Shown here piece by piece: positions 1 through 64,000 of a stretch of DNA of 64,000 nucleotides; within the stretch, counting starts at the first letter, position 1; the number at the start of each line of letters is the position of its first letter. The position numbers and the translations under genes are program-made. The DNA is from Synechococcus sp. WH 8020. Its GTDB lineage: Bacteria; Cyanobacteriota; Cyanobacteriia; PCC-6307; Cyanobiaceae. The notes below the pieces were generated by a model, which worked only from the letters and a program-made list of their open reading frames with translations, did no database searches and was not told where the DNA came from. The DNA lies in contig NZ_CP011941.1 of the NCBI RefSeq assembly GCF_001040845.1, positions 48,977 to 112,976 of the forward strand. The letters are read 5' to 3'.

Positions 1-400
1 CAGGCAAGTGTGTTGTGGTTGTAGTTACATCGCCTTCTGCTGCACCCTCGACATATCCTTCGGCTGCGTGGCGGCCAACCCTTCCAATACCACCCTCTGC
101 TTCTGCATCGATATTTGCTGCAGCATTGCCGGTTGTTTGATCGTAGCTGTAACGACCACGGCGGTGCCCAACGGTGGCATTTTCAGCAGAAAAATCGACG
201 CTTACTCCGTCATTGATGCCACCTACGTAGATATGATTGTTCCGGTGGATATCGCTATTGACGTGGACATCTGTATAAGACGATGAGGTGCCGGTGACGC
301 GCATGGCGCTGGAGCCTGTTTGGTTACCAATGTTTCCGGCCATTGCGGCAGATGGAATTAGGAGACCAGCTGCACCGAGAAGACCAATTAGTTTTTTCAT
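1..400 (-). CDS. Secreted protein of unknown function, C-terminus beyond window edge
   Basis: The frame starts at an ATG at 400 and stays open to base 1, so about 133 residues are visible and the C-terminus is missing. The N-terminus is a clear signal peptide: MKK, a hydrophobic stretch, then a likely cleavage after PSAAMA. The mature part is rich in Gly, Asn, Thr and Ser, with alternating polar and valine residues (for example VHVNSDIHRNN) that suggest a beta-rich exported protein. No family recognised. It is divergent from the gene at 828, and the 427-base interval between them should hold both promoters. The reading frame and signal peptide are seen; the function is unknown. Confidence 0.75.
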   Translation of the reverse strand, partial: MKKLIGLLGAAGLLIPSAAMAGNIGNQTGSSAMRVTGTSSSYTDVHVNSDIHRNNHIYVGGINDGVSVDFSAENATVGHRRGRYSYDQTTGNAAANIDAEAEGGIGRVGRHAAEGYVEGAAEGDVTTTTTHLP

Positions 401-827
401 AATGGGATCAGAGAGTGAGAGTTGTCTGCTATCCAGACCTTTAATTTCTAATCGCAGGTCTGCTTGTTTGGCCTTGCTTTCACAGGTCTGCGGGGTTGTA
501 CGTTTTTGGTTAAAATTGTTAAACTCTTAAAGTGTTTTTCGCGTTTTGCATAAAGGTGCTTTGCATCGGGCTTCCTTTCAAATTTTGCTCTTAGGGGTGT
601 GTGTTGGTTTTCTCGACAAGCTGTCACTTCAGTTGTTTAGCGTTGCAATCTTGCTTTCGTGATTTGGAATCACAGAAGTGCTTATGAGTAAAAATGTTTA
701 GAGTTTTTAGCGTTTAAACGTAAATGTGTATTTGATCTGTTGCGCAATCTCTTTTGTCCTCATTTGTCCGGTTGTCGCAAATGCGCTAAGCTTCTGTTAG
801 AAGTACAGAATTTTTTAATACGTAAAA
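401..827. other. AT-rich intergenic region between divergent secreted-protein genes
   Basis: I see no convincing coding frame here. The stretch is AT-rich and separates two divergently transcribed secreted-protein genes, so it should contain two promoters. No hairpin or known binding motif stood out. Confidence 0.5.
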
Positions 828-1466
828 ATGAAAAACCAGCTTTTCTCGGGCATTAGTCTTTTTGTCGCCACGTCGACCTTCTGTGTCGCTTCGAGTCTGG
901 GCCTAGCGGTTCGCGCTCAATTTGTTAATAACAATGCTGCGGTTTCTATCCCGGTTAATACTCGGCTGGATGTTTCCAGTCCAGATGAATTATTCCGTCT
1001 GCCGGCTTCGATACCTGTCGACGACTCGTTTCAGGAAGTTGATACTGGGAATGCTGGCACATATACATTCATCAATGCGCCTAGTCGTTTGCGTTACCGC
1101 TTTAGTGGCCGCTACAACGGATACGGAAATCGACCCAAGCCATCTCTCTATGAGTCGTATACCCAGCAGTTAAATGTAAGTGATGCAAGAAGGCTCTGCC
1201 GATCAGTTGCTAAGCGGAATCTGCCAGGATTGAAGGGTGAGTTTCTGGAGTTGGGGTCTCAGGATGACCGTAGGCATAATTTGTTGGTTGGTTGCAGTCA
1301 GAGGTATCAGCTTGTTGGCTCCCCATCCTTTATCCAGGCTGAGACTTTTTCGTTTGTAAGTAGTGATGAATTCAACTTCACTACCGCCACCATGCTTCCA
1401 ATTGATGAAGGAGAGTTTGAGAATTTTGAATTGCCTTGGGATGGAGATTTTGATGTCTATTACTGA
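828..1466 (+). CDS. Secreted protein of unknown function (212 aa)
   Basis: The ATG at 828 begins a signal peptide: MKNQ, a hydrophobic core at about residues 8-27, and a probable cleavage at AVRA|QF near residue 30. The mature domain has no recognised motif. It has two cysteines around residues 125 and 155 and an acidic, aromatic C-terminal tail ending in VYY. Like most secreted proteins at this end of the window, the mature chain appears to start with Gln. Upstream sequence is AT-rich with no obvious Shine-Dalgarno, which is common in picocyanobacteria. Function unknown; the gene call rests on length, the signal peptide and lack of competing frames. Confidence 0.75.
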   Translation: MKNQLFSGISLFVATSTFCVASSLGLAVRAQFVNNNAAVSIPVNTRLDVSSPDELFRLPASIPVDDSFQEVDTGNAGTYTFINAPSRLRYRFSGRYNGYGNRPKPSLYESYTQQLNVSDARRLCRSVAKRNLPGLKGEFLELGSQDDRRHNLLVGCSQRYQLVGSPSFIQAETFSFVSSDEFNFTTATMLPIDEGEFENFELPWDGDFDVYY

Positions 1467-1539
1467 TAGCTGAGCTGTTTGGTTTCTGCTGTGTGTCAGG
1501 TGTCTTTTGATGGCGAATTCGTTCTCCTTGATTCAGGGA

Positions 1540-1974
1540 TTAGAAATCATCGTCTGCAAAGGTTGAGTCAGCATCTTCTCCTTTGACGCATTCTCCAGTG
1601 CCAGCGCTACCAGCGCCATCGCGTAAATACCACTCTCTATGAATAATCAAAGAATTTAGATTAATCGTAAGTTTTTTCCCTGGCTGCCTGGGCGTGAGCG
1701 TTAGTCGACTTCCGCTTTGCAGTGCAGTGAAAAATACTGGTGCTCCATCGTTGATTTGACCAACTGCCAAGCTGGACCCTGGTGAAAACATGAGAGAGAT
1801 CCATTTCCCTTGTCCGTATTGGCAATCAAGATATTGCTTGTCATCACCTTTCTGGTTCCCGAAGTTATCTTCTTCCTGACTTTGGGAGACTGCTTGATTG
1901 AACGCACTTGCTGTAAATAGCAATGTACAGGCTAAAAGTAAATGGCTTAGTTTCACAACCGGCTTCATTTGCAT
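1540..1974 (-). CDS. Secreted protein of unknown function (144 aa)
   Basis: The protein opens with a basic N-region and a hydrophobic core (about residues 11-26), with probable cleavage around AVSQ|SQ near residue 31. The mature part has two cysteines (in DCQYG and GECVKG) that could form a disulfide, and a highly acidic C-terminus (DADSTFADDDF). It converges on the 828 gene, with 73 bases between stops. No family recognised. An alternative start at the second Met (MKPVVK) would remove only two residues. Confidence 0.7.
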   Translation of the reverse strand: MQMKPVVKLSHLLLACTLLFTASAFNQAVSQSQEEDNFGNQKGDDKQYLDCQYGQGKWISLMFSPGSSLAVGQINDGAPVFFTALQSGSRLTLTPRQPGKKLTINLNSLIIHREWYLRDGAGSAGTGECVKGEDADSTFADDDF

Positions 1975-2129
1975 TGGATGCCCTGCTCTGAAGTTTTAGC
2001 AATTGGCGATCCCGTCGCTTCGATCTTGCATGTTGACGCAATTGTGTCTTGATTGCTTTGTTCTTGAGACGTCCAGGGCTTCGGTTTCGTCTTAGGTATT
2101 ATTACCTTCAGTAAAGTTGCGATTTTTAA

Positions 2130-2573
2130 ATGTCTGAACATTCTTCTCTCACCATCAAGCGTTCTATCACCATTCGTGCAGTGGTCACTCCGGCCTGGAA
2201 GGAGGAAGCTGAGCGCGAATTGAGCAATGGAATCGCGACGACTGATCAGCAGCTTGCGCAGTTAGAGAAAGAGGGCCAGGAGGTGGTTGATCAAGTTCGT
2301 CGTCAGAGTGCAAATCCGCTCGATCCCCGGGTTCAGGATCAGGTGGCTCAGGTTCAGCAACAGGTTGCGGCCAAGCGATCTGAGTTAGAGGAACAAAAGC
2401 GAAACCTGTTGCAGCAACAGGCTCAAGTGCGTGAGCTTGAGATGGATCAGATTGTGGAACAGGGCCAACTCGATAGCTTTTGCGACATACAAGTCGGCGA
2501 CAATTTAGTGAGCAAGATGCAAGTTGCAGTCGTTGTGCGGGATGGCGTGATCGAGTCGATCGAACAGGGCTGA
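2130..2573 (+). CDS. YlqD family coiled-coil protein
   Basis: A 147-residue protein that matches the pattern of the YlqD family found across cyanobacteria and Firmicutes; its biochemical role is not established. A short N-terminal beta-like segment (LTIKRSITIRAVVTPAWKEE) is followed by a Gln/Glu-rich amphipathic helix from about residue 25 to 110, probably coiled coil, and a C-terminal region (GDNLVSKMQVAVVVRDGVIESI) that looks like a small beta domain. There is no signal peptide, so it is probably cytoplasmic. It lies 44 bases upstream of the pyruvate dehydrogenase E2 gene on the same strand and could be co-transcribed with it. Confidence 0.8.
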   Translation: MSEHSSLTIKRSITIRAVVTPAWKEEAERELSNGIATTDQQLAQLEKEGQEVVDQVRRQSANPLDPRVQDQVAQVQQQVAAKRSELEEQKRNLLQQQAQVRELEMDQIVEQGQLDSFCDIQVGDNLVSKMQVAVVVRDGVIESIEQG

Positions 2574-2617
2574 TCAGAGCCGTAAAATTTGTTTGATTAG
2601 CTCGTCTGGAGACGGTT

Positions 2618-3934
2618 TTGGCAACCCACGACATTTTTATGCCTGCCCTCAGCTCCACCATGACGGAGGGCAAAATCGTGGAGTGGCTCAAGCAGCCTGG
2701 AGACAAGGTTGCTCGAGGCGAATCCGTTCTCGTTGTGGAGTCCGACAAAGCCGATATGGATGTGGAGTCCTTTCAGGAGGGCTACCTGGCTGCAGTGTTG
2801 ATGCCTGCGGGTAGCACTGCACCTGTGGGTGAAACGATTGGCTTGATCGTTGAGACGGAAGCGGAGATCGCTGATGTGAAGGCCAAAGCTCCTTCTTCAG
2901 CTCCGGCCGCTCCAGCTGCAGCTGCCCCCCCTGCGGCTCCAGCGCCCCCCACTCCCGTCTCAGCTCCGGCTCCCGTCTCACCTCCTGCTCCCGTTACAGC
3001 TCCGGTGGCTGCCGCTGTCAGCAACGGACGCTTGATCGTCAGTCCCCGCGCCCGCAAGCTGGCCTCCCAAATGGGTGTTGAGCTTGCGGGTCTGCGCGGC
3101 ACGGGGCCCAATGGCCGGATTCAGGCGGAAGACGTTGAAAAGGCAGCCGGACGTCCTGTGACCCCACCACGGGTGGGTGAAGGGACTTCGGCCGCTGCCG
3201 TTGTTGGCGCGACAGTCGCGGCTTCACCGTCGGCTCCTTCCGGCAACAGTTTTGGCGCCCCAGGCGACACGGTGGCCTTCAACACGCTTCAGGCGGCTGT
3301 GAACCGCAACATGGAAGCCAGTCTTGCGGTGCCCTGTTTCCGTGTTGGATACACGATCACCACAGACAAGCTGGATGCGTTTTACAAGCAGGTAAAACCC
3401 AAAGGCGTCACCATGACAGCCCTTCTGGCCAAAGCCGTGGCCGTGACCTTGGCCCGACACCCCCAGGTGAATGCCGCCACCACGGCCTCTGGCATGAGCT
3501 ATCCCGCTGAGGTGAATGTGGCTGTCGCTGTGGCGATGGAAGACGGAGGCTTGATTACGCCGGTGTTGCGCAATGCCGATCGCACCGACTTGTATGAGTT
3601 ATCGCGTCAGTGGGGGGACTTGGTGAAGCGTTCTCGCAGCAAGCAACTGCAGCCTGAGGAATACAGCACCGGCACCTTCACCCTCTCCAACCTTGGAATG
3701 TTCGGAGTGGATCGCTTTGATGCCATCCTGCCCCCAGGCACTGGCGCAATCCTGGCGGTTGCGGCGTCTCGTCCCACCGTGGTGGCAGGCAAAGACGGAT
3801 CCATCTCCGTGAAGCGTCAGATGCAGGTGAACCTCACCGCTGATCACCGCGTGATTTACGGCGCCGATGGTGCTGCCTTCCTGAAGGATCTGGCGGAACT
3901 GATCGACACGCGTCCGGAAAGTTTGGCTGTGTAA
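2618..3934 (+). CDS. pdhC: Dihydrolipoamide acetyltransferase, E2 of pyruvate dehydrogenase
   Basis: E2 transfers the acetyl group from the lipoyl arm to CoA, giving acetyl-CoA from pyruvate in the cytoplasmic complex. The 438-residue chain shows a lipoyl domain (residues 1-85) with the modified lysine in ESDKADMD (K44), then an Ala/Pro-rich flexible linker (about 88-135), a peripheral subunit-binding domain (about 137-175, VSPRARKLA and GTGPNGRI), a second linker, and the acyltransferase domain from about 213. The catalytic DHR motif with GA is at 409-416 (H410). The start is a TTG at 2618 preceded by GGAG; no ATG sits nearby and the lipoyl domain begins at once. A single lipoyl domain is typical of cyanobacteria. 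Confidence 0.93.
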   Translation: MATHDIFMPALSSTMTEGKIVEWLKQPGDKVARGESVLVVESDKADMDVESFQEGYLAAVLMPAGSTAPVGETIGLIVETEAEIADVKAKAPSSAPAAPAAAAPPAAPAPPTPVSAPAPVSPPAPVTAPVAAAVSNGRLIVSPRARKLASQMGVELAGLRGTGPNGRIQAEDVEKAAGRPVTPPRVGEGTSAAAVVGATVAASPSAPSGNSFGAPGDTVAFNTLQAAVNRNMEASLAVPCFRVGYTITTDKLDAFYKQVKPKGVTMTALLAKAVAVTLARHPQVNAATTASGMSYPAEVNVAVAVAMEDGGLITPVLRNADRTDLYELSRQWGDLVKRSRSKQLQPEEYSTGTFTLSNLGMFGVDRFDAILPPGTGAILAVAASRPTVVAGKDGSISVKRQMQVNLTADHRVIYGADGAAFLKDLAELIDTRPESLAV

Positions 3935-3992
3935 TTTGCGGCTGTCATGTCGCATTGATTTGGCCAGGCTGAATGACAACTGGCTTTGAGCC

Positions 3993-5915
3993 TTGTTTGC
4001 TGCTTCATTGTTTTCACGCGTGATCGGACGAGCATTGCCTCGGGCTGAAGCCGCCCGGGAGCGATTGCCCAACCTGCAGGCTCTGCCGATCCTGTCGTCG
4101 GATGCCCTTTCCTCTGTGGCCTATGCCACAGAGGCATCCCTGGGTGTGTTGATCCTGGCGGGCAGTTCGGCCCTCAAGCAATCGCTTCCGATCACCCTGG
4201 CGATCATCGCGTTGATCGTGATTGTGGTGCTGTCCTATCGGCAGGCGATCTCCGCCTATCCCAATGGCGGCGGCTCCTATGTGGTGGCTCGTGAAAACTT
4301 GGGACGCAACGTCAGCCTGATAGCTGCGGCAGCCCTTTTGATCGACTACACCCTCACGGCTGCTGTGAGCTTGATGGCAGGAACTCAGGCCCTGTCGTCA
4401 TTGCTGCCCTCATTGCTGCCCCATGAGCTCTCGTTGTCACTTCTGCTGTTGGCCCTGGTGGGTTGGGCCAACTTGCGCGGCATTCGTGAGGCGGGCCGGA
4501 TTTTTGCGATTCCCACCTATGTCTTTGTAGTGATGATCGTGTTGCTCACCCTTGTTGGGCTAACTGATCTCAGCTTTCAACATGGCTGGACGCCTGAGCC
4601 ACCTCCTTTAGAGGCCGCTTTGCAGCCCTTAGGGCTGTTTTTGATCTTGCGGGCCTTTAGTTCTGGCTGTTCGGCGATGACAGGCATTGAGGCCATTTCC
4701 ACTGGCGTGCAGGTGTTTCGTGAACCCGCGGCGCGCAATGCTCGCGTGACCCTGCTCGTGATGGGTGGTTTGCTTGCGGCGATGCTCTTGGCCGTGACTG
4801 GTCTGGGGTTTATGTACGGCATTGCGCCAGATTCCCAAGTCACCGTTTTGGCTCAGATCGGCATTCGGGTGTTTGGCAGCGGCAGCATCTTGTTTTGGCT
4901 GCTGCAACTCTCCACCCTGCTGATTCTGGTGTTGGCCGCCAACACGGCCTTTGCTGGTTTTCCTTTATTAGCGGCGATGCTTGCCGAAGACCGTTGCCTG
5001 CCACCGCAGATGCGTTGGTTGGGAGATCGCTTGGTGTATCAGAACGGCATTGGCGTTTTGCTGGCGGTGTCGGCCTTGATCATTTGGATTTGCCACGGAG
5101 ACACCACCGTGGCGGTCAATTTGTATGCGCTGGGTGTGTTTACGGCGTTCACGCTGTCTCAGCTGGGATTGGTGCTGCATTGGTTTCGGTTGCGTGGACC
5201 GGGTTGGCAGGGACGGATGGCGCTCAATGCCTTGGGTGCCCTCTCCACCTTCGTGGTGTTGTTGGTGATCATCGTGAGCAAGTTCACGGAAGGCGCCTGG
5301 ACAGTCGTGATTGCTCTGCCTCTGGTGGTGTGGGGGCTCGCCATGATTCGTAGGCGCTATCGCGAGGTGCTGGCTTTACTGGCGCCTGACCTATGCATGG
5401 AGCCTCTTTTTTTAGAGCCGAAGGCTTTGTTGCCAAGCCATCACGCCATCGTTTGGCTTAATGATTTCAACCAGCCGTCCTTTGAAGCCGTGCGTTACGC
5501 CTGTTCCATCGCCGACAAGGTGACGGCTGTGATGGTGTTGGCGGATCAACAGGATGCTGATCAGATCGGTGTCGAATGGGATCGTTGCGCTGGAACGCAA
5601 ACCGGCGCCCTGAACTTCCAATGTCTTGAGAGTCCGTTCAGCTCGCTTCTGCAGCCCTTTTGTGATTTTGTTGTTGAGCAGGAGCGGAATCATCCTGAGC
5701 TCTGTACGACGGTGGTGATGCCAGTGGTCGTGCCACGGGATCGATTGGATCAAACCCTTCTGAATCAGCGGGCCTTGAATTTGTTTACCGCTCTCTCTGC
5801 TGGTAAGAGTCGCGTCTTTTCGATTGTGCGCTTTTACATTTCGCCTGCCAGGACGAGAGACAACGCCGCCTTGGCAGCATGGCCTGATGTTGTGGTGGAG
5901 CCAGATCATGCCTGA
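3993..5915 (+). CDS. APC-family permease resembling the KimA/YdaO potassium transporter
   Basis: A membrane permease of about 640 residues with roughly 12 hydrophobic segments and a soluble C-terminal domain of about 190 residues. Two motifs mark the KimA (YdaO) branch of the amino acid-polyamine-organocation superfamily: [13 protein letters not shown] at 35-47 and [17 protein letters not shown] at 88-104. In Bacillus subtilis KimA is a high-affinity potassium importer; transport of K+ here is inferred from the family, and an amino-acid substrate cannot be excluded. The start is uncertain: TTG at 3993, or TTG at 4008 five codons later. The 3' end overlaps the queA start by 8 bases, implying one transcript. 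Confidence 0.85.
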
Positions 5916-7020
5916 CTCACGCGATCTCCAGCTCAGTTCGTATGACTACGTTCTGCCGCAAGACCGAATTGCGCAGGCGCCGGTTGAGCCGCGGCACGAT
6001 GCCCGTCTGCTGGTGGTGCCCCCTGCAGAGCGCTCCTTGTCTGAGCTGAGGCACCAACGCGTCTGGGACTGGCAGCAGGAGTTGCAACCCGGCGATCTTT
6101 TGGTGGTGAATGACACCCGCGTCCTGAAGGCGCGTCTGCGGGTGCGGCGCAGCGGCGGCGGTTTGGCTGAATTGCTCGTGCTCGAGCCCCGTGGGGAGGG
6201 GCGGTGGTTGTGTTTAGCGAGGCCTGCCAAACGCATGCAGCCTGGTGATCAGCTGTGGATCGAGGCTTTGGAGCAAGAACCGCTGCCCTTAGCGGTGCTG
6301 GCGAGCGATGCTGCCACTGGAGGCAGGGTCGTTCAGTTTCCTCCGGATTGTGTTGATGCTCTCGCGCTTGAGAAACTGTTGGATCGCTACGGAGAAGTTC
6401 CGCTTCCGCCTTACATCACACGCCATAACAGCTCGGATGAAGAGCGCTATCAAACCCGATACGCCGCACGCCCAGGAGCGGTCGCCGCTCCGACGGCGGG
6501 CCTTCATCTCAGCGATGCCTTGCTCGCAGCGATTGCTGAGCGGGGTGTCGCCTTGGCTCATGTCACCCTGCATGTTGGCTTGGGCACCTTTCGGCCCGTG
6601 GAAACAGAGGATCTGAGCGATCTCACCCTGCACAGTGAGTGGGTGGAGGTGCGTACGGAGGTGGTGGAGGCCGTTTCGGCCTGTAGAGCTCGAGGTGGGC
6701 GGGTGATTGCAGTGGGCACTACAAGCGTGCGAGCACTCGAGGCCGCCGCTGCTGCGGGCGGTGGGACTTTGCAGCCGTTGAAGGGGCCTGTGGATCTCGT
6801 GATTCAGCCCGGCTATCGCTTTCGGGTTGTGCAGGGCCTACTCACGAATTTTCACCTTCCCAAGAGTTCCCTGTTGCTCCTTGTGAGCGCACTGATTGGT
6901 CGCGATCAGTTGCTTCAGATCTACGACGCAGCGATCGAGGAGATGTATCGCTTCTATTCCTATGGCGATGCGATGTGGATTTCTCCCGAGGCTGTTTTGC
7001 TAGGGGCTAGACCCGAATGA
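5908..7020 (+). CDS. queA: S-adenosylmethionine:tRNA ribosyltransferase-isomerase
   Basis: QueA transfers and rearranges the ribose of S-adenosylmethionine onto 7-aminomethyl-7-deazaguanine in tRNA, making epoxyqueuosine at wobble position 34. The 370-residue protein has the usual length and hallmarks: [17 protein letters not shown] at the N-terminus, [12 protein letters not shown] near residue 60, the AAPTAGLH motif, [10 protein letters not shown], and [17 protein letters not shown] near the C-terminus. The frame is open upstream to 5824, but the conserved N-terminus begins at the ATG at 5908. This ATG overlaps the last codons of the upstream permease, suggesting translational coupling. Confidence 0.95.
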
Positions 7021-7297
7021 TCTTTTGATGGAGCGAAGATCACTAGTGAAAAAATAATGTATTGGTTGATACGGCTATCTTTTTAGGTAATGACGGCTAA
7101 CGCCTGTCTTCGGTGCGCATTTGATCGTTGGTTATTCCCTCAAAGTTGTTATGAAGACGAAGCTCAGATGCTTGTGATCGAAAATTAATTGATTCTTCAT
7201 TGCACATTGGTGCAAATTATCAATACCTCATAACTGTAGATACCTAGTTCAGTGAGAATCACCTGTTTACAACGAAAGTGACTTATTCATTTGATTC

Positions 7298-7912
7298 ATG
7301 AACTACTCTGCATACCCGGATCTCAAAGTCAGAGGTTTCCGCTTCACTCTTGCAACAGCTGCTTTGGTTGGGACATGTGCTTTGTCTGCAATCCCAGCGC
7401 AGGCACAAAACATGCAAGCCGTCGAAAGCTCTAGCATTGGTGCGCAGGTAGAATTTAATAACACATGGGGACAGAGTTTTGAAGTTACTGGCCCTAATTT
7501 AGGTGGTGGTGATCAAGGAGTGATTGCACCATTTGCTACTTCTGGAGAAAAGTCTTCCTCAAGTTTGAAAGGTTTTGGTAAGCTAAAGCCAATTAAAATC
7601 TCTCCACTTCTTGTCCCAAACTCTGGTGTCGCAACATTCTCAGCATCTGCCACCAATCTGAGCCCTAAAGGTGGAAACCTTACAGGGAGCGGTCAAATCA
7701 TTCAAGGATCAACAAGCAATAACATTGTTTTGAATCAAGACTCTAAAGATGGAGTCCCAAGTATTACGGTTAATCCCTATCAAGATGAGAATGGAATCGC
7801 TAATGAAAGTACGATTGGTGCAAATATTTTAGGCACTAATATTGGTGCTAGTAGCCTGCAGGTCACTGGAACCAACAGCTATACGGTGATGAATGATATC
7901 TCTGCTTTCTGA
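7298..7912 (+). CDS. Secreted Ser/Asn/Gly-rich protein, paralogue of the gene at 9116
   Basis: A 204-residue protein with a long N-region and a hydrophobic signal core (about residues 14-32), then cleavage at IPAQA|QNM near residue 36. The mature chain is low in charge and rich in Ser, Asn, Gly and Thr. A segment reading NIVLNQDSKDGVPSITV closely matches NIRLNQDTKTGLPGIEF in the minus-strand protein at 9116, and both have short polar repeats after it and end in an Asn/Ser-rich tail, so the two are probably paralogues. No known domain recognised. It begins an island of exported proteins; the next gene starts 29 bases after its stop. Function unknown; beta-rich surface or periplasmic protein is an inference from composition. 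Confidence 0.78.
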   Translation: MNYSAYPDLKVRGFRFTLATAALVGTCALSAIPAQAQNMQAVESSSIGAQVEFNNTWGQSFEVTGPNLGGGDQGVIAPFATSGEKSSSSLKGFGKLKPIKISPLLVPNSGVATFSASATNLSPKGGNLTGSGQIIQGSTSNNIVLNQDSKDGVPSITVNPYQDENGIANESTIGANILGTNIGASSLQVTGTNSYTVMNDISAF

Positions 7913-7940
7913 ATTGTTTAGTAAGGCAGCATTCGTTATT

Positions 7941-8480
7941 ATGTCGCAGATCAAAACATCATTGTTTGATGCTTGGCCTTCTGCTTTAGTTTCTATCGCA
8001 TTATTAGCCTTGGCATCTGCGGCTTTCCCCAAGGGTGCAGAGGCTCAACGAGCTTCTGTTTCCACAAGTACTAGTAATTTAGCTTATTACAGCTTCGTGA
8101 ATGGAGGGGGGGTTGAAATTGGCAGTAATGTGGGGCTTACTTATTCTGGCGACCTCAATACGATTGTCCAGACAGAGGCTGGCCCCATTCAGATGATGCT
8201 TAACGACAGTGTGATGATTAATGGTGTGCCAGAACGCATGAGAGAAATGAACAAAGATGGCACTGTTCATCAGCATCTTCTCTCCCCTGGTTTGTCTCGT
8301 AGCACCATTGATCTCAATAGTAAAACCACCGTATCTGTTCGTGTTGGAGGTACTTTTGCGGTTTATCGTGGCATGATCTATCAATCTCAAAATCGTACAA
8401 ATCATTCTGCTTCGGGTCAATCATTAAGTGTATTTTCATCTCTCTTGCCAAGTGTTTTCAGCTCAAATACAGGTCAATGA
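7941..8480 (+). CDS. Secreted protein of unknown function (179 aa)
   Basis: The ATG at 7941 gives a signal peptide ending GAEA|QRA near residue 36. The frame is also open from an ATG at 7893 overlapping the previous gene, but that start would put 16 residues before the signal. The mature part is Ser/Asn-rich, with short hydrophobic beta-like stretches (VSVRVGGTFAVYRGMIYQSQ) and a Met-rich middle (MMLNDSVMINGVPERMREM). The stop overlaps the start of the next gene in an ATGA, so the two should be translationally coupled. No family recognised. Confidence 0.72.
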   Translation: MSQIKTSLFDAWPSALVSIALLALASAAFPKGAEAQRASVSTSTSNLAYYSFVNGGGVEIGSNVGLTYSGDLNTIVQTEAGPIQMMLNDSVMINGVPERMREMNKDGTVHQHLLSPGLSRSTIDLNSKTTVSVRVGGTFAVYRGMIYQSQNRTNHSASGQSLSVFSSLLPSVFSSNTGQ

Positions 8481-8947
8481 CTTTATTCACTAATAGATTT
8501 TGGCAATATTCTTGGATTTTAGCCATTCCTGCTTTGTTTGCTTTCACAGCTTCGTCTCACGCACAGGTTAGTTTGGGCTATAGAAATCCTGTCGTAGCCA
8601 GTGGATCGATGGGGCGATCTTTTTTGCAAAGCACAATCCAAACCAATCAGTTTTTTGTAGATGGTGAAAATGTGGTTCCTAATGACAATTCTAGAGTTTT
8701 CAGTCGATCAACCATTTGGATTATTAAAGATCAAGGCTTGCCATTTTCTTTAAAGACAGAAGATGCAAATCCGCTGATCGAATCCACAAGTGTTTTTGAA
8801 GAGACACGTTCAGCATCTGTCGTGAGAACAGAAATTCTGCCTGTTGTTGTCACCGGAGCAGCTGCAAATGCCCTGCGTAGTGTTTTTCCAAGGGTGAGTG
8901 GTTTGATCGAATCTGAGTTTGTGACTCCAAGAGCATTAGGCTTTTAG
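8477..8947 (+). CDS. Secreted protein of unknown function (156 aa)
   Basis: The start ATG overlaps the upstream stop (ATGA at 8477-8480), which fixes it well. A signal peptide (hydrophobic about 11-24) ends TASSHA|QVS near residue 29. The mature chain has mixed charge with no motif I can name; segments such as SRSTIWIIKDQ and RTEILPVVVTGAAANALRS suggest beta strands and a short helix. It is the last plus-strand gene of this group and faces the minus-strand gene at 9116 across a terminator. Confidence 0.72.
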   Translation: MTLFTNRFWQYSWILAIPALFAFTASSHAQVSLGYRNPVVASGSMGRSFLQSTIQTNQFFVDGENVVPNDNSRVFSRSTIWIIKDQGLPFSLKTEDANPLIESTSVFEETRSASVVRTEILPVVVTGAAANALRSVFPRVSGLIESEFVTPRALGF

Positions 8948-9060
8948 GAATCTATTTGCCGAAAACTAAAAACTTAGATTGCTAAAGCAGTCACGACTCT
9001 TTCTTTCCAATGGAAAAATCTCATCGCTTGAGAGCCATACATTGAATACAGCTTATTTAC

Positions 9061-9085
9061 AAAAAAAAAGTGGCCGTAAGGCCAC
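9061..9085 (-). terminator. Rho-independent terminator of the gene at 9116
   Basis: A perfect 6-bp GC-rich stem (GTGGCC at 9070-9075, GGCCAC at 9080-9085) with loop GTAA is flanked by nine consecutive A (9061-9069). Read on the minus strand this is a hairpin followed by nine T, 30 bases beyond the stop of the 9116 gene. Confidence 0.85.
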
Positions 9086-9115
9086 CTTGGATTCATTCTT
9101 CTGCAAGTCGTTGAA

Positions 9116-9895
9116 CTATTGATCAAAGACTGTCAGTGAGTTCATGATATTCGATTGGGCAGAGACTGAAGCAGATATTGCGCTAGTTCCTGTCAGTGTC
9201 GAAGTGATCGACGCCGCGTTTTGAGTGACGCTGGAACCAGCTGATTCTGTTGACTCAAATGTCACAAATTCTATGCCTGGTAAGCCAGTTTTTGTGTCTT
9301 GATTCAAGCGTATATTTGATGGAAGATTGGTTGTGAGTGTGCCTCCAGCAAGCTGATCACCGCCTAAGGGAGTGATGCCAGCAAGAGCAGTAATTGATCC
9401 ATCTCCAACGACATTTTCAAGATTGTTTAAAGGAGTGAAATCAACTGAAGGTGGGGTAGAAGAAGTATCTACTATAGGGTCGCAACCAGCTTTAGGTGTT
9501 GAGCATTCTTGGATCGGAAGAAATCCATCGCGATCAAACGTCAAGGTCAGAGTGGCTTGCCCTACATTGCCAACTGAGACGGGGTTAGCGCCTTGTACCC
9601 TTGGTCCACCAAGGGCAATTGGAGTCCCCACTGTTGTTTCAAAGGGCCTGAAGACGTCGCCGTTTTGTGTGATTTGTGGTGAAGAAACATTAAACGATTC
9701 CCCGTATTCCAAGCCGTATGTTGCGCCGCCTTGAATGGTGATGATCTGGTTCGTACTCAGACTTTGAGCTTCTGCAGTTCTACCGGCTACAGACACCGCC
9801 AAAAAGGCTGCAGCGACCGATACCTTCGCGATGAGCTTGATGTGGTTTGTCAATGGAAAGTGAAGCGAGTGAACCTTCAAAACCCAAGAAAGCAT
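9116..9895 (-). CDS. Secreted Ser/Thr-rich protein, paralogue of the gene at 7298
   Basis: A 259-residue protein with an extended N-region and a signal core around residues 22-38, then cleavage at RTAEA|QSL near residue 44. The mature chain is almost free of lysine, rich in Thr, Ser, Gly and Asn, and contains a short Cys loop (CSTPKAGC). The motif NIRLNQDTKTGLPGIEF is shared with the 7298 protein. The C-terminal part is an alternating Ser/Thr/Ala pattern (TSTLTGTSAISASVSAQS), the kind seen in self-assembling or surface beta proteins; this is only an analogy. It has a strong terminator downstream. Function unknown. Confidence 0.78.
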   Translation of the reverse strand: MLSWVLKVHSLHFPLTNHIKLIAKVSVAAAFLAVSVAGRTAEAQSLSTNQIITIQGGATYGLEYGESFNVSSPQITQNGDVFRPFETTVGTPIALGGPRVQGANPVSVGNVGQATLTLTFDRDGFLPIQECSTPKAGCDPIVDTSSTPPSVDFTPLNNLENVVGDGSITALAGITPLGGDQLAGGTLTTNLPSNIRLNQDTKTGLPGIEFVTFESTESAGSSVTQNAASITSTLTGTSAISASVSAQSNIMNSLTVFDQ

Positions 9896-10219
9896 GAATT
9901 CTGAAGGAATTGTTATAGCGCTTCATCAGACTTTCTTAAGTATCCGCTCAGACCATTCCAAGGTTTTGGCGAGATTTTTTGAATATTTCTTAGCAAAAAA
10001 CATCGTTTTGTATGAACTTAGTTGCCTTTATCTTTTTGCACTTTTGCACTTTTGCACTTTTGCGCTTTTGCGCCAGAGTGGATGGCCACGATTTAAGACA
10101 GCTTTGCAGTGGGAGGTAATGCCATTGCTGGAAACCGGAGAAAGCCTGTATTTCTTGAAATTCAAACATAACGATTGTTTTTTTATTCTCGGACTAAAAT
10201 ATTAAAAATTCTGGGCATA
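9896..10219. other. Intergenic region with an octanucleotide tandem repeat
   Basis: This 324-base stretch between divergent secreted-protein genes carries the repeat annotated at 10032-10072. A frame at 9894-10205 runs through it but has no coding character, no signal peptide and a repeat-derived hydrophobic stretch. The promoters of both flanking genes should lie here. Confidence 0.6.
10032..10072. repeat. Octanucleotide tandem repeat, five units
   Basis: Five head-to-tail copies of CTTTTGC followed by A or G: the first (10032-10040) has one extra T, the next two end in A, the last two in G. The 8-base period is not a multiple of three. It sits about 150 bases upstream of the start at 10220, in the promoter interval of two divergent genes, so slipped-strand copy-number change would alter promoter spacing rather than a recognised reading frame. 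Confidence 0.85.
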
Positions 10220-10789
10220 ATGAGATCTTCAAGAGCCATATCTCTTCTACTGGTTGGATTGGTAGGCCTTTCTGGTTCTTCAAATACTGCCTTTGCCCAG
10301 TCTTCTCCATCAGCCACGTCAAGTTCTAGGGCTACATCTGCCGGAACAACAGTGAATAACCAAAATAATTCTCAAATTAATACCAGTTCGTTTTATGGTT
10401 TTGGCCCCGGTATTAACTGCCCTACCCCAACACTTTCGGTTGCTGGCTTTGGTGGTAGTGGATCAGGCCTCAGTGATGGAGATGTCATTGGTGCCAGGGT
10501 TAACAGTGATAACTATGGCGGGGTCGTTACAGTCACTTTCCCTATAGGTGGTGCCAATCATGATATCTGTAAAAAGATTGGTCAAGCACAAGTCTCCGCT
10601 TTGGAAAGTCAAGTTGCAAGAGCTCAAGCAGAGGCGAGAAAGACGCAGGCAGATATCAATCTTGTAACTGCTTTGAAGTGTGTTGAGCTTCTGAAGTTTG
10701 CAACACTTTCTGGTCAATTTGCTCAAATCTGTTCAGGTGTTAATCCAAATTTTAATTATCCGAGGGCCCGTGCACCGCAATCACCTTAA
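10220..10789 (+). CDS. Secreted Asn/Gly-rich protein with C-terminal helix
   Basis: The ATG at 10220 gives a compact signal peptide (MRSSRAISLLLVGLVGLSG) cleaved at TAFA|QSS near residue 27; an upstream in-frame start at 10175 would place the signal 15 residues inside. The mature protein opens with a Ser/Thr/Asn-rich linker, then a Gly-rich aromatic block (SSFYGFGPGINCPTPTLSV), a beta-like region, and a long Ala/Gln/Arg helix (about residues 125-150, ALESQVARAQAEARKTQAD) before a C-terminal part with two cysteines. Four cysteines in all could form disulfides. No established family recognised. Confidence 0.75.
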   Translation: MRSSRAISLLLVGLVGLSGSSNTAFAQSSPSATSSSRATSAGTTVNNQNNSQINTSSFYGFGPGINCPTPTLSVAGFGGSGSGLSDGDVIGARVNSDNYGGVVTVTFPIGGANHDICKKIGQAQVSALESQVARAQAEARKTQADINLVTALKCVELLKFATLSGQFAQICSGVNPNFNYPRARAPQSP

Positions 10790-10826
10790 TGTTGTCAATC
10801 ACCTCCTTTTTGAACTTTAAATAATT

Positions 10827-11276
10827 ATGGCTCAATATACTTTCTTGGTGAAGTCGGTTTCGAAGCCTTTGGCTGTTGTCTTTTTGGCGATAATCGCTTC
10901 TCAGAATCCTGTTAAATCGAATAGTTTTGATGTTTACTGTACTTTGAATGGCGATCAAACGACTACATGCTCTGGATGGGAGGGAGATCAAGACCTTACT
11001 TGCGTTGCGAATGTAGGGGGCTCGCTGAGTTGTAAAGCCTCCTCGGGACAAGGTTTTGTTTGTGTTAATAACTCTGGTACTACTTCTTGTACTAATCAAA
11101 ACAGCGCTAATGTGCAAACTACTCAATGTACCTTTGATGGTGGAGGAACTTCCTCTTGTGCTCAACCCGAGCCACAATCTTCTCCATTGATTGAAGCTCC
11201 CTCGATTGCTGAACCATCGATTGAAATCCCAGAAAATTTGATAACGCCTACGTTGAGCTTGCCCTCCGTTTTTTGA
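10827..11276 (+). CDS. Cysteine-rich secreted protein (149 aa)
   Basis: Signal-like N-terminus (hydrophobic about 14-25), with probable cleavage near NPVKS|NS. The mature chain carries cysteines at a regular spacing of about 8-14 residues inside a repetitive Thr/Ser/Gly pattern (YCTLNGDQTTTCSGW, LTCVANVGGSLSCKA, FVCVNNSGTTSCTNQ, TQCTFDGGGTSSCAQ). These read as four degenerate two-Cys repeats of the form C-x(6-9)-S/T-C. A Pro/Ser/Glu-rich tail follows. It lies 37 bases after the 10220 gene and may be co-transcribed. Function unknown. Confidence 0.75.
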   Translation: MAQYTFLVKSVSKPLAVVFLAIIASQNPVKSNSFDVYCTLNGDQTTTCSGWEGDQDLTCVANVGGSLSCKASSGQGFVCVNNSGTTSCTNQNSANVQTTQCTFDGGGTSSCAQPEPQSSPLIEAPSIAEPSIEIPENLITPTLSLPSVF

Positions 11277-11553
11277 TAATCTTGATTGCTTTTGTCTGCA
11301 GAAGAGGATACTATTTTCTTCTGAAAATGTCTCGTTTGTTTTTGTGGGTCTGATCGTTGCTGCGCTTTTGTAATCCAGGTGTTTTGCGACTTGATCTTCA
11401 ATGTGTCCAAGGCCCTATGGCGCCTTGTTTTGATTCGATGTGTCCTTTGTGGTTGTGCGGGCAACGTGGGTATTGGCTAAAGTAACTGCATGATTCTTTG
11501 TCAAAGATGTCTTTGTTTTTTTTGACTATTAATCGCTTGAGGAGGTCTGATTA

Positions 11554-11949
11554 GTGTCTTCCAGGGAGATTGATTTGTCTAAGTTTTCATCTGTCTGTTT
11601 TTGCTCTTTTGCTGTAATATCACTGGTCTTTTCTTTTGCTTCTCTTCCTGGATCAACTCAAAGGGTCCCGCAAGTTACTGGATGGACATTTTCCCGATCC
11701 TATGGGAAAGGGGTTGGTAATTCCACCGCAACCACGGCAATCTCTGAAAGCAATGGAACGGAATCGTTTTCTCGTGTGAATGTTTTGCCGATCTCGGAGC
11801 TTGATCCTGACGGAAACTTTTTAATTCAGGATCCTGATAGCCCCTTCTCTATTGGGGTAAGGGCACGTAAAGCGGAGGAAACTGTTAGGGCTCAACGGCT
11901 CAATTACTTCTCTCTGTCTGACTGGGGATATACAGTCTTTAGTTATTGA
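11554..11949 (+). CDS. Secreted protein of unknown function with GTG start
   Basis: The GTG at 11554 is chosen because GAGGAGGT, one of the best Shine-Dalgarno sequences in this region, lies at 11539-11546. The N-terminus has a hydrophobic segment (about residues 13-30) and probable cleavage near SLPGS|TQ. The mature chain of roughly 100 residues has no cysteine and no recognised domain, and ends in aromatic residues (WGYTVFSY). It is the last member of the island of small exported proteins. Confidence 0.72.
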   Translation: MSSREIDLSKFSSVCFCSFAVISLVFSFASLPGSTQRVPQVTGWTFSRSYGKGVGNSTATTAISESNGTESFSRVNVLPISELDPDGNFLIQDPDSPFSIGVRARKAEETVRAQRLNYFSLSDWGYTVFSY

Positions 11950-12062
11950 TTGAAATCCAGAATGTATTGGATTTGAGAATTAATTCTTCTCGGCGTTGGA
12001 TCGTTCTGATGATAGCTTTTTGTCGCTTGAATGTGTTCGAATGAGTTAATGAATGTTGTCAA

Positions 12063-12090
12063 CAGGCTCTGAGAATTCAATCAGAGCCTG
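12063..12090. terminator. Inverted repeat between convergent genes, probable terminator
   Basis: A perfect 10-bp inverted repeat (CAGGCTCTGA at 12063-12072, TCAGAGCCTG at 12081-12090, 8-base loop) lies between the convergent stops at 11949 and 12122. The flanks are not T-rich on either side, so efficiency is uncertain, but the position suits a shared terminator. Confidence 0.65.
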
Positions 12091-12121
12091 CTTGTATCCT
12101 GAATCTTAACTTATACGATTA

Positions 12122-13108
12122 TCATGCTTTTACTGGCTCTTCGATGATTCCGGTGGGCACGTCCGCAAACATCACGGAAGACAAATAACGCTCAGCGAGG
12201 TCAGGCAGAACGACCACGATTGTTTTGCCAGCAAATTCATCCTGTTGGGCAAGGCGAATCGCTGCTGCGGTTGCTGCGCCGCAGGAAATTCCTACTAAGA
12301 GGCCTTCTTCCTGGGCCAGGCGCACGGCCATTTCGATGGACTCCTCATTGGTGACCTGCTCAACGCGATCGACCACAGAGAGATCGAGGTTGTTAGGAAT
12401 GAAGCCAGCGCCGATGCCTTGAATTTTGTGTGGGCCGGGCTTGAGCGCTTCACCATTCATTGTTTGGGTGATCACAGGGCTGTGGCTTGGCTCAACGGCT
12501 ACCGAGGTGATGGCCTTGCCTTTGTCCTGCTTGATGTAACGCGAGACTCCGGTAATGGTGCCACCGGTTCCAACGCCGGCAACGAGCACATCGATCGCCC
12601 CATCGCAGTCATCCCAGATCTCAGGACCAGTGGTTTTTTCGTGGATCTCTGGATTGGCGGGATTGTCGAACTGTCCAGGCATGAAGTACTTGGACGGATC
12701 ACTATCTGCAATCTCCTTGGCCTTGGCGATGGCACCAGGCATGCCCTTGGCGGCTTCCGTCAGGATCAGTTCAGCGCCAAGCACGGCCATCACCCGTCGA
12801 CGTTCGATCGACATCGATTCCGGCATCGTGAGGATCAGCTTGTAACCACGAGCCGCGGCAGTGAAGGCCAGGGCAATGCCTGTATTGCCTGAGGTGGGCT
12901 CCACGATGGTTTTCCCTTCGGAGAGAACGCCACGCTTTTCAGCGTCCCAAATCATGTTGGCGCCGATTCTGCACTTCACGCTGTAGGCGGGGTTGCGGCC
13001 TTCGATTTTGGCCAAAACGGTGGCCTTGCAACCCTTGGTGACGTGGTTAAGGCGAACGAGCGGGGTGTTGCCGATGGCTTGGCTGTTATCGGCGTAGACG
13101 CGGGACAT
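12122..13108 (-). CDS. cysK: Cysteine synthase A (O-acetylserine sulfhydrylase)
   Basis: Makes L-cysteine from O-acetylserine and sulfide with pyridoxal phosphate. From the ATG at 13108 the protein is 328 residues, the normal size. [10 protein letters not shown] places the cofactor lysine at K45, and the substrate-binding loop TSGNTG is at 72-77. The phosphate-binding GTGGT motif ([12 protein letters not shown]) and the C-terminal GISCGAA segment are present. The frame is open to 13153, but the family N-terminus ([18 protein letters not shown]) fits the inner start. The neighbouring cystathionine gamma-synthase-like genes on the same strand make this a sulfur amino-acid locus. Confidence 0.95.
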
Positions 13109-13239
13109 GAGGCTGGAATTATTTTCTAGAAATTTAATTGCCAGGATTGGCACTTCATTCCAGCTTCAGGCCTTATTAAGACTTCGATGTCTGTTGATGT
13201 GGTTTTGACTATGCCGACCCGATCATTTTTTGGCTTCCA

Positions 13240-14037
13240 ATGAACACTTGCTACGCGTCCTTTTTGGCCTTCGCCTCGGTCGCTCTCTCATCGGTCGCTG
13301 TCTCGCCTGCTGCTGTTTTGGCAGAGTCTGAAGAGCAGGCGCGTGGCCCTTACCTCCGCTTGGGTGCAGGCGTGCAATGGCCGGAGACGAGTGCGCTAAA
13401 GGATCAAAGGTGTTCAAGTACCTCACCGCCAGCGTTGTTTGGATGTGGGCCAGGCGATGACGGACGAAGCCTTGGTGCCTATGGCGGTTTTGATCAGGCC
13501 CCCGTGGTGGATGCGGCGATCGGGTATCGCTGGACGTCATGGCTGCGGACTGAGGCCTTACTCAACTGGTCGCCCCAGCTCAACGTCTCCGCGCAAAGTA
13601 ATTTCCTCGGAGCAGGCTCGAATCAGCCTGTTAGTGCGTCTGGGAATGGGTTAGCTGGATTTGGAGTGCTGTACGTGGATGGACCTTCCCTGGCAACGGT
13701 CCGTCCGTTTATCGGTGCTGGTCTTGGTGCTGCTCGGACGTCTCTTTCTGATGTCACCTATCGATTCCCAGCGATTTCCAGTGATGCCGTCACGGTGACC
13801 TCTGGAGGGAGATCTACGTCATTCGCCTATTTGCTCACGGCTGGTGTGAGCATCCCTCTCAGCGAGAGGCTTGACCTTGACCTGGCCTATCGCTGGACCG
13901 ATCTTGGAACGGTGAAAACCAATGCAGGATCCGCCAAACTTGTTCGGCCTGCAGGCCGATCCAAGCTCGCGATTGCAGGTACAGAGATTGATCTTCAAAC
14001 TCAAGCCGCTGTAGCGAGTTTGCGTTTTCGCTTTTAG
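13240..14037 (+). CDS. Outer-membrane beta-barrel protein, opacity-like
   Basis: A 265-residue exported protein: signal peptide to about VLA|ES near residue 29, then alternating amphipathic strands and Gly/aromatic turns typical of an eight-stranded barrel. Segments such as GPYLRLGAGVQWP, VVDAAIGYRWTSWLRTEALLNW, VRPFIGAGLGAAR and LDLDLAYRWTDLG resemble OmpA/Opa-type porin-like proteins, and the chain ends with alternating hydrophobics and a terminal Phe (VASLRFRF), the outer-membrane assembly signal. A loop near residues 58-70 has two cysteines. Its stop overlaps the stop of the convergent gene at 14034. Substrate unknown. Confidence 0.8.
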   Translation: MNTCYASFLAFASVALSSVAVSPAAVLAESEEQARGPYLRLGAGVQWPETSALKDQRCSSTSPPALFGCGPGDDGRSLGAYGGFDQAPVVDAAIGYRWTSWLRTEALLNWSPQLNVSAQSNFLGAGSNQPVSASGNGLAGFGVLYVDGPSLATVRPFIGAGLGAARTSLSDVTYRFPAISSDAVTVTSGGRSTSFAYLLTAGVSIPLSERLDLDLAYRWTDLGTVKTNAGSAKLVRPAGRSKLAIAGTEIDLQTQAAVASLRFRF

Positions 14038-15527
14038 GGGCTCGACGCGGAGAGGGCGCGCTCAAACCGTTGCCAAAGCTCCTCGGGTTGTTCGAGCCCG
14101 ACCGAGACACGTAGGAGGTGAGAGGGAACGCCGCAAGCCTGGGCCCAGGCCAGTTCGTCGTAGTGAGCCAAAAGCACATAGGGACACACCAAGCTGAACG
14201 GTGTGCCCAGGCTTGGCCCTTTGCAGACCGACAACCCGTCGTAAACATCTCGGGCTTGATCGCTACCGCCCTTGAGCTCGAAAGAGAGCAGGCAGCCATG
14301 TCCGGCGCCGGGGCGCATGAGGCTGCGGAAATTGGGGCATTGATCGGGGTAATACACACGCGCCACCGCCGGGTGACTGCTGAGCTTTTTGGCTAGGGCT
14401 TGGGCATGGCGATTCAGTTGAGGAACGCGTGCCTGGACATCGCGGCTTCCTTGTTCCAGGGCGATTGCATCGCCATCGTCAAGGCCGGTGAACCCTGCGG
14501 GTGAGTGTTGATTCTGAAAGGTTTGCTCCCAGCGGGAGTGCGGGCTCACAACCAGTGCTCCAGCCAACACATCCCCCCGACCGCCAAAACTTTTGGTAAG
14601 TGAACTGAAGATCAGGTCTGCATAAGGCAGGGGATCGATGTTCAAGCAAGATCCGATCGTGTCGTCTGCGATCACTGGAATCCCTCGGGCGTGAGCCAAA
14701 CGGCCGAGAGTTGGGAGGTCCACGCATTGCAGAAGGGGATTGCTGGGTAGTTCCACAATCACCGCTGCTGGATCGATGCGATCAAGAGCGGCTTCCATGG
14801 CTGCGCTGCTGCTGTCGAGCAGTAGTTCGCTTCCGGCAAACACCACCTGAGGCAGCTTCAGCACATCGACGTAGGGGAAGCCGATTTGCAGGGTGGGGCG
14901 CCCTTGCCGCATGGTTGTGAGCCATTGCAGAGCCGTGTGTAGAGCCGCCATCCCGGAGGGGTGCAGGCTGAACTGCTGGGTGTCACATCCATAGATGGCG
15001 GCTAGTCGCTCGATCACGAGGGTCTTGGCCCGATGAGCGGCCCCCGCCGCTGGTGCTGCCTCCTTGTTCAAACTGATCGCGGCCCGTCGCGATGAGGCGC
15101 CTAAACCAGCGTGTTGCCAGAAAGCTTTGGCATGGGGGCTCGCTTCGGCGTTAGCAATCAAGACGGCGAGTCCGAGCTGATCCACGATTTGGGTGGAAGC
15201 ACTCGGAGCCTGCCGACGGCAATGCTGTTGGGCGAGCTGGGCGGCAGCCCCGTTGGGGTAGGGCCAAGCACTGGATCCCGGGGAGTTCATCCCGGTGGGG
15301 AGCATCGCTAATGCTTGTTGAGCAACCTCTGCAACTAAAGGATGGAGAGCAAAGCGTGGATACAACGCTCGCAATTGCGACCGGCACTGCGGATCGTTGT
15401 CTTCGTAGGCGATGACATCGCGCCAGCGCGGTAGGGCAACGGACACGGCATGGGTGCTGTCCGGCAAGGGATGGCCAAGGTCCTCGCCTTGCCAGCATGG
15501 GTAGCGCAGGAGGTCGCGGGAACTCAC
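14034..15527 (-). CDS. Cystathionine gamma-synthase-like PLP enzyme, N-terminally extended paralogue
   Basis: Cys/Met-metabolism PLP-dependent enzyme. The fold-type I core begins around residue 165, and a Lys in SSLTKSFGG (K312) is the predicted Schiff-base lysine; VELPSNPLLQCVD matches the family motif before it. About 165 extra N-terminal residues precede the core and look unlike the family. The first active-site motif YTRxGNP of the classical enzyme is not seen. It starts at a GTG that overlaps the stop of the next gene upstream (GTGA at 15524-15527), so the two are coupled. Similar tandem pairs occur in marine Synechococcus as far as I recall; whether this copy is catalytic or regulatory is open. 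Confidence 0.8.
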   Translation of the reverse strand: MSSRDLLRYPCWQGEDLGHPLPDSTHAVSVALPRWRDVIAYEDNDPQCRSQLRALYPRFALHPLVAEVAQQALAMLPTGMNSPGSSAWPYPNGAAAQLAQQHCRRQAPSASTQIVDQLGLAVLIANAEASPHAKAFWQHAGLGASSRRAAISLNKEAAPAAGAAHRAKTLVIERLAAIYGCDTQQFSLHPSGMAALHTALQWLTTMRQGRPTLQIGFPYVDVLKLPQVVFAGSELLLDSSSAAMEAALDRIDPAAVIVELPSNPLLQCVDLPTLGRLAHARGIPVIADDTIGSCLNIDPLPYADLIFSSLTKSFGGRGDVLAGALVVSPHSRWEQTFQNQHSPAGFTGLDDGDAIALEQGSRDVQARVPQLNRHAQALAKKLSSHPAVARVYYPDQCPNFRSLMRPGAGHGCLLSFELKGGSDQARDVYDGLSVCKGPSLGTPFSLVCPYVLLAHYDELAWAQACGVPSHLLRVSVGLEQPEELWQRFERALSASSP

Positions 15528-16681
15528 GGGAGCAGGGTGAGCGCGTGATCAAGATCGATCAACAGGTCACGGATGTCTTCGCAGCCAAGGGATAGCCGAA
15601 TCAGCCCGTCGCTGATGCCTAGGGCTGCTTTGATCTCGGAAGAAACGGCGGCGTGGGTCATGGTGGCTGGATGGCAGATCAAGCTCTCAACTCCGCCAAG
15701 GCTTTCGGCCATCGTGAACCAACGCAGGGCTTTGCACACGGCATAGGCCTGTTCACGACTCGCATTTAATCCAATCGTCACGATTGCTCCGCCTCCGTTC
15801 ATTTGGCGCAAGGCCACAGCCCTCTGAGGGTGATCGTCTCGTCCGGGATAGCGCACCCAAGACACAGCGGGATGGGATGCCAAGTGATCCGCCACCGCAG
15901 CCGCATTCGCCATCTGTTGGCTCAGGCGCAGGGGCAGCGTTTTGATGCCCCTGGTGATCAGCCAACAGTCGAAGGGTGAGGGCATCAGCCCCAATGCTTT
16001 TTGGGCAAACACCATCTTTTGATGCCAGCTGGGCTGATCGGTGCAAACCACACCACCGAGGGCATCCGAATGCCCGTTGATGTATTTCGTGGTGCTGGTG
16101 AGTGAGAGGGTGGCGCCGAGTGCCAAAGGACGTTGCACCAAGGGGGTGGCGAACGTGTTGTCGACCACAACGGGCACGCCTGCGGAGCGGGCCGCGCTGC
16201 AGACTGCATCGAGGTCAATCACCTTGAGCAGTGGGTTGGTGGGACTCTCCAGCCAGACCATCGCTGGCCGCTGCTCCTCGATGCGGGCCACAGAACTGGG
16301 ATTGGTGAAATCAACCCATTCGGTGCGCACCCCGAACTTGGCAAACACCTGCTCGAACAAGCGCACGGTGCAGCCGTAGAGGTTTTCTTCGCAGAGCACC
16401 AGATCTCCCTGGCTCAGGGTGGAGACAATCGCGGTAATCGCGCTGACTCCCGAACCAAACACCGTGGCGTGGGTGCATGCCTCAACAGAGGCCAGAACGC
16501 CTTCAAGGATGCGGAAATTGGGGTTGCCCGAGCGGGTGTAATCGAATCCGCCTGGGTTGCCATGCTCAAAGGTGGATGTGGCGTAGATGGGTGGCATCAC
16601 CGTGCCGGTTTCGCTGGCGAAGCTTTCGCCGTGGTGAATGGCCCGGGTGGCTGTCGCCGGTTCTGGGACAGGACGCTGCAA
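15524..16681 (-). CDS. metB: Cystathionine gamma-synthase
   Basis: Condenses an activated homoserine with cysteine to cystathionine on the way to methionine; a gamma-lyase activity is the alternative in this family. All hallmarks are present: YTRSGNP (48-54), GSGVSAI (77-83), ESPTNPLLKV and VDNTFATP, and the PLP lysine in TSTTKYINGHSD (K199). The start is uncertain. A TTG at 16681 gives 385 residues, the usual length, and I prefer it; the frame stays open to 16936 with 85 more residues of Lys/Arg/Ser-rich sequence unlike the family. Coupled by a 4-base overlap to the paralogue downstream. Confidence 0.88.
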   Translation of the reverse strand: MQRPVPEPATATRAIHHGESFASETGTVMPPIYATSTFEHGNPGGFDYTRSGNPNFRILEGVLASVEACTHATVFGSGVSAITAIVSTLSQGDLVLCEENLYGCTVRLFEQVFAKFGVRTEWVDFTNPSSVARIEEQRPAMVWLESPTNPLLKVIDLDAVCSAARSAGVPVVVDNTFATPLVQRPLALGATLSLTSTTKYINGHSDALGGVVCTDQPSWHQKMVFAQKALGLMPSPFDCWLITRGIKTLPLRLSQQMANAAAVADHLASHPAVSWVRYPGRDDHPQRAVALRQMNGGGAIVTIGLNASREQAYAVCKALRWFTMAESLGGVESLICHPATMTHAAVSSEIKAALGISDGLIRLSLGCEDIRDLLIDLDHALTLLP

Positions 16682-16991
16682 GGCGTTGATGCGATCTACC
16701 TGAAGGCTATTAAACGGTCTGTTGTTAAGCGTGTTTGTTGGCTTTCTAGGTGAGGCATCGCAGGGTTCAGGGCTCGCAATGGTTGTTTTGGTTTTGAAGA
16801 TGTCAGTGATCGGTGTGTTTTTTGCTGACTTCGCTGCAGATCTCTGCGTGATTGATCGCTTCCCTGAGGAGTGATCAGCCCCAGCTTTGCGGGAACGCCG
16901 CTGACTCGAGTTTGTCTTTGAAATATGCGGAGCCACGGTCGTGCAATGCGGCTTACGTCGTCTTAGCGTTTAGACGATTTTGTGATCTGTC
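16682..16991. other. Region upstream of metB, possible N-terminal extension
   Basis: If metB starts at 16681 these 310 bases are non-coding and hold its promoter and that of the 16992 gene. The metB frame remains open through 16936 but encodes low-complexity basic sequence. No other gene or hairpin recognised. Confidence 0.4.
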
Positions 16992-17249
16992 ATGAAGGAA
17001 AGCCAGGTTCTGCAAAGTGATAAGGATGAATGGAGAGATCATGTTCTCCAAGAGATTGTTGGGTTTTTAAGTAAGAATAAAGAAGAGATCCATGGGCGTT
17101 ACCTTGATCAACGACGTGGCCAGCTTTCACGAGATTTTATTGAAGAGAAAGGTTTGATGGATTTTGAATTGGCAATCACATTTTTGGAAGATAAGCCCAA
17201 GGGTATGGGGTTGGGTCTTGGCTTTTTCAAGGCAACTCTGATTCGCTAA
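16992..17249 (+). CDS. Small hypothetical protein (85 aa)
   Basis: A charged, soluble protein without signal peptide or membrane segment. The first half is predicted helical (EWRDHVLQEIVGFLSKNKEEI); the C-terminus has a Gly-rich GMGLGLGFF. No family recognised. It is isolated between metB and the minus-strand gene at 17294, with 44 bases to the latter's stop. Confidence 0.55.
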   Translation: MKESQVLQSDKDEWRDHVLQEIVGFLSKNKEEIHGRYLDQRRGQLSRDFIEEKGLMDFELAITFLEDKPKGMGLGLGFFKATLIR

Positions 17250-17293
17250 ATGGAAGGCGATCCTCCTGATGCCTTGGATCTATGCGGGGGATT

Positions 17294-17773
17294 TCAATTT
17301 TCTTGCTTGGCTTCGCATCCGATTGAGTGGCATACAGCGGATTTAAACTGGTAAAATTGATTCATGATGAGTTGCTCTTCGATCTCGTCGTCCGAAATCA
17401 ATGGAATGGTATGAATGATGAGCAAAGGGACTGGTCTGGAAAAATCTTTGCTTCCGCATAAATACGTTTTTGCTCCGAGTAAAAGCTTGCTGATTCTATT
17501 GATAACAAGCTTGCAGCTGTTTCGATCTTCGAACAAGATTTGCGCTTTAAATTGAATGTCAATTTCGTATTCGTCTTGGTCGCTTTCGTGATTTTGGTTT
17601 CTCCACACTCCTTCGATCATCCACCACATTCCGCCGTTATGTATCCAAACTGTGGCTAGCTCTGGCGGGCTTGCTTTAAAGATATTGAGTTGACAATTGA
17701 AGTTGTTGCTCTTGAAGATCTTGTAAATCTTCCTGCTTGTAAGCTCATTCGCTTGCACGAGATTGACCATCAA
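17294..17773 (-). CDS. Hypothetical protein (159 aa)
   Basis: No signal peptide or membrane helix. Sequence suggests alternating helices and strands (IDIQFKAQILFEDRNSCKLVINRI), with an unusual GGMWWMIEGVW cluster of aromatic residues near position 47-57. AT-rich codon use compared with the backbone genes hints at a recently acquired or fast-evolving gene. Function unknown. Two Met codons start the frame; the second may be used. Confidence 0.55.
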   Translation of the reverse strand: MMVNLVQANELTSRKIYKIFKSNNFNCQLNIFKASPPELATVWIHNGGMWWMIEGVWRNQNHESDQDEYEIDIQFKAQILFEDRNSCKLVINRISKLLLGAKTYLCGSKDFSRPVPLLIIHTIPLISDDEIEEQLIMNQFYQFKSAVCHSIGCEAKQEN

Positions 17774-17940
17774 CGCATGGGTATTATCATCAGCTCTAAT
17801 CCCGTTTAGCGTTCTTGCGGATGAGGCATGAGCACGTTCATTTAATACTAGCTGACTGCAAATATTGTCTGTCTGTATAACTCGTCACGAGGCGTTGGTA
17901 GGAAGAGGGTGATTATCTAAAGTCGTCTATTCTGTTGTCA

Positions 17941-18216
17941 ATGTGTCTTGGTTGCTTTGCCGATGTTTGTGCGGACGGGTGGTTGATTGATGGCTGCGGT
18001 TACTGGGCAATGCGCTTTCATCGAGATGAGCAATCTGATGCGAATGATCCTCGTGTTTTTGTGGATTATGGAAGGGGGATGCCAAACGGACAGTCCGCCT
18101 TGTTGAAGAGCAGAAAACATCTGCCACGAAAGGATGCAGAGACGCAATGGAATCGATTGATTGAAATCGGTTGGACGCAGGTTCCACCTGTTTGGGGGCA
18201 AGATGTTGAGCCATAA
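17941..18216 (+). CDS. DUF1651 family protein
   Basis: A small protein of the type widespread and multi-copy in marine Synechococcus and Prochlorococcus. The pattern seen is typical: WLIDGCGYWAMRFHRDEQ near the start, a middle FVDYGRGMPNG, then LLKSRKHLPRKDAETQWNRL and a terminal IGWTQVPPVWG, where the basic helix and the GW-x-PxW ending are the family signature. Biochemical function is unknown. ATG at 17941 is preferred; a TTG two codons earlier is possible. Confidence 0.75.
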   Translation: MCLGCFADVCADGWLIDGCGYWAMRFHRDEQSDANDPRVFVDYGRGMPNGQSALLKSRKHLPRKDAETQWNRLIEIGWTQVPPVWGQDVEP

Positions 18217-18238
18217 ATCAGGTTTGTGTGATGACTGC

Positions 18239-18640
18239 CTAAAAGCCCAATCCGATGAATAGTTCTTGATGCACAACATAGGTGTAGTACAAGGTTGTGC
18301 CGGCATTGGGTGAAAGTTCGATGCCATCACTGTTAAAGGCGATATTGCAAATCAAGTTTCCCTTCCAGGCAATTTTGTCTTGACTTTGTTCTGCTGACCA
18401 TCTCATTACAGCATTGAAATGATCAGGAATGACGGCTCCAATCTTCTCGCAGATGTCTGAAAGTCTGCAGAGGGCCGGGGGTTTAGCGGGTAGGGATAAG
18501 CCTTTCCTTAGCGTCAATTCGTCTATTACTCCTGTATATCTCACGAATTCGATGAAAGCTTCTTCCTCGGTGGTTAGTGACGCATTAGATAACGCTTGAT
18601 CAAAGAGAGCAGCTGTTAGGACTGGCCTGGATTGAATCAT
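18239..18640 (-). CDS. Hypothetical protein (133 aa)
   Basis: A soluble protein without signal peptide. The first 100 residues look mainly helical (LFDQALSNASLTTEEEAFIEFVRYTGV) and contain two cysteines in CRLSDICEKIG; the C-terminus is beta-like and aromatic (TLYYTYVVHQELFIGLGF). It converges on the DUF1651 gene with 22 bases between stops. No family recognised. Confidence 0.5.
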   Translation of the reverse strand: MIQSRPVLTAALFDQALSNASLTTEEEAFIEFVRYTGVIDELTLRKGLSLPAKPPALCRLSDICEKIGAVIPDHFNAVMRWSAEQSQDKIAWKGNLICNIAFNSDGIELSPNAGTTLYYTYVVHQELFIGLGF

Positions 18641-18881
18641 TCTGTTGTTGCAATGATTTGCTGATAGGTGCTGATTATAGTCATCGCTCTATGGAGTTTA
18701 AATATTGATTCTTTCGTCTTTAAACGACCTCCATTGGTCTATGGGCTAGATGATCTGATGAGTGAACCCAATCTATTGCTCCGTTCGTGGGTTCTACCTC
18801 GTTGTTCTGTGCAAAGGGTTGTGTGTTATTGATTGCACGACCAGCAATTTTTTGCCACAGTACTTGAAAAGGCTAAATTCC

Positions 18882-19055
18882 ATGGGTCTGAGGAAATCAC
18901 TCAAAAAAGCCGTGGTTTATTTGCTTGGTGTTGTCGACGAGTACTGGGCTATGCGAGAGCCTAGTCAATATGGCGATAAGGATCCAGAATGCTCGATCTC
19001 TACTGACAGTCAGGGTTGTGTGAGCAAAAGTGTCTCGCAGTCAAAGCATCCATGA
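18882..19055 (+). CDS. Small hypothetical protein (57 aa)
   Basis: The ATG at 18882 follows GAAAAGG at a suitable distance and begins a basic amphipathic helix (MGLRKSLKKAVVYLLGVVDEYW), then a polar tail with two cysteines. The frame extends upstream to 18762, but that part has odd composition and no ribosome site. Function unknown; it may bind membranes by the N-terminal helix. Confidence 0.45.
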   Translation: MGLRKSLKKAVVYLLGVVDEYWAMREPSQYGDKDPECSISTDSQGCVSKSVSQSKHP

Positions 19056-19147
19056 CGGATGAAAGAACAATGTTGTGGCAAGAATAATTGAGATTGTTGA
19101 AGGTCTTGTTGGGGAGCGTTATAGTGTGATTGTGTTGAGATTTTCTT

Positions 19148-19411
19148 TTGAATCAAGCTAGTATCCGCCGTTTTATATTTACTTTAATCACCGGTTATTT
19201 GGCGATTTTTGGCATTCAGCAGATTCCTTATGAATTTCCAAATCAATGGGCTGTGTTGATTCCGGTTTTAATTGTTGTTTATATCATCACTGTATGGCTG
19301 GACGGAGTCTTTTTTAAGGATAATGAACCCCCCGAAAAGCCTCCTGCTGCTATGAAAAAGTCCAAGAACAAGAAATCTTCGAAAAAACCGAATGGATTCG
19401 GGGATTCTTAG
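19148..19411 (+). CDS. Small membrane protein with basic tail (87 aa)
   Basis: Two hydrophobic segments (about 9-24 and 34-52) are followed by a Pro/Lys-rich cytoplasmic-type tail (EKPPAAMKKSKNKKSSKKPN). The only available start is the TTG at 19148, because a stop codon lies in frame 12 bases upstream. No family recognised; a small inner-membrane protein with a nucleic acid- or lipid-binding tail is possible but not shown. Confidence 0.55.
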   Translation: MNQASIRRFIFTLITGYLAIFGIQQIPYEFPNQWAVLIPVLIVVYIITVWLDGVFFKDNEPPEKPPAAMKKSKNKKSSKKPNGFGDS

Positions 19412-19512
19412 AACCTTTTCTTTCGTCTTTGCCTTGCTGAAGAAGCCTAATCATCGCTTGGTATAGCGTTCATGCTTCAACGATCTGATGGTCCTTGACT
19501 GCAAGTGTTGGC

Positions 19513-19551
19513 AAAAAAAAACCTGCTGGCTTCGTGTCCAAGGCCAACAGG
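19513..19551 (-). terminator. Rho-independent terminator of rpsD
   Basis: CCTGCTGGC (19522-19530) pairs with GCCAACAGG (19543-19551) with one mismatch. Nine A at 19513-19521 become the T-tract on the minus strand. It lies about 50 bases past the rpsD stop. Confidence 0.8.
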
Positions 19552-19600
19552 AATTGAAATGGAATGAGAACAGTCCCAGATCGAAATCCGGGATTGAACA

Positions 19601-20209
19601 TCAGACCTTTCTTGAGTAGTACTCCACAACCAGGAGTTCGTTGATCTCAAGGGCTACCCATTCGCGTTCAGCGCGGCCAATCACTTTGGCGCTGAGCTTG
19701 GGTTTGTCGAGCTCAAGGTGAGGAGGCACGTTGGCCAGTCCAGGGAATTGAAGATTCGCTTCGGCAAGCAGTTTGCTGCACTTGCGTTCGCGAATAGCGA
19801 TCACATCACCGGCCTTGCACTGATAACTGGCGATGTCGGTGACCCGTCCATTCACGGTGACGTGGCCATGGTTTACCAGCTGGCGGGCGCCGGGCACGGT
19901 TGGACCAAATCCAATGCGGAAGCAAACATTGTCGAGACGATTCTCGAGCAATTTGAGCAGGTTGGTTCCTGTTGAACCCTCCTGAGCACGCGCTTTCTTC
20001 ACGTAGCGCACGAGTTGGCGTTCAGACACGCCGTAGTTGAAGCGAAGCTTTTGCTTTTCTTCTAAGCGGATCGCGTATTCGGAGCGCTTGCGACGGGCTT
20101 GGCCGTGCTGACCGGGTGGATAGGACCGTTTTGCGGCCTTCCGGGTGAGACCGGGTAGGTCTCCCAAGCGCCGCGTGATCCTCAGGCGAGGGCCGCGGTA
20201 TCTGGACAT
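19601..20209 (-). CDS. rpsD: 30S ribosomal protein S4
   Basis: Primary 16S rRNA-binding protein that nucleates 30S assembly. From the ATG at 20209 the protein has 202 residues, the usual cyanobacterial length, beginning [16 protein letters not shown]. The S4 RNA-binding domain is seen in [28 protein letters not shown] and [13 protein letters not shown]. The C-terminus [15 protein letters not shown] is the conserved end. The frame is open to 20299 but those residues are not part of the family. It is monocistronic here, with its own terminator. Confidence 0.97.
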
Positions 20210-20391
20210 AGGTCGATTGAGATCGGTAGTGGGTTGTTCGTGTCGACTCTGCCTGTGATCACCGAATGCAGACGGTGCGAGACGTTCGACAAGAACCACT
20301 TAATATACTCCTAGGCTTGCCTTGCCTCGAAAAGGCGTTTCTCTCAGGAGCCCATACACATCTTGGGTTCAATGAATGAATATTTTTCCTT

Positions 20392-21276
20392 GTGAAAACT
20401 AACCAATCCTCGTCAGTTCTTACTGGTTTTCTTCTCCGTTTTGTTGGGCTGCAGTTTGTTGCTTTTATTTTAGCAATTATTTTAATTGTCTCGGGGTATA
20501 CCTTGGTTACGAGAACCTATGTTCGCTTTCAGGCCTCGCAGGTGATGGACGTGATGTTGGCTGTGCGTGAATATACATCTAGAAAAATTAATCCATTGAT
20601 TGCTCCTATCAATGACTCTTCTGATGCGGCATTTATGCCTGAAGCTGTTCCAAGTTATTCTGCCACAAAGGTGTTCGAGTATCTAAGATTGAATCATGCG
20701 TATTCTGATTTCCAATATCGAGAAGCTGCACTCAATCCAACAAGTCCCTCGGATCGAGCGAGTGCTACTGAAGCGGAAATTATTGCTCGGTTTGAAGACA
20801 ACCCTCGTTTAAGGGAGATTAGTGGTGTTCTAAATGATAATAGTGATCATAATCAATATTTTCTCGCGAAGCCCATTCGGCTCTCGAAAGAAAGTTGTTT
20901 GGCCTGTCACTCAACACCCGATAGGGCTCCTAAAAGCCAACTCATAGCCTATGGAGATAAGAATGGTTTTGGATGGAAGCTGGGTGATGTTGTTGGTGCG
21001 CAGATCGTATCACTTCCGATTGACTCTGGTTTGCCGTCTCCAGCGCGTTTTGTCCTTCTGCTTGTCTTGGCTGTTGGACTCATGTCTTTGGCTGTAGTTG
21101 TGGTTGGTAAACGCTTCTTTGAAGCTCTTATCGCTCGTCCACTAAGACAGGTCTTGCGACTTGTGAGTGATCAGTCTTGCGAGGCCGATGACGATTCAAA
21201 GCATCTGCGTCAACGTCAAGATGAGTTTGGTGTGTTGTCTCGATGGATTTCTAGCCTTCGTGATTCCTTGAAGTGA
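20392..21276 (+). CDS. DUF3365 (Tll0287-like) sensor with HAMP domain and CxxCH haem motif
   Basis: A membrane-anchored sensor-like protein of 294 residues: TM helix about 14-36, a periplasmic DUF3365 domain, a second TM about 219-240, then a HAMP-like segment to the C-terminus. The haem-binding motif CLACH is at 169-173, and Tll0287 from Thermosynechococcus, the family model, binds haem. No kinase, cyclase or methyl-accepting domain follows, so the output partner is missing from this protein. Start is a GTG at 20392; the ATGs just upstream run into a stop. A redox or gas sensor role is inference. Confidence 0.8.
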   Translation: MKTNQSSSVLTGFLLRFVGLQFVAFILAIILIVSGYTLVTRTYVRFQASQVMDVMLAVREYTSRKINPLIAPINDSSDAAFMPEAVPSYSATKVFEYLRLNHAYSDFQYREAALNPTSPSDRASATEAEIIARFEDNPRLREISGVLNDNSDHNQYFLAKPIRLSKESCLACHSTPDRAPKSQLIAYGDKNGFGWKLGDVVGAQIVSLPIDSGLPSPARFVLLLVLAVGLMSLAVVVVGKRFFEALIARPLRQVLRLVSDQSCEADDDSKHLRQRQDEFGVLSRWISSLRDSLK

Positions 21277-21320
21277 GCCTCAAGATTCTTTGTATTGGAT
21301 CAATTGCCTTCTGGTCTTTT

Positions 21321-22481
21321 TTAACTGAGGGCAATCCAAGCAAAAAGCCCTTGAGAGGCTAAGAAGGTCGCTGGAAGGAAGATTTCCATGATTCTTTCGA
21401 GTGTTGGAACGCGTTCTGCGCCTTCTTTTGCAATTGTTTGTGAGATGTAATAAGCGATGAAGACTTCTGAAACCATAAACACGAATAGGAAGATTGTATA
21501 AGTATCGCCTAGGGTTAGATAGGGGACTCTTGGTACTGAGCTGGTGATAATGATTTGGTAAGCAAGAGTTGTAAATAGCAGTCCGGAAATAAATGCCAAT
21601 CTGTCCGCAAATGCCTCTAAGGGGATGGCCAGGAAAAAGATGCTTGTGAAGGTGAGGATCCCTAAGGGCAGGAATATCTTGTAAATAAAGTGGCCTGACC
21701 GCCTTGAGATTGTTATCGTCGCTGATAATCTTGAGAATTCATTGCTTCCTTGCTCGGGGTCGTCATGGTTGCGAATCACATACCCTAAATTTTTGATTTT
21801 CCATTCTGGAAGCTTGGAGTTTTTGCTTAGGCTTACGACATCTCCAAGTTCGACTAGCTTGAGAACAGTCTTGTCCCAGCTAAAGGATTGTACATATAAG
21901 TGCAGGAGTTGCTGGTCAAAAGGGAATTTTTCGAGTCTAAATTCTGAGCCAAGTCCTTCCTCAAAACGCGCTTTCCTTTCCACTGCTCCACTGCGATGCA
22001 GTGTGATGGTTTGAGTTTGGTAAAAGGCTTCGCTGACGCGATTTGTAAATTCAAGTTGAGGAACCCAATGGGATCCCATCCAGTCTTCTGCAGCGGAGTT
22101 GAACAGAACGAGTTTATCTTCATTTTCTGGGAGATCGCTGATGATGCGTGGATCGCACCATGTGGAAGTCAGTAATCCATCAAGCTGAAAATTATTGTGT
22201 GTATCGGAGATTGAAGGCAATTCATTGATGTGGATGCTGACTCCCACAGGAATGGGTTTGAGCTTTGAGATTGGTTGCGGTGGTGCTAATGGATGAGTGG
22301 GTAACAGCTCTTTCTCTGGGCACCCGTATTCGGAAATATTGAGCTGAGATAAATCTTTGATTCTGTTCGCTTGGCCAGGGATATATTCAACTGCGCTTGA
22401 GGGCGAATAATGGCCTCCTATCCATAGGCAGAAGGCTAGTAATGCTGCAAAAAATGTACCAATCTGCTTTCTTCGTGCCAC
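21321..22481 (-). CDS. Prokaryotic pentameric ligand-gated ion channel (Pro-loop/Cys-loop receptor family)
   Basis: A 386-residue homologue of GLIC/ELIC and animal Cys-loop receptors. After a signal peptide (to about residue 30) comes a beta-sandwich ligand domain: PVGVSIHINELPSI (78-91), the STWCDPR segment (106-112) and the signature Pro-loop FPFDQQ (186-191) without flanking Cys, as in bacterial members. Four membrane helices follow: M1 about 266-287, pore-lining M2 about 293-317, M3 about 323-346, M4 about 364-385. The M2-M3 linker VPRVPYLTLGDTY is typical. Ligand and ion selectivity cannot be read; M2 starts with FADRLAF rather than the Glu-rich ring of cation channels such as GLIC. Confidence 0.88.
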   Translation of the reverse strand: MARRKQIGTFFAALLAFCLWIGGHYSPSSAVEYIPGQANRIKDLSQLNISEYGCPEKELLPTHPLAPPQPISKLKPIPVGVSIHINELPSISDTHNNFQLDGLLTSTWCDPRIISDLPENEDKLVLFNSAAEDWMGSHWVPQLEFTNRVSEAFYQTQTITLHRSGAVERKARFEEGLGSEFRLEKFPFDQQLLHLYVQSFSWDKTVLKLVELGDVVSLSKNSKLPEWKIKNLGYVIRNHDDPEQGSNEFSRLSATITISRRSGHFIYKIFLPLGILTFTSIFFLAIPLEAFADRLAFISGLLFTTLAYQIIITSSVPRVPYLTLGDTYTIFLFVFMVSEVFIAYYISQTIAKEGAERVPTLERIMEIFLPATFLASQGLFAWIALS

Positions 22482-22586
22482 GTATAAAAAGCACTACAGG
22501 ATGTTGAAACGATAATCCCTGATTGGTGATCAAAATATTTTGCGTTTAAGCACACTTCGTTAAGATGAAACCATCCATTTGGTCTG

Positions 22587-22820
22587 TTGGCCGTGATCGA
22601 GACATGGGTCAGCCGGTTGATGCTCGGCTTGATCGGCATCTATCGCACTTGGATTTCACCCTTGATCGGCCCTCGCTGTCGGTTTACCCCAACCTGTAGT
22701 GCTTACGGGATCGAGGCGATTCAGCGCCATGGCCCTTGGCGTGGTGGTTGGTTAACCCTGCGTCGTTTGCTGCGCTGCCATCCCTTTACCCCCTGCGGCT
22801 GTGACCCCGTCCCCGATTGA
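22587..22820 (+). CDS. yidD: Membrane protein insertion efficiency factor YidD
   Basis: A 77-residue protein with the full YidD signature: [31 protein letters not shown], then [20 protein letters not shown], with conserved cysteines in RCRFTPTCS and [12 protein letters not shown]. YidD assists YidC in inserting inner-membrane (and in cyanobacteria perhaps thylakoid) proteins. The start is TTG at 22587 or GTG at 22593; the first gives an extra Met-Ala. It overlaps the glutaredoxin gene by 20 bases. Confidence 0.92.
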
Positions 22821-23109
22821 TTCACGGCGATTATTGCTCTATAGCAGGGCTGGTTGTTGTCTCTGTGAGGGGCTCGAACAGCGTTTGCGAGATCTCAACC
22901 TTGAAGATGACATTCATCCCCTCACACTCGTTGTGGTGGATATTGACGCTCCCGACTGTGCAGCGTCATTGCGAGCCCGCTTCGACCTGGAAGTTCCCGT
23001 TTTAGTTCTAGGAGATACGGAACTTCCGCGCGTGTCTCCCAGACTGAGTGGGGATGGATTGCGCACTTGGTTGCAGCGGGTTTGCGCCCCTGCGGCAGGT
23101 TCGGATTAG
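22801..23109 (+). CDS. Glutaredoxin-like thiol-disulfide protein
   Basis: A 102-residue thioredoxin-fold protein. The redox motif CCLC lies at 19-22 in [13 protein letters not shown], following the first beta strand (RRLLLYS); a second strand and the cis-Pro region VPVLVLGD (about residue 68) follow. This is the DUF836/glutaredoxin-family type rather than a classical CPYC glutaredoxin. The GTG start overlaps yidD, and murE begins 25 bases after the stop, so yidD, this gene and murE probably form one operon. Confidence 0.85.
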
Positions 23110-23134
23110 AAAACCCATCTGTGGTGACCCAGCG

Positions 23135-24646
23135 ATGACCCAGACACTCCACGCCTTGCTTCATTCGGTGGGTTTGCCTGTGCCCCAGGGGTTGTCCGAT
23201 GCAGTGATCGAATCGATCACCTGTGATTCCCGTTGCGTGGGGCCTGGGAGTGTGTTTATCGGCCTTCCTGGCGGGCGTGTGGATGGCGGCAGCTTTTGGC
23301 CCAAGGCCCTTGCTGATGGGGCTTCCGCGGTCCTGATTGGCTCTACGGCAGCAGCAACTCTGCCCCCTGAGCCAAGCGATGCGGTGGTGGTGGTGCCTGA
23401 TCCGGTTGCTCGTTGGGCCGGTGAGCTGACGGCAGCTTTTTGGAAGCACCCCAGTGAGCGCATTGGTTTGATTGGGGTCACGGGCACCAATGGCAAAACC
23501 ACCACCACCCATCTGATTGAACATTTGAGTTCGGCCTGTGGACGCCCCTCTGCTCTATTTGGAACCCTTCTCAATCGCTGGCCTGGTCACAGTGTGACGG
23601 CGACACACACCACAGCCGTCGCGGATCTGCTGCAAGCGCAACTCGCTGAGGCCTATGCCGCTGGAGCTCAGTTAACGGCCATGGAGGTGAGCTCCCATGC
23701 ACTTGATCAGCATCGGGTGGCTGGATGCCGTTTTTCCGGCGCGGTGTTTACCAATCTCACGCAGGACCATCTCGATTACCACGAGACGATGGCGTCTTAT
23801 TTCGAAGCCAAAGCTCGGCTGTTTGCACCACCTCTCATGGCTGGTCAGGGGGCTCAGGTTGTGGTCAATATCGATGACCCTTGGGGGAAACAATTAGCGG
23901 AGCGTTTGGGCGATCGCTGTTGGCGGAGTTCGTTAGCTGAGGGTTCAGCGCATGCAGAACTGACCATGTCTGATTTGGTGATGGGCTCTTCTGGGGTCGA
24001 AGGCCGCCTGTTGAGTCCTTTGGGTGAGGGCTCCTTCCAATCGCCTCTGCTCGGTCGCTTCAATGTGATGAACCTGTTGCAGGCGGTTGGAGTCTTGCTT
24101 CAGCAGGGGCTCCCTTTGGAGGCGCTTCTTGAAGCCATCAGTACATTCAAGGGCGTTCCTGGTCGGATGGAACGGGTGGTTGTGGACGGAAAGGGGGGAG
24201 AGCTGCCCACTGTCTTGGTGGATTATGCCCACACTCCAGATGGCTTAAGCAGCGCCCTCAACGCCTGTCGGCCCTTTGCAGACGGCAAGCTGATTTGTGT
24301 GTTTGGCTGTGGTGGTGATAGAGATCGTGGCAAGCGTCCTCAGATGGCTGCGATCGCTGCAGAGCTTGCTGATGCTGTGGTGGTGACCTCTGATAATCCA
24401 CGCACAGAAGATCCCCAACAAATCCTGAATGATGTTGTTGAGGGAATTCCTAGCGACACTGCGTTAACGGTGATGCTCGATCGTGCTGAAGCCATTGCTG
24501 GTGCGATTAAGCATGCAGACGCTCAAGATCTTGTTCTCATCGCCGGTAAGGGACATGAAGATTATCAAATTCTGGGGACTCAAAAAGTTCATTTCGATGA
24601 CCGCGAACAAGCTCTAAAAGCCCTGCAACAGAAGCTGGCTTTTTAG
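23135..24646 (+). CDS. murE: UDP-N-acetylmuramoyl-L-alanyl-D-glutamate--2,6-diaminopimelate ligase
   Basis: Cytoplasmic Mur ligase adding meso-diaminopimelate to the peptidoglycan precursor. The 503-residue protein shows the ATP-binding motif GTNGKTT (117-123), the carbamylated-lysine region (FEAKARLF), [10 protein letters not shown], and DNPRTEDP, whose DNPR motif specifies meso-diaminopimelate. The ATG at 23135 gives the conserved N-terminus; the open frame upstream overlaps glutaredoxin and is rejected. The stop is 3 bases from the stop of the convergent antiporter gene. Confidence 0.96.
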
Positions 24647-24649
24647 GAC

Positions 24650-25795
24650 TTAACTTGGATAGTAGTAAAAAGCTGCTCCAAAAATTGCGAACATTCCCAA
24701 AAGGAGAACTCCTTCAAGCCAATTGGATTTGGCATCCATATTGACGAGATTCACAATTAAAACACTGAATATAAGTGCGATGACTTCAAATGCTGTGAAG
24801 TCAAGATTCATCGGCTGGCCGATAAGAGCTCCGATAATAATCAGTGCTGGGGCGATGAGTAGGGCAACGAGCAAGCTGGAACCCATTGCCAGCGAAATAG
24901 GAAGATCCATTTGATCTTTCCAGGCTCCTTTCACGGCGGGAACATACTCGGAGAAGCCTCCAATGATTGGAATGATGATGATTCCGGTAAACAATGCGCT
25001 GAAGCCTAATTGTTCTGTTGCAGGCTCTAAAAAATGAACAAAACTTTCGGACTGATAAGCGAGAAGTGATGTGCAAAGAATTAACTGGAGGATCCAGGGC
25101 AGTAGATTTATGCTTTTTTCTGCTTCTTTCGAAGACTCGGGTTCATCATTTTGAATGTGTTGGGGATCAAAGAGATGGCTGTGTGTTGCGAGAGAAAAGA
25201 TTAATGTTAAGAAGTAAATAACGATGAGAATCACTGCAACGGTCATTGATAAACCGTGAATTGCAATGGGATCGTCAATCCCTGATGTGCTGATGAGGGA
25301 CGCAGGTAGGGCCATCGCCATGACCGCTAATGTCATGGCCGCACCGTTGGTGCGAACCATTGTTTCCTGAAAACTTTGTTCGCTATATTTCAATCCTCCA
25401 ACAAGCATTGCCACTCCTGTAACAAGTAGAAGGTCCGAAAGAATTGCTCCTGTGATACTTGCTTTGACAACATCAATCAGGCCAAGTCTTAGGGCCGATA
25501 GGGCAATAATGAATTCCGCAAAATTCCCAAAAACGGCAGTGCAGATTGCTCCTATTGTTGGCCCACTATGCTCTGCAATTTCTTCAGTTGCATCACTTAG
25601 TAGCAGCGCAATTGGAATGATGCCTGTTGCGGAAACAATGAAACAAATGAGAGTGGGCCATTCCTGCATGGAGGCCAACTGTGTCAGCCCAAGCAAGGTG
25701 AGGGCTGGAATTGCTTTCCAACGCCCGGAGTGTATGAAGGAGGAGGTGAGGCTTTTAGGTATGGGATCGTCGGTTTGATTAGCATTTGAGTGCAT
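24650..25795 (-). CDS. CaCA-superfamily Ca2+/H+ antiporter
   Basis: A 381-residue inner-membrane exchanger with about 11 hydrophobic segments in two halves. The alpha-repeat signatures are visible: TAVFGNFAEFIIAL near residue 87 and IIGGFSEYVPAVKGAWKDQ near 278, each with the conserved acidic residue used for calcium binding. The second repeat reads SEYVPAV where typical CAX proteins have AEHxxA. Family knowledge supports proton-driven Ca2+ (or other divalent) extrusion. A hydrophilic acidic loop (about 208-225) separates the halves. It is 45 bases downstream of the binding-protein gene on the same strand, so it is probably co-transcribed with it. Confidence 0.85.
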   Translation of the reverse strand: MHSNANQTDDPIPKSLTSSFIHSGRWKAIPALTLLGLTQLASMQEWPTLICFIVSATGIIPIALLLSDATEEIAEHSGPTIGAICTAVFGNFAEFIIALSALRLGLIDVVKASITGAILSDLLLVTGVAMLVGGLKYSEQSFQETMVRTNGAAMTLAVMAMALPASLISTSGIDDPIAIHGLSMTVAVILIVIYFLTLIFSLATHSHLFDPQHIQNDEPESSKEAEKSINLLPWILQLILCTSLLAYQSESFVHFLEPATEQLGFSALFTGIIIIPIIGGFSEYVPAVKGAWKDQMDLPISLAMGSSLLVALLIAPALIIIGALIGQPMNLDFTAFEVIALIFSVLIVNLVNMDAKSNWLEGVLLLGMFAIFGAAFYYYPS

Positions 25796-25840
25796 GTATC
25801 GCTTGGAAGAATTGGGTTAAGGTTCTTGTTGGGATTAAAT

Positions 25841-27049
25841 TTATGGCTCCCATTGCTGTGCTCCAAAAAATGTGAGCTCAACGTAGTCGCTTGCCTGCTT
25901 ATTGTTGCTGGATAAGTCTAACTGAAATCCTCCTAAGTCTACTTTTTTGATCGACTTTAGGCTTTTGACGAGGCTTTCTTTTGTTAGTGGCCCTTGAACC
26001 TTCCTGATTCCTTCGGTGATTAATCGAGCAGCCATAAATCCTTCCAAGCTTGTGAAACCAAATCGGGCTGAAGAATTATTCACGCGCATGAGCCGTTGAT
26101 AGTCTGCGACCACTGGAATCCATCGGTCCCAGGGAAAGGGAACCACTTGGCTCACCCCAATGCCATTGGCAAGCCCTACAGGTAATGATTTTTCCAGGGC
26201 TCTGGTGCCAACAAAAGACACATTCATGATCTGAGCTTTGACATCCCTTTTGAGTAACTCCCTGCTTAACGCTGCCGAGCTGACGTACGTTGAGATGATG
26301 ATAATGGCGTTTGGTTCGCTGGATAACAACACTTGAAGTGCTGATTGGATTTTGGCAGAGTTTCTTTGAACGGTTGCGATCGCAACTGGCTTCAGACCAT
26401 GCTTTTTCAAGGCCGATTCTGCAGATTTCAGGCCATCTTTCCCAAAGGCATCATCCTGATAAATGATTGCTATTTTTTGTCGTGCGTTACGAACAAGGCT
26501 ATCAACAATTTTGTCTATTTCCATCTGATAGCTGGCTCTTAAGTTCACTACCATTTTTAATTTTTCATCGCGCAGGATTGATGCACCTGTCAGGGGGGCG
26601 ATGAGGGGAACTTTCCTTTCTTCAATGAATGGAAGTATTTCTTTCGTTGTGGGTGTGCCTACATAGCCAAAGAGAGCAAGAAGGTTCGGTTTTTCGAGCA
26701 GTGTTTTGGTATTGCTGATGGTCAGTTCAGGCTCATACTGGTCATCAAGGCTGATCAAACGTATTTTTTTCCCGTTGATTCCTCCCTGTCGATTCACCTC
26801 GTTAAACCATGCTTGGGCGCCGGCCTGATATTTTTTTCCTATTTGAGCCGAAGGTCCGCTCAGTGGTAAGGATTGGCCTAGGAGGATCGTATTCTTGCTA
26901 TCAGAGGTGATTTGAGTGTCTTTTTGTTGGGCTGATGTGGCAGCTATCGATAGACTAAGTCCTAATGTTATGAGGGTACTTCGACGAAGAATTGTTGCTA
27001 TCCGCTTAACTGGTAAAACGCTTTTGTGATTTGCTGCTCTTTTTTTCAT
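25841..27049 (-). CDS. Orphan type-I periplasmic binding protein (branched-chain amino acid type)
   Basis: A 402-residue exported protein of the LivJ-like family that includes the ligand domains of animal glutamate and GABA-B receptors. A long basic N-region and hydrophobic core precede cleavage near AATSA|QQ (about residue 40). The fold is seen in ILLGQSLPLSGPSAQIG, NEVNRQGGINGKKIRLI, VGTPTTKEILPFI, VPLIAPLTGAS and KIAIIYQDDAFGKDG. No ABC permease or ATPase genes are near, so it does not look like part of an importer. The ATG at 27049 shares its bases with the ATG of the divergent channel gene; an upstream Met at 27082 is the alternative. Ligand unknown; a small amino acid is the family expectation. 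Confidence 0.85.
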   Translation of the reverse strand: MKKRAANHKSVLPVKRIATILRRSTLITLGLSLSIAATSAQQKDTQITSDSKNTILLGQSLPLSGPSAQIGKKYQAGAQAWFNEVNRQGGINGKKIRLISLDDQYEPELTISNTKTLLEKPNLLALFGYVGTPTTKEILPFIEERKVPLIAPLTGASILRDEKLKMVVNLRASYQMEIDKIVDSLVRNARQKIAIIYQDDAFGKDGLKSAESALKKHGLKPVAIATVQRNSAKIQSALQVLLSSEPNAIIIISTYVSSAALSRELLKRDVKAQIMNVSFVGTRALEKSLPVGLANGIGVSQVVPFPWDRWIPVVADYQRLMRVNNSSARFGFTSLEGFMAARLITEGIRKVQGPLTKESLVKSLKSIKKVDLGGFQLDLSSNNKQASDYVELTFFGAQQWEP

Positions 27050-28286
27050 GACGAAGGTTCGAAGACGGAGAAAGTGGAACATCTTGGCGATCGCGTCAGT
27101 GGTTCTGGCAGCCTTGCTTTCCATTATTGGAGTAACTAGTCTAAATGTTGATCAAGTGCCAGGCCGTGATTCCCTGCGACTTTCTTCAGCTTCTCGGGCA
27201 TTAACCACATCCGTGGATCGCCTTCCTCGTGACGGTTGGAGTTCACAGAGAGGAGAGTCGTTAAGCGGAAGTGAAATTCAAGCTGACATTGAAGCACTCG
27301 ATGATGCGAAATACCATGTGAAGATTGGAGTGTATTCAAATAGTACCTACGATCTTGATCTAAGTATTCCTAGCTTCTCCTCCAATGGTTACGTGTGGAT
27401 GCGCTGGGAGCAGCCTCTTCAAGATTACTTAGAGGCCAATGATACGGATTTGCAAGAGCATATTTCATTGCTTAATGCGTTGTTGTCTGATGCGGAACCT
27501 GTGTTGAATCCTGTGCAGGATAAGCCAGCAGTCTTGTCTGATGGTACCTATTACCAGCTTTATACTTATGTTGGTCGATTTTATATTGATCGCGCAACCT
27601 TTAAGAAGTTCCCGTTCCTCACCATTAGTTTGCCGATCGCGATTGAAGCTGATGATGTGGCGGGAGGGCTTGGCTATACGAAGCTGCGTTTTGAGCCTGA
27701 TATTCGCAATAGTGGGATGGGCCTTTATGCAGGAACAGGAATTATTGGTTGGTTGAATCGCGGTTGGTCGATTGCTGAGTATCGCCATAATTATGCAACC
27801 AATTTTGGTCTTGGTGGGTTGGACCGGGATTACAGTCTCATTGTCTATGACATCACCTTCGGAACTTCGTCTTGGTCCTCTTTTTGGCGCTTGATGTTGC
27901 CTTTGTTGGTTGTGATGGTGATGGTACTTCTCGTCTTCAAAATCCGCCCTGATGAGCAAGATGCTCGAGCAGGAATTCCTGTCACCGTGTTGTTGACATT
28001 GGTGTTCCTGCAGCAGGTGTATCGAGGTGAACTCCCTGACCTTCCTTTCCTTACCTTTCTCGATCTGGTTTATGTGATCGCTTACGTCATCACATTGTTT
28101 GCATTTGTTTTGTTGGTTTGGATTGGACGCCGTTATGCGGATATGGAGAGCATGCCCCTTGGAGAGGCGCGCGATAACCTCTCCAAACGACTGGAACTTC
28201 TTGATGAGGTTTGGCCTCTTTCAATGGTGTTGTTTTGTTCTGTTGCTGTTGTGTCGGCCTGGGTCTTGATCCCTCCGGGCGCTTAA
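27048..28286 (+). CDS. Divergent pentameric ligand-gated ion channel-like membrane protein
   Basis: A 412-residue protein whose layout parallels the channel at 21321 although identity looks very low. There is an N-terminal hydrophobic segment (about 12-30), then an extracellular beta domain with VKIGVYSNSTYDLDLSIPSF (91-110) and VWMRW, the Pro-loop-like RATFKKFPFLTISLP (182-196), and DYSLIVYDITFGTSSWSSFW leading into M1 (about 280-298). Next come M2 (about 308-324), a linker ELPDLPFLTFLD that matches VPRVPYLTLGD of the other channel, M3 (about 339-359) and M4 (about 388-407). The FPF proline is kept; the following Asp is replaced. Assignment is from topology and these motifs; an unrelated four-helix sensor is possible. 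Confidence 0.65.
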   Translation: MTKVRRRRKWNILAIASVVLAALLSIIGVTSLNVDQVPGRDSLRLSSASRALTTSVDRLPRDGWSSQRGESLSGSEIQADIEALDDAKYHVKIGVYSNSTYDLDLSIPSFSSNGYVWMRWEQPLQDYLEANDTDLQEHISLLNALLSDAEPVLNPVQDKPAVLSDGTYYQLYTYVGRFYIDRATFKKFPFLTISLPIAIEADDVAGGLGYTKLRFEPDIRNSGMGLYAGTGIIGWLNRGWSIAEYRHNYATNFGLGGLDRDYSLIVYDITFGTSSWSSFWRLMLPLLVVMVMVLLVFKIRPDEQDARAGIPVTVLLTLVFLQQVYRGELPDLPFLTFLDLVYVIAYVITLFAFVLLVWIGRRYADMESMPLGEARDNLSKRLELLDEVWPLSMVLFCSVAVVSAWVLIPPGA

Positions 28287-29503
28287 TGATCGGGGGACAT
28301 TCGTTGTTCAAGAGCATCCACGAGTCGGCTGATTTCGTTGGGTTTGGTGGTGATGTGCGTACAAGCTCTTAGGCAGATGGGCTCTTCTAGGTTGCGGATC
28401 CAGATCCCTTTGCTCCCAAGGATTTTGACGACTTCATCAGGACTTCGTCCTGATGCATCGTTGAGTTGGAAGCTCACCAAACCTGCTGGCGGTTCCCCCT
28501 TCAGCAAAGGAGTGGCTCCTGAAAGCTCCTTGAGTTGCCTCCACAGTTCGCCGCTTAGGGATTGGATGGTTTGGAGACGCTCTTGCTCATGGCCCTCGTT
28601 GGCGAACAAGCGCAACGATTGACGAAGCCCTGCCATCAGTGGCACGCAGCTCGTTGCAATCTCAAAGCGTCGGCTGTCGTGGTGAAACGGTTCTGGATCA
28701 TTGATGTCGGCGCGCGTTTCATCGCGCAGGCTGCGCCAGCCAATGAGCGTTGGACTGGCTTCATTGAGGATTCTTTCTGATAAGGCCACGCCTCCTAATC
28801 CCTCGGGTCCGCAGATCCATTTGTGCCCAGTAAAGGCATAAATATCAGCGGCCTGCGCAGCTGCTTCCACAGGAATTTGCCCCATGCTTTGGGCTGCATC
28901 CACGAGTAGAAATGGTTGCTGAGCATGCTGACGAAGATGGTCTGCTACCTCAGGGATTGGCATTAGCTGTCCGGTGTTCCAGAGCAGATGGGACAGCACC
29001 ACGACTTTGGTACGTGGCCTTAAAGAGTCTTCTAAGGCTTGAAGGACGCCTGCGTCGGTTTCGTGTTGCGCCTCACGTCCTTGCCTGAATTGTTGAACAG
29101 GGAGGTTGTCGACTTCCAGCTGTTCCCGTCTGGCAAGTTCATGGCAAGCGGCGACGACTCCCGGGTGCTCGCAATCACCGATTAACAGGCGATCACCGGC
29201 TTTAAGGGGCAGTCCCCAAAGGGGAAGAACGCACCCGCTGGTGACGTTTTCGGTGAGTGCGAGGCGATGGGGTGCCACACCACACATGCGACTCAGTGAC
29301 GCACGTGTTTTGTTTGTTTCCGCACTGATATACGGCCATACATCCGTGGTGAACGGTCCAAGTTCTTGGATGCGCTGCCAACTTGTGGTCATGGCCTCTA
29401 GCGAAGGCGTTGGCAACGGCCCTTGACCGCCGTAGTTGAAATAATGCTTATTCTGAAGTGCGGGACAGAGATTGCGGAGGGTGTTGCTGTTTGCGTGGGT
29501 CAA
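28283..29503 (-). CDS. Class V aminotransferase, cystine/cysteine C-S lyase type
   Basis: A 406-residue PLP enzyme of the NifS/class V family, close in appearance to the cyanobacterial C-DES enzyme that splits cystine or cysteine for sulfur supply. The cofactor lysine is K228 in FTGHKWICGPEG, with D202 in VDAAQSMGQIPV contacting the pyridine ring. YFNYGGQGPLP at the start and the absence of the catalytic Cys loop of true NifS fit the C-DES branch. The stop shares bases with the stop of the convergent channel gene. Substrate is inferred from the subfamily. Confidence 0.85.
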   Translation of the reverse strand: MTHANSNTLRNLCPALQNKHYFNYGGQGPLPTPSLEAMTTSWQRIQELGPFTTDVWPYISAETNKTRASLSRMCGVAPHRLALTENVTSGCVLPLWGLPLKAGDRLLIGDCEHPGVVAACHELARREQLEVDNLPVQQFRQGREAQHETDAGVLQALEDSLRPRTKVVVLSHLLWNTGQLMPIPEVADHLRQHAQQPFLLVDAAQSMGQIPVEAAAQAADIYAFTGHKWICGPEGLGGVALSERILNEASPTLIGWRSLRDETRADINDPEPFHHDSRRFEIATSCVPLMAGLRQSLRLFANEGHEQERLQTIQSLSGELWRQLKELSGATPLLKGEPPAGLVSFQLNDASGRSPDEVVKILGSKGIWIRNLEEPICLRACTHITTKPNEISRLVDALEQRMSPDH

Positions 29504-29865
29504 GGTGGTATTTCGAGAGGTTCCTGGTTACATCGTGAAGGCACGTGTCAGCGATCAACGGCAGCGTGATGTGCCTTGTGATTGTCAGTCTTACGTTGGC
29601 AAAAAAAGTGGAAAGGGTCAGGTTGTAAAACGCTGCTCCATCAAATCTTTGACACAACTTCACCATGGCAGTAATAGAAAGTTGGTTGATATTGTCTTGT
29701 TTCTTTCATCGCAATGTGATCCATCATCAGTTCAGACTGATACTCACTGGTTTGAACTTTGACGACCATCTGCTTGCTCTGGGTTGGTGTTACTGGAACC
29801 AGGCATCACCCAATGAACAATGCCACGCCAAAATGACTGAGTAGCTCACTTTCTTTTCATTCCTG
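29504..29865. other. Intergenic region, no gene recognised
   Basis: These 362 bases separate the C-S lyase gene from the zinc-ribbon gene at 29866. A plus-strand frame at 29472-29762 shows no family features and mostly overlaps the start of the lyase, so it was not called. No clear hairpin or repeat seen. Confidence 0.5.
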
Positions 29866-30384
29866 ATGCCATCCAAGCCCCGGAACCGAGTTGGTGAGGT
29901 GTACGGAAAGCTCACGGTTGTTCGTGCCTCGGAGCGTCGTACCAAAAGCGGAAATGCTTACTGGTGGTGTCGATGCTCTTGTGGTCAGGATCGTGAGGTT
30001 CCAGGCGACAAGCTCTCTCACAACGCAGCTCGTAAAAAGCCAATAGTGACGGCCTGCTTGGATTGTTCTCGAGAATTTCAGGTTGAAGGTGTTTGCGCCA
30101 AAAATGATCGGGAAGAGCGTCAACGACGAATCGATGCCCAGGAGCGTCGATCTCTACTGAAAGGCGTTGTTCCCGATGGATGGCTCACTTTGCCCCTGAC
30201 TGATGCTCATGCCAGGGAGCTGGGGCAGGTGTTGTTTTTTCGTGGCACGGTATGTCTGAGAGGGCACCTGGCGCCTTATCGAATTAATGGGGGGTGTCTG
30301 ACCTGCTCTGGACAAAAGCCTTCTGCTCTGAATCATGCGCCGATCGCCTCGGCTGAGGTTGCTAGTGATGCATGCACTCGTTAG
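29866..30384 (+). CDS. Two-zinc-ribbon protein resembling phage-encoded proteins
   Basis: A 172-residue soluble protein with two likely zinc sites. The N-terminal part reads YGKLTVV near residue 14 and WWCRCSCGQ near 33-41, the beginning found in many phage and mobile homing-endonuclease-like proteins, with a partner CLDC about 25 residues later. The C-terminal part has VCLRGHLAPYR and GGCLTCSG, the C-x2-GH and C-x2-C pattern of phage HNH-associated ribbons. No HNH catalytic core is seen. Flanking gene-poor stretches support an insertion into the backbone. DNA binding is inferred. Confidence 0.65.
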   Translation: MPSKPRNRVGEVYGKLTVVRASERRTKSGNAYWWCRCSCGQDREVPGDKLSHNAARKKPIVTACLDCSREFQVEGVCAKNDREERQRRIDAQERRSLLKGVVPDGWLTLPLTDAHARELGQVLFFRGTVCLRGHLAPYRINGGCLTCSGQKPSALNHAPIASAEVASDACTR

Positions 30385-30717
30385 CCACGAGCTGGAGACG
30401 GCAATCAAGTTCATGGTCCAGGCTCATCGCTATCAGCCCCTTAACGATTCGAATCGTCCAGAAGCCTCTGCATCACAGCTGTTAAATGCTGACAAGGGCT
30501 TCCGCAGCAAAAAGAATGCAGGATGTGGATGTGAGGACGATTGGAACGCTCTTCGGTCACAGGCTCGTCGAGCAGTCCATCGTCCGTAGCGATGGCCACG
30601 TTGACTTAGGGCCATGAGGACGGTTCCAGACCATCTGGGCTGAAGGCATCAGCGCAGTCATTGATACAGGCAAGAGCCTGAGGCGTTACTAGAATGTTGG
30701 TAGGTCACTAGGTCCGT
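30385..30717. other. Gene-poor region after the zinc-ribbon gene
   Basis: A frame at 30368-30589 (73 residues from its ATG) crosses this stretch, with a late CGCEDDW motif, but it has no ribosome site or recognisable homology, so I left it uncalled. Otherwise I see nothing in it. Confidence 0.4.
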
Positions 30718-30984
30718 ATGCAGGCATTGATGTTTCTGGCCCTAGCGTTGGTGAATCTTGCCTTGATTGTCCACCTGTCGGAAAAAGCTTTTGGCTTTTG
30801 GAAGAAGTGGAAAAACCACAAGCTTCTCGTTAACGACCACCCCGAGATGACTGCAGTGGACCCAGATCAGGGGCTCATGGCCTTTGAAAGCGATGACATA
30901 ACCCGAGCCTTTGTATTGGATAATGATGAGCCAGGGGCCAGCGAGCCGTTCTTGGTCAGCGGTGATCCGGAATCAGAGGAGTAA
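30718..30984 (+). CDS. Small single-pass membrane protein (88 aa)
   Basis: One N-terminal hydrophobic helix (LMFLALALVNLALIVHL, about 4-20) with a short aromatic-basic juxtamembrane part (FGFWKKWKNHK), then a strongly acidic soluble tail (about 40-88). No family recognised. The predicted topology is a membrane anchor with an acidic cytoplasmic or lumenal domain. Confidence 0.5.
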   Translation: MQALMFLALALVNLALIVHLSEKAFGFWKKWKNHKLLVNDHPEMTAVDPDQGLMAFESDDITRAFVLDNDEPGASEPFLVSGDPESEE

Positions 30985-31329
30985 TCCTAATTGCCGTCAC
31001 ACTTGCAATGCTTGCGATCTGCTTCTTGACCAAACCGGTTCAGCCAATTTGAGCTCAAGCCCTCGATCTCAAAATGGTTCTATCTCGTGGTCTATGCACA
31101 CTCTGGAAGTTGTTATCACTCGCGTGATCGTTAACTTTTGGTATTTTTTAGAGACTATTGTTTAATGCGGCACTGCTGATATTCCAATTGTTTGATCTAG
31201 ACGCTGATCCATTCTCAACCTTTTGGGGGAAGGATTGGGCTCTAAAACGCAACAATTATGAATCGCATCTTGGATGGCCTCCTCATTGTTCTCATCATGG
31301 CTACGTTTTGACTTGATGCTGACTTGGGC
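30985..31329. other. Intergenic region, no gene recognised
   Basis: Contains only very short frames. A 17-codon hydrophobic frame starting at the ATG near 31258 was seen, but it has no supporting ribosome site. The promoter of the DUF4079 gene should lie here. Confidence 0.4.
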
Positions 31330-32040
31330 ATGGCCGCCGTTGATTGGTTGTGGATCCTGCATCCTTTTCTTGCAGTGGTATTGGTCTATCCACTGATGGG
31401 AGTGGTGGTTCGCTTGGCAGTTCAGACGCGTGCACGTCGGCTCCAGAACCAGAAGCTCCCCATCACGGTGGGGCGTGATCACAGCGATCTAGGTCGTTGG
31501 CTCGCAGGCGCGGTGGTGGTGGTGGTTTTGATTGCACTCACGGTTGTGATTGGCACGAAGGCCCCGCTGGCTCAGTTCGAAGGAGGCCTTGCGCGTGCAA
31601 TCCAGCTGTTGCTTGTGTTGTCTGGAACGGTCGTGAGCCTCCTCGCCCTTTGGCGTTGCAAGAGGCCCGGATTGAGGTTGGCTTTTTCACTCATTACTTG
31701 GGCCGGAGTGTTGGGCCTTGGTGCCCAACCGGAGGTTTGGAGGCTTTCGGATAATCCCCTGACGCCTGCGTTTTGGCAGTCCCATTACTGGGCGGGCGTT
31801 GGGGTGACGGGCTTGATGTTGTTTTCCCTGGGGGCTCGCGCCGAGATCCTGCGTGACATTCGCATTCGCCGTTTGCATGTCACAGCCAACGTGCTTGCCG
31901 CTTTGTTGTTTTTGACGCAAGGCCTCACAGGAACCCGAGACCTTCTTGAGATTCCCCTCAGTTGGCAGAAATCCACGATCTATGCCTGTGATTTCAATGC
32001 CAAGACCTGTCCTTCATTGGATCCGAATGCATCATCTTGA
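31330..32040 (+). CDS. DUF4079 family membrane protein
   Basis: A 236-residue membrane protein of a family shared by cyanobacteria and chloroplasts. It starts MAAVDWLWILHPFLAVVLVYPLMG, the conserved first helix with a central HP motif, and has about six hydrophobic segments. HYWAGVGVTGLMLFSLG and RLHVTANVLAALLFLTQGLTGTRDLL near the end carry histidines that might bind haem, as in cytochrome b561-like folds; that is inference. ATG at 31330 is chosen; a TTG two codons upstream is possible. Confidence 0.78.
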   Translation: MAAVDWLWILHPFLAVVLVYPLMGVVVRLAVQTRARRLQNQKLPITVGRDHSDLGRWLAGAVVVVVLIALTVVIGTKAPLAQFEGGLARAIQLLLVLSGTVVSLLALWRCKRPGLRLAFSLITWAGVLGLGAQPEVWRLSDNPLTPAFWQSHYWAGVGVTGLMLFSLGARAEILRDIRIRRLHVTANVLAALLFLTQGLTGTRDLLEIPLSWQKSTIYACDFNAKTCPSLDPNASS

Positions 32041-32266
32041 CTGATCTCTCTGGCTCAAGAGAGAGGGTTGCGGTCTCGACCCATGGATTCTGCAGAGTTG
32101 AAGACACTGTTTTGACAACGTGTCAGCTTGGGGGGAAATGAAACGGGGCAACTGCGCTCACCTCAGGGCTCGATTCGCGCATCCTGCGTGCGATGGCGCT
32201 GTCCGTAGATCCTGATGCCTCGTCCATGAGCAAACCGGTCAAGTCTTTGACCGGAATAGGGCGGTC

Positions 32267-33121
32267 TCAGTGGCCAATTTGCTGCTGCAGGCTCTCAATC
32301 AAAGCCAGTACGGCAGGCTCATTGGTGTGTTGCGCCAGAACGATCAGGGATTCGGTGTAGGTGTAGGGCTCGAAGTGTTCATACACCTTGTTGGCGAGAG
32401 GCTGAGCGGCTCGCATTTCCGGTGTGAGATAAGCGATGAAAAAGCTTTCCCCTGCATGCCTTGATGGCCAAAGATCAGTGCTGTCCTGTCGGCTGGGATC
32501 GCTGATCATGAGCAACTGATCAAACCACTGTTGGGATCGCTCGCAACAACTGGTAGGCAGGAAGGGCATCAGTTTCAACTCCAGATTGCCGTTCTCCAGG
32601 CTCCATCGGAAGCGATCTTCGAGGTCGCCTTGGCTCTCTTTTGTGTGATGCAGCAGCGTGAGGTCAATCGGGCGTTGGTGAAGCTCAAGGATGAACAGAT
32701 CGTCGCGATCGTCAGGTATCTGCGTTGGTGTGGCCAGGCAGGCATCCAGAACGTGTTCTCTGACGAGCGTGACTGGATTGGTGCAGCTGAAGTGTGCTCG
32801 CGCTGAGTTCATTTTCCAGCTCTTGGGAACAACGAGGCCAGGGCTTTGCTGAAGCCAGAAGGGAACCTGAAGGCGCAGACCTCGCTCGTGTTTGAGTCGG
32901 GCTATTTGGTGAACCTGCCGCTCCAAATCCAGAAGCAGGAGCTCACCTGATACCAAAAGTTCCGCATTGTTGCGTTTCAGATCGATCCCGAATCGTTTGA
33001 GGACTTTTTGGTTCCGTCGGGAAATGGTGCTTTGGTTAGAGAAATCAAAAGCAGCCGCACGTTCGGTGGATCCAAGCCAAACAGTCAAATCGAGGGCCGT
33101 GAGTTGTTCCTCAGTGACCAT
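32267..33121 (-). CDS. LysR-like transcriptional regulator, divergent
   Basis: A 284-residue protein. The first 60 residues follow the winged-helix plan of LysR regulators: LTALDLTVWLGSTERAAAF (helices 1-2), STISRRNQKVLKRFGI (recognition and wing-linked helix), then a long helix (LLLLDLERQVHQIARLKHERG) like the LysR dimerisation linker. The remaining 190 residues are not clearly the LysR effector fold, but strands such as DDLFILELHQRPIDLTLLHH are compatible. A DNA-binding role is inferred from the N-terminus. It is transcribed away from DUF4079 and downstream of nfu. Confidence 0.6.
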   Translation of the reverse strand: MVTEEQLTALDLTVWLGSTERAAAFDFSNQSTISRRNQKVLKRFGIDLKRNNAELLVSGELLLLDLERQVHQIARLKHERGLRLQVPFWLQQSPGLVVPKSWKMNSARAHFSCTNPVTLVREHVLDACLATPTQIPDDRDDLFILELHQRPIDLTLLHHTKESQGDLEDRFRWSLENGNLELKLMPFLPTSCCERSQQWFDQLLMISDPSRQDSTDLWPSRHAGESFFIAYLTPEMRAAQPLANKVYEHFEPYTYTESLIVLAQHTNEPAVLALIESLQQQIGH

Positions 33122-33223
33122 TTACCAATTATGATTAATTTAATCTTACTTGTTGTTCATCAATTAACTGTCTAGTTCCTGGATGACTTCATCAAGCTTA
33201 TCTATTATCCAACAACTATCTAT

Positions 33224-33469
33224 TCATAGAACCTGAACGACTTCGCTCACCTCGGGAATCGATTCACGCATCTTGCGTTCGATCCCCATTTTTAAAGTCA
33301 TCGTGCTGCTGGGGCAGCTTCCGCAAGCGCCTTGGAGGCGAACTTTCACAACCGGTCCATCGATCTCTACCACTTCCACGTTGCCCCCATCGGCCATCAG
33401 GAAGGGACGGAGTTCATCAAGCACCTTTTCCACGTTCTCGTTGGTGAGGGCCATGGTCTCGGTGCTCAT
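33224..33469 (-). CDS. NifU-like iron-sulfur scaffold (Nfu domain)
   Basis: An 81-residue single Nfu domain. The cluster-binding cysteines are in [18 protein letters not shown], with [21 protein letters not shown] at the N-terminus, both highly conserved. Such short NifU/NfuA proteins deliver [Fe-S] clusters, and in cyanobacteria they serve photosystem I assembly. It is divergent from mqo with 83 bases between starts. Confidence 0.93.
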
Positions 33470-33552
33470 CGCTCAATCTTCGAATTCACTCATTTTAGGC
33501 ATTTCATTGTCGTTCGGCCTCATAGCCTGTCGACAGCAGATCTGTTCGCCCC

Positions 33553-35022
33553 TTGGACCGCTACGACGTTGTGCTCGTGGGTGCTGGGATCATGAGTGCC
33601 ACCCTGGCAACTCTCCTGCATGAACTCGACCCAGAGTTGCGGTTGTTGGTTGTTGAGCGTTTGGAGGCACCAGCTTTAGAAAGCAGCGCTGCGGGAAATA
33701 ATGCTGGCACCGGCCACGCCGCCAATTGTGAGCTTAATTACACCCCTCTTCAGGCTGACGGCAGGATTTCAACTGAAAAGCCGCTGGCCATTAATGCAAG
33801 TTTTGAAAGCAGTCTCGAGTTTTGGTCGACTCTGTGTGAGCGCGGTCGATTAGATCCGTCTTGTTTCATCCACCGCGTGCCACACATCAGTTTTGTGTGG
33901 GGTGAGCGGGATGTGGCCTACCTGCGCCAGCGCTATGAGCAGTTGAAGTCAATGCCTGCGTTTGCTGCCATGAATTGGAGCCGCGACGAGGCTGAGCTGG
34001 CGTCGTGGATTCCGCTCGTGATGGCCGGGCGTGATCCTCAAATGGCCGTTGCCGCTACCAGGATTGAACGCGGCACAGACGTGGATTTCGGGGCTTTGTC
34101 TCGTTCCTTGTTTGTTCCCTTGCAAGCGTCGGGGGCCCTTGATCTGATGTTCGGGACTTCGGTCTTTGATCTCAATCGCCAAGCAGAGGGGTGGGAGCTG
34201 CAATTGCGCGGCCCCTCTGGACGCCGCGTCGTGATGACGCCGTTTGTGTTCCTTGGAGCCGGTGGCGGTGCCCTACCCCTCCTTCAGCGTTCGGGGATTC
34301 CTGAAGCGGCTGCTTACGCCGGCTTTCCTGTGAGTGGTCAATGGCTGGTCTGCAATGACCCGGATCTATCGGAGCATCACTTCGCCAAGGTGTACGGCAA
34401 AGCCAAGGTGGGGGCTCCGCCGATGTCAGTGCCCCATCTCGACACCCGCTGGATTGATGGTCGGCGCTCCTTGTTGTTTGGGCCTTATGCCGGGTTTAGC
34501 AGCAAGTTTTTGAAGCAGGGGTCCTTGCTGGATCTTCCTCGTTCTGTGCGCTCCTCCAACGTCTTGCCCATGCTTCAAGTTGGGCTGAACAACATTCCTC
34601 TAGTTCGTTATCTCGTGAATCAACTGCGCCAGAGCAGTGAGGATCGAATGGAGGCGTTAAAAGCTTTTCTTCCCACCGCGCGCACGCAAGATTGGTCCTT
34701 GTCTGTGGCTGGTCAGCGCGTTCAGATCATCAAACGCACCCCTGTTGGAGGCCGTTTGCAATTGGGGACCGAGGTGGTGTCAGCCGCTGATGGGTCGCTG
34801 GCTGCACTGCTTGGAGCGTCTCCGGGGGCCAGCACTTCAGTCACGATCATGTTGGAAATTCTGCAACGCTGTTTTTCTGATCGCTTGGCCTCGGAGGTGT
34901 GGCAGCGGCGCTTGCAAGCGTTATTGCCGAGCTATGGGCAAGATCTCAATGCGGATGCAGAGCTCCTTCAACGCAGCCGTGATCGTAGTGATGCACTGCT
35001 TGGGTTGCAGATTGCGCGCTAG
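33553..35022 (+). CDS. mqo: Malate:quinone oxidoreductase
   Basis: Membrane-associated FAD enzyme that oxidises malate to oxaloacetate and reduces quinone. The 489-residue chain has the FAD-binding start [19 protein letters not shown], then [27 protein letters not shown]-like [21 protein letters not shown], and [16 protein letters not shown], all Mqo signatures, and a C-terminal QRVQIIK region. A TTG at 33553 is the start, placing the GxGxxx motif at the expected position. Confidence 0.95.
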
Positions 35023-35169
35023 TTAGGCGTCAGCGCGCCCTTGTTGTTCGGCGGCCTTGAGAGCGCAGGCCATGGCCTGGGAGCTGGGAGTACCTCTCTC
35101 CCGATAGCCAATGTTCGTGCAGACGTCAGCTCTCTTCTGGGTTTGGATTGGGTCGATCGAGTGCGTCAC
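35023..35169 (-). CDS. Possible small protein of 48 residues, or frameshifted tail
   Basis: A coding-like frame not longer than 60 codons runs from a stop at 35023-35025 up to an in-frame stop near 35233. From the GTG at 35169 it encodes 48 residues including CTNIGYRERGTPSSQAMACA, a well-formed Cys-containing helix. It overlaps the end of the 35126 gene by 44 bases in another frame. Either it is a separate small gene, or the 35126 gene once continued into this frame. No ribosome site is seen. Confidence 0.35.
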   Translation of the reverse strand: MTHSIDPIQTQKRADVCTNIGYRERGTPSSQAMACALKAAEQQGRADA

Positions 35170-35452
35170 GGCAGCTTTTGGATTCGATCCAATCGCTTTG
35201 GCTGAGGCAATGGGCCGCCCACTGCTTCTTTGTCATGCATTGAGGTGCGATCGCCATGCAAACGATTCCTTTGTGATCCTCAGGAACGAATTGGGTGGTC
35301 TGCTCCTTGAGGGGTGACCCATCCTTCAGCGGCTGCGATTGGTGCAGCTCACAGGACCAAGTTGATGTTGCAAAAGGTGCCCCCATGGTCAGGGCTGCGG
35401 CCATGGTCAGGGCAGGTTTGATCCACCCAAGGGGGATGTGCAGGAGATCCAT
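35126..35452 (-). CDS. Hypothetical secreted protein (108 aa)
   Basis: The ATG at 35452, 8 bases after the SMR transporter stop, gives a hydrophobic signal-like N-terminus (about 8-28) cleaved near GAPFA|TS. The mature part has five cysteines (including CMAIAPQC and HCLSQS), suggesting disulfides. The open frame upstream to 35602 lies inside the transporter and is rejected. The coding-like frame at 35023-35169 may be the original C-terminus. No family recognised. Confidence 0.55.
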   Translation of the reverse strand: MDLLHIPLGWIKPALTMAAALTMGAPFATSTWSCELHQSQPLKDGSPLKEQTTQFVPEDHKGIVCMAIAPQCMTKKQWAAHCLSQSDWIESKSCRDALDRPNPNPEES

Positions 35453-35460
35453 TGCGGTGT

Positions 35461-35790
35461 TCAGGGATGCTTGCCAGTGAGATTCACGATGATCACCCCA
35501 GCTGTGATTGTGGCGATTCCCACGAGCTGACCTGGGGAGGGCACTTGCTTGTAGGCAAGCAAGCCAACCAGCACGATGACGATGATCCCGATTCCACTCC
35601 ATAGGGCATAGGTGATGCCCAGAGGAATGGTCTGCACCACACGAGAGAGCAACAGCATCGCGATGGAGTAAGCGGCCAGCACAACAAGTGTGGGAATCGG
35701 CCTGCTGAAACCCTCAGAGAGTTTGAGGCAGGAGGTTCCAATCACTTCGGAAGCGATCGCCAGCAATAACAGAATCCAGGGTGCGGGCAT
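35461..35790 (-). CDS. Small multidrug resistance (SMR) family transporter
   Basis: A 109-residue four-helix inner-membrane transporter of the EmrE/SugE family. The essential membrane glutamate is E15 in LLAIASEVIGTSCLK, and GITYALWSGIGIIVIVLVG (about 59-77) is the dimerisation and gating motif. EmrE-type proteins exchange protons for cationic drugs or quaternary ammonium compounds; a guanidinium-exporter role is possible for the SugE branch. Cytoplasmic start ATG at 35790; the 35452 gene follows directly. Confidence 0.93.
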   Translation of the reverse strand: MPAPWILLLLAIASEVIGTSCLKLSEGFSRPIPTLVVLAAYSIAMLLLSRVVQTIPLGITYALWSGIGIIVIVLVGLLAYKQVPSPGQLVGIATITAGVIIVNLTGKHP

Positions 35791-35879
35791 GAAGCGTTTC
35801 TCTCATCGAATTGGTGGCGGCTCCTTAGGATTGGCGTACTGCCTTCATCAGAAGCCCGAGCCGGGATTTCGCTAACCGC

Positions 35880-37694
35880 ATGACCGACGCTCCCGTCAAA
35901 AGGATTCGCAACTTTTGCATCATTGCCCATATCGACCACGGCAAGTCGACGTTGGCTGACCGCTTGCTGCAAGACACCGGAACAGTGGCTAATCGGGACA
36001 TGCAAGAGCAGTTCCTTGACAACATGGAGTTGGAGAGGGAAAGGGGGATCACGATCAAGCTCCAGGCCGCACGCATGAAGTACAAGGCGGCGGATGGCGA
36101 GGAGTATGTGCTCAATCTCATCGACACACCCGGCCATGTGGACTTCTCCTACGAGGTGAGCCGCAGCCTTCAGGCCTGTGAAGGGGCCTTGCTTGTGGTG
36201 GATGCAAGCCAAGGGGTGGAGGCTCAGACCCTGGCCAACGTGTACATGGCACTGGAGAACGATCTCGAGATCATTCCGGTGCTCAACAAGATTGATTTGC
36301 CGGGTGCAGATCCCGATCGCATCAAGGAGGAGATTGAGGCGATCATCGGCTTGGATTGCTCGAATGCGATTCCTTGCTCTGCCAAAACAGGCCTGGGCGT
36401 TCCAGAGATTCTCCAATCCGTCGTGGACCGCGTTCCACCGCCTGCCGACACGGTGAAGGAGGCCACTAAAGCTCTGATCTTTGATTCCTATTACGACCCT
36501 TACCGCGGAGTGATTGTTTACTTCCGTGTGATGAGCGGAAGCATTGGTCGCAAAGACAAAGTGTTGTTGATGGCGAGCAACAAAACCTATGAACTCGATG
36601 AGGTCGGGATCATGGCTCCGGATGAAATCAAGGTGGATGAGCTCCACGCCGGAGAGGTGGGGTATCTCGCGGCATCGATCAAGGCTGTGGCTGATGCTCG
36701 GGTGGGAGACACCATTACCTTGGTGAATGAGCCTGCTGATGCACCACTTCCTGGATATGCAGAAGCAAAACCGATGGTGTTTTGCGGCTTGTTTCCCACG
36801 GAAGCCGATCAATACCCGGATTTACGGGAAGCCCTGCATAAATTGCAACTCTCTGATGCAGCGCTGAAGTTCGAACCTGAAACCAGCAGTGCGATGGGTT
36901 TTGGCTTCCGTTGTGGATTCCTCGGCCTGTTGCACATGGAGATTGTGCAAGAACGCTTGGAACGTGAATACAACTTGGATCTGATAGTTACCGCTCCATC
37001 GGTGATTTACAACGTGAATTTGACGAATGGGGAGCAAATTTTAGTGGATAATCCGGCCACGCTTCCGGATCCTCAGCAGCGTGAATCCATTGAGGAGCCC
37101 TATGTGCGCATGGAAATTTATGCGCCTAATGATTTTAATGGAGCGTTGATGGGCTTATGCCAAGAGCGCAGAGGTGAGTATCTCGATATGAAATACATCA
37201 CGAAGGAACGTGTGACCTTGATTTATGAATTGCCCTTGGCGGAAGTGGTCACAGACTTCTTCGATCAAATGAAGACTCGTACCCAGGGCTATGCCTCGAT
37301 GGAGTACCACCTAATTGGCTATCGCAAGAATGAACTTGTGCGCTTGGATGTGTTGATCAATGCTGAAAGAGCTGATCCCCTCACGACGATCGTGCACCGC
37401 GATAAGGCCTACAATGTGGGCAAGGGCTTAGTTGAAAAGCTCAAGGAATTGATTCCCCGCCAGCAATTTAAAATCCCCTTGCAGGCTTCCATCGGTAGCC
37501 GCATCATTGCGAGTACAAGCATTAGCGCGATTCGTAAGGATGTGTTGGCAAAGTGCTACGGCGGTGATATTTCGCGCAAGAAGAAACTTTTGAAGAAGCA
37601 GGCGAAGGGTAAGAAACGGATGAAGGCGATGGGCAAGGTGGATGTGCCGCAGGAGGCCTTCATGGCCGTATTGAAATTAAATCAAACTCCTTAA
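35880..37694 (+). CDS. lepA: Translation elongation factor 4 (LepA)
   Basis: Ribosomal GTPase proposed to act on stalled or back-translocated ribosomes and in initiation. The 604-residue protein starts [24 protein letters not shown] (P-loop AHIDHGKS), followed by RGITIK, the [12 protein letters not shown] switch, NKIDLPGAD (G4), and the LepA-specific C-terminal domain with [17 protein letters not shown] at the end. Length and all domains are complete. Its stop is 5 bases from the stop of the convergent pilin-vWA gene. Confidence 0.97.
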
Positions 37695-37699
37695 GCCTT

Positions 37700-39274
37700 T
37701 TATTGTTGGGCTACTGTGATGTAGTTCTTGTCAATCATCAAGTAGTCTCCTGTGCTGCGATTGGCTAAACCTTTCATCCAGTTTGAGTTTAAGCCAAGTG
37801 CGGTTGTATTGATCGTTATTTTTTTGTCGCGCTGATTGTTTTTGGAAATGTAGTAGTCAATGGTTGAGCTGAAATCATCGTTTGACCATTGACGGCCTTG
37901 ATGGTTTGTATTCGGCTCTCCATCGGAAAGGAAATAAAGGGTGTCGGTTTCTTGATCCTTCAGTGCTGTATCTAATCCATCCCATGGAATGGTGCCGCCC
38001 CAGCGTGTAACGCTGCCATCGTTTAGTGAATGTACAAAAGAAATTGCTGATTGACGTGTTTCAGAATCGTCTAAGGAGATAAGGCCGTCGACAGAAGGCT
38101 TCCATCTCCTGTGGTTGAGATATCCTCTCGAACTAAAAGATTCAATATTGATCTTGGTGCCCTCAGGTAAACCGTTGATGATCATGACTAATTCATTTTG
38201 AAGAGATTCCATCCGTGTTAATGCACAGATTTTTCGAGTTGAGATGTAGCGCTTGCCGTTCCAATATGTGCGTCTCTGGCCGCGGCCACTTCCCCAGAGA
38301 ATGCAGGCACTCATTGATCCTGATCCATCGAGTAAAAAGCGCACTCGATTGGAACTAATGTTGCGGAAGAACGCTCCATTCAGTAGTGCTGCTTGCTCAT
38401 TAGAGCTTGTCTCTTCAATTTTGGATGCGCGAGCATACATCGCAAAGTGCAGGTCGTGTCGGCTAATACTGCGTAAGCCATTTTTGATTTCTAGATAACT
38501 TGGATTTTGTTCTTCTTGGAGTCTTGGACTCACAATTTTTATGAGTTTGCGAGCTGAATCGGTCTCAATGGCGAAGGCGGGTTCTTTTGTAACTCGAGCT
38601 GGAGTACGTTCGCCGTGGTTATCAATGACTTCAAAATCTAAATCAAGTTGTTTGACGATTTCATTCAGCGACTTTTCTGTTCCATCAGGATTCACTGGGG
38701 CATCGCAAGTGTCTGGGTTGCCCTGACATGGCATCACACCGATGTCTTGGAGAATAGGTGCGATATAAGTCTCAGCCACTTCGCCGTAGCGTCCATCCAT
38801 GGTGAGCGGTGCTCCACAGCGTTCAAGGGCGTAGCCGTTGCCGCGGGCACTGGTGCTCAATCCGTAAAGCACTGGCTTGTCAAGCTCAGCCATGCGAATG
38901 CCGAAGGCAGGACGGAAAGAGCTTTTAAGCGCTTTACATTCCTGGATCGAGGACGAATATTGTTGATGATTTAAATCTGTATGGGCTAACTCAGCTTTCG
39001 GGGTTCCCTTTGTACTGATCAACAAGTGCAAGCCCCGTTGAACTTCTGATCCAAGCAAGCGCAAGCCACCTGAAGCGTTCTGACGAAGAGATGTTTTCTC
39101 TCCCGTGTGGCTGATGATCGATCCTGTTGTCGATAAGGCAGCAGCCGAGGCGCTGACGAGAACAGCGCTTGCGCCAAGTGAGATCACCGCTTCGGCCATG
39201 CCAAATCCGTTTGGGCGTACACGAGCTTTTCGTGCTTTGGCCAATCTTTGGGCAAGGGGCTTGCGCGCAAGCAT
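37700..39274 (-). CDS. Pilin-like protein fused to a von Willebrand A domain (cassette A)
   Basis: From the ATG at 39274 (524 residues) a basic leader ends RPNG|FGMAEAV, a prepilin cleavage site with Glu at mature position 5, followed by the hydrophobic pilin helix. A long middle region contains several Cys. A C-terminal vWA domain carries a complete metal-ion site: DGSGS (D316), GGT (T428) and SDGEPN (D451). Two cysteines (C324, C350) bracket an insertion right after the DxSxS motif. Processing by a prepilin peptidase and a tip or adhesin role are inferred from analogy with vWA-containing pilins and PilY1. The frame opens to 39325 (TTG), which I reject. Paralogue of 44277. Confidence 0.85.
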   Translation of the reverse strand: MLARKPLAQRLAKARKARVRPNGFGMAEAVISLGASAVLVSASAAALSTTGSIISHTGEKTSLRQNASGGLRLLGSEVQRGLHLLISTKGTPKAELAHTDLNHQQYSSSIQECKALKSSFRPAFGIRMAELDKPVLYGLSTSARGNGYALERCGAPLTMDGRYGEVAETYIAPILQDIGVMPCQGNPDTCDAPVNPDGTEKSLNEIVKQLDLDFEVIDNHGERTPARVTKEPAFAIETDSARKLIKIVSPRLQEEQNPSYLEIKNGLRSISRHDLHFAMYARASKIEETSSNEQAALLNGAFFRNISSNRVRFLLDGSGSMSACILWGSGRGQRRTYWNGKRYISTRKICALTRMESLQNELVMIINGLPEGTKINIESFSSRGYLNHRRWKPSVDGLISLDDSETRQSAISFVHSLNDGSVTRWGGTIPWDGLDTALKDQETDTLYFLSDGEPNTNHQGRQWSNDDFSSTIDYYISKNNQRDKKITINTTALGLNSNWMKGLANRSTGDYLMIDKNYITVAQQ

Positions 39275-39382
39275 GAGATGAGTTAGGCGCAAAGGAAACA
39301 ATCCATTGATAGACGTATTGCGCAAATGCGGCGATGTACATCCAGCTTTTTTGTGCCACTTTTATGGCTGTCATCTTTGCTC

Positions 39383-39605
39383 GGGTCTGCATGTCAGAGG
39401 CAATAGCTCCCAATTGCCTCCACCAAGTAGCCGTTGCCATTCATCTGTAGGCATTGCCCCAGGTGTTTTTGGTGAGAATCTCTTTGAAGCTTCTCCTTTC
39501 ACGTTTGGAAGGATCTACGGCTCGTCTGCCATTGGGTTGTTGATGCTCTAATCCCATCGTTGATGAGGGAAACTGCCGAATTGTTTCAAGTGATTCAGGG
39601 TTGTG
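39383..39605 (-). pseudogene. Decayed, internally deleted copy of the FimT-like gene at 39624
   Basis: Between the vWA gene and the intact FimT-like gene lie two segments that repeat that gene. The part at about 39383-39449 matches about 39636-39704 (encoding NGNGYLV and a tail CRP), with one base lost so the frame shifts after YLV. The part at about 39515-39605 matches about 39910-40000 (PSSTMGLEHQQPNG against PPSSMGLERQQPDG). Roughly 145 bases between them are deleted. No intact frame remains. Confidence 0.75.
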
Positions 39606-39623
39606 GTGCCACCTCTGTAGTCG

Positions 39624-40196
39624 TTATCCCCATTTGGGCCTGCATGTTTCAGATATTGAGTCCCAATTGCCTCTTACTAAGTAGCCGTTGCCATTCATAT
39701 GTACACATCGCACAAGCAGCCTTGGATCAGAGCTGCTTTGGAGTGATCTAAGCAGGAGGGTTAACGATTCGGGGGTGGCACTGGTTCCTGGTGGACTAAG
39801 GCAAAATTTTGATTCCCGAGACAGGACTTGCACTTTTCTGCTAGTGCGGCTTCCCTCGAGATTCATGACCCTTTGAGGACTTTCAGGATCTTCTTCGTTG
39901 CAGTCAGGGAAGGGTTCTGCTTGGCTTCCATCAGGTTGTTGCCGCTCTAATCCCATTGATGATGGAGGAGCCCAATTTCCGGCCTCAAAGCAAATGCAGT
40001 GTGAAAGGCGTTTTTCGCGCAAGCGCGTGCGCAGATTAAAAAGGCCGACTTCGACGAGGCGAGAGTACTGATCAACTTCTCCCTGAAGAAGTTGACGACG
40101 GAACGTTGGCAATCCCCAGCTTGCTGTGAGTGCTGCGATTGTGGCGATCACTAGGACCTCCAGCATTGTGAAACCACCTTCCCTAACTCTTCTCAT
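39624..40196 (-). CDS. FimT/GspH-like minor pilin (cassette A)
   Basis: A 190-residue prepilin with a short leader MRRVREGG|FTMLEVLVIATIAALT, Glu at mature position 5, and the FimT/GspH plan of one N-terminal helix then a beta domain. Six or more Cys in the globular part suggest disulfides. Minor pilins of this type prime pilus assembly. The start overlaps the stop of the PilV-like gene by 4 bases (40193-40196), so the two are coupled. Its counterpart in cassette B is at 45963. A decayed copy lies directly downstream. Confidence 0.85.
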   Translation of the reverse strand: MRRVREGGFTMLEVLVIATIAALTASWGLPTFRRQLLQGEVDQYSRLVEVGLFNLRTRLREKRLSHCICFEAGNWAPPSSMGLERQQPDGSQAEPFPDCNEEDPESPQRVMNLEGSRTSRKVQVLSRESKFCLSPPGTSATPESLTLLLRSLQSSSDPRLLVRCVHMNGNGYLVRGNWDSISETCRPKWG

Positions 40197-40663
40197 GGAC
40201 AGCGGGGAGCAAAGGTTGGATGAAGTTCAACCATTCTCTGTTCTGTGGTGATGGCTTGCTCTGGTGCTTGGAATTTATAAGCGACCTCAATGACATCCCA
40301 CCCCTCGCCAAGAGAGTTTATTGAAAAAGTGCGTTCGGCCATGGTTGGTCGTGGAACATGCTCAGTGGCGCCAGCCTGATTAATGCGGGAAATTAAATAG
40401 GCTTCTGGTGCCGAGCACGCTAGATCTCGATCAAGAGCTGGGATGGAGTCCAGGGTGAGACGTCTATTCGCTTGCTGAATAAGTTGCATATTGCTGTTGA
40501 TGTCTGCTTCGATACGACTTCGCTTTTTTTCGATGCTGGTTCCCGTCAATGCGGATATTGAGATTCGGCTGATGCCTATCATCACTGTTGCCAGGATTAG
40601 GGCACCGATTAGTACCTCTAGGAGGGTAAATCCGTCACTGAACTTGCTGCATTGATTTCGCAT
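40193..40663 (-). CDS. PilV-like minor pilin (cassette A)
   Basis: From the ATG at 40663, MRNQCSKFSDG|FTLLEVLIGALILATVMIG is a canonical prepilin: short leader, G|F cleavage, Glu 5, hydrophobic helix. The 156-residue protein resembles PilV/GspI. It ends with a Cys (HPTFAPRCP), matching NPNFASQC in the cassette B homologue at 46619. The open frame upstream to 40759 lies inside the neighbouring gene. Two bases separate it from the stop of the PilX-like gene. Confidence 0.85.
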   Translation of the reverse strand: MRNQCSKFSDGFTLLEVLIGALILATVMIGISRISISALTGTSIEKKRSRIEADINSNMQLIQQANRRLTLDSIPALDRDLACSAPEAYLISRINQAGATEHVPRPTMAERTFSINSLGEGWDVIEVAYKFQAPEQAITTEQRMVELHPTFAPRCP

Positions 40664-40665
40664 GA

Positions 40666-42300
40666 CTACCACTGACGGAATGTGTCGATACCAGTGCCAA
40701 GAATGCCCCGGTTGATGGTGCGTCCAATACCAGTGAAACCACTGTTCTTCCATTCCCAAAGTTCACCTGCTTTCACGCTGAGATGTTGATTGCTGCCTAT
40801 TTCGGTTGTGGTGAGTGTGAGTTGATGTCCATTCGTACAGAATGCATGTGCCCAGATCATTCCTCGTAGTTGAGTGTCACCTGTTAGGTGGACGCTTCCA
40901 CGGGGTAGAGACACCATGGCTGAAGGGAGGCTCATTCCTTGAATCTTCAATTGTTGCTGTGATGCTTGGCAGTTCTGAGGTGAATCTCCAGAACTGGCTG
41001 TGATCACAAAACGTTCAGGGCGGTTATTACAGCGATCGGATCCAGTATTAACCCCGCAAATCTGAGCGTTTTTTCCGAGCTGGATTCCTCCACTCATTCC
41101 GGAGGGAGATGGTAAAGAACCCTGGGGTAATTCCATGTGCAGCACCACAGGCCTGCTGTCGTTTTCAATCAGCAATCGAGAATTTTTTTGTAAGTGGATG
41201 TGTTCGACATAGACATGGCAGTCGCCACTGTGGCCAGGGCAAATCGCTGTTGTGGGGATGCGTACTGAATTGCCTTGCTGTATGACATCCATAGGTGCTT
41301 TTCGATTGGTATCTGTTTTGCTCCTAATGCAGATCTTGGAGCGAATCCCGCTGTCTCCGCATTTATTTCTTGTGTCATCAAAACTCCAAATATGCTCATC
41401 AATCTCTGGACTTATTGCATAAAGATTGCTCGGCGGTAGAGTTCTATTCAAGACAGGCCAAATACGTGATCCCAATAGGTTGTCATTGTCTGCTTGACCA
41501 CGTGCTTCTGTTAGGAGTGTGTCGCCTGAGCATCCATTAGCACCCAGATAAGCCTCATTATTTTGGACCAAATGAAGAATGCGTCCTGGTCCATCGATTT
41601 GGGCTGGGCCTAAAACTAAATGTTGGGCTGTTAATACGCCCCAATCATCTTCATTTGACACACTTCCATTTACATAGAGAGAGCGAGTCAGGAGCGTACG
41701 TGCAAGTACATAATCATCGCTCGAATTGTTGATGCGTTTGACTACGCCTTCTACCTCAAAGACGCCTTCTCCCACTCCTGTTTTGCTTGGGCTTGAGTAG
41801 CCACGCAAGCGGTAAAAAGCCTGAATTTTCCCCTGTGAATCCTCTCGAAATATTTTGCTATCATTCGTATGAAAAGGTATTTCGTCTTTTGGCCAAGACC
41901 TTGATGGAATGGGATGTTGCGGCAATCCTACAGCGATATCTGTGCAAATTTCCTCTAAATTAAGCTCAGAATTGTCTTTTAAATTCAACCAACTATTGTT
42001 CGCTGATGTTGTATTTCCTTGATTGTCGATCGTAAAGAGGAAGCCTCGATATTGATCTTTGTCTTGGTTGTTAAGTAGCGCCAATATCCTGTTGAATCCA
42101 TTTAGTGCAGCAGCTTCAGATATTTGCTGATAGCTTTCTGAGCTGCTCAGCCTTTTTGCATATAATTGATTGATTAATAAAGCGCTTGCTCCGGCGCTTA
42201 GTACAAGCCCAAGCATTAGAGCCAGTAATATTGCAATACCACTTTCGTCTTTTTGAAAGTGCTTGCTTCTAGACGCATTCAGTTTCATTAGCTTTTTCAT
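40666..42300 (-). CDS. PilX-like minor pilin assembly protein, large (cassette A)
   Basis: A 544-residue protein. DESG|IAILLALMLGLVLSAGASALL near residues 18-42 is the PilX/GspK-like N-terminus without Glu 5. The large exported region contains CHVYVEHIHLQ and RPVVLHMELP, strand-rich segments that suggest a beta-helix, and the C-terminus ends GIDTFRQW, identical in plan to GLDTFRRW in the cassette B homologue. Several Cys pairs. The start ATG at 42300 overlaps the end of the upstream pilin gene; a second ATG at 42288 is possible. Role in pilus tip assembly is inferred from PilX. Confidence 0.82.
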   Translation of the reverse strand: MKKLMKLNASRSKHFQKDESGIAILLALMLGLVLSAGASALLINQLYAKRLSSSESYQQISEAAALNGFNRILALLNNQDKDQYRGFLFTIDNQGNTTSANNSWLNLKDNSELNLEEICTDIAVGLPQHPIPSRSWPKDEIPFHTNDSKIFREDSQGKIQAFYRLRGYSSPSKTGVGEGVFEVEGVVKRINNSSDDYVLARTLLTRSLYVNGSVSNEDDWGVLTAQHLVLGPAQIDGPGRILHLVQNNEAYLGANGCSGDTLLTEARGQADNDNLLGSRIWPVLNRTLPPSNLYAISPEIDEHIWSFDDTRNKCGDSGIRSKICIRSKTDTNRKAPMDVIQQGNSVRIPTTAICPGHSGDCHVYVEHIHLQKNSRLLIENDSRPVVLHMELPQGSLPSPSGMSGGIQLGKNAQICGVNTGSDRCNNRPERFVITASSGDSPQNCQASQQQLKIQGMSLPSAMVSLPRGSVHLTGDTQLRGMIWAHAFCTNGHQLTLTTTEIGSNQHLSVKAGELWEWKNSGFTGIGRTINRGILGTGIDTFRQW

Positions 42301-42850
42301 TACAGGCTAAACAGCTTTTTTTTGCAGGCTTATTATTGCGTCCACCAATGATTTGATCACTTGCGCCAGTTGTAAGGTTGATGCAAGCAAAAATATTATA
42401 TTTTGATGCTGCTTCATTAATTGCTTTGGCTTCAAATATATAGTATGCCCTTTTATCAGTTTTATTCCTAATCAATGTATAGCGTTTTCCAGGCAGAGTT
42501 ATGGCCTCGTCAAATCCACGGTCGTCTGTCGTGGCTGGGCCTTGATGTGTCATCAAGGTTGTTATGGCGTTGAGATCATCCCATTGATCTGGATGAGTTC
42601 CAAACTCATCGTTAAATGCAGCAATCGTTGCCATCATCTGTGACATCGTCGCGTTCGCTTCTGCCTGGTGAGTTCTTTGGATTTGACGAAAATAATTGGG
42701 CAGAGCGATTGAGCTCAAAATGCCGACAATCCCCACGGTGACGATCACCTCTGTCAAGGTGAATCCTCGTGATTTGAAGGAATAATTTTTAAGTATTTTT
42801 AGACCCACCAATTGGGGTAACTTTAAGAGCTGTATTTTATGGTTATGCAT
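42269..42850 (-). CDS. Type IV pilin, second gene of cassette A
   Basis: A 193-residue prepilin. A long 29-residue basic leader ends SRG|FTLTEVIVTVGIVGILSSIALPNYFRQ, the strongly conserved pilin helix with Glu 5. The globular part has an ACINLTTGAS segment shared with the cassette B homologue at 48947 (ACINLTNGAS), and a Cys-rich tail (SCLACNEKANETEC). The order and spacing match cassette B. Confidence 0.88.
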   Translation of the reverse strand: MHNHKIQLLKLPQLVGLKILKNYSFKSRGFTLTEVIVTVGIVGILSSIALPNYFRQIQRTHQAEANATMSQMMATIAAFNDEFGTHPDQWDDLNAITTLMTHQGPATTDDRGFDEAITLPGKRYTLIRNKTDKRAYYIFEAKAINEAASKYNIFACINLTTGASDQIIGGRNNKPAKKSCLACNEKANETECV

Positions 42851-42881
42851 ACAATTCAGCTCTTTTGTTTAGTTCTTTGAC

Positions 42882-43403
42882 TCAGGCGCATCCATCATCT
42901 GTCTTTGTTCCGCCAAAGATTTGGCATGTTTCTTCTTTTTCCAACGTGACATCACCATCTTCAAGATTGGCTTTTTGAGTAATCATCTTGCCTTTTATTC
43001 CCGTATCATTGTCATCTCCTGTTGCTGTCACGGTTAAATCATTTGTTGTGGAATCGATACTGCATGTATAGTCAAACTTTGTAGTTATATCTTCATTTCT
43101 GCCTCCTATATTGTCGCATGAGGTGCCTGCAGTAGTTCCTATTAAAGTTTCGACGTAACTTGCACCTCCAGTCGTGAATTCTGCGGATGCATTTTTGATG
43201 ATTGCACTAATGTCAGATTTTGCTTCTGTCGCCTTTGCTTTTGCTGTTTGATTGAGGAAGTTTGGAAGTGCTACTGCTGAAAGAATCCCAACAATCACAA
43301 TGACGATCATTAACTCCACCAAAGTGAAGCCTCTCTCAATCAAATTACGCTTCTTTGTAATGTTGAGAATGGAGAGTTGTAGTCGGCTGTTGAGGACGCT
43401 CAT
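42882..43403 (-). CDS. Major-type type IV pilin PilA (cassette A, first gene)
   Basis: A 173-residue PilA-like pilin. The leader ends IERG|FTLVELMIVIVIVGILSAVALPNFLNQ, the best pilin signature in the cassette, followed by KAKATEAKSDISAIIKNASAEF. Cys pairs in the globular domain (TSCDN, YTCSID, ETCQIF, GCA). Its first 50 residues nearly match the pilin at 49577, while the C-terminal halves differ. A dyad GCAC-N5-GTGC lies 25 bases upstream of the start codon and recurs upstream of the other cassette. Confidence 0.92.
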   Translation of the reverse strand: MSVLNSRLQLSILNITKKRNLIERGFTLVELMIVIVIVGILSAVALPNFLNQTAKAKATEAKSDISAIIKNASAEFTTGGASYVETLIGTTAGTSCDNIGGRNEDITTKFDYTCSIDSTTNDLTVTATGDDNDTGIKGKMITQKANLEDGDVTLEKEETCQIFGGTKTDDGCA

Positions 43404-44064
43404 GGTTTTGGGTGTATTAGTGGATTTGCACGAACTGTGCTACTCAGGTGGATTGTACTTTTGATTGGCGAGTGCGCAAGGGTTTGGTGAAAGTTACCTG
43501 AAAGTTGCCTGAAAGCGATGGCTGCTTGCCTGCATCCCAGTGCTGCCAACGAGTTTTGGTTGATCCAGGGGTCGAGTTTTTGTTCAGTGTTGGTGCTGGC
43601 TTGTCACGTTACCGGCAATCGTCATAGCAAGGTCCGCTTCTTGGTTACCTGATGTGCATATGGATTCTCCTCTTAGTAGGTGCTACTGGTCACATGCTTC
43701 TTCATGGGGTTTTTTCCTATAACATCTATTATTTGCACCAGTGGCAGCCTTTACTTTCTTCTTCTTCAGGTCTGTTAATGGATTAGTTGTTACTTGTAGA
43801 GGTCTTTGGTGCCATTAAGTCATCAATGAGTTCGAGTTCGCATTTGCGAGTTTGTATTGCTTGGAAGAGTTGTTTAAATTTTTTTGCTTCTTGGTTTGTC
43901 TCCGGTTTCATTCGAGATATTTTCTTGAGGTTGTTTGCTCAACTTAATCTATTTTTATTGGCCTCATGCCTTGTCTATTGAGCTTGCTTTGATTCTTTAT
44001 GATTAAATAAGAGGCCATTGTGTTCGCGCAACTTGGCTCTGCTTCAGTGCATCTTTTGATTTTG
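43404..44064. other. Intergenic region between the two pilin cassettes
   Basis: About 660 bases that should hold the promoter of cassette A. Besides the dyad at 43428 there is a short direct repeat (GAAAGTT-x-CCT about 43489-43510). A 44-codon plus-strand frame at 43652-43786 (MCIWILLLVGATGHMLLHG...) is hydrophobic but lacks a ribosome site and was not called. Confidence 0.5.
43428..43440. promoter_or_regulatory. Dyad GCAC-N5-GTGC upstream of cassette A pilA
   Basis: GCAC (43428-43431) and GTGC (43437-43440) flank five bases, about 25 bases before the pilA ATG. On the minus strand the surrounding bases (CTGAG before, AAAT after) also match the copy at 50153. It could be an operator or a 5' leader element. 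Confidence 0.5.
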
Positions 44065-44187
44065 CTAAAATCTGACAGTTAGTGCTCCCATTAGAGCAAT
44101 AGTGATAATCAAAGGTGCCAACCCATACTTCTTCCGGACTTTCATGAAGTCCCAGATGTCTTTGACTAAATCAAGAAATGCTTCCAT
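44065..44187 (-). CDS. Small membrane protein (40 aa), DUF5989-like
   Basis: A short frame from the ATG at 44187: an amphipathic N-terminal helix MEAFLDLVKDIWDFM, a basic patch KVRKKYG, then a hydrophobic helix LAPLIITIALMGALTV. The pattern (acidic-aromatic start, RKK, one TM helix) matches the small DUF5989 proteins. It lies 89 bases after the vWA gene on the same strand and may be the last gene of cassette B. Function unknown. Confidence 0.6.
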   Translation of the reverse strand: MEAFLDLVKDIWDFMKVRKKYGLAPLIITIALMGALTVRF

Positions 44188-44276
44188 GGTTCAAAAGATG
44201 CGAGTGAAATCTGTTTGATTTGATCTGTTGAATAATTCTGTTTGGAATTGCCGTCTCAGTCTTTGGCGGTTTTTTC

Positions 44277-45866
44277 TCAGCTGCTTTCTTGTAGATTTTC
44301 CTTGTCAATTTGATTGTAATAGCCTTGTGTCTTTTCTGACAGCATTTCCAGCCACCTTGACTCAAGACCAAGCGATGTGGAGTTGACAATAAGAGCACGA
44401 TCTTCGCCATTATGGTTTCTGTCATGGTTTTCATTTGCGTAGTAATCTGCTGTTGATTGATGATCCCAATTGGACCATCCCCCACCATTCCTGTCTCGAT
44501 TGGGTTGCCCATCAGACATGAGATAGAGAGTGTCTGTCTCTGTATCATCAAAGGCTTTTTGTATTGCTTCCCATGGATAAGTACCACCCCATTTGGTTAC
44601 TTTTGAATCATCAAGAGTGTTTACAAAGGCAATCGCTGAATCTCGCTTGCCCTCATTTCCAATCCTTACCAAGCCATTGCTTGACTCGCTCCATTCCTTG
44701 TTGTTCATGTAACCATTTGAACTAAAAGATGTGATGCCCACTTTGGTGTTTACCGGCAATTGATCCAGGATCATCGTCATTTCACTGATGAGTGCCTCCA
44801 TCCGAGTGAGAGCACAAATTCGACGCGTATCGCGGTAGCGACCTTCTTCGGGATCGTAGAAGGTTCGCCAAGACCCATAGCTGTCACCCCACATCACACA
44901 GGCACTCATGGAGCCCGACCCATCGACTGCAAAGCGCACCTTGTTGCTGGTGATGTTCTGGAAGAATGCACCACTCAAGGGTCCTCCTTGACCGTCGTCT
45001 CCGAAGTTGCCAATGCGCTTGTCCGCTCTTGCGAAGGCCGTGAAATAAAGGGGCTGAGCGGTTAGTTGCTTGTCACCAACTCCCAGCTTGTTGATGAAGC
45101 TCTGAGTGATGCTGTCTTCCGTTGATTGGGTAGGATCAATGAATTTTATAAGTTTGTAGTTTGTATCTGTTTCGATTCGAAGTCCCGGTTGTCGTTCACT
45201 ACGGTTTGGCGTCTTTCCGGCTGTAAATGTAAAGTTTGTGCTTGCAAGAATCTGTGCCAATGTGGGAGCATTATCTTCGCAGGCTGTGGACAAACTTTCG
45301 CCTTGATTGAGCTCGCTTTCCTGGCGGCAGGGAATGGCTCCAACGTGATCGATGACACGTGATAAGAAGAGATTTTCCGTTTCTTTGTATTTGCCATCAG
45401 GATCAAGTGGTGCTCCACAGCGTTCGATGCTGTATCCGCCTGATCCAATGCTGACACCGTAAAGAACTGGCTTAGTTAATTCAACCATCTTTACACCAAA
45501 CATTGGCTTAAAGAGGCTATTTCCTGCAAGAGCTGCACATTCGCTGAGAAGAGAGCTATAGCGACTGTCGCTGAGATTGATGTGTGCTTGATCCTCTGAA
45601 GTACTCTCCGTTTTGTTGAGCACTAGATGCATACTTCGTTCCACTTCTGATCGCATTAATCTCAAGCCATTGATTGAATTCTGACGAAGGGTTGTTTTTA
45701 CTTCTGACTGCTTAATCAAGCTTCCAGTGGATTGCAAAGCGGCGCCGGAAGCCATGATTAAAAGTGTTCCAACGCCAGATGCGATGACCAGCTCACTCAT
45801 GCCAGCGAAACCATTCTGCTTCTGTGGTTTACGTGGAATCGTGGATAGAAATTCTTTTCGTGCCAT
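44277..45866 (-). CDS. Pilin-like protein fused to a von Willebrand A domain (cassette B)
   Basis: A 529-residue paralogue of the protein at 37700. The leader ends QKQNG|FAGMSELVIASGVG; here the Glu falls at mature position 6 rather than 5, so processing may differ. The vWA domain has an intact metal site: DGSGS (D315), GGT (T429), SDGQPN (D452). Cysteines C323 and C351 bracket the insertion, as in the paralogue. Conserved blocks include RICALTRMEAL, VTKWGGTYPW and TLYLMSDGQPN. Role as a pilus tip adhesin is inference. Upstream neighbour ends 96 bases away, with no decayed copy in between. Confidence 0.86.
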   Translation of the reverse strand: MARKEFLSTIPRKPQKQNGFAGMSELVIASGVGTLLIMASGAALQSTGSLIKQSEVKTTLRQNSINGLRLMRSEVERSMHLVLNKTESTSEDQAHINLSDSRYSSLLSECAALAGNSLFKPMFGVKMVELTKPVLYGVSIGSGGYSIERCGAPLDPDGKYKETENLFLSRVIDHVGAIPCRQESELNQGESLSTACEDNAPTLAQILASTNFTFTAGKTPNRSERQPGLRIETDTNYKLIKFIDPTQSTEDSITQSFINKLGVGDKQLTAQPLYFTAFARADKRIGNFGDDGQGGPLSGAFFQNITSNKVRFAVDGSGSMSACVMWGDSYGSWRTFYDPEEGRYRDTRRICALTRMEALISEMTMILDQLPVNTKVGITSFSSNGYMNNKEWSESSNGLVRIGNEGKRDSAIAFVNTLDDSKVTKWGGTYPWEAIQKAFDDTETDTLYLMSDGQPNRDRNGGGWSNWDHQSTADYYANENHDRNHNGEDRALIVNSTSLGLESRWLEMLSEKTQGYYNQIDKENLQESS

Positions 45867-45962
45867 GACCTATCAACCTCTTGATCTTCTTATTATGGTT
45901 GATGCTTGAGACTTGAATCTTTGCGCGTGATGATGATGAACTGAGTTCTATCTGAGGGCTTT

Positions 45963-46622
45963 TTAACTGTTTTTACAGCTTGACGTGGCTTGATTCCAGC
46001 TAGCTCTCAATACGGTACCGGTACCTGATATTTGCAAGCAACGCGTGCGTAGCCTCTTCTCACTGGTGTTGATTGAACGAATGAGAAAAATCAGATTATC
46101 AGACATTGTGCTGGTACCTGGCGGTGTTAATTCATAGGTTGCAGAATTAACAGCAACCTCCACCACTTTTGATTCAGCAGTACCTTCTCGGTCTATTAAG
46201 CGCAAGGATCGGTCACGTTGTACTTTGCTTTTTTGTATTGAATTAGTGATGGATGTTGCAAGTAAATCTCCGATCTGGGGTCCATTTGCGCAACCGCTGG
46301 GTTCTCCGGCTGCCCTGATATCGCTATTGCAACATTCAAGACGTTCAGGATGTTCGCCCATCTCCACCAGATCTGACGGAGGTACAAAGTTGTTTAGGCC
46401 TGAGTGATCAAACCTGAGCGTGCAGCTTGTTTTTTGCTTGCCTAGCTTGGCACGAAGTGCAAAGAAGCCAGCTTCAATTTGCTGGGTGTAGCGATCGACT
46501 TCGTCTTGTCGCATGTTGCGGATATAGGTGGGAATTGACGTTGATAGGCCAATCGTGATGATCACGATGCCCGCCAATAGTTCTAATAATGAGAATCCTT
46601 CAGCTGGTTGTTCCTGCATCAT
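45963..46622 (-). CDS. FimT/GspH-like minor pilin (cassette B)
   Basis: From the ATG at 46622 the leader is very short, MMQEQPAEG|FSLLELLAGIVIITIGLS, with Glu 5. The 219-residue product shares the cassette A pattern: EVDRYTQQIEAGFFALRAKLG against EVDQYSRLVEVGLFNLRTRLR, a YELTPPGTS-like block and a late CLQISGTGTVLRASW. Start at 46622 is chosen since it overlaps the PilV-like stop by 4 bases (ATGA); an upstream ATG at 46634 exists. Confidence 0.85.
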   Translation of the reverse strand: MMQEQPAEGFSLLELLAGIVIITIGLSTSIPTYIRNMRQDEVDRYTQQIEAGFFALRAKLGKQKTSCTLRFDHSGLNNFVPPSDLVEMGEHPERLECCNSDIRAAGEPSGCANGPQIGDLLATSITNSIQKSKVQRDRSLRLIDREGTAESKVVEVAVNSATYELTPPGTSTMSDNLIFLIRSINTSEKRLRTRCLQISGTGTVLRASWNQATSSCKNS

Positions 46623-47134
46623 GTTCTGTAGCACTGAGACGCAAAATTTGGATTAATTTCTATAACTCGGATTTCACTCCCGATTTGCTTTTCTGGCCCT
46701 TCAAAACTATAAATGATCTTGAGGATGCCTGGAATTGTACTGAAATCAAAGGTTCGTTTGATTTGGTTGCTCTTTGGCTCATCGTCAACTATTAGTCTTG
46801 GATCTTGGTCGACAGATTGGAGGTGCTCGCCTAACTTTTCAGCAGGATTTGCGCAGGCTGTTTCGAAATCGTAATCGGCATTGTCTTTGATCCACTCTGG
46901 TGTGAAATAAGAATCTTCTTTTTGCATGGTCTGAATGTTGTCATTGATCGCTGCTTCCATGCTTGCCCTAATGGATGAATGTGCACTCACGCTGAGGGCT
47001 GCTACGGAAAGTCTCCCCACTGCTGCGAGGGCAGAGGCCATTAAGATTCCAGCAATTAAGACCTCCACCATGGTGAATCCATTGGTTGTCACCTTGTGTT
47101 GTCTTTGGTGTCGATAGCGACCCTTGATATTCAC
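46619..47134 (-). CDS. PilV-like minor pilin (cassette B)
   Basis: A 171-residue prepilin with leader ending KVTTNG|FTMVEVLIAGILMASALA, Glu 5, then a helix and beta domain. The C-terminal EIRVIEINPNFASQC parallels the cassette A protein. It is coupled to the FimT-like gene by ATGA, and lies 93 bases after the PilX-like stop. Confidence 0.86.
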   Translation of the reverse strand: MNIKGRYRHQRQHKVTTNGFTMVEVLIAGILMASALAAVGRLSVAALSVSAHSSIRASMEAAINDNIQTMQKEDSYFTPEWIKDNADYDFETACANPAEKLGEHLQSVDQDPRLIVDDEPKSNQIKRTFDFSTIPGILKIIYSFEGPEKQIGSEIRVIEINPNFASQCYRT

Positions 47135-47227
47135 TCTTTGTTTTAAATCAATACTTGATTGATGACGCTACCTTTTCAGGTTAAATGTATTTATTCGCCC
47201 AATCCTGAGGGGCCAGTGAGAGTTTAA

Positions 47228-48946
47228 TTACCAACGGCGGAATGTATCCAGGCCACTGCCCCGAATGCCGCGGGTCACCATCTGGCCATAGCCAGGAAAG
47301 TTTTTATTTTCCCAGCCCCAAAGATCATTGAGATCGCGAACGACGCTGCTGCTTCCGTTGGTGTCGGTCATCAAGGAGAACGGGCCTGAGTCGGTGCAGA
47401 TTCCATCAGCCCAGATCAGGCCGTTCAGTTTGGTTCCGCTGCTGCCTGTTTTTACAAACCCTGGAATGAGATGAACAGTTGCATTGGGCAGACTGTCGCC
47501 ATCAAAGGCCAGCACGTATTGATCAGTTTGTGGAGAGACCGAATTACAACTGCGTACGCCTGAGGGTTTCGGTGCTGCCGAGAGAATCACCAGTTGCTCT
47601 GGTTCAGCGTTGCAGGTTGTTTCCTCATTGTTCACACCACAAAGTTCGCTGCCGTTGCCGAGACTGATGCTGCCTGTGATGCCAGGTTCTGAGGGTGCCA
47701 CGGTGGATGTTCCTGGATATTCCAAATGCAAGACCACGGGCCTGCTAGCGCTGGTTTCGATCAGCAACCTTGTGTTGGTGAGGTTGATGTGTTCAACGAA
47801 TACGTGGCAGTCGGATCCTTCGCCATTGCACAGTTCATTGGTACTGAGTCGGATCACAGCGTCGTTATCTTCTTCGAGGTCTGGTCGGCTCTGCGCAGTT
47901 GCTGTATTGGTATCTCGACTGCAAGCAATGGATTGGCATTCCTGCAGGCCTTGTGTGTCATCAAAGGTCCAGATCCGTACGTGGTCTGAGCCTGGCTGCT
48001 TGTCCTGGGTTAGACCTAAGTCCCAGATATTGCTTGTCGGAAGACCCCCCAGGATTGGAACGATTCTGCTCTCGAGATTATCGTTGTTACCACTGGCGCC
48101 AACGTCTTCAAGCAGATCGTCGGGATCATCGCATCCTGTTTGATAGGGCTCAGCGCTACTCACATTGAGCAGAACTTTTCCTTCGCCTACTTCTTCTTCG
48201 CCTACTTCTGTGCTGCTTTTCAGGATTTTGGTGTCGCCGAGGGAGAGTGTGGGGCCTGACAATACAGCCCAATCTCCCTCGCCTACGACGATCGAGTTCA
48301 CATAGAGTGAACGTAACAACAGCGTTCTCGCTAGGTAATTTGTTTTGGGGTCATCACCATCCCGCAAAACAATGCCTTCGATTTGGAAGCGCCCTTCTCC
48401 TAATCCATTGTTTTCGGCTGTTGCTGTTGCTGCATAACCCCTCAGCCGATACTGGAGTTTGATGGTCTGTTGTCCATCCTCGCGTTGGCTGGGTGTGTCT
48501 GCTGTTAAATCCGTATGGGGAGGATTCGCGTTTCCTGCATCAGCCGGCACCGCTGCTGGTAGGTGATTTCGATTGGTGCAGGGCTCTCTCAGCGGAAAGT
48601 TTGTCTGGTTTGCAGCGTTCCAACCCCACTGCTCAGATCCTGGATTTTCTGGATCGCCGCCGTTGTGATTGAGGGTGAAGAGGTATCCCTTGTAGGTGGT
48701 GTGGTTGTCCTCATTCAGCTCGCTGAGGATTCGGTTAAACCCATTCAAGGCTGCCGTTTCAGCCATCTGCTGATAGCTCTCGGCTGCTCCAAGTTTTCGT
48801 CCCATCAATTGCCGTAGCAGCAATCCGCTCACACCTGCTATCAGCACCATTCCCATCATCAAGGCGAGCAACAAAGAAAGTCCTTGTTCTTGTGCGGGAA
48901 TCTCTGGCCCCGATCCTTTGTTATTGATGGCCTTTGGAGGTTTCAT
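47228..48946 (-). CDS. PilX-like minor pilin assembly protein, large (cassette B)
   Basis: A 572-residue protein with QEQG|LSLLLALMMGMVLIAGVSGLLL near 19-44 and the shared block ESYQQMAETAALNGFNRIL. The exported region has CHVFVEHINLTNTRLLIE and RPVVLHLEYPG, and the chain ends GSGLDTFRRW. It starts at the base next to the stop of the upstream pilin gene, so it is coupled. A low-GC insertion is not seen; the gene is slightly longer than its cassette A partner, mostly through acidic loops in the middle. Confidence 0.82.
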   Translation of the reverse strand: MKPPKAINNKGSGPEIPAQEQGLSLLLALMMGMVLIAGVSGLLLRQLMGRKLGAAESYQQMAETAALNGFNRILSELNEDNHTTYKGYLFTLNHNGGDPENPGSEQWGWNAANQTNFPLREPCTNRNHLPAAVPADAGNANPPHTDLTADTPSQREDGQQTIKLQYRLRGYAATATAENNGLGEGRFQIEGIVLRDGDDPKTNYLARTLLLRSLYVNSIVVGEGDWAVLSGPTLSLGDTKILKSSTEVGEEEVGEGKVLLNVSSAEPYQTGCDDPDDLLEDVGASGNNDNLESRIVPILGGLPTSNIWDLGLTQDKQPGSDHVRIWTFDDTQGLQECQSIACSRDTNTATAQSRPDLEEDNDAVIRLSTNELCNGEGSDCHVFVEHINLTNTRLLIETSASRPVVLHLEYPGTSTVAPSEPGITGSISLGNGSELCGVNNEETTCNAEPEQLVILSAAPKPSGVRSCNSVSPQTDQYVLAFDGDSLPNATVHLIPGFVKTGSSGTKLNGLIWADGICTDSGPFSLMTDTNGSSSVVRDLNDLWGWENKNFPGYGQMVTRGIRGSGLDTFRRW

Positions 48947-49438
48947 TTATTCACAGTTGGGGGTTGTTGCTGCTGTTTCAGGAGAGATGCCACTCGCGCC
49001 GTTCGTCAGATTGATACAGGCGATCACGTTTAGCTTTTCCTTGTCGTCGCGGGTTGCGGTGATTGTGAATAAGTTGTCGCTATTTTCGATGGCTACGTTG
49101 TAAAAACCTGCGGCTAGATTGATCGCTGAAAAATCATTATTTGTAGCGGGTCCGTTCTCGGTCATGATTGCACTAATGTCGTTCAAATCTTCCCAGCTGG
49201 TTGGCAGAATGCCAAATTCATCGGCGTAGGCGGCGATTGTGGTTTGGATTTGGGAAATCGTTGAAGTGACTTCATTCTGTCGTGCTCGATCGACTTGGTT
49301 GATGTAGTTTGGTAGTGCAATGCTTGATAGTATTCCAACAATTAAGGTTGTGACGAGTACTTCGCTTAGTGTGAATCCCGGTTCTATGTTGAATACTGTT
49401 TGGATTGGCTGATTTTGTTTTTTTGATTTATAGCGCAT
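48947..49438 (-). CDS. Type IV pilin, second gene of cassette B
   Basis: A 163-residue prepilin. The leader ends NIEPG|FTLSEVLVTTLIVGILSSIALPNYINQ, Glu 5, cleavage after Gly. The globular domain shares GPATNN/GPATTD and ACINLTNGAS with the cassette A partner at 42269. Only one Cys pair (ACINLT and the terminal NCE), fewer than the partner. Confidence 0.88.
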   Translation of the reverse strand: MRYKSKKQNQPIQTVFNIEPGFTLSEVLVTTLIVGILSSIALPNYINQVDRARQNEVTSTISQIQTTIAAYADEFGILPTSWEDLNDISAIMTENGPATNNDFSAINLAAGFYNVAIENSDNLFTITATRDDKEKLNVIACINLTNGASGISPETAATTPNCE

Positions 49439-49543
49439 TTGCTTTGTCTGTTGTTAATGGTGGCTAATGCTAGTTTGGTCTCAATGCAAGCTAAGCTTCT
49501 AATCTATTCTTAGATGTCTTTCGATCGCTTTTCCGATTTTAGT

Positions 49544-49569
49544 AAACCGCGCTTTTATTGGCGCGGTTT
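49544..49569. terminator. Hairpin directly after cassette B pilA, probable attenuating terminator
   Basis: A perfect 9-bp stem (AAACCGCGC at 49544-49552, GCGCGGTTT at 49561-49569) with an 8-base loop lies 8 bases after the pilA stop and 106 bases before the next gene in the cassette. Its T-run on the minus strand is weak, so partial read-through is likely. Cassette A has no such hairpin. Confidence 0.65.
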
Positions 49570-49576
49570 GATGCGT

Positions 49577-50125
49577 TTACGAGTTGTCGCAGTCTTCAAT
49601 GTCTACGTGTGTCGTTGGGCTTAATACAGAGTCCATTTTTGTTTTTCCTGTGTCAAATGAATAGCATGCTTTTATGATTTTCCCTTCTATTGTGGCGTCG
49701 CCGCCGTTTGCTAATGAGTTGCCTGTTCCTGTTACTAGCATTACGGTTCCCGTGGCGGGCACGTCTACTGTAATTCCATCATCTAAATAAGTTGCAGGAG
49801 TTCCTTTTTGAAAATCGCAACTATAGTTGAATTTCGTTGTGTTGTCAGCTGGCATTGAAAGGCATGCCGAAGCACCATCTTCAACTAATCCTTCCTGGTA
49901 GTTAGCTGCAGCATTTTTAAATATTGCTGACGAATTTGACTTTGCCTCTGTGGCTTTGGCCTTTTCTGATTGGCTCAGAAATTGTGGAAGTGCAACTGAG
50001 GATAGAATTCCAACAATTACGATCACAACCATTAGCTCCACCAAGGTGAAGCCTTTTTCGAGCAGATTGCGGCCTTTTTTGCGGTTGAGCAGGGCCAATT
50101 GCATGCGGCTATTCAGTGAAGTCAT
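49577..50125 (-). CDS. Major-type type IV pilin PilA (cassette B, first gene)
   Basis: A 182-residue pilin beginning MTSLNSRMQLALLNRKKGRNLLEKG|FTLVELMVV, with helix and KAKATEAKSNSSAIFKNAAANY very close to the pilin at 42882. The C-terminal half is different and has four Cys (ACLSM, YSCDF, KACYSF, EDCDNS). A hairpin follows the stop, which would raise the pilin message over the downstream minor genes. A GGCAC-N5-GTGCC dyad is 28 bases upstream. Confidence 0.92.
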   Translation of the reverse strand: MTSLNSRMQLALLNRKKGRNLLEKGFTLVELMVVIVIVGILSSVALPQFLSQSEKAKATEAKSNSSAIFKNAAANYQEGLVEDGASACLSMPADNTTKFNYSCDFQKGTPATYLDDGITVDVPATGTVMLVTGTGNSLANGGDATIEGKIIKACYSFDTGKTKMDSVLSPTTHVDIEDCDNS

Positions 50126-50152
50126 GATGTTTAGTTCGTTTGTCGTTTCATT

Positions 50153-50167
50153 GGCACGATTTGTGCC
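50153..50167. promoter_or_regulatory. Dyad GGCAC-N5-GTGCC upstream of cassette B pilA
   Basis: A perfect 5-bp inverted repeat with a 5-base spacer, 28 bases upstream of pilA and about 73 bases before the histidine kinase start on the other strand. It matches the element at 43428 in sequence and position. Confidence 0.55.
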
Positions 50168-50239
50168 CTCAGATCAAGCATTGCTTTTATGAATGGCCAG
50201 TAGCAGTGAAAACAGCTAGAGCTCTCTAAGAACGTTCTT

Positions 50240-51550
50240 ATGGTTCTGGCTTTACCGCGGAAACAACAGTCTTTGCCGTCCCTGCGGTTTGGTTTGCAGT
50301 CCGCTGCTCTGCTCTCCGTGATCGCAGGCTATGCCTTGTTTTTGGCGATTCATGCTGGTTTGGCCGATGCCCAGCGCCGAGACAATCACCAGCGCTTAGC
50401 GGCCTCCTTGCTCCTGCAGCTCAGGGGTGCAACACCTCCCGCTTTGCCTTTAGAAAACGAGACGTTGCAGATCCGCCTGCACTCCGAAGGGCCTGAGTTG
50501 CTCCCTCAGCAGCAATCCCTTGCAGGAGGAGAGCAGTGGCTGGTGAGTCGTCGTCGGGTGTCGACAGCGCAGGGTGATTGGCAGTGGTTGGAGCTGCGTC
50601 AAAACATCACCGATTCCCTAGCCCAGGAGCGCTTCAGCCAGCTTTTGTTGCTCGCAGTGGCTGCTGGGTCAATCTTGTTGACCTTTGTTTTGTTGCGTCT
50701 TGTGCTTCGGCGTGGACTGGAGTTACCGCTTCAAAAGCTAGATCATCAGTTGCAGGCTCTCGATACCCAAACGCTTGGCGATCATCTCCTCGATCCGGAT
50801 CATCTGCCGCACGAGTTGCGCCCAATCGCTTTGGCTTTCAATCACCTTCAGCAACGCCTGGCTGTTGCCTGGAAGCGTGAGAGCAGCTTTGTTGATGGAG
50901 TTGCCCATGCGCTGCGTACGCCCATCACCTTGATGTCGGGCCATGCCCAACGTCTTCAGCGGCATTCGCTCTCCCTTGAGTTACAACGACCTATCTCGGT
51001 GATGGCCTCAGAAGCCAAGCGCATGGGGTTGATGATCACGATGTTGCGTGACTTGTCCCGCGCTAATTCGGGGCGTTTGGACTTGCAACTGGAGCCCCTT
51101 GATGTCGATCAGCAGTTGCTGATTGCTTATGAACGTCTTGCCTTGGTTGCTGATGGTCGTTTGCAGTTGCCATCACCGGCCTCTGAATTACCTTCAACCT
51201 TGATCGCTGATCATCGCCGGCTTCAAGAGTGCCTTGATGCCTTAGTTAGAAATGCGTTGTTCGACAGCGAAGGCCCTGTGAGTTTGAAGGCCTCGATCGA
51301 GGAGGATTGGATCGTGCTGCATGTGCTTGATTCTGGAAATGGAATGTCCTCATCAGAGCGCTCTTTAGAGTTGCAGCGGTTCAGGAGTGGAACCAGCTTG
51401 GCTGGCCTTCGTGGCTCTGGAATTGGCTTATCGCTTGTGGATGCCCTGCTCAAAGCGATGGATGGCAACTTGCAGATTGCTGATGCACCCGACGGTGGCG
51501 CTGATTGTCAGATGCGTTTCAGGCGCCCATTGTCTCCACCCTCGCCATGA
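50240..51550 (+). CDS. Sensor histidine kinase
   Basis: A 436-residue membrane kinase: TM helices about 20-42 and 134-156, a periplasmic region of about 90 residues, a HAMP-like linker, the phosphoacceptor H223 in VAHALRTPIT, the N box (VRNALF), G1 box DSGNGMS and G2 box GSGIGLSL. It uses ALRTP where most have ELRTP. It is divergent from cassette B pilA (114 bases between starts), and its end overlaps the response regulator gene on the opposite strand by 32 bases. The stimulus is unknown; regulation of pili is suggested only by position. Confidence 0.9.
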   Translation: MVLALPRKQQSLPSLRFGLQSAALLSVIAGYALFLAIHAGLADAQRRDNHQRLAASLLLQLRGATPPALPLENETLQIRLHSEGPELLPQQQSLAGGEQWLVSRRRVSTAQGDWQWLELRQNITDSLAQERFSQLLLLAVAAGSILLTFVLLRLVLRRGLELPLQKLDHQLQALDTQTLGDHLLDPDHLPHELRPIALAFNHLQQRLAVAWKRESSFVDGVAHALRTPITLMSGHAQRLQRHSLSLELQRPISVMASEAKRMGLMITMLRDLSRANSGRLDLQLEPLDVDQQLLIAYERLALVADGRLQLPSPASELPSTLIADHRRLQECLDALVRNALFDSEGPVSLKASIEEDWIVLHVLDSGNGMSSSERSLELQRFRSGTSLAGLRGSGIGLSLVDALLKAMDGNLQIADAPDGGADCQMRFRRPLSPPSP

Positions 51551-52244
51551 ATCCAACCCCGCGAATGGTGTGCAGAAGTTGGGGATGATTTGGCTTCTCG
51601 ATTTTGCGGCGCAGGTAGCCCATATAGACATCCAGGGTGTTGGGATCACCCACGAACGGCGCCCCCCAGACTCCTTCCAAAATGTTTTGGCGGTGCAGCA
51701 CCTCCCCAGGGTGCTCAATCAAGTAGCAGAGGAGATCAAATTCCCGTTGCGTTAGCGAGAGCTTGTGTTCGCCTCGATGCACCGCTCGTTGTAGGAGGTT
51801 GATGCGCAAGTCGCCGAGCTCCAGCTGTTCTTTTTGTTTTTCGGCAGCGGCGAATGTGCCGCGTCTCAGTCGTGCTCGAACCCGTGCATGCAGCTCCCTG
51901 AGTTCAAAGGGTTTGCTGAGGTAGTCGTCCGCTCCATAGTCGAGGGCTTGCACGCGTGCGTCGAGATCATCGTGGGCCGTGAGCATCAGCACCGGTGTGG
52001 TGTTGCCAGTGCTGCGCAGGCGCTGGCAGATCTCCAGGCCGTCGAAATCGGGCAGGTTCCAATCCAAAACCACAAGGTCAAAGCGTTGCTGTCGCAGCAG
52101 TGTTAGGGCTTTGCTACCAGTCTTGCTGCAGGTACACGTCACCTTGTCGCTTGTGAACTCTTGATAGAGAAAGCGAAGCAGCTCTGGATCGTCATCAACG
52201 AGCAGCACTTGAGATTTGGGTTGTTGACCTTCTTGATCCCTCAT
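51519..52244 (-). CDS. OmpR/PhoB-family response regulator
   Basis: A 241-residue regulator: receiver domain with acidic pocket VDDDPE (17-21) and phosphoacceptor D61 in VVLDWNLPDFDG, the TAHDD and KPFE (lysine) motifs, then a winged-helix DNA-binding domain (ITLTQREFDLL-like SLTQREFDLLCYL, VWGAPFVGDPNTLDVYMGYLRRKIE). The ATG at 52244 is preferred over 52250. The probable partner kinase is convergent rather than in an operon with it, so pairing is likely but not proven. Confidence 0.92.
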   Translation of the reverse strand: MRDQEGQQPKSQVLLVDDDPELLRFLYQEFTSDKVTCTCSKTGSKALTLLRQQRFDLVVLDWNLPDFDGLEICQRLRSTGNTTPVLMLTAHDDLDARVQALDYGADDYLSKPFELRELHARVRARLRRGTFAAAEKQKEQLELGDLRINLLQRAVHRGEHKLSLTQREFDLLCYLIEHPGEVLHRQNILEGVWGAPFVGDPNTLDVYMGYLRRKIEKPNHPQLLHTIRGVGFMARVETMGA

Positions 52245-52310
52245 GCACACAGTCTGACCGTTTCGGTTTTCTTTCCTCTTACACTTTTACATTGATTTAG
52301 ATCTGAGATA

Positions 52311-52325
52311 CCCCCTCTTTGGGGG
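52311..52325. promoter_or_regulatory. Hairpin CCCCC-N5-GGGGG before the third pilin set
   Basis: A perfect 5-bp GC stem with a TCTTT loop, about 35 bases before the first plus-strand pilin-like gene. It could be an operator or a leader hairpin. No T-tract follows. Confidence 0.35.
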
Positions 52326-52359
52326 ATTGTCTTGACTCTTGCTGTCCCTCTGATGGGGG

Positions 52360-52947
52360 ATGGCACGGGTGTTTTGTTGGATGGTCAGGCCCTGTCCGGC
52401 GCTTTGCGATTCGCCTGGGGAACACTTCATCCAGTTGCGTGTTGATCCTGTGTCGCTTGCGACGGCATTTCGCCCTCAAGCTCAGGCTGGTTTTGTCTTG
52501 CCGCTGGCTTTGTCTGCGTCAGCGGTGTTGCTCTTAGGGAGCGCCTCTCTTCATACGCTGAGCCTTCAAGGTCGGTTGCGTGTAACCGACCTTCAACGAC
52601 GTGAACATGCTGCTGATCAGTTGCGTTCCGCGGCACAAGCGTTTGCAGCAGCTGCCCGTGGGCCTGAATCTTGTTTGCTGCCCTGGCCATTCACGGACTG
52701 GTCTGCTGTCGCCCAGTCCTGCGACGGTGCCGATCCACTCGCGTTGAGTCGTGGGGTGGTGGCTGAGATTCCATGGTCTCTCCTCGATTGGCAGCCCAGC
52801 ACTGGCAGTGGGCAATTGACACTGCAATTGGCGGACGGCCGAACCGGAAGCTTTCGGCTTGGGTTAGATCCAATCGCTCCTGCCGTACTCGAGATTGGTG
52901 ATGTTCAGCTTCAGGCCCGAGTTCCTCAGCTGGAGGGCCAGCGATGA
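52360..52947 (+). CDS. PilX-like pseudopilin (set C, first gene)
   Basis: The region around residues 38-62, RPQAQAG|FVLPLALSASAVLLLGSASLHTLSLQG, is a PilX/GspK-like hydrophobic N-terminus without Glu 5, and it is followed by a long helix and a beta part. The start is uncertain: ATG at 52360 gives a 40-residue leader, and TTG at 52435 gives a shorter, more usual one. There are two Cys (SCLLPW, SCDGAD). The stop overlaps the next start by 4 bases. Far shorter (195 residues at most) than the cassette A and B PilX-like proteins. Confidence 0.65.
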   Translation: MARVFCWMVRPCPALCDSPGEHFIQLRVDPVSLATAFRPQAQAGFVLPLALSASAVLLLGSASLHTLSLQGRLRVTDLQRREHAADQLRSAAQAFAAAARGPESCLLPWPFTDWSAVAQSCDGADPLALSRGVVAEIPWSLLDWQPSTGSGQLTLQLADGRTGSFRLGLDPIAPAVLEIGDVQLQARVPQLEGQR

Positions 52948-53372
52948 CCTTGGTTGAACTGGTGGTTTCGTCTGTTGTTTTGGCTGGTAGCAGTAGCGCC
53001 GCACTTGGTGTGTGGAATCAGGCTGCCACTGAAATTCAAGGCGCCAAACACTGGGAGGAGCTTGCACTTCAGCTGGAGTCGACGCGCATCGCCACCCATC
53101 GTTGGCTTCAGTCAGCACCGGTATCCGCTGATTTGCTCGATCCAAGGTCGCCAGACTGCCGTTTTAACGGAACGGCTTTAGAAACAGCGGTGGTTGATCG
53201 CCTGCCGATTGGATCGGATGTTCGCAGCCGTTGGATAGCCGATCCGCAGGGGCTTGGTTATTGGTTGGAGCTGAGTGCTGTTTCCCAGGCACAAGCGCCT
53301 CCATTGAAGAGGCGGTTGCTGTTTACGCCTGCGGCCTATGGCCTCTGCCAGCCCGAGGCTCTGAGCTCATGA
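52944..53372 (+). CDS. Leaderless pilin-like protein (set C, second gene)
   Basis: This 142-residue protein begins MTLVELVVSSVVLAGSSSAALGVW. That is the mature pilin N-terminus itself, with Met at position 1 and Glu at 5, and with no leader or G|F site. The ATG overlaps the upstream stop (ATGA at 52944-52947). The frame upstream to the previous stop near 52901 contains no start codon and no Gly-Phe junction, so a longer version is unlikely. The rest resembles a small pseudopilin with Cys at CRFNG and GLCQP. Coupled to the next gene. Confidence 0.7.
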   Translation: MTLVELVVSSVVLAGSSSAALGVWNQAATEIQGAKHWEELALQLESTRIATHRWLQSAPVSADLLDPRSPDCRFNGTALETAVVDRLPIGSDVRSRWIADPQGLGYWLELSAVSQAQAPPLKRRLLFTPAAYGLCQPEALSS

Positions 53373-53887
53373 GCTTGATCGAGCAGCTGATGGTGGTGAG
53401 TGTCCTGGGACTTGTGCTGTCGATTCCATTCGTAACGGGCCGCAGCGATCGTGATCAGCTTCAGCTGGATGCCAGTGCGCGACGCTTGCAGATGGGTTTG
53501 GATCGAGCTCGCAGTTTTGCCAAGCGTGAGCAGCGAGCTTGCGGAATGGCTCTTACCGAGGAGGGGTTTCGTGCTCCGGATGACGATCTCCTGCCTGGTG
53601 CGATTCCCTCCTGTACTGGGATTGGCTTCTCGTTGCAGGAGCCTTTTGAGCATGGGCCAATTGTTTTGACGACCAACCTGCCGTCGGTGCTGCGCTTTAC
53701 CGCGAATGGTTTGCTCTTGGATGGCGGAATCGCTGTGCTCAGTCATCAGCGATTAGAGAAAGCACGTTGTTTGGTGGTGAGCTTGCCCTTGGGAGTGAGT
53801 CGTCTTGGCTCGTATCAGGATCCACTTCCTTCTAAAAGCGGCCGCTTAAGCAGTAGTCGTTGCTTGCCTCATGTCTCAGCGAGCTAA
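53369..53887 (+). CDS. Leaderless GspH/FimT-like pilin (set C, third gene)
   Basis: From the ATG at 53369, which overlaps the upstream stop as ATGA, the 172-residue protein starts MSLIEQLMVVSVLGLVLSIPFV: again Met at mature position 1, Glu 5, and no leader. The next region (RRLQMGLDRARSFAKREQRACGMAL) matches the FimT/GspH helix, followed by FRAPDDDLLPG. Reading from 53231 adds a proline-rich stretch but no prepilin site, so I prefer the coupled start. It overlaps the next gene by 17 bases. Confidence 0.7.
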   Translation: MSLIEQLMVVSVLGLVLSIPFVTGRSDRDQLQLDASARRLQMGLDRARSFAKREQRACGMALTEEGFRAPDDDLLPGAIPSCTGIGFSLQEPFEHGPIVLTTNLPSVLRFTANGLLLDGGIAVLSHQRLEKARCLVVSLPLGVSRLGSYQDPLPSKSGRLSSSRCLPHVSAS

Positions 53888-54479
53888 GTGGATGTTCAAG
53901 CAATGTCCTCCAACCCATGCCAAGTGTGGCTTCACGTTGATCGAGCTGCTGCTGTCCCTCAGCCTTGGCAGCATGCTGTTTGTTGTGTTGCTGCAGCTGA
54001 TCGCCGCTGATCTACGCCTAGGACAAAGCATGGCGAACCGTTTGCGTGAATCGGCGCAGCAACGCCGCACCTTGGAGCTGATTCGTGATGAATTAGCGAT
54101 AGGGGCCTACTGGGTGGTGGATCCTGCTGTCTCCCCTCAATGGCCCTGTGGCATGGCTGGCCGGCAGCCCGTTTTGGCGATCGGCTTGGATTCAGAGAAC
54201 ACCCAGGCTGCAGTTCCAACCATTATTTACAGCGTGGGAGCTGCACCTTCACCGATTTGGCGCGGTCAGGTGTTGATGCGTTGCGGGCCCGCCTACGGAC
54301 TCGATGGTGTGATGAGGGCAGGGGGGCGGACCCAAAATCGTGTTCTCATGGATGGATTACCCCAGCAGGGTTTGGGGTTTCAGGCTCGCCTTGATTCTCA
54401 ATCCAAAGTGCTTCATCTCGAGTTAGAGCAGCTGGCTGATGGTGGCTCTGGACGCCTTCGCTCTGCTGTCGTGTTTTGA
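53871..54479 (+). CDS. PilW-like minor pilin (set C, fourth gene)
   Basis: A 202-residue prepilin with a canonical leader ending THAKCG|FTLIELLLSLSLGSMLF and Glu 5, then LIAADLRLGQSMANRLRESAQQRRTLELIRDELAIGAYWV, the PilW/GspJ pattern. Two more Cys (WPCGM, RCGPAYG). The ATG at 53871 or 53892 may be the start; both keep the leader. It ends the four-gene set C, which lacks a major pilin and a vWA protein. Confidence 0.82.
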   Translation: MSQRAKWMFKQCPPTHAKCGFTLIELLLSLSLGSMLFVVLLQLIAADLRLGQSMANRLRESAQQRRTLELIRDELAIGAYWVVDPAVSPQWPCGMAGRQPVLAIGLDSENTQAAVPTIIYSVGAAPSPIWRGQVLMRCGPAYGLDGVMRAGGRTQNRVLMDGLPQQGLGFQARLDSQSKVLHLELEQLADGGSGRLRSAVVF

Positions 54480-54553
54480 TGCTTGCTTGGTCACTTATGG
54501 GGCATGCAGTCAGCGCTGCATTCATTTTTTTGATGGGTTCTGGTTCTGAGTCC

Positions 54554-54799
54554 TTATTCGTTGAAATAAACCTTGATTCTGATCTTCACCAAGCGTTTGT
54601 AAGGAAACACTCTCCAGAATCGCCATAATCCCCAGGCCAGTAGCCAGCCAAATAACCCCACGACCAGTCCGACTAGGAATGAATGTCCAACTAAAAATGG
54701 TCCGCTGTATTCCAAATGAAACAGTTCAACTAAAAAGGCAGATGAAACTGCAACCAAATAGGTGGGAATTTGAGGATGAGGATTGGTTCGATTTTGCAA
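54554..54799 (-). CDS. Small membrane protein (81 aa)
   Basis: Two hydrophobic segments (about 13-25 and 37-62, SFLVGLVVGLFGWLLAWGLWRFW) and a basic C-terminal tail (YKRLVKIRIKVYF). The pattern resembles a small inner-membrane protein. No family recognised; convergent with the PilW-like gene. Confidence 0.5.
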   Translation of the reverse strand: MQNRTNPHPQIPTYLVAVSSAFLVELFHLEYSGPFLVGHSFLVGLVVGLFGWLLAWGLWRFWRVFPYKRLVKIRIKVYFNE

Positions 54800-54931
54800 G
54801 TGGATTGAGACCTATTCAATCAATTCTAAGGAAGTGCTCTTTGCTGGTTCTTCATCGTTACACCACTACATCGGCCATCTCTATGACCGTATCCAATAAC
54901 TTTGGTAGAACGCTGATGCATTCAGATGGGG

Positions 54932-55282
54932 TTATGCAGTCTCAGGCTCTGATGCAGGCCTGAATAGGAAGTAGACCTCTACGCTTGCCGCGGCCAGGGC
55001 AAGGAAAATGTGATCAATCCAGCCATTGCGTACTCCCATTCCCATGAAGGCAATCCAGGTGTTGATCACCACCATTACCCAAAGAAAAATACTTAGAATG
55101 AAGCAAGTACATTGATCGAGATGTTTCCGTTGGATCCACAGGCTGGCCAGTAAAGGAAGCAGGATTAGGGTTGACGTGGCATGTAGGATTTGCATGCTTA
55201 GATCACTATGAATATGAGGCGTCGTAGCAGCCCATAAATTCACGGGAATGAGTAAAGAGCTAAAAATTAGGTAATAGATCAT
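54932..55282 (-). CDS. Membrane protein of unknown function (116 aa)
   Basis: Four hydrophobic segments (about 2-18, 32-48, 60-79, 91-107) and few charged residues. The start overlaps the stop of the histidine kinase gene upstream by 4 bases (ATGA at 55279-55282), so kinase and membrane protein are coupled. It may be a partner of the kinase, but no family was recognised. Confidence 0.65.
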   Translation of the reverse strand: MIYYLIFSSLLIPVNLWAATTPHIHSDLSMQILHATSTLILLPLLASLWIQRKHLDQCTCFILSIFLWVMVVINTWIAFMGMGVRNGWIDHIFLALAAASVEVYFLFRPASEPETA

Positions 55283-56892
55283 CGTGAAATTGTACTTGAA
55301 GTTAGTTTAGGAAGGATGATTGAGAAGCAACTCCCTTCTCCTTCTTTGCTTTGAACGTGTATCTGTCCTCCCATGGCAGAGATCATTAGGGCAACCACAG
55401 ACAGCCCGAGTCCTGTTCCGCTGCTTTCAGAGCTGTTCTTACCACGATAAAAGCGGTTGAAAATATGCGGGAGATCGCTCTCTGGAATCCCAATTCCCTC
55501 GTCTTTCACATCAATGGCAATGCCATGCTTATGTGGGTTCAGCACCAAGGTAATTAGAGAGTCTTTCGCAGAGTATTTGGCAGCGTTGTCGATTAAATCA
55601 AAGAGCACTTGTTGCAGACGGTCAGGATCAGCGAGTGCATCACTGGTTTCATGATTAGGAATGTTGTTCACCACTTCAAGCCTGTGATCCGTGAGATGGC
55701 TTTGGCTTAAATCAGCAGCTTTGCCCACCAATTCCTCAAGGTCCACCATCTCTTGGTTGAGCTGGAGTTGTCCGGAGTCACCGCGCGCGAGGTCGAGGAG
55801 ATCATCGAGGAGCATGCGCATGCGAATGCTTTCCTCTTCTGCAGTTTTCAGGCCACGACGTTCGTCGTCGCTTAATGACTTACTGCGCTTAATCGTGCGA
55901 TGCAGATATCCCTGAACAATGGTGAGGGGTGTTCGTAATTCATGGCTTACGGCACTCACAAAGCGACGTTGGTCATTCCATGACAGGGCCAGGCGTTCGA
56001 TTAATTCGGAATAGGTCTTGGCCAACTGGCGCACTTCCTTTGGTGCGGCTGTCATCTCCGGAATCGAATCTTGATTCAGGGTGTCGGCGGTGAGGGCTGC
56101 ACTTTGTTCACTGAGTTGTAGGAGAGGCCTCACGATTCGTCGCACCATCGCGTTAATGGTGATTAGTGAGAGCAACATCGATCCCACCCCAATCACGATC
56201 ATCCAGCCCAGAAATTCATTTTGGATGCGGCCGGTGTCGCTTGCTATTGCACTACTCCAAACCCTTTCTCCGGTTGGATAGGCACGACCCAGAAGCGTGA
56301 GGTAATTCTGGCCTCCCACATTGATCAGTTGGGTTGTGTGATCTTTTTTGTGAGCCTTCATGGTGGCTCGCATCATGGTTGTGGGGATGGGGATGTGACC
56401 TGATTTCGGCGGCACGAGGCGTCCATCCGCCAATTCGATCCATAGGGTGGTACGCACGCCGGAGTGATCGCGTAGCTCCTGACGCACTTCTGCGTGAGTG
56501 GATGGGCTCCAATCTTTAGCTGAGTGGCCTTGCCCTAGATGGTCATAGTCCATCAGAGCGCTGATCAGGTGCTCCGCATTGGCCTTTAATTCCACTTCTC
56601 CATTTCGGATCTGATTGCGATTACTAAGCCAAAGCCCTGTGGTGGTAGCTCCGGTGAATCCGATCAGAACTGCGGTGTAGGTGGCCAGCTGGAGTTGGCC
56701 TTCAAGGCTTCCTAGAAGTTGCGATCTCCAGTTGGACTTCGATGCCACGAGATCGGTTCCCTTCCCTAGACGTATTCCTGTCCCAGATTTTGCAGCAGGA
56801 CCAGGGAGAATGGAACCCTTCGCTCGTTCTAGTGCCTTGAGCTTTGCGGTCTCGCCCTTAGGCATCTCACGCCCCACCCTCTCGGCGCGCAT
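55279..56892 (-). CDS. Sensor histidine kinase, orphan
   Basis: A kinase of up to 537 residues: TM about 70-90, a periplasmic sensor of about 135 residues, TM about 229-248, HAMP, H317 in SAVSHELRTPLT, N box DLIDNAAKYS, G1 DEGIGIP and G2 GTGLGLSV. No response regulator is adjacent. The start is uncertain: the ATG at 56892 shares its bases with the start of the divergent permease gene. An ATG at 56865 or a GTG at 56748 (MASKSNWRSQLL) would give a more usual short cytoplasmic N-terminus; I consider 56748 the most likely true start. Confidence 0.85.
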   Translation of the reverse strand: MRAERVGREMPKGETAKLKALERAKGSILPGPAAKSGTGIRLGKGTDLVASKSNWRSQLLGSLEGQLQLATYTAVLIGFTGATTTGLWLSNRNQIRNGEVELKANAEHLISALMDYDHLGQGHSAKDWSPSTHAEVRQELRDHSGVRTTLWIELADGRLVPPKSGHIPIPTTMMRATMKAHKKDHTTQLINVGGQNYLTLLGRAYPTGERVWSSAIASDTGRIQNEFLGWMIVIGVGSMLLSLITINAMVRRIVRPLLQLSEQSAALTADTLNQDSIPEMTAAPKEVRQLAKTYSELIERLALSWNDQRRFVSAVSHELRTPLTIVQGYLHRTIKRSKSLSDDERRGLKTAEEESIRMRMLLDDLLDLARGDSGQLQLNQEMVDLEELVGKAADLSQSHLTDHRLEVVNNIPNHETSDALADPDRLQQVLFDLIDNAAKYSAKDSLITLVLNPHKHGIAIDVKDEGIGIPESDLPHIFNRFYRGKNSSESSGTGLGLSVVALMISAMGGQIHVQSKEGEGSCFSIILPKLTSSTISR

Positions 56893-57709
56893 GGCCCGAT
56901 GGGGTCTGGTGATTGTGGGGATCTACATCGCCGTTGCCCTGCTCACGCCTGCCTTGATCAGCGTTGGCTTTCTTCCGGATCCCAATGCCGGTTTAGATAG
57001 TGCGATCTATGCACCGCCATCTCCGCAGCATTGGTGTGGCACCGACCGGCTCGGCCGCGATGTGTGTGTACGCACATTGCAGGGGAGTGGCGTTGCTCTT
57101 CAAGTGGTGCTGCTAGCGGTCGTTCTTGCCTTGGTCGTGGGTGTGCCGGTTGGAATGTTGAGTGGCTACCTCGGGGGAGGGGTTGACCGGGTGCTGGTTC
57201 TGCTCATGGACACGCTTTACACCTTGCCGGTGTTGTTGTTGTCTGTGGTGTTGGCGTTTCTGCTGGGCCGAGGGATTCCGAATGCAGCAGCAGCACTGTG
57301 TGTGGTGTACATCCCGCAGTATTTCCGAGTGGTGCGTAATCAAACAGCTCAGGTGAAATCGGAGCTGTTCGTGGAGGCCGCAAAAACCCTCGGTGCTGGT
57401 CCGATTTGGATTCTGCGGCGCTATCTGTTCCGCAATGTGATCACCTCGGTGCCCGTGCTGCTCACCTTGAACGCTGCTGATGCGGTGTTGGTGCTCGGAG
57501 GCTTGGGTTTTCTGGGCCTTGGCTTGCCAGAAACGGTGCCGGAATGGGGCAGCGATCTCAATCTGGCACTTGCTGCTGTGCCCACTGGCATCTGGTGGAC
57601 GGCTCTTTATCCAGGTCTGGCGATGTTTGTGTTGGTGCTGGGATTGTCGTTCCTTGGTGAAGGACTCGAGGCTTGGGTGAGCAGTACGGGGCGCGACGCG
57701 GCAAACTGA
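56891..57709 (+). CDS. ABC transporter permease, DppC/OppC type
   Basis: A 272-residue inner-membrane permease of the peptide/nickel/opine group. The conserved HWCGTDRLGRDVCVRTLQGSG lies near 45-65, the EAA loop ELFVEAAKTLGAGPIWILRRYLF near 157-179, and GGLGFLGLGLPETVPEWGSDL near 206-226, all family signatures. No DppB, ATPase or binding protein gene is close, so it must work with subunits encoded elsewhere, as in other picocyanobacteria as far as I recall. The ATG at 56891 is the family start; the frame further upstream lies inside the kinase gene. Confidence 0.9.
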   Translation: MARWGLVIVGIYIAVALLTPALISVGFLPDPNAGLDSAIYAPPSPQHWCGTDRLGRDVCVRTLQGSGVALQVVLLAVVLALVVGVPVGMLSGYLGGGVDRVLVLLMDTLYTLPVLLLSVVLAFLLGRGIPNAAAALCVVYIPQYFRVVRNQTAQVKSELFVEAAKTLGAGPIWILRRYLFRNVITSVPVLLTLNAADAVLVLGGLGFLGLGLPETVPEWGSDLNLALAAVPTGIWWTALYPGLAMFVLVLGLSFLGEGLEAWVSSTGRDAAN

Positions 57710-57729
57710 AAGCATTCGCTGTTTCAGGA

Positions 57730-57990
57730 ATGACGCTCTGGGCCACATTCATCTTGCTAGGCCTGATGACCTACTTGTGGGTGTCAGGGCGCAGCAATCC
57801 CGACGACGTGATTGGTCTGCTGGAGCAGATCTTGGCCATCACACTTGGTTTAGTGGTGCTGTTTATCGGTCGCAGCCTGTTTCTGGAGCTCATGGTGCTG
57901 GTTTTTGCGCTTCGTTTGCCTGCTGCGCGTCGCAACCACCCTGTGGCAGCTCGCTCCAAGGCTGGAAAGGATATGTTGATGCCCTTCTGA
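57730..57990 (+). CDS. Small two-helix membrane protein (86 aa)
   Basis: Two hydrophobic segments (LWATFILLGLMTYLWV about 3-18 and ILAITLGLVVLFIGRSLFLELMVLVFAL about 34-61), with a basic tail (RLPAARRNHPVAARSKAGKD). ATG at 57730, 20 bases after the permease stop, so co-transcription is likely. Function unknown. Confidence 0.65.
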   Translation: MTLWATFILLGLMTYLWVSGRSNPDDVIGLLEQILAITLGLVVLFIGRSLFLELMVLVFALRLPAARRNHPVAARSKAGKDMLMPF

Positions 57991-58135
57991 TTAAGCGCTA
58001 GGCAGATGGTGGTTGTTGTTAGCATCATTGTTTGACTTTTAAAGGCATTTGTTTTTATGTGGTTGGAGTTGGTTTGTACGATAAATTATTGGCTGAGGCT
58101 GACTATTCGGGATTGAAAGTTGTCTGGTTCGTTGG

Positions 58136-58180
58136 TAAAAAGCTATTACTTGATTTTAATCGATAGGCAATAGCTTTTTT
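58136..58180. terminator. Bidirectional terminator between the small membrane gene and the porin
   Basis: An A-rich arm AAAAAGCTATT (58137-58147) pairs with AATAGCTTTTTT (58169-58180) around a 21-base loop. Runs of A on one side and T on the other suit termination on both strands, between the convergent genes ending at 57990 and 58196. Confidence 0.7.
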
Positions 58181-58195
58181 GGCGTTAGACAAAGA

Positions 58196-59917
58196 TCAGA
58201 ATGTGAACGTGGTTCTTAAAAGTCCGCCTAGTTGGTCGAAGCTCTGATTGCTAGGAGTTAGCTGACCTAATGGGCGACTGAGATAAAACACTGCAGGAGT
58301 AACAGTAATATTATCAGTTACTTGGAAGCTATACCAACCCTCCCAGGCATAATTGCCATCATCAGGAGAATCACTCCCAGTGAGATCTGTTGCGAAAGTA
58401 GCTTGACCAACGGCAAGCCCCGCTGTATTTCCCTTCATGAATGCATCCTGCCATTGCAGTGACACTTGCCATGATTGGGAGGTGGAAACGTATCCATCAG
58501 GAGTGCTATCGCCATCAAAGCTAGTTGTATTAATACCCCATCCAACACTAATAGCAGGAATAAAACCTGAACTTATTGGCTGCCAATATCCTGAAAGCCC
58601 AAAAGCATTGACTGATTGATCAATGTCTTGAAGATAGCTTAATTGGGTAAAGGAGGTAGAATACGGAACAATAGAAGCGTCTTGAATATAACTGTAAATA
58701 GCAGCGATTGCCCACTGATCAGACTGATAGCCAATTTGAACAGTACCTGTTGCAGCTGAATTATCCGTTGCAATGCCACCTTCTTGTGGATCACTGTTCG
58801 GTCCATTGTCTAAATTAGCTACATATTGCAAGCCAATCGTCCATCCATTCTTCTCCCAATTAAGTGCTACCCCAGGTCCTTGATTTTTGTTGTAGGCAGC
58901 AGGTGCACCATTAAGAGTGAGAACATCAAGAACTGTTGATGCATCACCTTGAGGATAAGCAGAAGGCCATAGAGGCAACATGTCATCTTGACCAACATTA
59001 GCTCCTATGAAAAATGTGAAATCCTCACCAATAGGAGTGTTGTAAAAGATTTTATCGATGAATGCATTGTTTGGACCTGCATCCGACTCTGAAGCAACTT
59101 CTAATGTTGAAAGAGTCGTTGGCCCACCATTAAAGGAAAAGCTTCCAAAATTACCAGCTCTGAGAGTTGTTGTTAATAAATCTTTTCCAGTAAAACTGGT
59201 ATTCAGGATCATCTGAATATCATAATTAAATACGGTTGCGCCAAAATTTTTCTTGGCATAGTTCACGTAATCCGATTTCGTCAAATCAACTTGTCCTGCG
59301 TCTCCCGAGGCCAAAAGCAAGTTTGAACCACGATTACCTTCGCCATCATCTGGGAATCGTTGGTCAATCTCATTGATTTGCTTAGCAGAATAGTTCAGGT
59401 CACCGCCAAAATTATTGGCGCCAACAACAAAACTTGCTTGAACATCAAGTTTGGTGGTGGTGGAGAACTGAGTGGCTTCCAGTTCGCCAACGCGAGCTTC
59501 CAAACCGTCAACACGGCCCTTGAGGATGGCGAGTTCCTTTTCGAACTCTTTCATCAGGCGCTTGAGCTCGTCGGTCACTTCGGTGACGCGGTCGAGACAG
59601 GCGTTCAACAGAGCAGCCGCTTCAAAGCGGGTCATCGCCCTGTTACCGCGGTAGGTGCCGTTGGGGTAACCGGCCACACAGCCGTAGCGCTCGATCAGGT
59701 TGCTCAGAGCCTGATAAGCCCAGTCGGTTGGGTAAACGTCGGAAAACTGAGTGATGCTGGTGACTTGCTCGCGGCTGCTCAATGCAGAGGTGGCGGCATA
59801 GTCAGACACACCATTGATGTTGAGCTCAGTGGCGTTGAAGTCGGTGGCGGTCGCAGCCATAGGTGCCAAAAGGCCCAAGGCAGCTGGGGCCACCAGCAGT
59901 TGATGGAAAAGTTTCAT
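58196..59917 (-). CDS. Outer-membrane porin with SLH domain (OprB/SomA type)
   Basis: A 573-residue cyanobacterial porin of the carbohydrate/iron-uptake type. A signal peptide (MKLFHQLLVAPAALGLLAPMAATA) is followed by a single SLH domain (FSDVYPTDWAYQALSNLIERYGC, about 55-105) that binds peptidoglycan-linked polymers, a coiled coil (about 108-150, ELEATQF), and a beta-barrel domain to the C-terminal TFTF. ATG at 59917 is chosen over the frame start at 59932. It is monocistronic, with its own terminator and a 356-base upstream region. Substrate cannot be told from the sequence. Confidence 0.92.
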   Translation of the reverse strand: MKLFHQLLVAPAALGLLAPMAATATDFNATELNINGVSDYAATSALSSREQVTSITQFSDVYPTDWAYQALSNLIERYGCVAGYPNGTYRGNRAMTRFEAAALLNACLDRVTEVTDELKRLMKEFEKELAILKGRVDGLEARVGELEATQFSTTTKLDVQASFVVGANNFGGDLNYSAKQINEIDQRFPDDGEGNRGSNLLLASGDAGQVDLTKSDYVNYAKKNFGATVFNYDIQMILNTSFTGKDLLTTTLRAGNFGSFSFNGGPTTLSTLEVASESDAGPNNAFIDKIFYNTPIGEDFTFFIGANVGQDDMLPLWPSAYPQGDASTVLDVLTLNGAPAAYNKNQGPGVALNWEKNGWTIGLQYVANLDNGPNSDPQEGGIATDNSAATGTVQIGYQSDQWAIAAIYSYIQDASIVPYSTSFTQLSYLQDIDQSVNAFGLSGYWQPISSGFIPAISVGWGINTTSFDGDSTPDGYVSTSQSWQVSLQWQDAFMKGNTAGLAVGQATFATDLTGSDSPDDGNYAWEGWYSFQVTDNITVTPAVFYLSRPLGQLTPSNQSFDQLGGLLRTTFTF

Positions 59918-60273
59918 TTCGGCCTCACACAAAAAGACGCAAAATGCATCGAAAAAAGACTAACCAATCAGCTTGAATTCCTAGAAACAAATATTACAGA
60001 GAAAGCAATCAAGGTTTTTCAAGTCATCCTTGCGAGCCACCTCGAGTTTTTAATTATTTTCCAGCCAATTCTCAGTCATCCGAATGAAGGAGAAACCAGG
60101 AAAACGAAACTTTGCTTTCCATTTAAATTCATTGTCAAATCAATAAGAAATTAATCATGGCCGTATCATTTGTTGCGCCATTGCTTGAAGCTGCTGTCAG
60201 CTTAGTTAGGATAACTGAAGACGGCTAAATTGATTTGACAAAAATCGAAGACTACAGGCATCTTACAAAAAAA
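59918..60273. other. Upstream region of the porin gene
   Basis: AT-rich 356-base interval between divergent genes that should contain the porin and TM2-gene promoters. No reading frame with coding character; the frame at 59360-60154 is the complement of the porin. Confidence 0.5.
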
Positions 60274-60540
60274 ATGAGCGAAGTAAGCAAATTTGAGTTT
60301 TACAATGATATTAGTCTGAGTCATAAAGAATATACGATTGGGATAGCTTTGGCTCTTTCTCTGGGATGGTGTGGAGTCCATAGATTCTGGCTTGGTGACA
60401 GCAAAGGAGGCTTTATCTATTTGATATTTTTCTGGACATTGCTCCCTTTTATCTTCTCCATTGTTGATGCAATATGCATGAAGCGTACATGCAAAAAAAT
60501 AAACAACGATCATGCTGTTGAAGCGATAGCTTATCGCTGA
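60274..60540 (+). CDS. TM2 domain membrane protein
   Basis: An 88-residue protein with the TM2 fold: two hydrophobic helices joined by GWCGVHRFWLGDSKGGFIYLIF, with the conserved G-x-x-x-H-R-F and Gly-rich turns. The N-terminal 20 residues are polar (MSEVSKFEFYNDISLSHKEY). An upstream TTG at 60235 is an alternative start. TM2 proteins have no agreed biochemical role in bacteria. Confidence 0.82.
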   Translation: MSEVSKFEFYNDISLSHKEYTIGIALALSLGWCGVHRFWLGDSKGGFIYLIFFWTLLPFIFSIVDAICMKRTCKKINNDHAVEAIAYR

Positions 60541-60636
60541 TTTCTCCTTTTTTCGCGCTTTTTGTAAGGGGTTTTTGTGGTTTTCTTGGTTATTATCTTT
60601 TCTTTTCCGCTGCTTTTTTAGTGCTTGGATTCTTTG

Positions 60637-61326
60637 TTAATACTTCAGCCTTTCAGTGCGGGGTAGATCTTCTTGAATCTCGCCCACATCGTTGAGGGTT
60701 GGATAGGGGCGTTTTTGTTCTCGGCACCACAGCGCCACATCCGGATAGGCCCACTCGAACAACACATTGTCGTAGTTTTCTGCCGGGATTCCCTCTCCAT
60801 CGGAAGGGGCAAGTCCAGCCGCTTCTCGCTGACGCAGGGCCTCAAACAAAAGGGTGGCGGTCGCCACCGATACGTTCAGCGACTGCACCATCCCGCGCAT
60901 CGGGATGAACACGTCGGTGTCCATCAGCTGGGTGGCGTTTTCGCTGAGTCCCCATTTTTCTGCTCCTAAAACAAAGGCGCTGGGTCCTGTGAAGTCACAG
61001 TCGCGGTAATCGACTGCATCCACGCTCAGATTGGTGCCATACAAGTGAAAACCCCTGTCTTTCAGGGTTTTAACGGCTGCCTCGATACTGGAGTGGCCGT
61101 GCAATGGCACCCAGCGTTGACTGCCTTGGGCCGTGCTGTTGTACGTGCGTGAGCGACCACTGAGGCTCACGGCATGGGCTTCAAGGACGCCAACGGCATC
61201 GCAGCTGCGCAGGATGGCTGACAGGTTGTGGGGTTTGTCCACATGCTCGACCAGAACGGTGAGGTTGGCCATGCGCTGGTTCAAAACCACACGCAACCGC
61301 TCGAAACGACGGGGAAGGATGGGCAT
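60637..61326 (-). CDS. trmH: tRNA (guanosine(18)-2'-O)-methyltransferase
   Basis: SpoU/TrmH SAM-dependent methyltransferase with a deep trefoil knot. The 229-residue protein has the three family motifs: NLSAILRSCDAVGV (motif 1, catalytic Arg and Asn region), VLGAEKWGLSENA (motif 2), and IPMRGMVQSLNVSVATATLLFEALRQR (motif 3). The C-terminal extension of about 60 residues is usual for TrmH. Divergent from the gene at 61456. Confidence 0.93.
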   Translation of the reverse strand: MPILPRRFERLRVVLNQRMANLTVLVEHVDKPHNLSAILRSCDAVGVLEAHAVSLSGRSRTYNSTAQGSQRWVPLHGHSSIEAAVKTLKDRGFHLYGTNLSVDAVDYRDCDFTGPSAFVLGAEKWGLSENATQLMDTDVFIPMRGMVQSLNVSVATATLLFEALRQREAAGLAPSDGEGIPAENYDNVLFEWAYPDVALWCREQKRPYPTLNDVGEIQEDLPRTERLKY

Positions 61327-61455
61327 GGCGCATCGTTCTCTATCCCTGAGGGTATGGGATGCCGCTCTCGGTCACATCCAGACGCATTGCTTGGCGGGTT
61401 CAGTCATTGATTGTCCGTTGGTTTGCAGAACGATGGACTTGTTGCTTCTCTCACC

Positions 61456-61782
61456 ATGAAACGCGCCGGGTTCGCTGTTGCTTTGATGCTGCTGTCGGCT
61501 GCACCTTCATTGGCTAGGCCAATCAATGTCTATGACGATCAATCTGTTTATGTAAATCAGCGTTATGGCGGTTCGGCTCGCGATCCTTGGGTCGGTGCAA
61601 ATCGTCGCGATGTCTACGTGAACAATCAAGACACCAATAGTTGCGTTGAAGGCAGCGTGATCGGGGGGTTGTTGGGTGCTGGCCTTGGTGCTGCGTTGTC
61701 ACGGGGCAACGGCCGCTGGATTGGTGTTCCCGTTGGTGGTGCCGCTGGGGCCCTGCTGGGTTGCCAAGTGGATGGGGGCTGA
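61456..61782 (+). CDS. Secreted glycine-zipper protein (108 aa)
   Basis: From the ATG at 61456 a signal peptide (MKRAGFAVALMLLSAAPSLA) ends near residue 20. The C-terminal half is a Gly-zipper helix (VIGGLLGAGLGAALSRG and GVPVGGAAGALLG), as in small outer-membrane or periplasmic proteins. Two Cys (SCVEGS and LGCQVD) flank it. The 45 bases upstream of the start in the same frame look non-coding. Function unknown. Confidence 0.75.
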   Translation: MKRAGFAVALMLLSAAPSLARPINVYDDQSVYVNQRYGGSARDPWVGANRRDVYVNNQDTNSCVEGSVIGGLLGAGLGAALSRGNGRWIGVPVGGAAGALLGCQVDGG

Positions 61783-61787
61783 TGCCT

Positions 61788-61991
61788 TCAGCGATTCCCT
61801 GTTGAGCCAAAATTAGCCTCCAAAATTGCGGCTTGCAAAAGGGTTTGCATGGTGTGTAAACCCTCTTGCTGATCAGGCTCGCCGCCTGGCCAACGCTCGA
61901 GTCGATAGCTCACGGCATCCAGCAGTAGCCTGAGATCTGCTGGACTTAAGGACAGATCGATTCGTAAATCACCATTGTCTTGGGTTGTCAT
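61788..61991 (-). CDS. Small conserved protein (67 aa)
   Basis: From the ATG at 61991: MTTQDNGDLRIDLSLSPADLRLLLDAVSYRLERWPGG followed by a helix (LHTMQTLLQAAILEANFG). A beta strand and two helices; no signal peptide. The frame extends upstream to 62054 but those residues are unlike the rest. Its stop is 5 bases from that of the 61456 gene. Role unknown. Confidence 0.65.
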   Translation of the reverse strand: MTTQDNGDLRIDLSLSPADLRLLLDAVSYRLERWPGGEPDQQEGLHTMQTLLQAAILEANFGSTGNR

Positions 61992-62095
61992 AAGGCCTCT
62001 AAAGAAAACCTGATCGTTGAGGTGCGTCGGCCGAGTGATCAAACCGGCTCGCAACGAGCGACCTAGTGGTGGGTTGCTGAGGATTCAAACATTTG

Positions 62096-62473
62096 ATGCA
62101 GATCAGTACTGAGAGAAGCTTCGATGAGCGGGTTTGTCATGCCGTCAGTTTGATTCCGCATGGCCGTTTGGCCACCTATGGCCAGGTGGCTGACCTGATC
62201 GGGGCCTGGGGCTGTGCGCGTCAGGTGGGATGGGCCCTGCGCCGGCTGAGCTTGCCTTCTGAAGTGCCTTGGCAGCGCGTTGTTAATGCTAAAGGACGGA
62301 TTTCGATGAGTCTCAGTCGCGAGGGCTCAGATTGGATGCAGCGGCAGCTTTTGATCGCAGAGGGAATTCCTGTGGATGGAGAAGGCAGGCTCCCCTTGCG
62401 GCGATTTCTCTGGATGCCGGACCTCGAGGCGCTAACTCTGGAGATCAACCAATTTGCCATTGCCCGTGAGTGA
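62096..62473 (+). CDS. Alkyltransferase-like (ATL) DNA-binding protein
   Basis: A 125-residue O6-alkylguanine-DNA alkyltransferase fold. The helix-turn-helix and arginine-finger region is seen in TYGQVADLIG and ARQVGWALRRL (about 28-51). Where the enzyme has PCHRV with the acceptor Cys, this protein has PWQRVV (W59), so it cannot accept alkyl groups; such ATL proteins bind damaged bases and recruit nucleotide excision repair. The terminal 25 residues are extra. ATG at 62096, or TTG at 62093. Confidence 0.88.
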   Translation: MQISTERSFDERVCHAVSLIPHGRLATYGQVADLIGAWGCARQVGWALRRLSLPSEVPWQRVVNAKGRISMSLSREGSDWMQRQLLIAEGIPVDGEGRLPLRRFLWMPDLEALTLEINQFAIARE

Positions 62474-63809
62474 GCCCAAAGCCAACGGCGAGAAAATTGG
62501 TTTACCGGCGCGTCGTTTGGCTTTGGAGGTGCTGGAGGCCGTTGCTGCGGGTGCCTATGCCGATGTGGCCCTAGAGCGAGCCCTTCGTCAAAATCCCCTG
62601 TCTCCTGCGGATCGCGGCCTGGCCACCGAGCTTGCCTATGGATGCATTCGCTGGCGTCAATGGCTCGATGGTTGGTTGGATCGTTTCGGCAAAGTTCCAG
62701 CTCATCAACAACCGCCCCGGTTGCGTTGGCTCTTGCATCTCGGCCTTTACCAAGTGCTACGCATGCAGCGCATCCCTGCTGCTGCAGCCGTGGACACCAC
62801 GGTGGAGCTTGCTAAGCGACAACGGCTCTCCAAGCTGTCGCCCGTGGTGAATGGTGTGCTTCGTTCGGCCCTTCGCGCCAAGGAGGCCGGCGAGACCCTG
62901 CCCCTGTCTGACCAATCTGCCGAACGTCTGGCGTTGTGCCATTCCCTGCCTGTTTGGTTTGCTGAAAGCTTGTTGAGCTGGTCTGCTCCTGACCAGGCCG
63001 AGCGGGTGGCTGTTGCCTGTAATCAAGTTCCCCCCTTGGATCTGCGGGTGAATCGCTTGTGCAGCACACCTGACGAGGTGGCGGCTGAATTAGCCGAGGC
63101 GGGGGTGCCGACGCAACCGATCGATGCTTGTCCAGATGGGTTGCAGGTGCTGTCGCCTGCGGGGGATTTGCGACGTTGGCCTGGTTTTGAAGAGGGGCAT
63201 TGGAGCGTGCAGGATCGATCGGCCCAGGGTGTTGCTCCGCTGTTAGCGCCTCAGCCTGGAGATCGGATTCTTGATGCTTGCGCCGCTCCTGGTGGGAAGG
63301 CAACCCATCTGGCGGAGCTGGTCAGGGATGAGGGTCAGATCTGGGCTGTGGATCGCTCGGCGGGTCGCTTAAAGCGAGTGGCTGCCAACGCTGCACGCTT
63401 GGGATGTGGTTCGATCCATGCGCTGGCAGCGGATGCAACCAACCTCCTTGAGCTAAAGCCCGAATGGCGTGGTTTCTTTCAACGCATCCTCCTGGATGCT
63501 CCATGCTCGGGACTGGGGACCTTGTCCCGTCATCCCGATGCCCGTTGGCGCGTCACGCCTGCCACGGTGGAGGAGTTGTTGCCGCTGCAAGCGCAATTGC
63601 TGGCGGCGATGTTGCCGCTGCTCGCTCCTGGTGGGCGATTGGTGTATGCAACGTGCACGATTCATCCCGCCGAGAATCTGGGACAAGTCAACAAGTTCCT
63701 TCAGGATCATCCTGATTTTCAGTTGGAGTCCGAGCAGCAGCGCTGGCCAGATCCCGAGGGGGGTGATGGGTTTTACACCGCAGTGATCACTGCACCGGCA
63801 AAGGCCTAA
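62454..63809 (+). CDS. rsmB: 16S rRNA (cytosine(967)-C(5))-methyltransferase RsmB
   Basis: SAM-dependent m5C methyltransferase of the Sun/RsmB family. The 451-residue chain has an N-terminal NusB-like RNA-binding domain (about 15-140) and a Rossmann methyltransferase domain with ILDACAAPGGKATHLAEL (SAM), DAPCSGLGTLSRHPD (catalytic-site Pro-Cys) and YATCTIHPAENL (second Cys), the signatures of the family. The start is a TTG at 62454, overlapping the ATL gene by 20 bases; GTG at 62466 is possible. The 3' end overlaps the next gene on the opposite strand. Confidence 0.95.
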   Translation: MPLPVSEPKANGEKIGLPARRLALEVLEAVAAGAYADVALERALRQNPLSPADRGLATELAYGCIRWRQWLDGWLDRFGKVPAHQQPPRLRWLLHLGLYQVLRMQRIPAAAAVDTTVELAKRQRLSKLSPVVNGVLRSALRAKEAGETLPLSDQSAERLALCHSLPVWFAESLLSWSAPDQAERVAVACNQVPPLDLRVNRLCSTPDEVAAELAEAGVPTQPIDACPDGLQVLSPAGDLRRWPGFEEGHWSVQDRSAQGVAPLLAPQPGDRILDACAAPGGKATHLAELVRDEGQIWAVDRSAGRLKRVAANAARLGCGSIHALAADATNLLELKPEWRGFFQRILLDAPCSGLGTLSRHPDARWRVTPATVEELLPLQAQLLAAMLPLLAPGGRLVYATCTIHPAENLGQVNKFLQDHPDFQLESEQQRWPDPEGGDGFYTAVITAPAKA

Positions 63810-64000
63810 AGAATTCATCCACCGGGGGTCCACCAGATGGGCTCACGTAGCGCGGTGTGGGTGGGGCCGAGTTGTTATTCGCTGGATCATCCGTTTCACC
63901 AAACAGATCACGATCCGGAAGGGGGCCATCAGCAGGGTTCGGTTGATTGGGGTTGCTCGCTTTCTTTTTCCCAGGCCGTGTAAGAACCGGTCGTACAGTT
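63787..64000 (-). CDS. C-terminus of a probable penicillin-binding protein, truncated by window edge
   Basis: The minus-strand frame enters at base 64000 and stops at 63787-63789, giving about 70 residues. It is a Pro/Ser/Asn-rich tail (RPGKKKASNPNQPNPADGPL, then PTPRYVSPSGGPPVDEFF) of the kind ending cyanobacterial class A penicillin-binding proteins, and a neighbour of that type next to rsmB fits the picocyanobacterial gene order as I recall it. No catalytic motif is inside the window, so the identity is a guess from tail type and synteny. It overlaps the rsmB 3' end by 23 bases. Confidence 0.5.
   Translation of the reverse strand, partial: TVRPVLTRPGKKKASNPNQPNPADGPLPDRDLFGETDDPANNNSAPPTPRYVSPSGGPPVDEFFRPLPVQ

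What the first reader, a model, noticed from the sequence alone, without database searches (positions are those of the whole stretch)
24650..28286. Ion-signalling locus: divergent pLGIC-like channel, orphan type-I binding protein and Ca2+/H+ antiporter together
The binding protein at 25841 belongs to the family of the ligand domains of metabotropic glutamate and GABA-B receptors, has no ABC transporter partners nearby, and is followed 45 bases later by a CaCA antiporter. Its start codon interlocks with that of a channel-like protein on the other strand. I infer a module in which a periplasmic amino-acid-type sensor controls a channel, with the antiporter restoring Ca2+. A clear pLGIC also lies 2 kb away at 21321. 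I know of no described cyanobacterial system of this form.
Basis: partly seen in the sequence, partly recalled or inferred. Interest (0 to 1): 0.85.

Follow-up and report, generated by a model that had tools for sequence, protein, structure and literature searches.

The report
Binding protein paired with ion channel
Two neighbouring genes in a marine Synechococcus-like cyanobacterium encode a relative of animal nerve-receptor channels and a separate soluble sensor protein; across related genera they stay together, are lost together and share matching end motifs, so the sensor probably docks on the channel and controls it, while the calcium antiporter next door is probably just a neighbour.

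Summary
The channel and the type-I periplasmic binding protein (PBP) form a conserved pair. Of 49 close channels in 300 genomes of the family, 44 have the PBP as divergent neighbour; the pair sits in at least 9 genomic contexts. An older, 40%-identical branch keeps the pair tail-to-tail. The Ca2+/H+ antiporter is not part of it: it is absent outside the genus, and two genomes keep it after losing channel and PBP together. Two motifs suggest physical contact. All 48 paired channels carry R[DE]xLRL before the ectodomain; none of 61 unpaired ones does. All 47 channel-adjacent PBPs end exactly in G-x3-W-x-P; eight relatives, mostly next to a Bestrophin-like membrane protein, end in [FY]-I-[HN]. 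Best reading: a split form of the PBP-pLGIC fusion receptors described in 2004, in which the PBP C-terminus docks on the channel N-terminus and ligand binding gates a probably cation-selective pore. The ligand is unknown; the pocket does not match the LivJ amino-acid site. Docking and gating are inferred, not shown. New variant of a known kind.

The parts
27048..28286 (+). Channel subunit (412 aa): N-terminal hydrophobic helix, pre-ectodomain segment, beta ectodomain, four transmembrane helices
25841..27049 (-). Orphan type-I periplasmic binding protein (402 aa from the ATG at 27049; the ORF opens at 27124)
27047..27050 (.). CATG: overlapping, opposite start codons of PBP and channel; invariant in six genomes of the genus
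27165..27182 (+). Channel residues 40-45 RDSLRL: motif R[DE]xLRL found only in PBP-paired channels; proposed docking site
25844..25864 (-). PBP C-terminal tail GAQQWEP (residues 396-402): motif G-x3-W-x-P at the very end of every channel-adjacent PBP; proposed docking tail
27054..27137 (+). Channel residues 3-30: N-terminal hydrophobic helix (signal peptide or extra membrane anchor, undecided)
27957..28025 (+). Pore helix M2 (residues 304-326): Leu at 9' in 38 of 38, acidic residue at -2' in 37 of 38 relatives
26930..27049 (-). Probable Sec signal peptide of the PBP (no lipobox cysteine), ending ATSA|QQ
   Evidence: read from the sequence; cleavage site inferred
24650..25795 (-). Ca2+/H+ antiporter (CAX type): neighbour in this genus only, judged not part of the unit
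21321..22481 (-). Second, distantly related pLGIC near rpsD; no PBP partner next to it; not part of the unit

Best explanation
The two genes encode a split receptor channel. The soluble PBP is a ligand-sensing subunit, exported to the periplasm, that is not used for uptake. It docks with its C-terminal G-x3-W-x-P tail on the N-terminal R[DE]xLRL segment that precedes the channel's ectodomain. Ligand binding and closure of the PBP then shift opening of a homopentameric, probably cation-selective pore in the plasma membrane. Shown: the channel is a pLGIC by model and sequence features; the pair is conserved, moves and is lost as a unit; the PBP has no transporter; both motifs track partnership. 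Inferred: direct contact through these two ends, effect on gating, cation selectivity. Unknown: the ligand and the downstream response.
For: pLGIC fold: pLDDT 88.6, pTM 0.81; GLIC, sTeLIC, glycine receptor, ELIC. Hallmarks: Pro-loop P189, M1 proline P285 and 9' Leu in 38 of 38, -2' Asp/Glu in 37 of 38. Pairing: 44 of 49 group-A channels have the PBP as divergent neighbour, and every full-length PBP of at least 46% identity lies next to a channel. At least 9 channel-side and 10 PBP-side contexts. The basal B1 branch keeps the pair convergent. Joint loss in G024 and G027. Genome-wide, no transporter is available for the PBP other than Urt. Channel motif: 48 of 48 paired against 0 of 61 unpaired. 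Among 141 positions invariant in 23 paired channels, two independent PBP-less lineages each depart at 5, and 4 of each 5 lie in residues 33-82, which hold 11 of the 141 (hypergeometric p=1e-4 each). The motif codons vary freely, so the constraint is on the protein. PBP tail: 47 of 47. The only 3 of 60 invariant PBP positions absent from all Bestrophin-linked relatives are in the last 7 residues. Fusions known elsewhere join a PBP-I to the channel N-terminus (PMC549065), the same polarity as the proposed docking.
Against: No complex was modelled or measured. The N-terminal segment could simply be the least constrained part, decaying first in channels under relaxed selection. Counts are of related sequences; independent PBP losses number only about three. 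Four channels without a PBP remain intact genes (G009, G019, G029, G076), so the channel can do something alone. Cation selectivity rests on one residue position. Whether residues 3-30 stay as a membrane helix is undecided. In genomes of other genera the exact PBP start, and so the spacing between starts, was not determined.
Confidence: 0.7

Rival explanations
1. The PBP does not gate the channel. It only captures and concentrates a ligand near the membrane, which then binds in the channel's own ectodomain, as proposed for bacterial pLGIC operons in 2004.
For: Proposed in PMC549065. A soluble PBP without lipid anchor could act as a carrier. The PBP-less lineages also changed one residue of the loop C region (G256 or D261).
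Against: A carrier would not need a tail fixed to the last residue, nor a matching channel motif outside the ectodomain. The closest relatives of this PBP end in a different fixed tail and mostly sit next to a different membrane protein.
Confidence: 0.17
2. Three-part Ca2+ module: PBP sensor, channel and CAX antiporter that restores Ca2+.
For: In this genus the antiporter is found only where the pair is, or was, inserted between murE and the class-V aminotransferase gene.
Against: Pairs in other genera lack it. G024 and G027 keep the antiporter after joint loss of the pair. Genus members G009, G019 and G029 have the channel without antiporter or PBP. Nothing shows Ca2+ permeation.
Confidence: 0.05
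3. Neighbourhood reflects shared regulation only; the two proteins work separately and the motifs are independent family traits.
For: Overlapping divergent starts would couple expression.
Against: The B1 branch is convergent, so no shared promoter, yet keeps both motifs. The motif is lost whenever the PBP is lost. Synonymous sites in the motif are free.
Confidence: 0.06

Closest known systems
PBP-I/pLGIC fusion proteins of alpha-proteobacteria (Magnetospirillum, Bradyrhizobium; PMC549065)
   Same: A type-I periplasmic binding protein domain coupled to a pLGIC, with the PBP on the N-terminal side of the channel
   Different: Here the PBP is a separate gene, divergent or convergent, with terminal motifs that track partnership; found in a cyanobacterial family, while cyanobacterial channels were described in 2004 as having the simple architecture
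pLGIC operons with stand-alone PBP-II or Cache proteins (PMC549065)
   Same: Separate periplasmic sensor gene next to a pLGIC gene
   Different: Different sensor superfamily here (type I), non-operonic arrangement, and a matched pair of terminal motifs
GLIC, sTeLIC and ELIC
   Same: Fold and pore plan; GLIC is the best Foldseek hit
   Different: About 18% identity; this protein has an extra N-terminal hydrophobic helix and a 40-residue pre-ectodomain segment
DeCLIC (PMC12664993)
   Same: pLGIC with an additional periplasmic N-terminal regulatory part
   Different: DeCLIC has a fused, calcium-binding jelly-roll domain, not a separate PBP
Peripla_BP_6 binding proteins 4KV7 and 3LOP
   Same: 33% identical, TM 0.87-0.89 over the target
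   Different: The aligned region of 3LOP stops short of the G-x3-W-x-P tail; ligands of these two were not looked up

Membership tests
Pentameric ligand-gated ion channel (27048 protein) | Ectodomain beta-sandwich plus four transmembrane helices | tested here: met
   AlphaFold model; Foldseek to GLIC E=7.9e-18
Pentameric ligand-gated ion channel (27048 protein) | Pro-loop proline, M1 proline, 9' leucine in M2 | tested here: met
   P189, P285, L316 in 38 of 38 relatives
Pentameric ligand-gated ion channel (27048 protein) | Score over the Pfam cut-offs (an annotation threshold, not a biological hallmark) | tested here: not met
   Neur_chan_memb 18 bits against 28.1; no LBD match. The family is divergent; fold and hallmarks decide
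Pentameric ligand-gated ion channel (27048 protein) | Assembles as a pentamer and conducts ions | not testable with these tools
   needs structure or electrophysiology
Type-I PBP (25841 protein) | Peripla_BP_6 / ANF_receptor profile and two-lobe fold | tested here: met
   166.8 bits against 31.7; model and Foldseek
ABC-transporter substrate-binding protein | Dedicated permease and ATPase genes | tested here: not met
   only UrtB and UrtC permeases of this type in the genome
Branched-chain amino-acid binding protein (LivJ type) | Contact residues S79, T102, D121, E226 | tested here: not met
   replaced by invariant T132, G155, Y174, S278 in 20 of 20; LivJ sequence and contacts recalled from memory
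PBP-pLGIC receptor (fusion type of PMC549065) | PBP-I domain covalently fused to the channel | tested here: not met
   two separate genes on opposite strands
PBP-pLGIC receptor working in the same way, as separate subunits | PBP contacts the channel and changes gating | not testable with these tools
   indirect support from co-loss and motifs

The most novel reading that the evidence does not exclude
One family of soluble type-I binding proteins serves as interchangeable sensor subunits for two unrelated membrane protein families, with the extreme C-terminus as an address: G-x3-W-x-P for pLGICs and [FY]-I-[HN] for the Bestrophin-like protein. The pLGIC carries the matching R[DE]xLRL receiver, which decays whenever the sensor is lost.
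Probability: 0.45. Interest if true: 0.85.

Novelty: new variant of a known kind. Interest (0 to 1): 0.74.

Why it matters
The natural ligands and roles of most bacterial pLGICs are unknown, and little is known about the N-terminal domains of those that have them (PMC12664993). A separate soluble sensor with defined docking ends would give a handle on ligand (screen the PBP), on gating by an added protein subunit, and on how fused receptor architectures arose from separate parts. It also gives two short motifs whose mutation makes the proposal directly testable.

Tried and rejected
Three-gene Ca2+ module: rejected on synteny and joint loss. PBP as an ABC component: rejected, no permeases but Urt. 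Motif conservation as an embedded PBP promoter: rejected, codons vary in the motif and the motif persists in the convergent B1 branch. PBP partners of channels elsewhere in the class: none found within 7 kb with the Peripla_BP_6 model, nor with a model of the UrtA-like family except in this family. TrpB and HrcA beside B1 pairs: judged unrelated housekeeping neighbours. Ligand by comparison with LivJ: only argues against the LivJ mode. A decayed PBP at the PBP-less channels G009, G019, G029, G076: none found; only G062 has a possible remnant. Paper searches found no description of this cyanobacterial pair.

Full report
What is in the window. The window lies in a 2.66 Mb complete genome; named relatives that encode the same channel are Synechococcus. 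On the minus strand lie a Ca2+/H+ antiporter (24650-25795) and a type-I periplasmic binding protein (PBP, 25841 to an ATG at 27049); on the plus strand lies a 412-residue membrane protein (27048-28286). The two opposite start codons share CATG at 27047-27050, and TTTTCATGAC is invariant in six genomes of the genus. A second, distant pLGIC is at 21321-22481, with murE between it and the antiporter.

The 27048 protein is a pLGIC. By sequence alone the match is weak: 18 bits to Neur_chan_memb against a cut-off of 28.1, LGIC_1 E=1e-6, GLIC E=6e-4. With 37 relatives, AlphaFold2 gives pLDDT 88.6 and pTM 0.81, with a beta ectodomain and helices at 275-298, 304-326, 337-368 and 373-407. Foldseek's best hits are GLIC (E=7.9e-18, TM 0.79 over the target), sTeLIC, glycine receptor and ELIC. 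The Pro-loop proline (P189), the M1 proline (P285) and the 9' leucine of M2 (L316) are invariant in 38 sequences; position -2' is Asp or Glu in 37 of 38. I take the -2' ring as a pointer to cation selectivity, by analogy with GLIC (own knowledge). Two parts are extra: an N-terminal hydrophobic helix (3-30) and a segment (about 33-73) before the first ectodomain helix.

The PBP has no transporter. Permeases of the branched-chain type in this genome number two, and they are UrtB and UrtC next to UrtA and UrtD. The PBP model resembles 4KV7 and 3LOP (33% identity). Its pocket is conserved but not of LivJ type: S79 becomes Thr, T102 Gly, D121 Tyr and E226 Ser, each in 20 of 20 (the LivJ sequence and contacts were written from memory, so treat this as a lead). 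'Amino-acid-type sensor' is therefore not established.

The channel and PBP form a unit. In 300 genomes of the family, 44 of 49 close channels (group A) have the PBP as divergent neighbour. The flanking genes fall into at least 9 contexts on the channel side and 10 on the PBP side, so the pair moves together. The B1 branch, about 40% identical and basal to A and B2 in the channel tree, keeps the pair in tail-to-tail orientation. In the genus, murE and the aminotransferase gene are direct neighbours in several genomes; antiporter, PBP and channel lie between them in seven genomes; two more (G024, G027) keep the antiporter and a 20-29 residue C-terminal stub of the channel but no PBP. The pair was thus lost jointly, and the antiporter stands without it. 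Pairs in other genera have no antiporter next to them.

Matched motifs. Among 23 paired group-A channels 141 positions are invariant. Two lineages that lost the PBP separately (G009/G019/G029; G076) each depart from five of them; four of each five fall in residues 33-82, which hold 11 of the 141 positions (p=1e-4 each), and the fifth lies in the loop C region. Paired sequences left out one at a time depart at 0-3 positions, none between residues 40 and 52. The core is R[DE]xLRL (residues 40-45): present in 48 of 48 paired channels including B1, absent from 61 of 61 unpaired ones; one further carrier lies at a contig end. In the PBP-less B2 branch it reads GDYLEL. Codons in the motif are more varied than at invariant residues elsewhere (identity 0.36 against 0.48), so the constraint acts on the protein, not on an embedded promoter. 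On the PBP side, all 47 complete channel-adjacent sequences end exactly in G-x3-W-x-P. The nearest relatives not beside a channel end in [FY]-I-[HN] (8 of 8, one of them a decayed copy); in the seven intact loci they lie next to a membrane protein of the Bestrophin-like family (PF14023; four of the seven were scanned), mostly with a PstS-like binding protein after it. Among 60 positions invariant in channel-paired PBPs, only three are absent from all the Bestrophin-linked ones, and all three are in the last seven residues.

Mechanism. The simplest reading is a split receptor: the PBP C-terminus docks on the channel N-terminal segment and ligand binding alters gating. This matches the polarity of the PBP-I/pLGIC fusions described in 2004, where the PBP is fused to the channel N-terminus (PMC549065). 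Contact, gating and selectivity are inference. The main caution is that paired sequences are related and independent losses are about three; a loosely constrained N-terminus could decay first in any relaxed channel. Against that stand the exact C-terminal tail and its switch with partner.

A second, independent pairing. A different group of channels (C1) in the genus is followed, on the same strand and directly abutting or overlapping by a few bases, by a UrtA-like PBP (Peripla_BP_5, about 445 bits to TIGR03407, below the cut-off of 492.75) in nine of nine cases. Together with the fusions, this suggests that PBP-pLGIC coupling arose more than once.

Compared with what is known. The idea of PBPs working with bacterial pLGICs is not new (PMC549065). 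New here, as far as the papers searched show, are the separate type-I PBP in cyanobacteria, its strict conservation, and the matched terminal motifs. Hence: new variant of a known kind.

Noticed in passing
L069, L086, L088, L089, L090 (4816-10226), L092: Four-gene row in six genomes of the family: histidine decarboxylase (PRK02769, 334.6 bits against a cut-off of 305 in L090), weak dCache sensor protein with a possibly degenerate kinase-like end, MFS transporter, pLGIC of the B2 branch. Possibly a histamine-making cassette with its own channel.
   Followed up: partly
L120-L126: PBP of the same family in a row with a Bestrophin-like (PF14023) membrane protein and, in most loci, a PstS-like PBP; C-terminal tail [FY]-I-[HN].
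   Followed up: partly
L060:3846-6256, L108, L109, L110, L129, L196-L199: C1 pLGICs abutting or overlapping a downstream UrtA-like PBP gene; in several sequences the PBP has a lipobox-like cysteine near the N-terminus.
   Followed up: yes
L060:3846-15731: Genome G004 has three pLGICs (C1, A, 21321-type) and two PBPs within 12 kb around rpsD-murE-aminotransferase, as if this were a hot spot for such channels.
   Followed up: partly
L081:8996-9121: Possible PBP remnant with a stop codon beside a PBP-less channel in G062 (E=5e-6), convergent as in B1.
   Followed up: partly
L004: Contig labelled Phycisphaerae MAG carries this locus at 97% channel identity; probably a mis-binned Synechococcus contig.
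   Followed up: no
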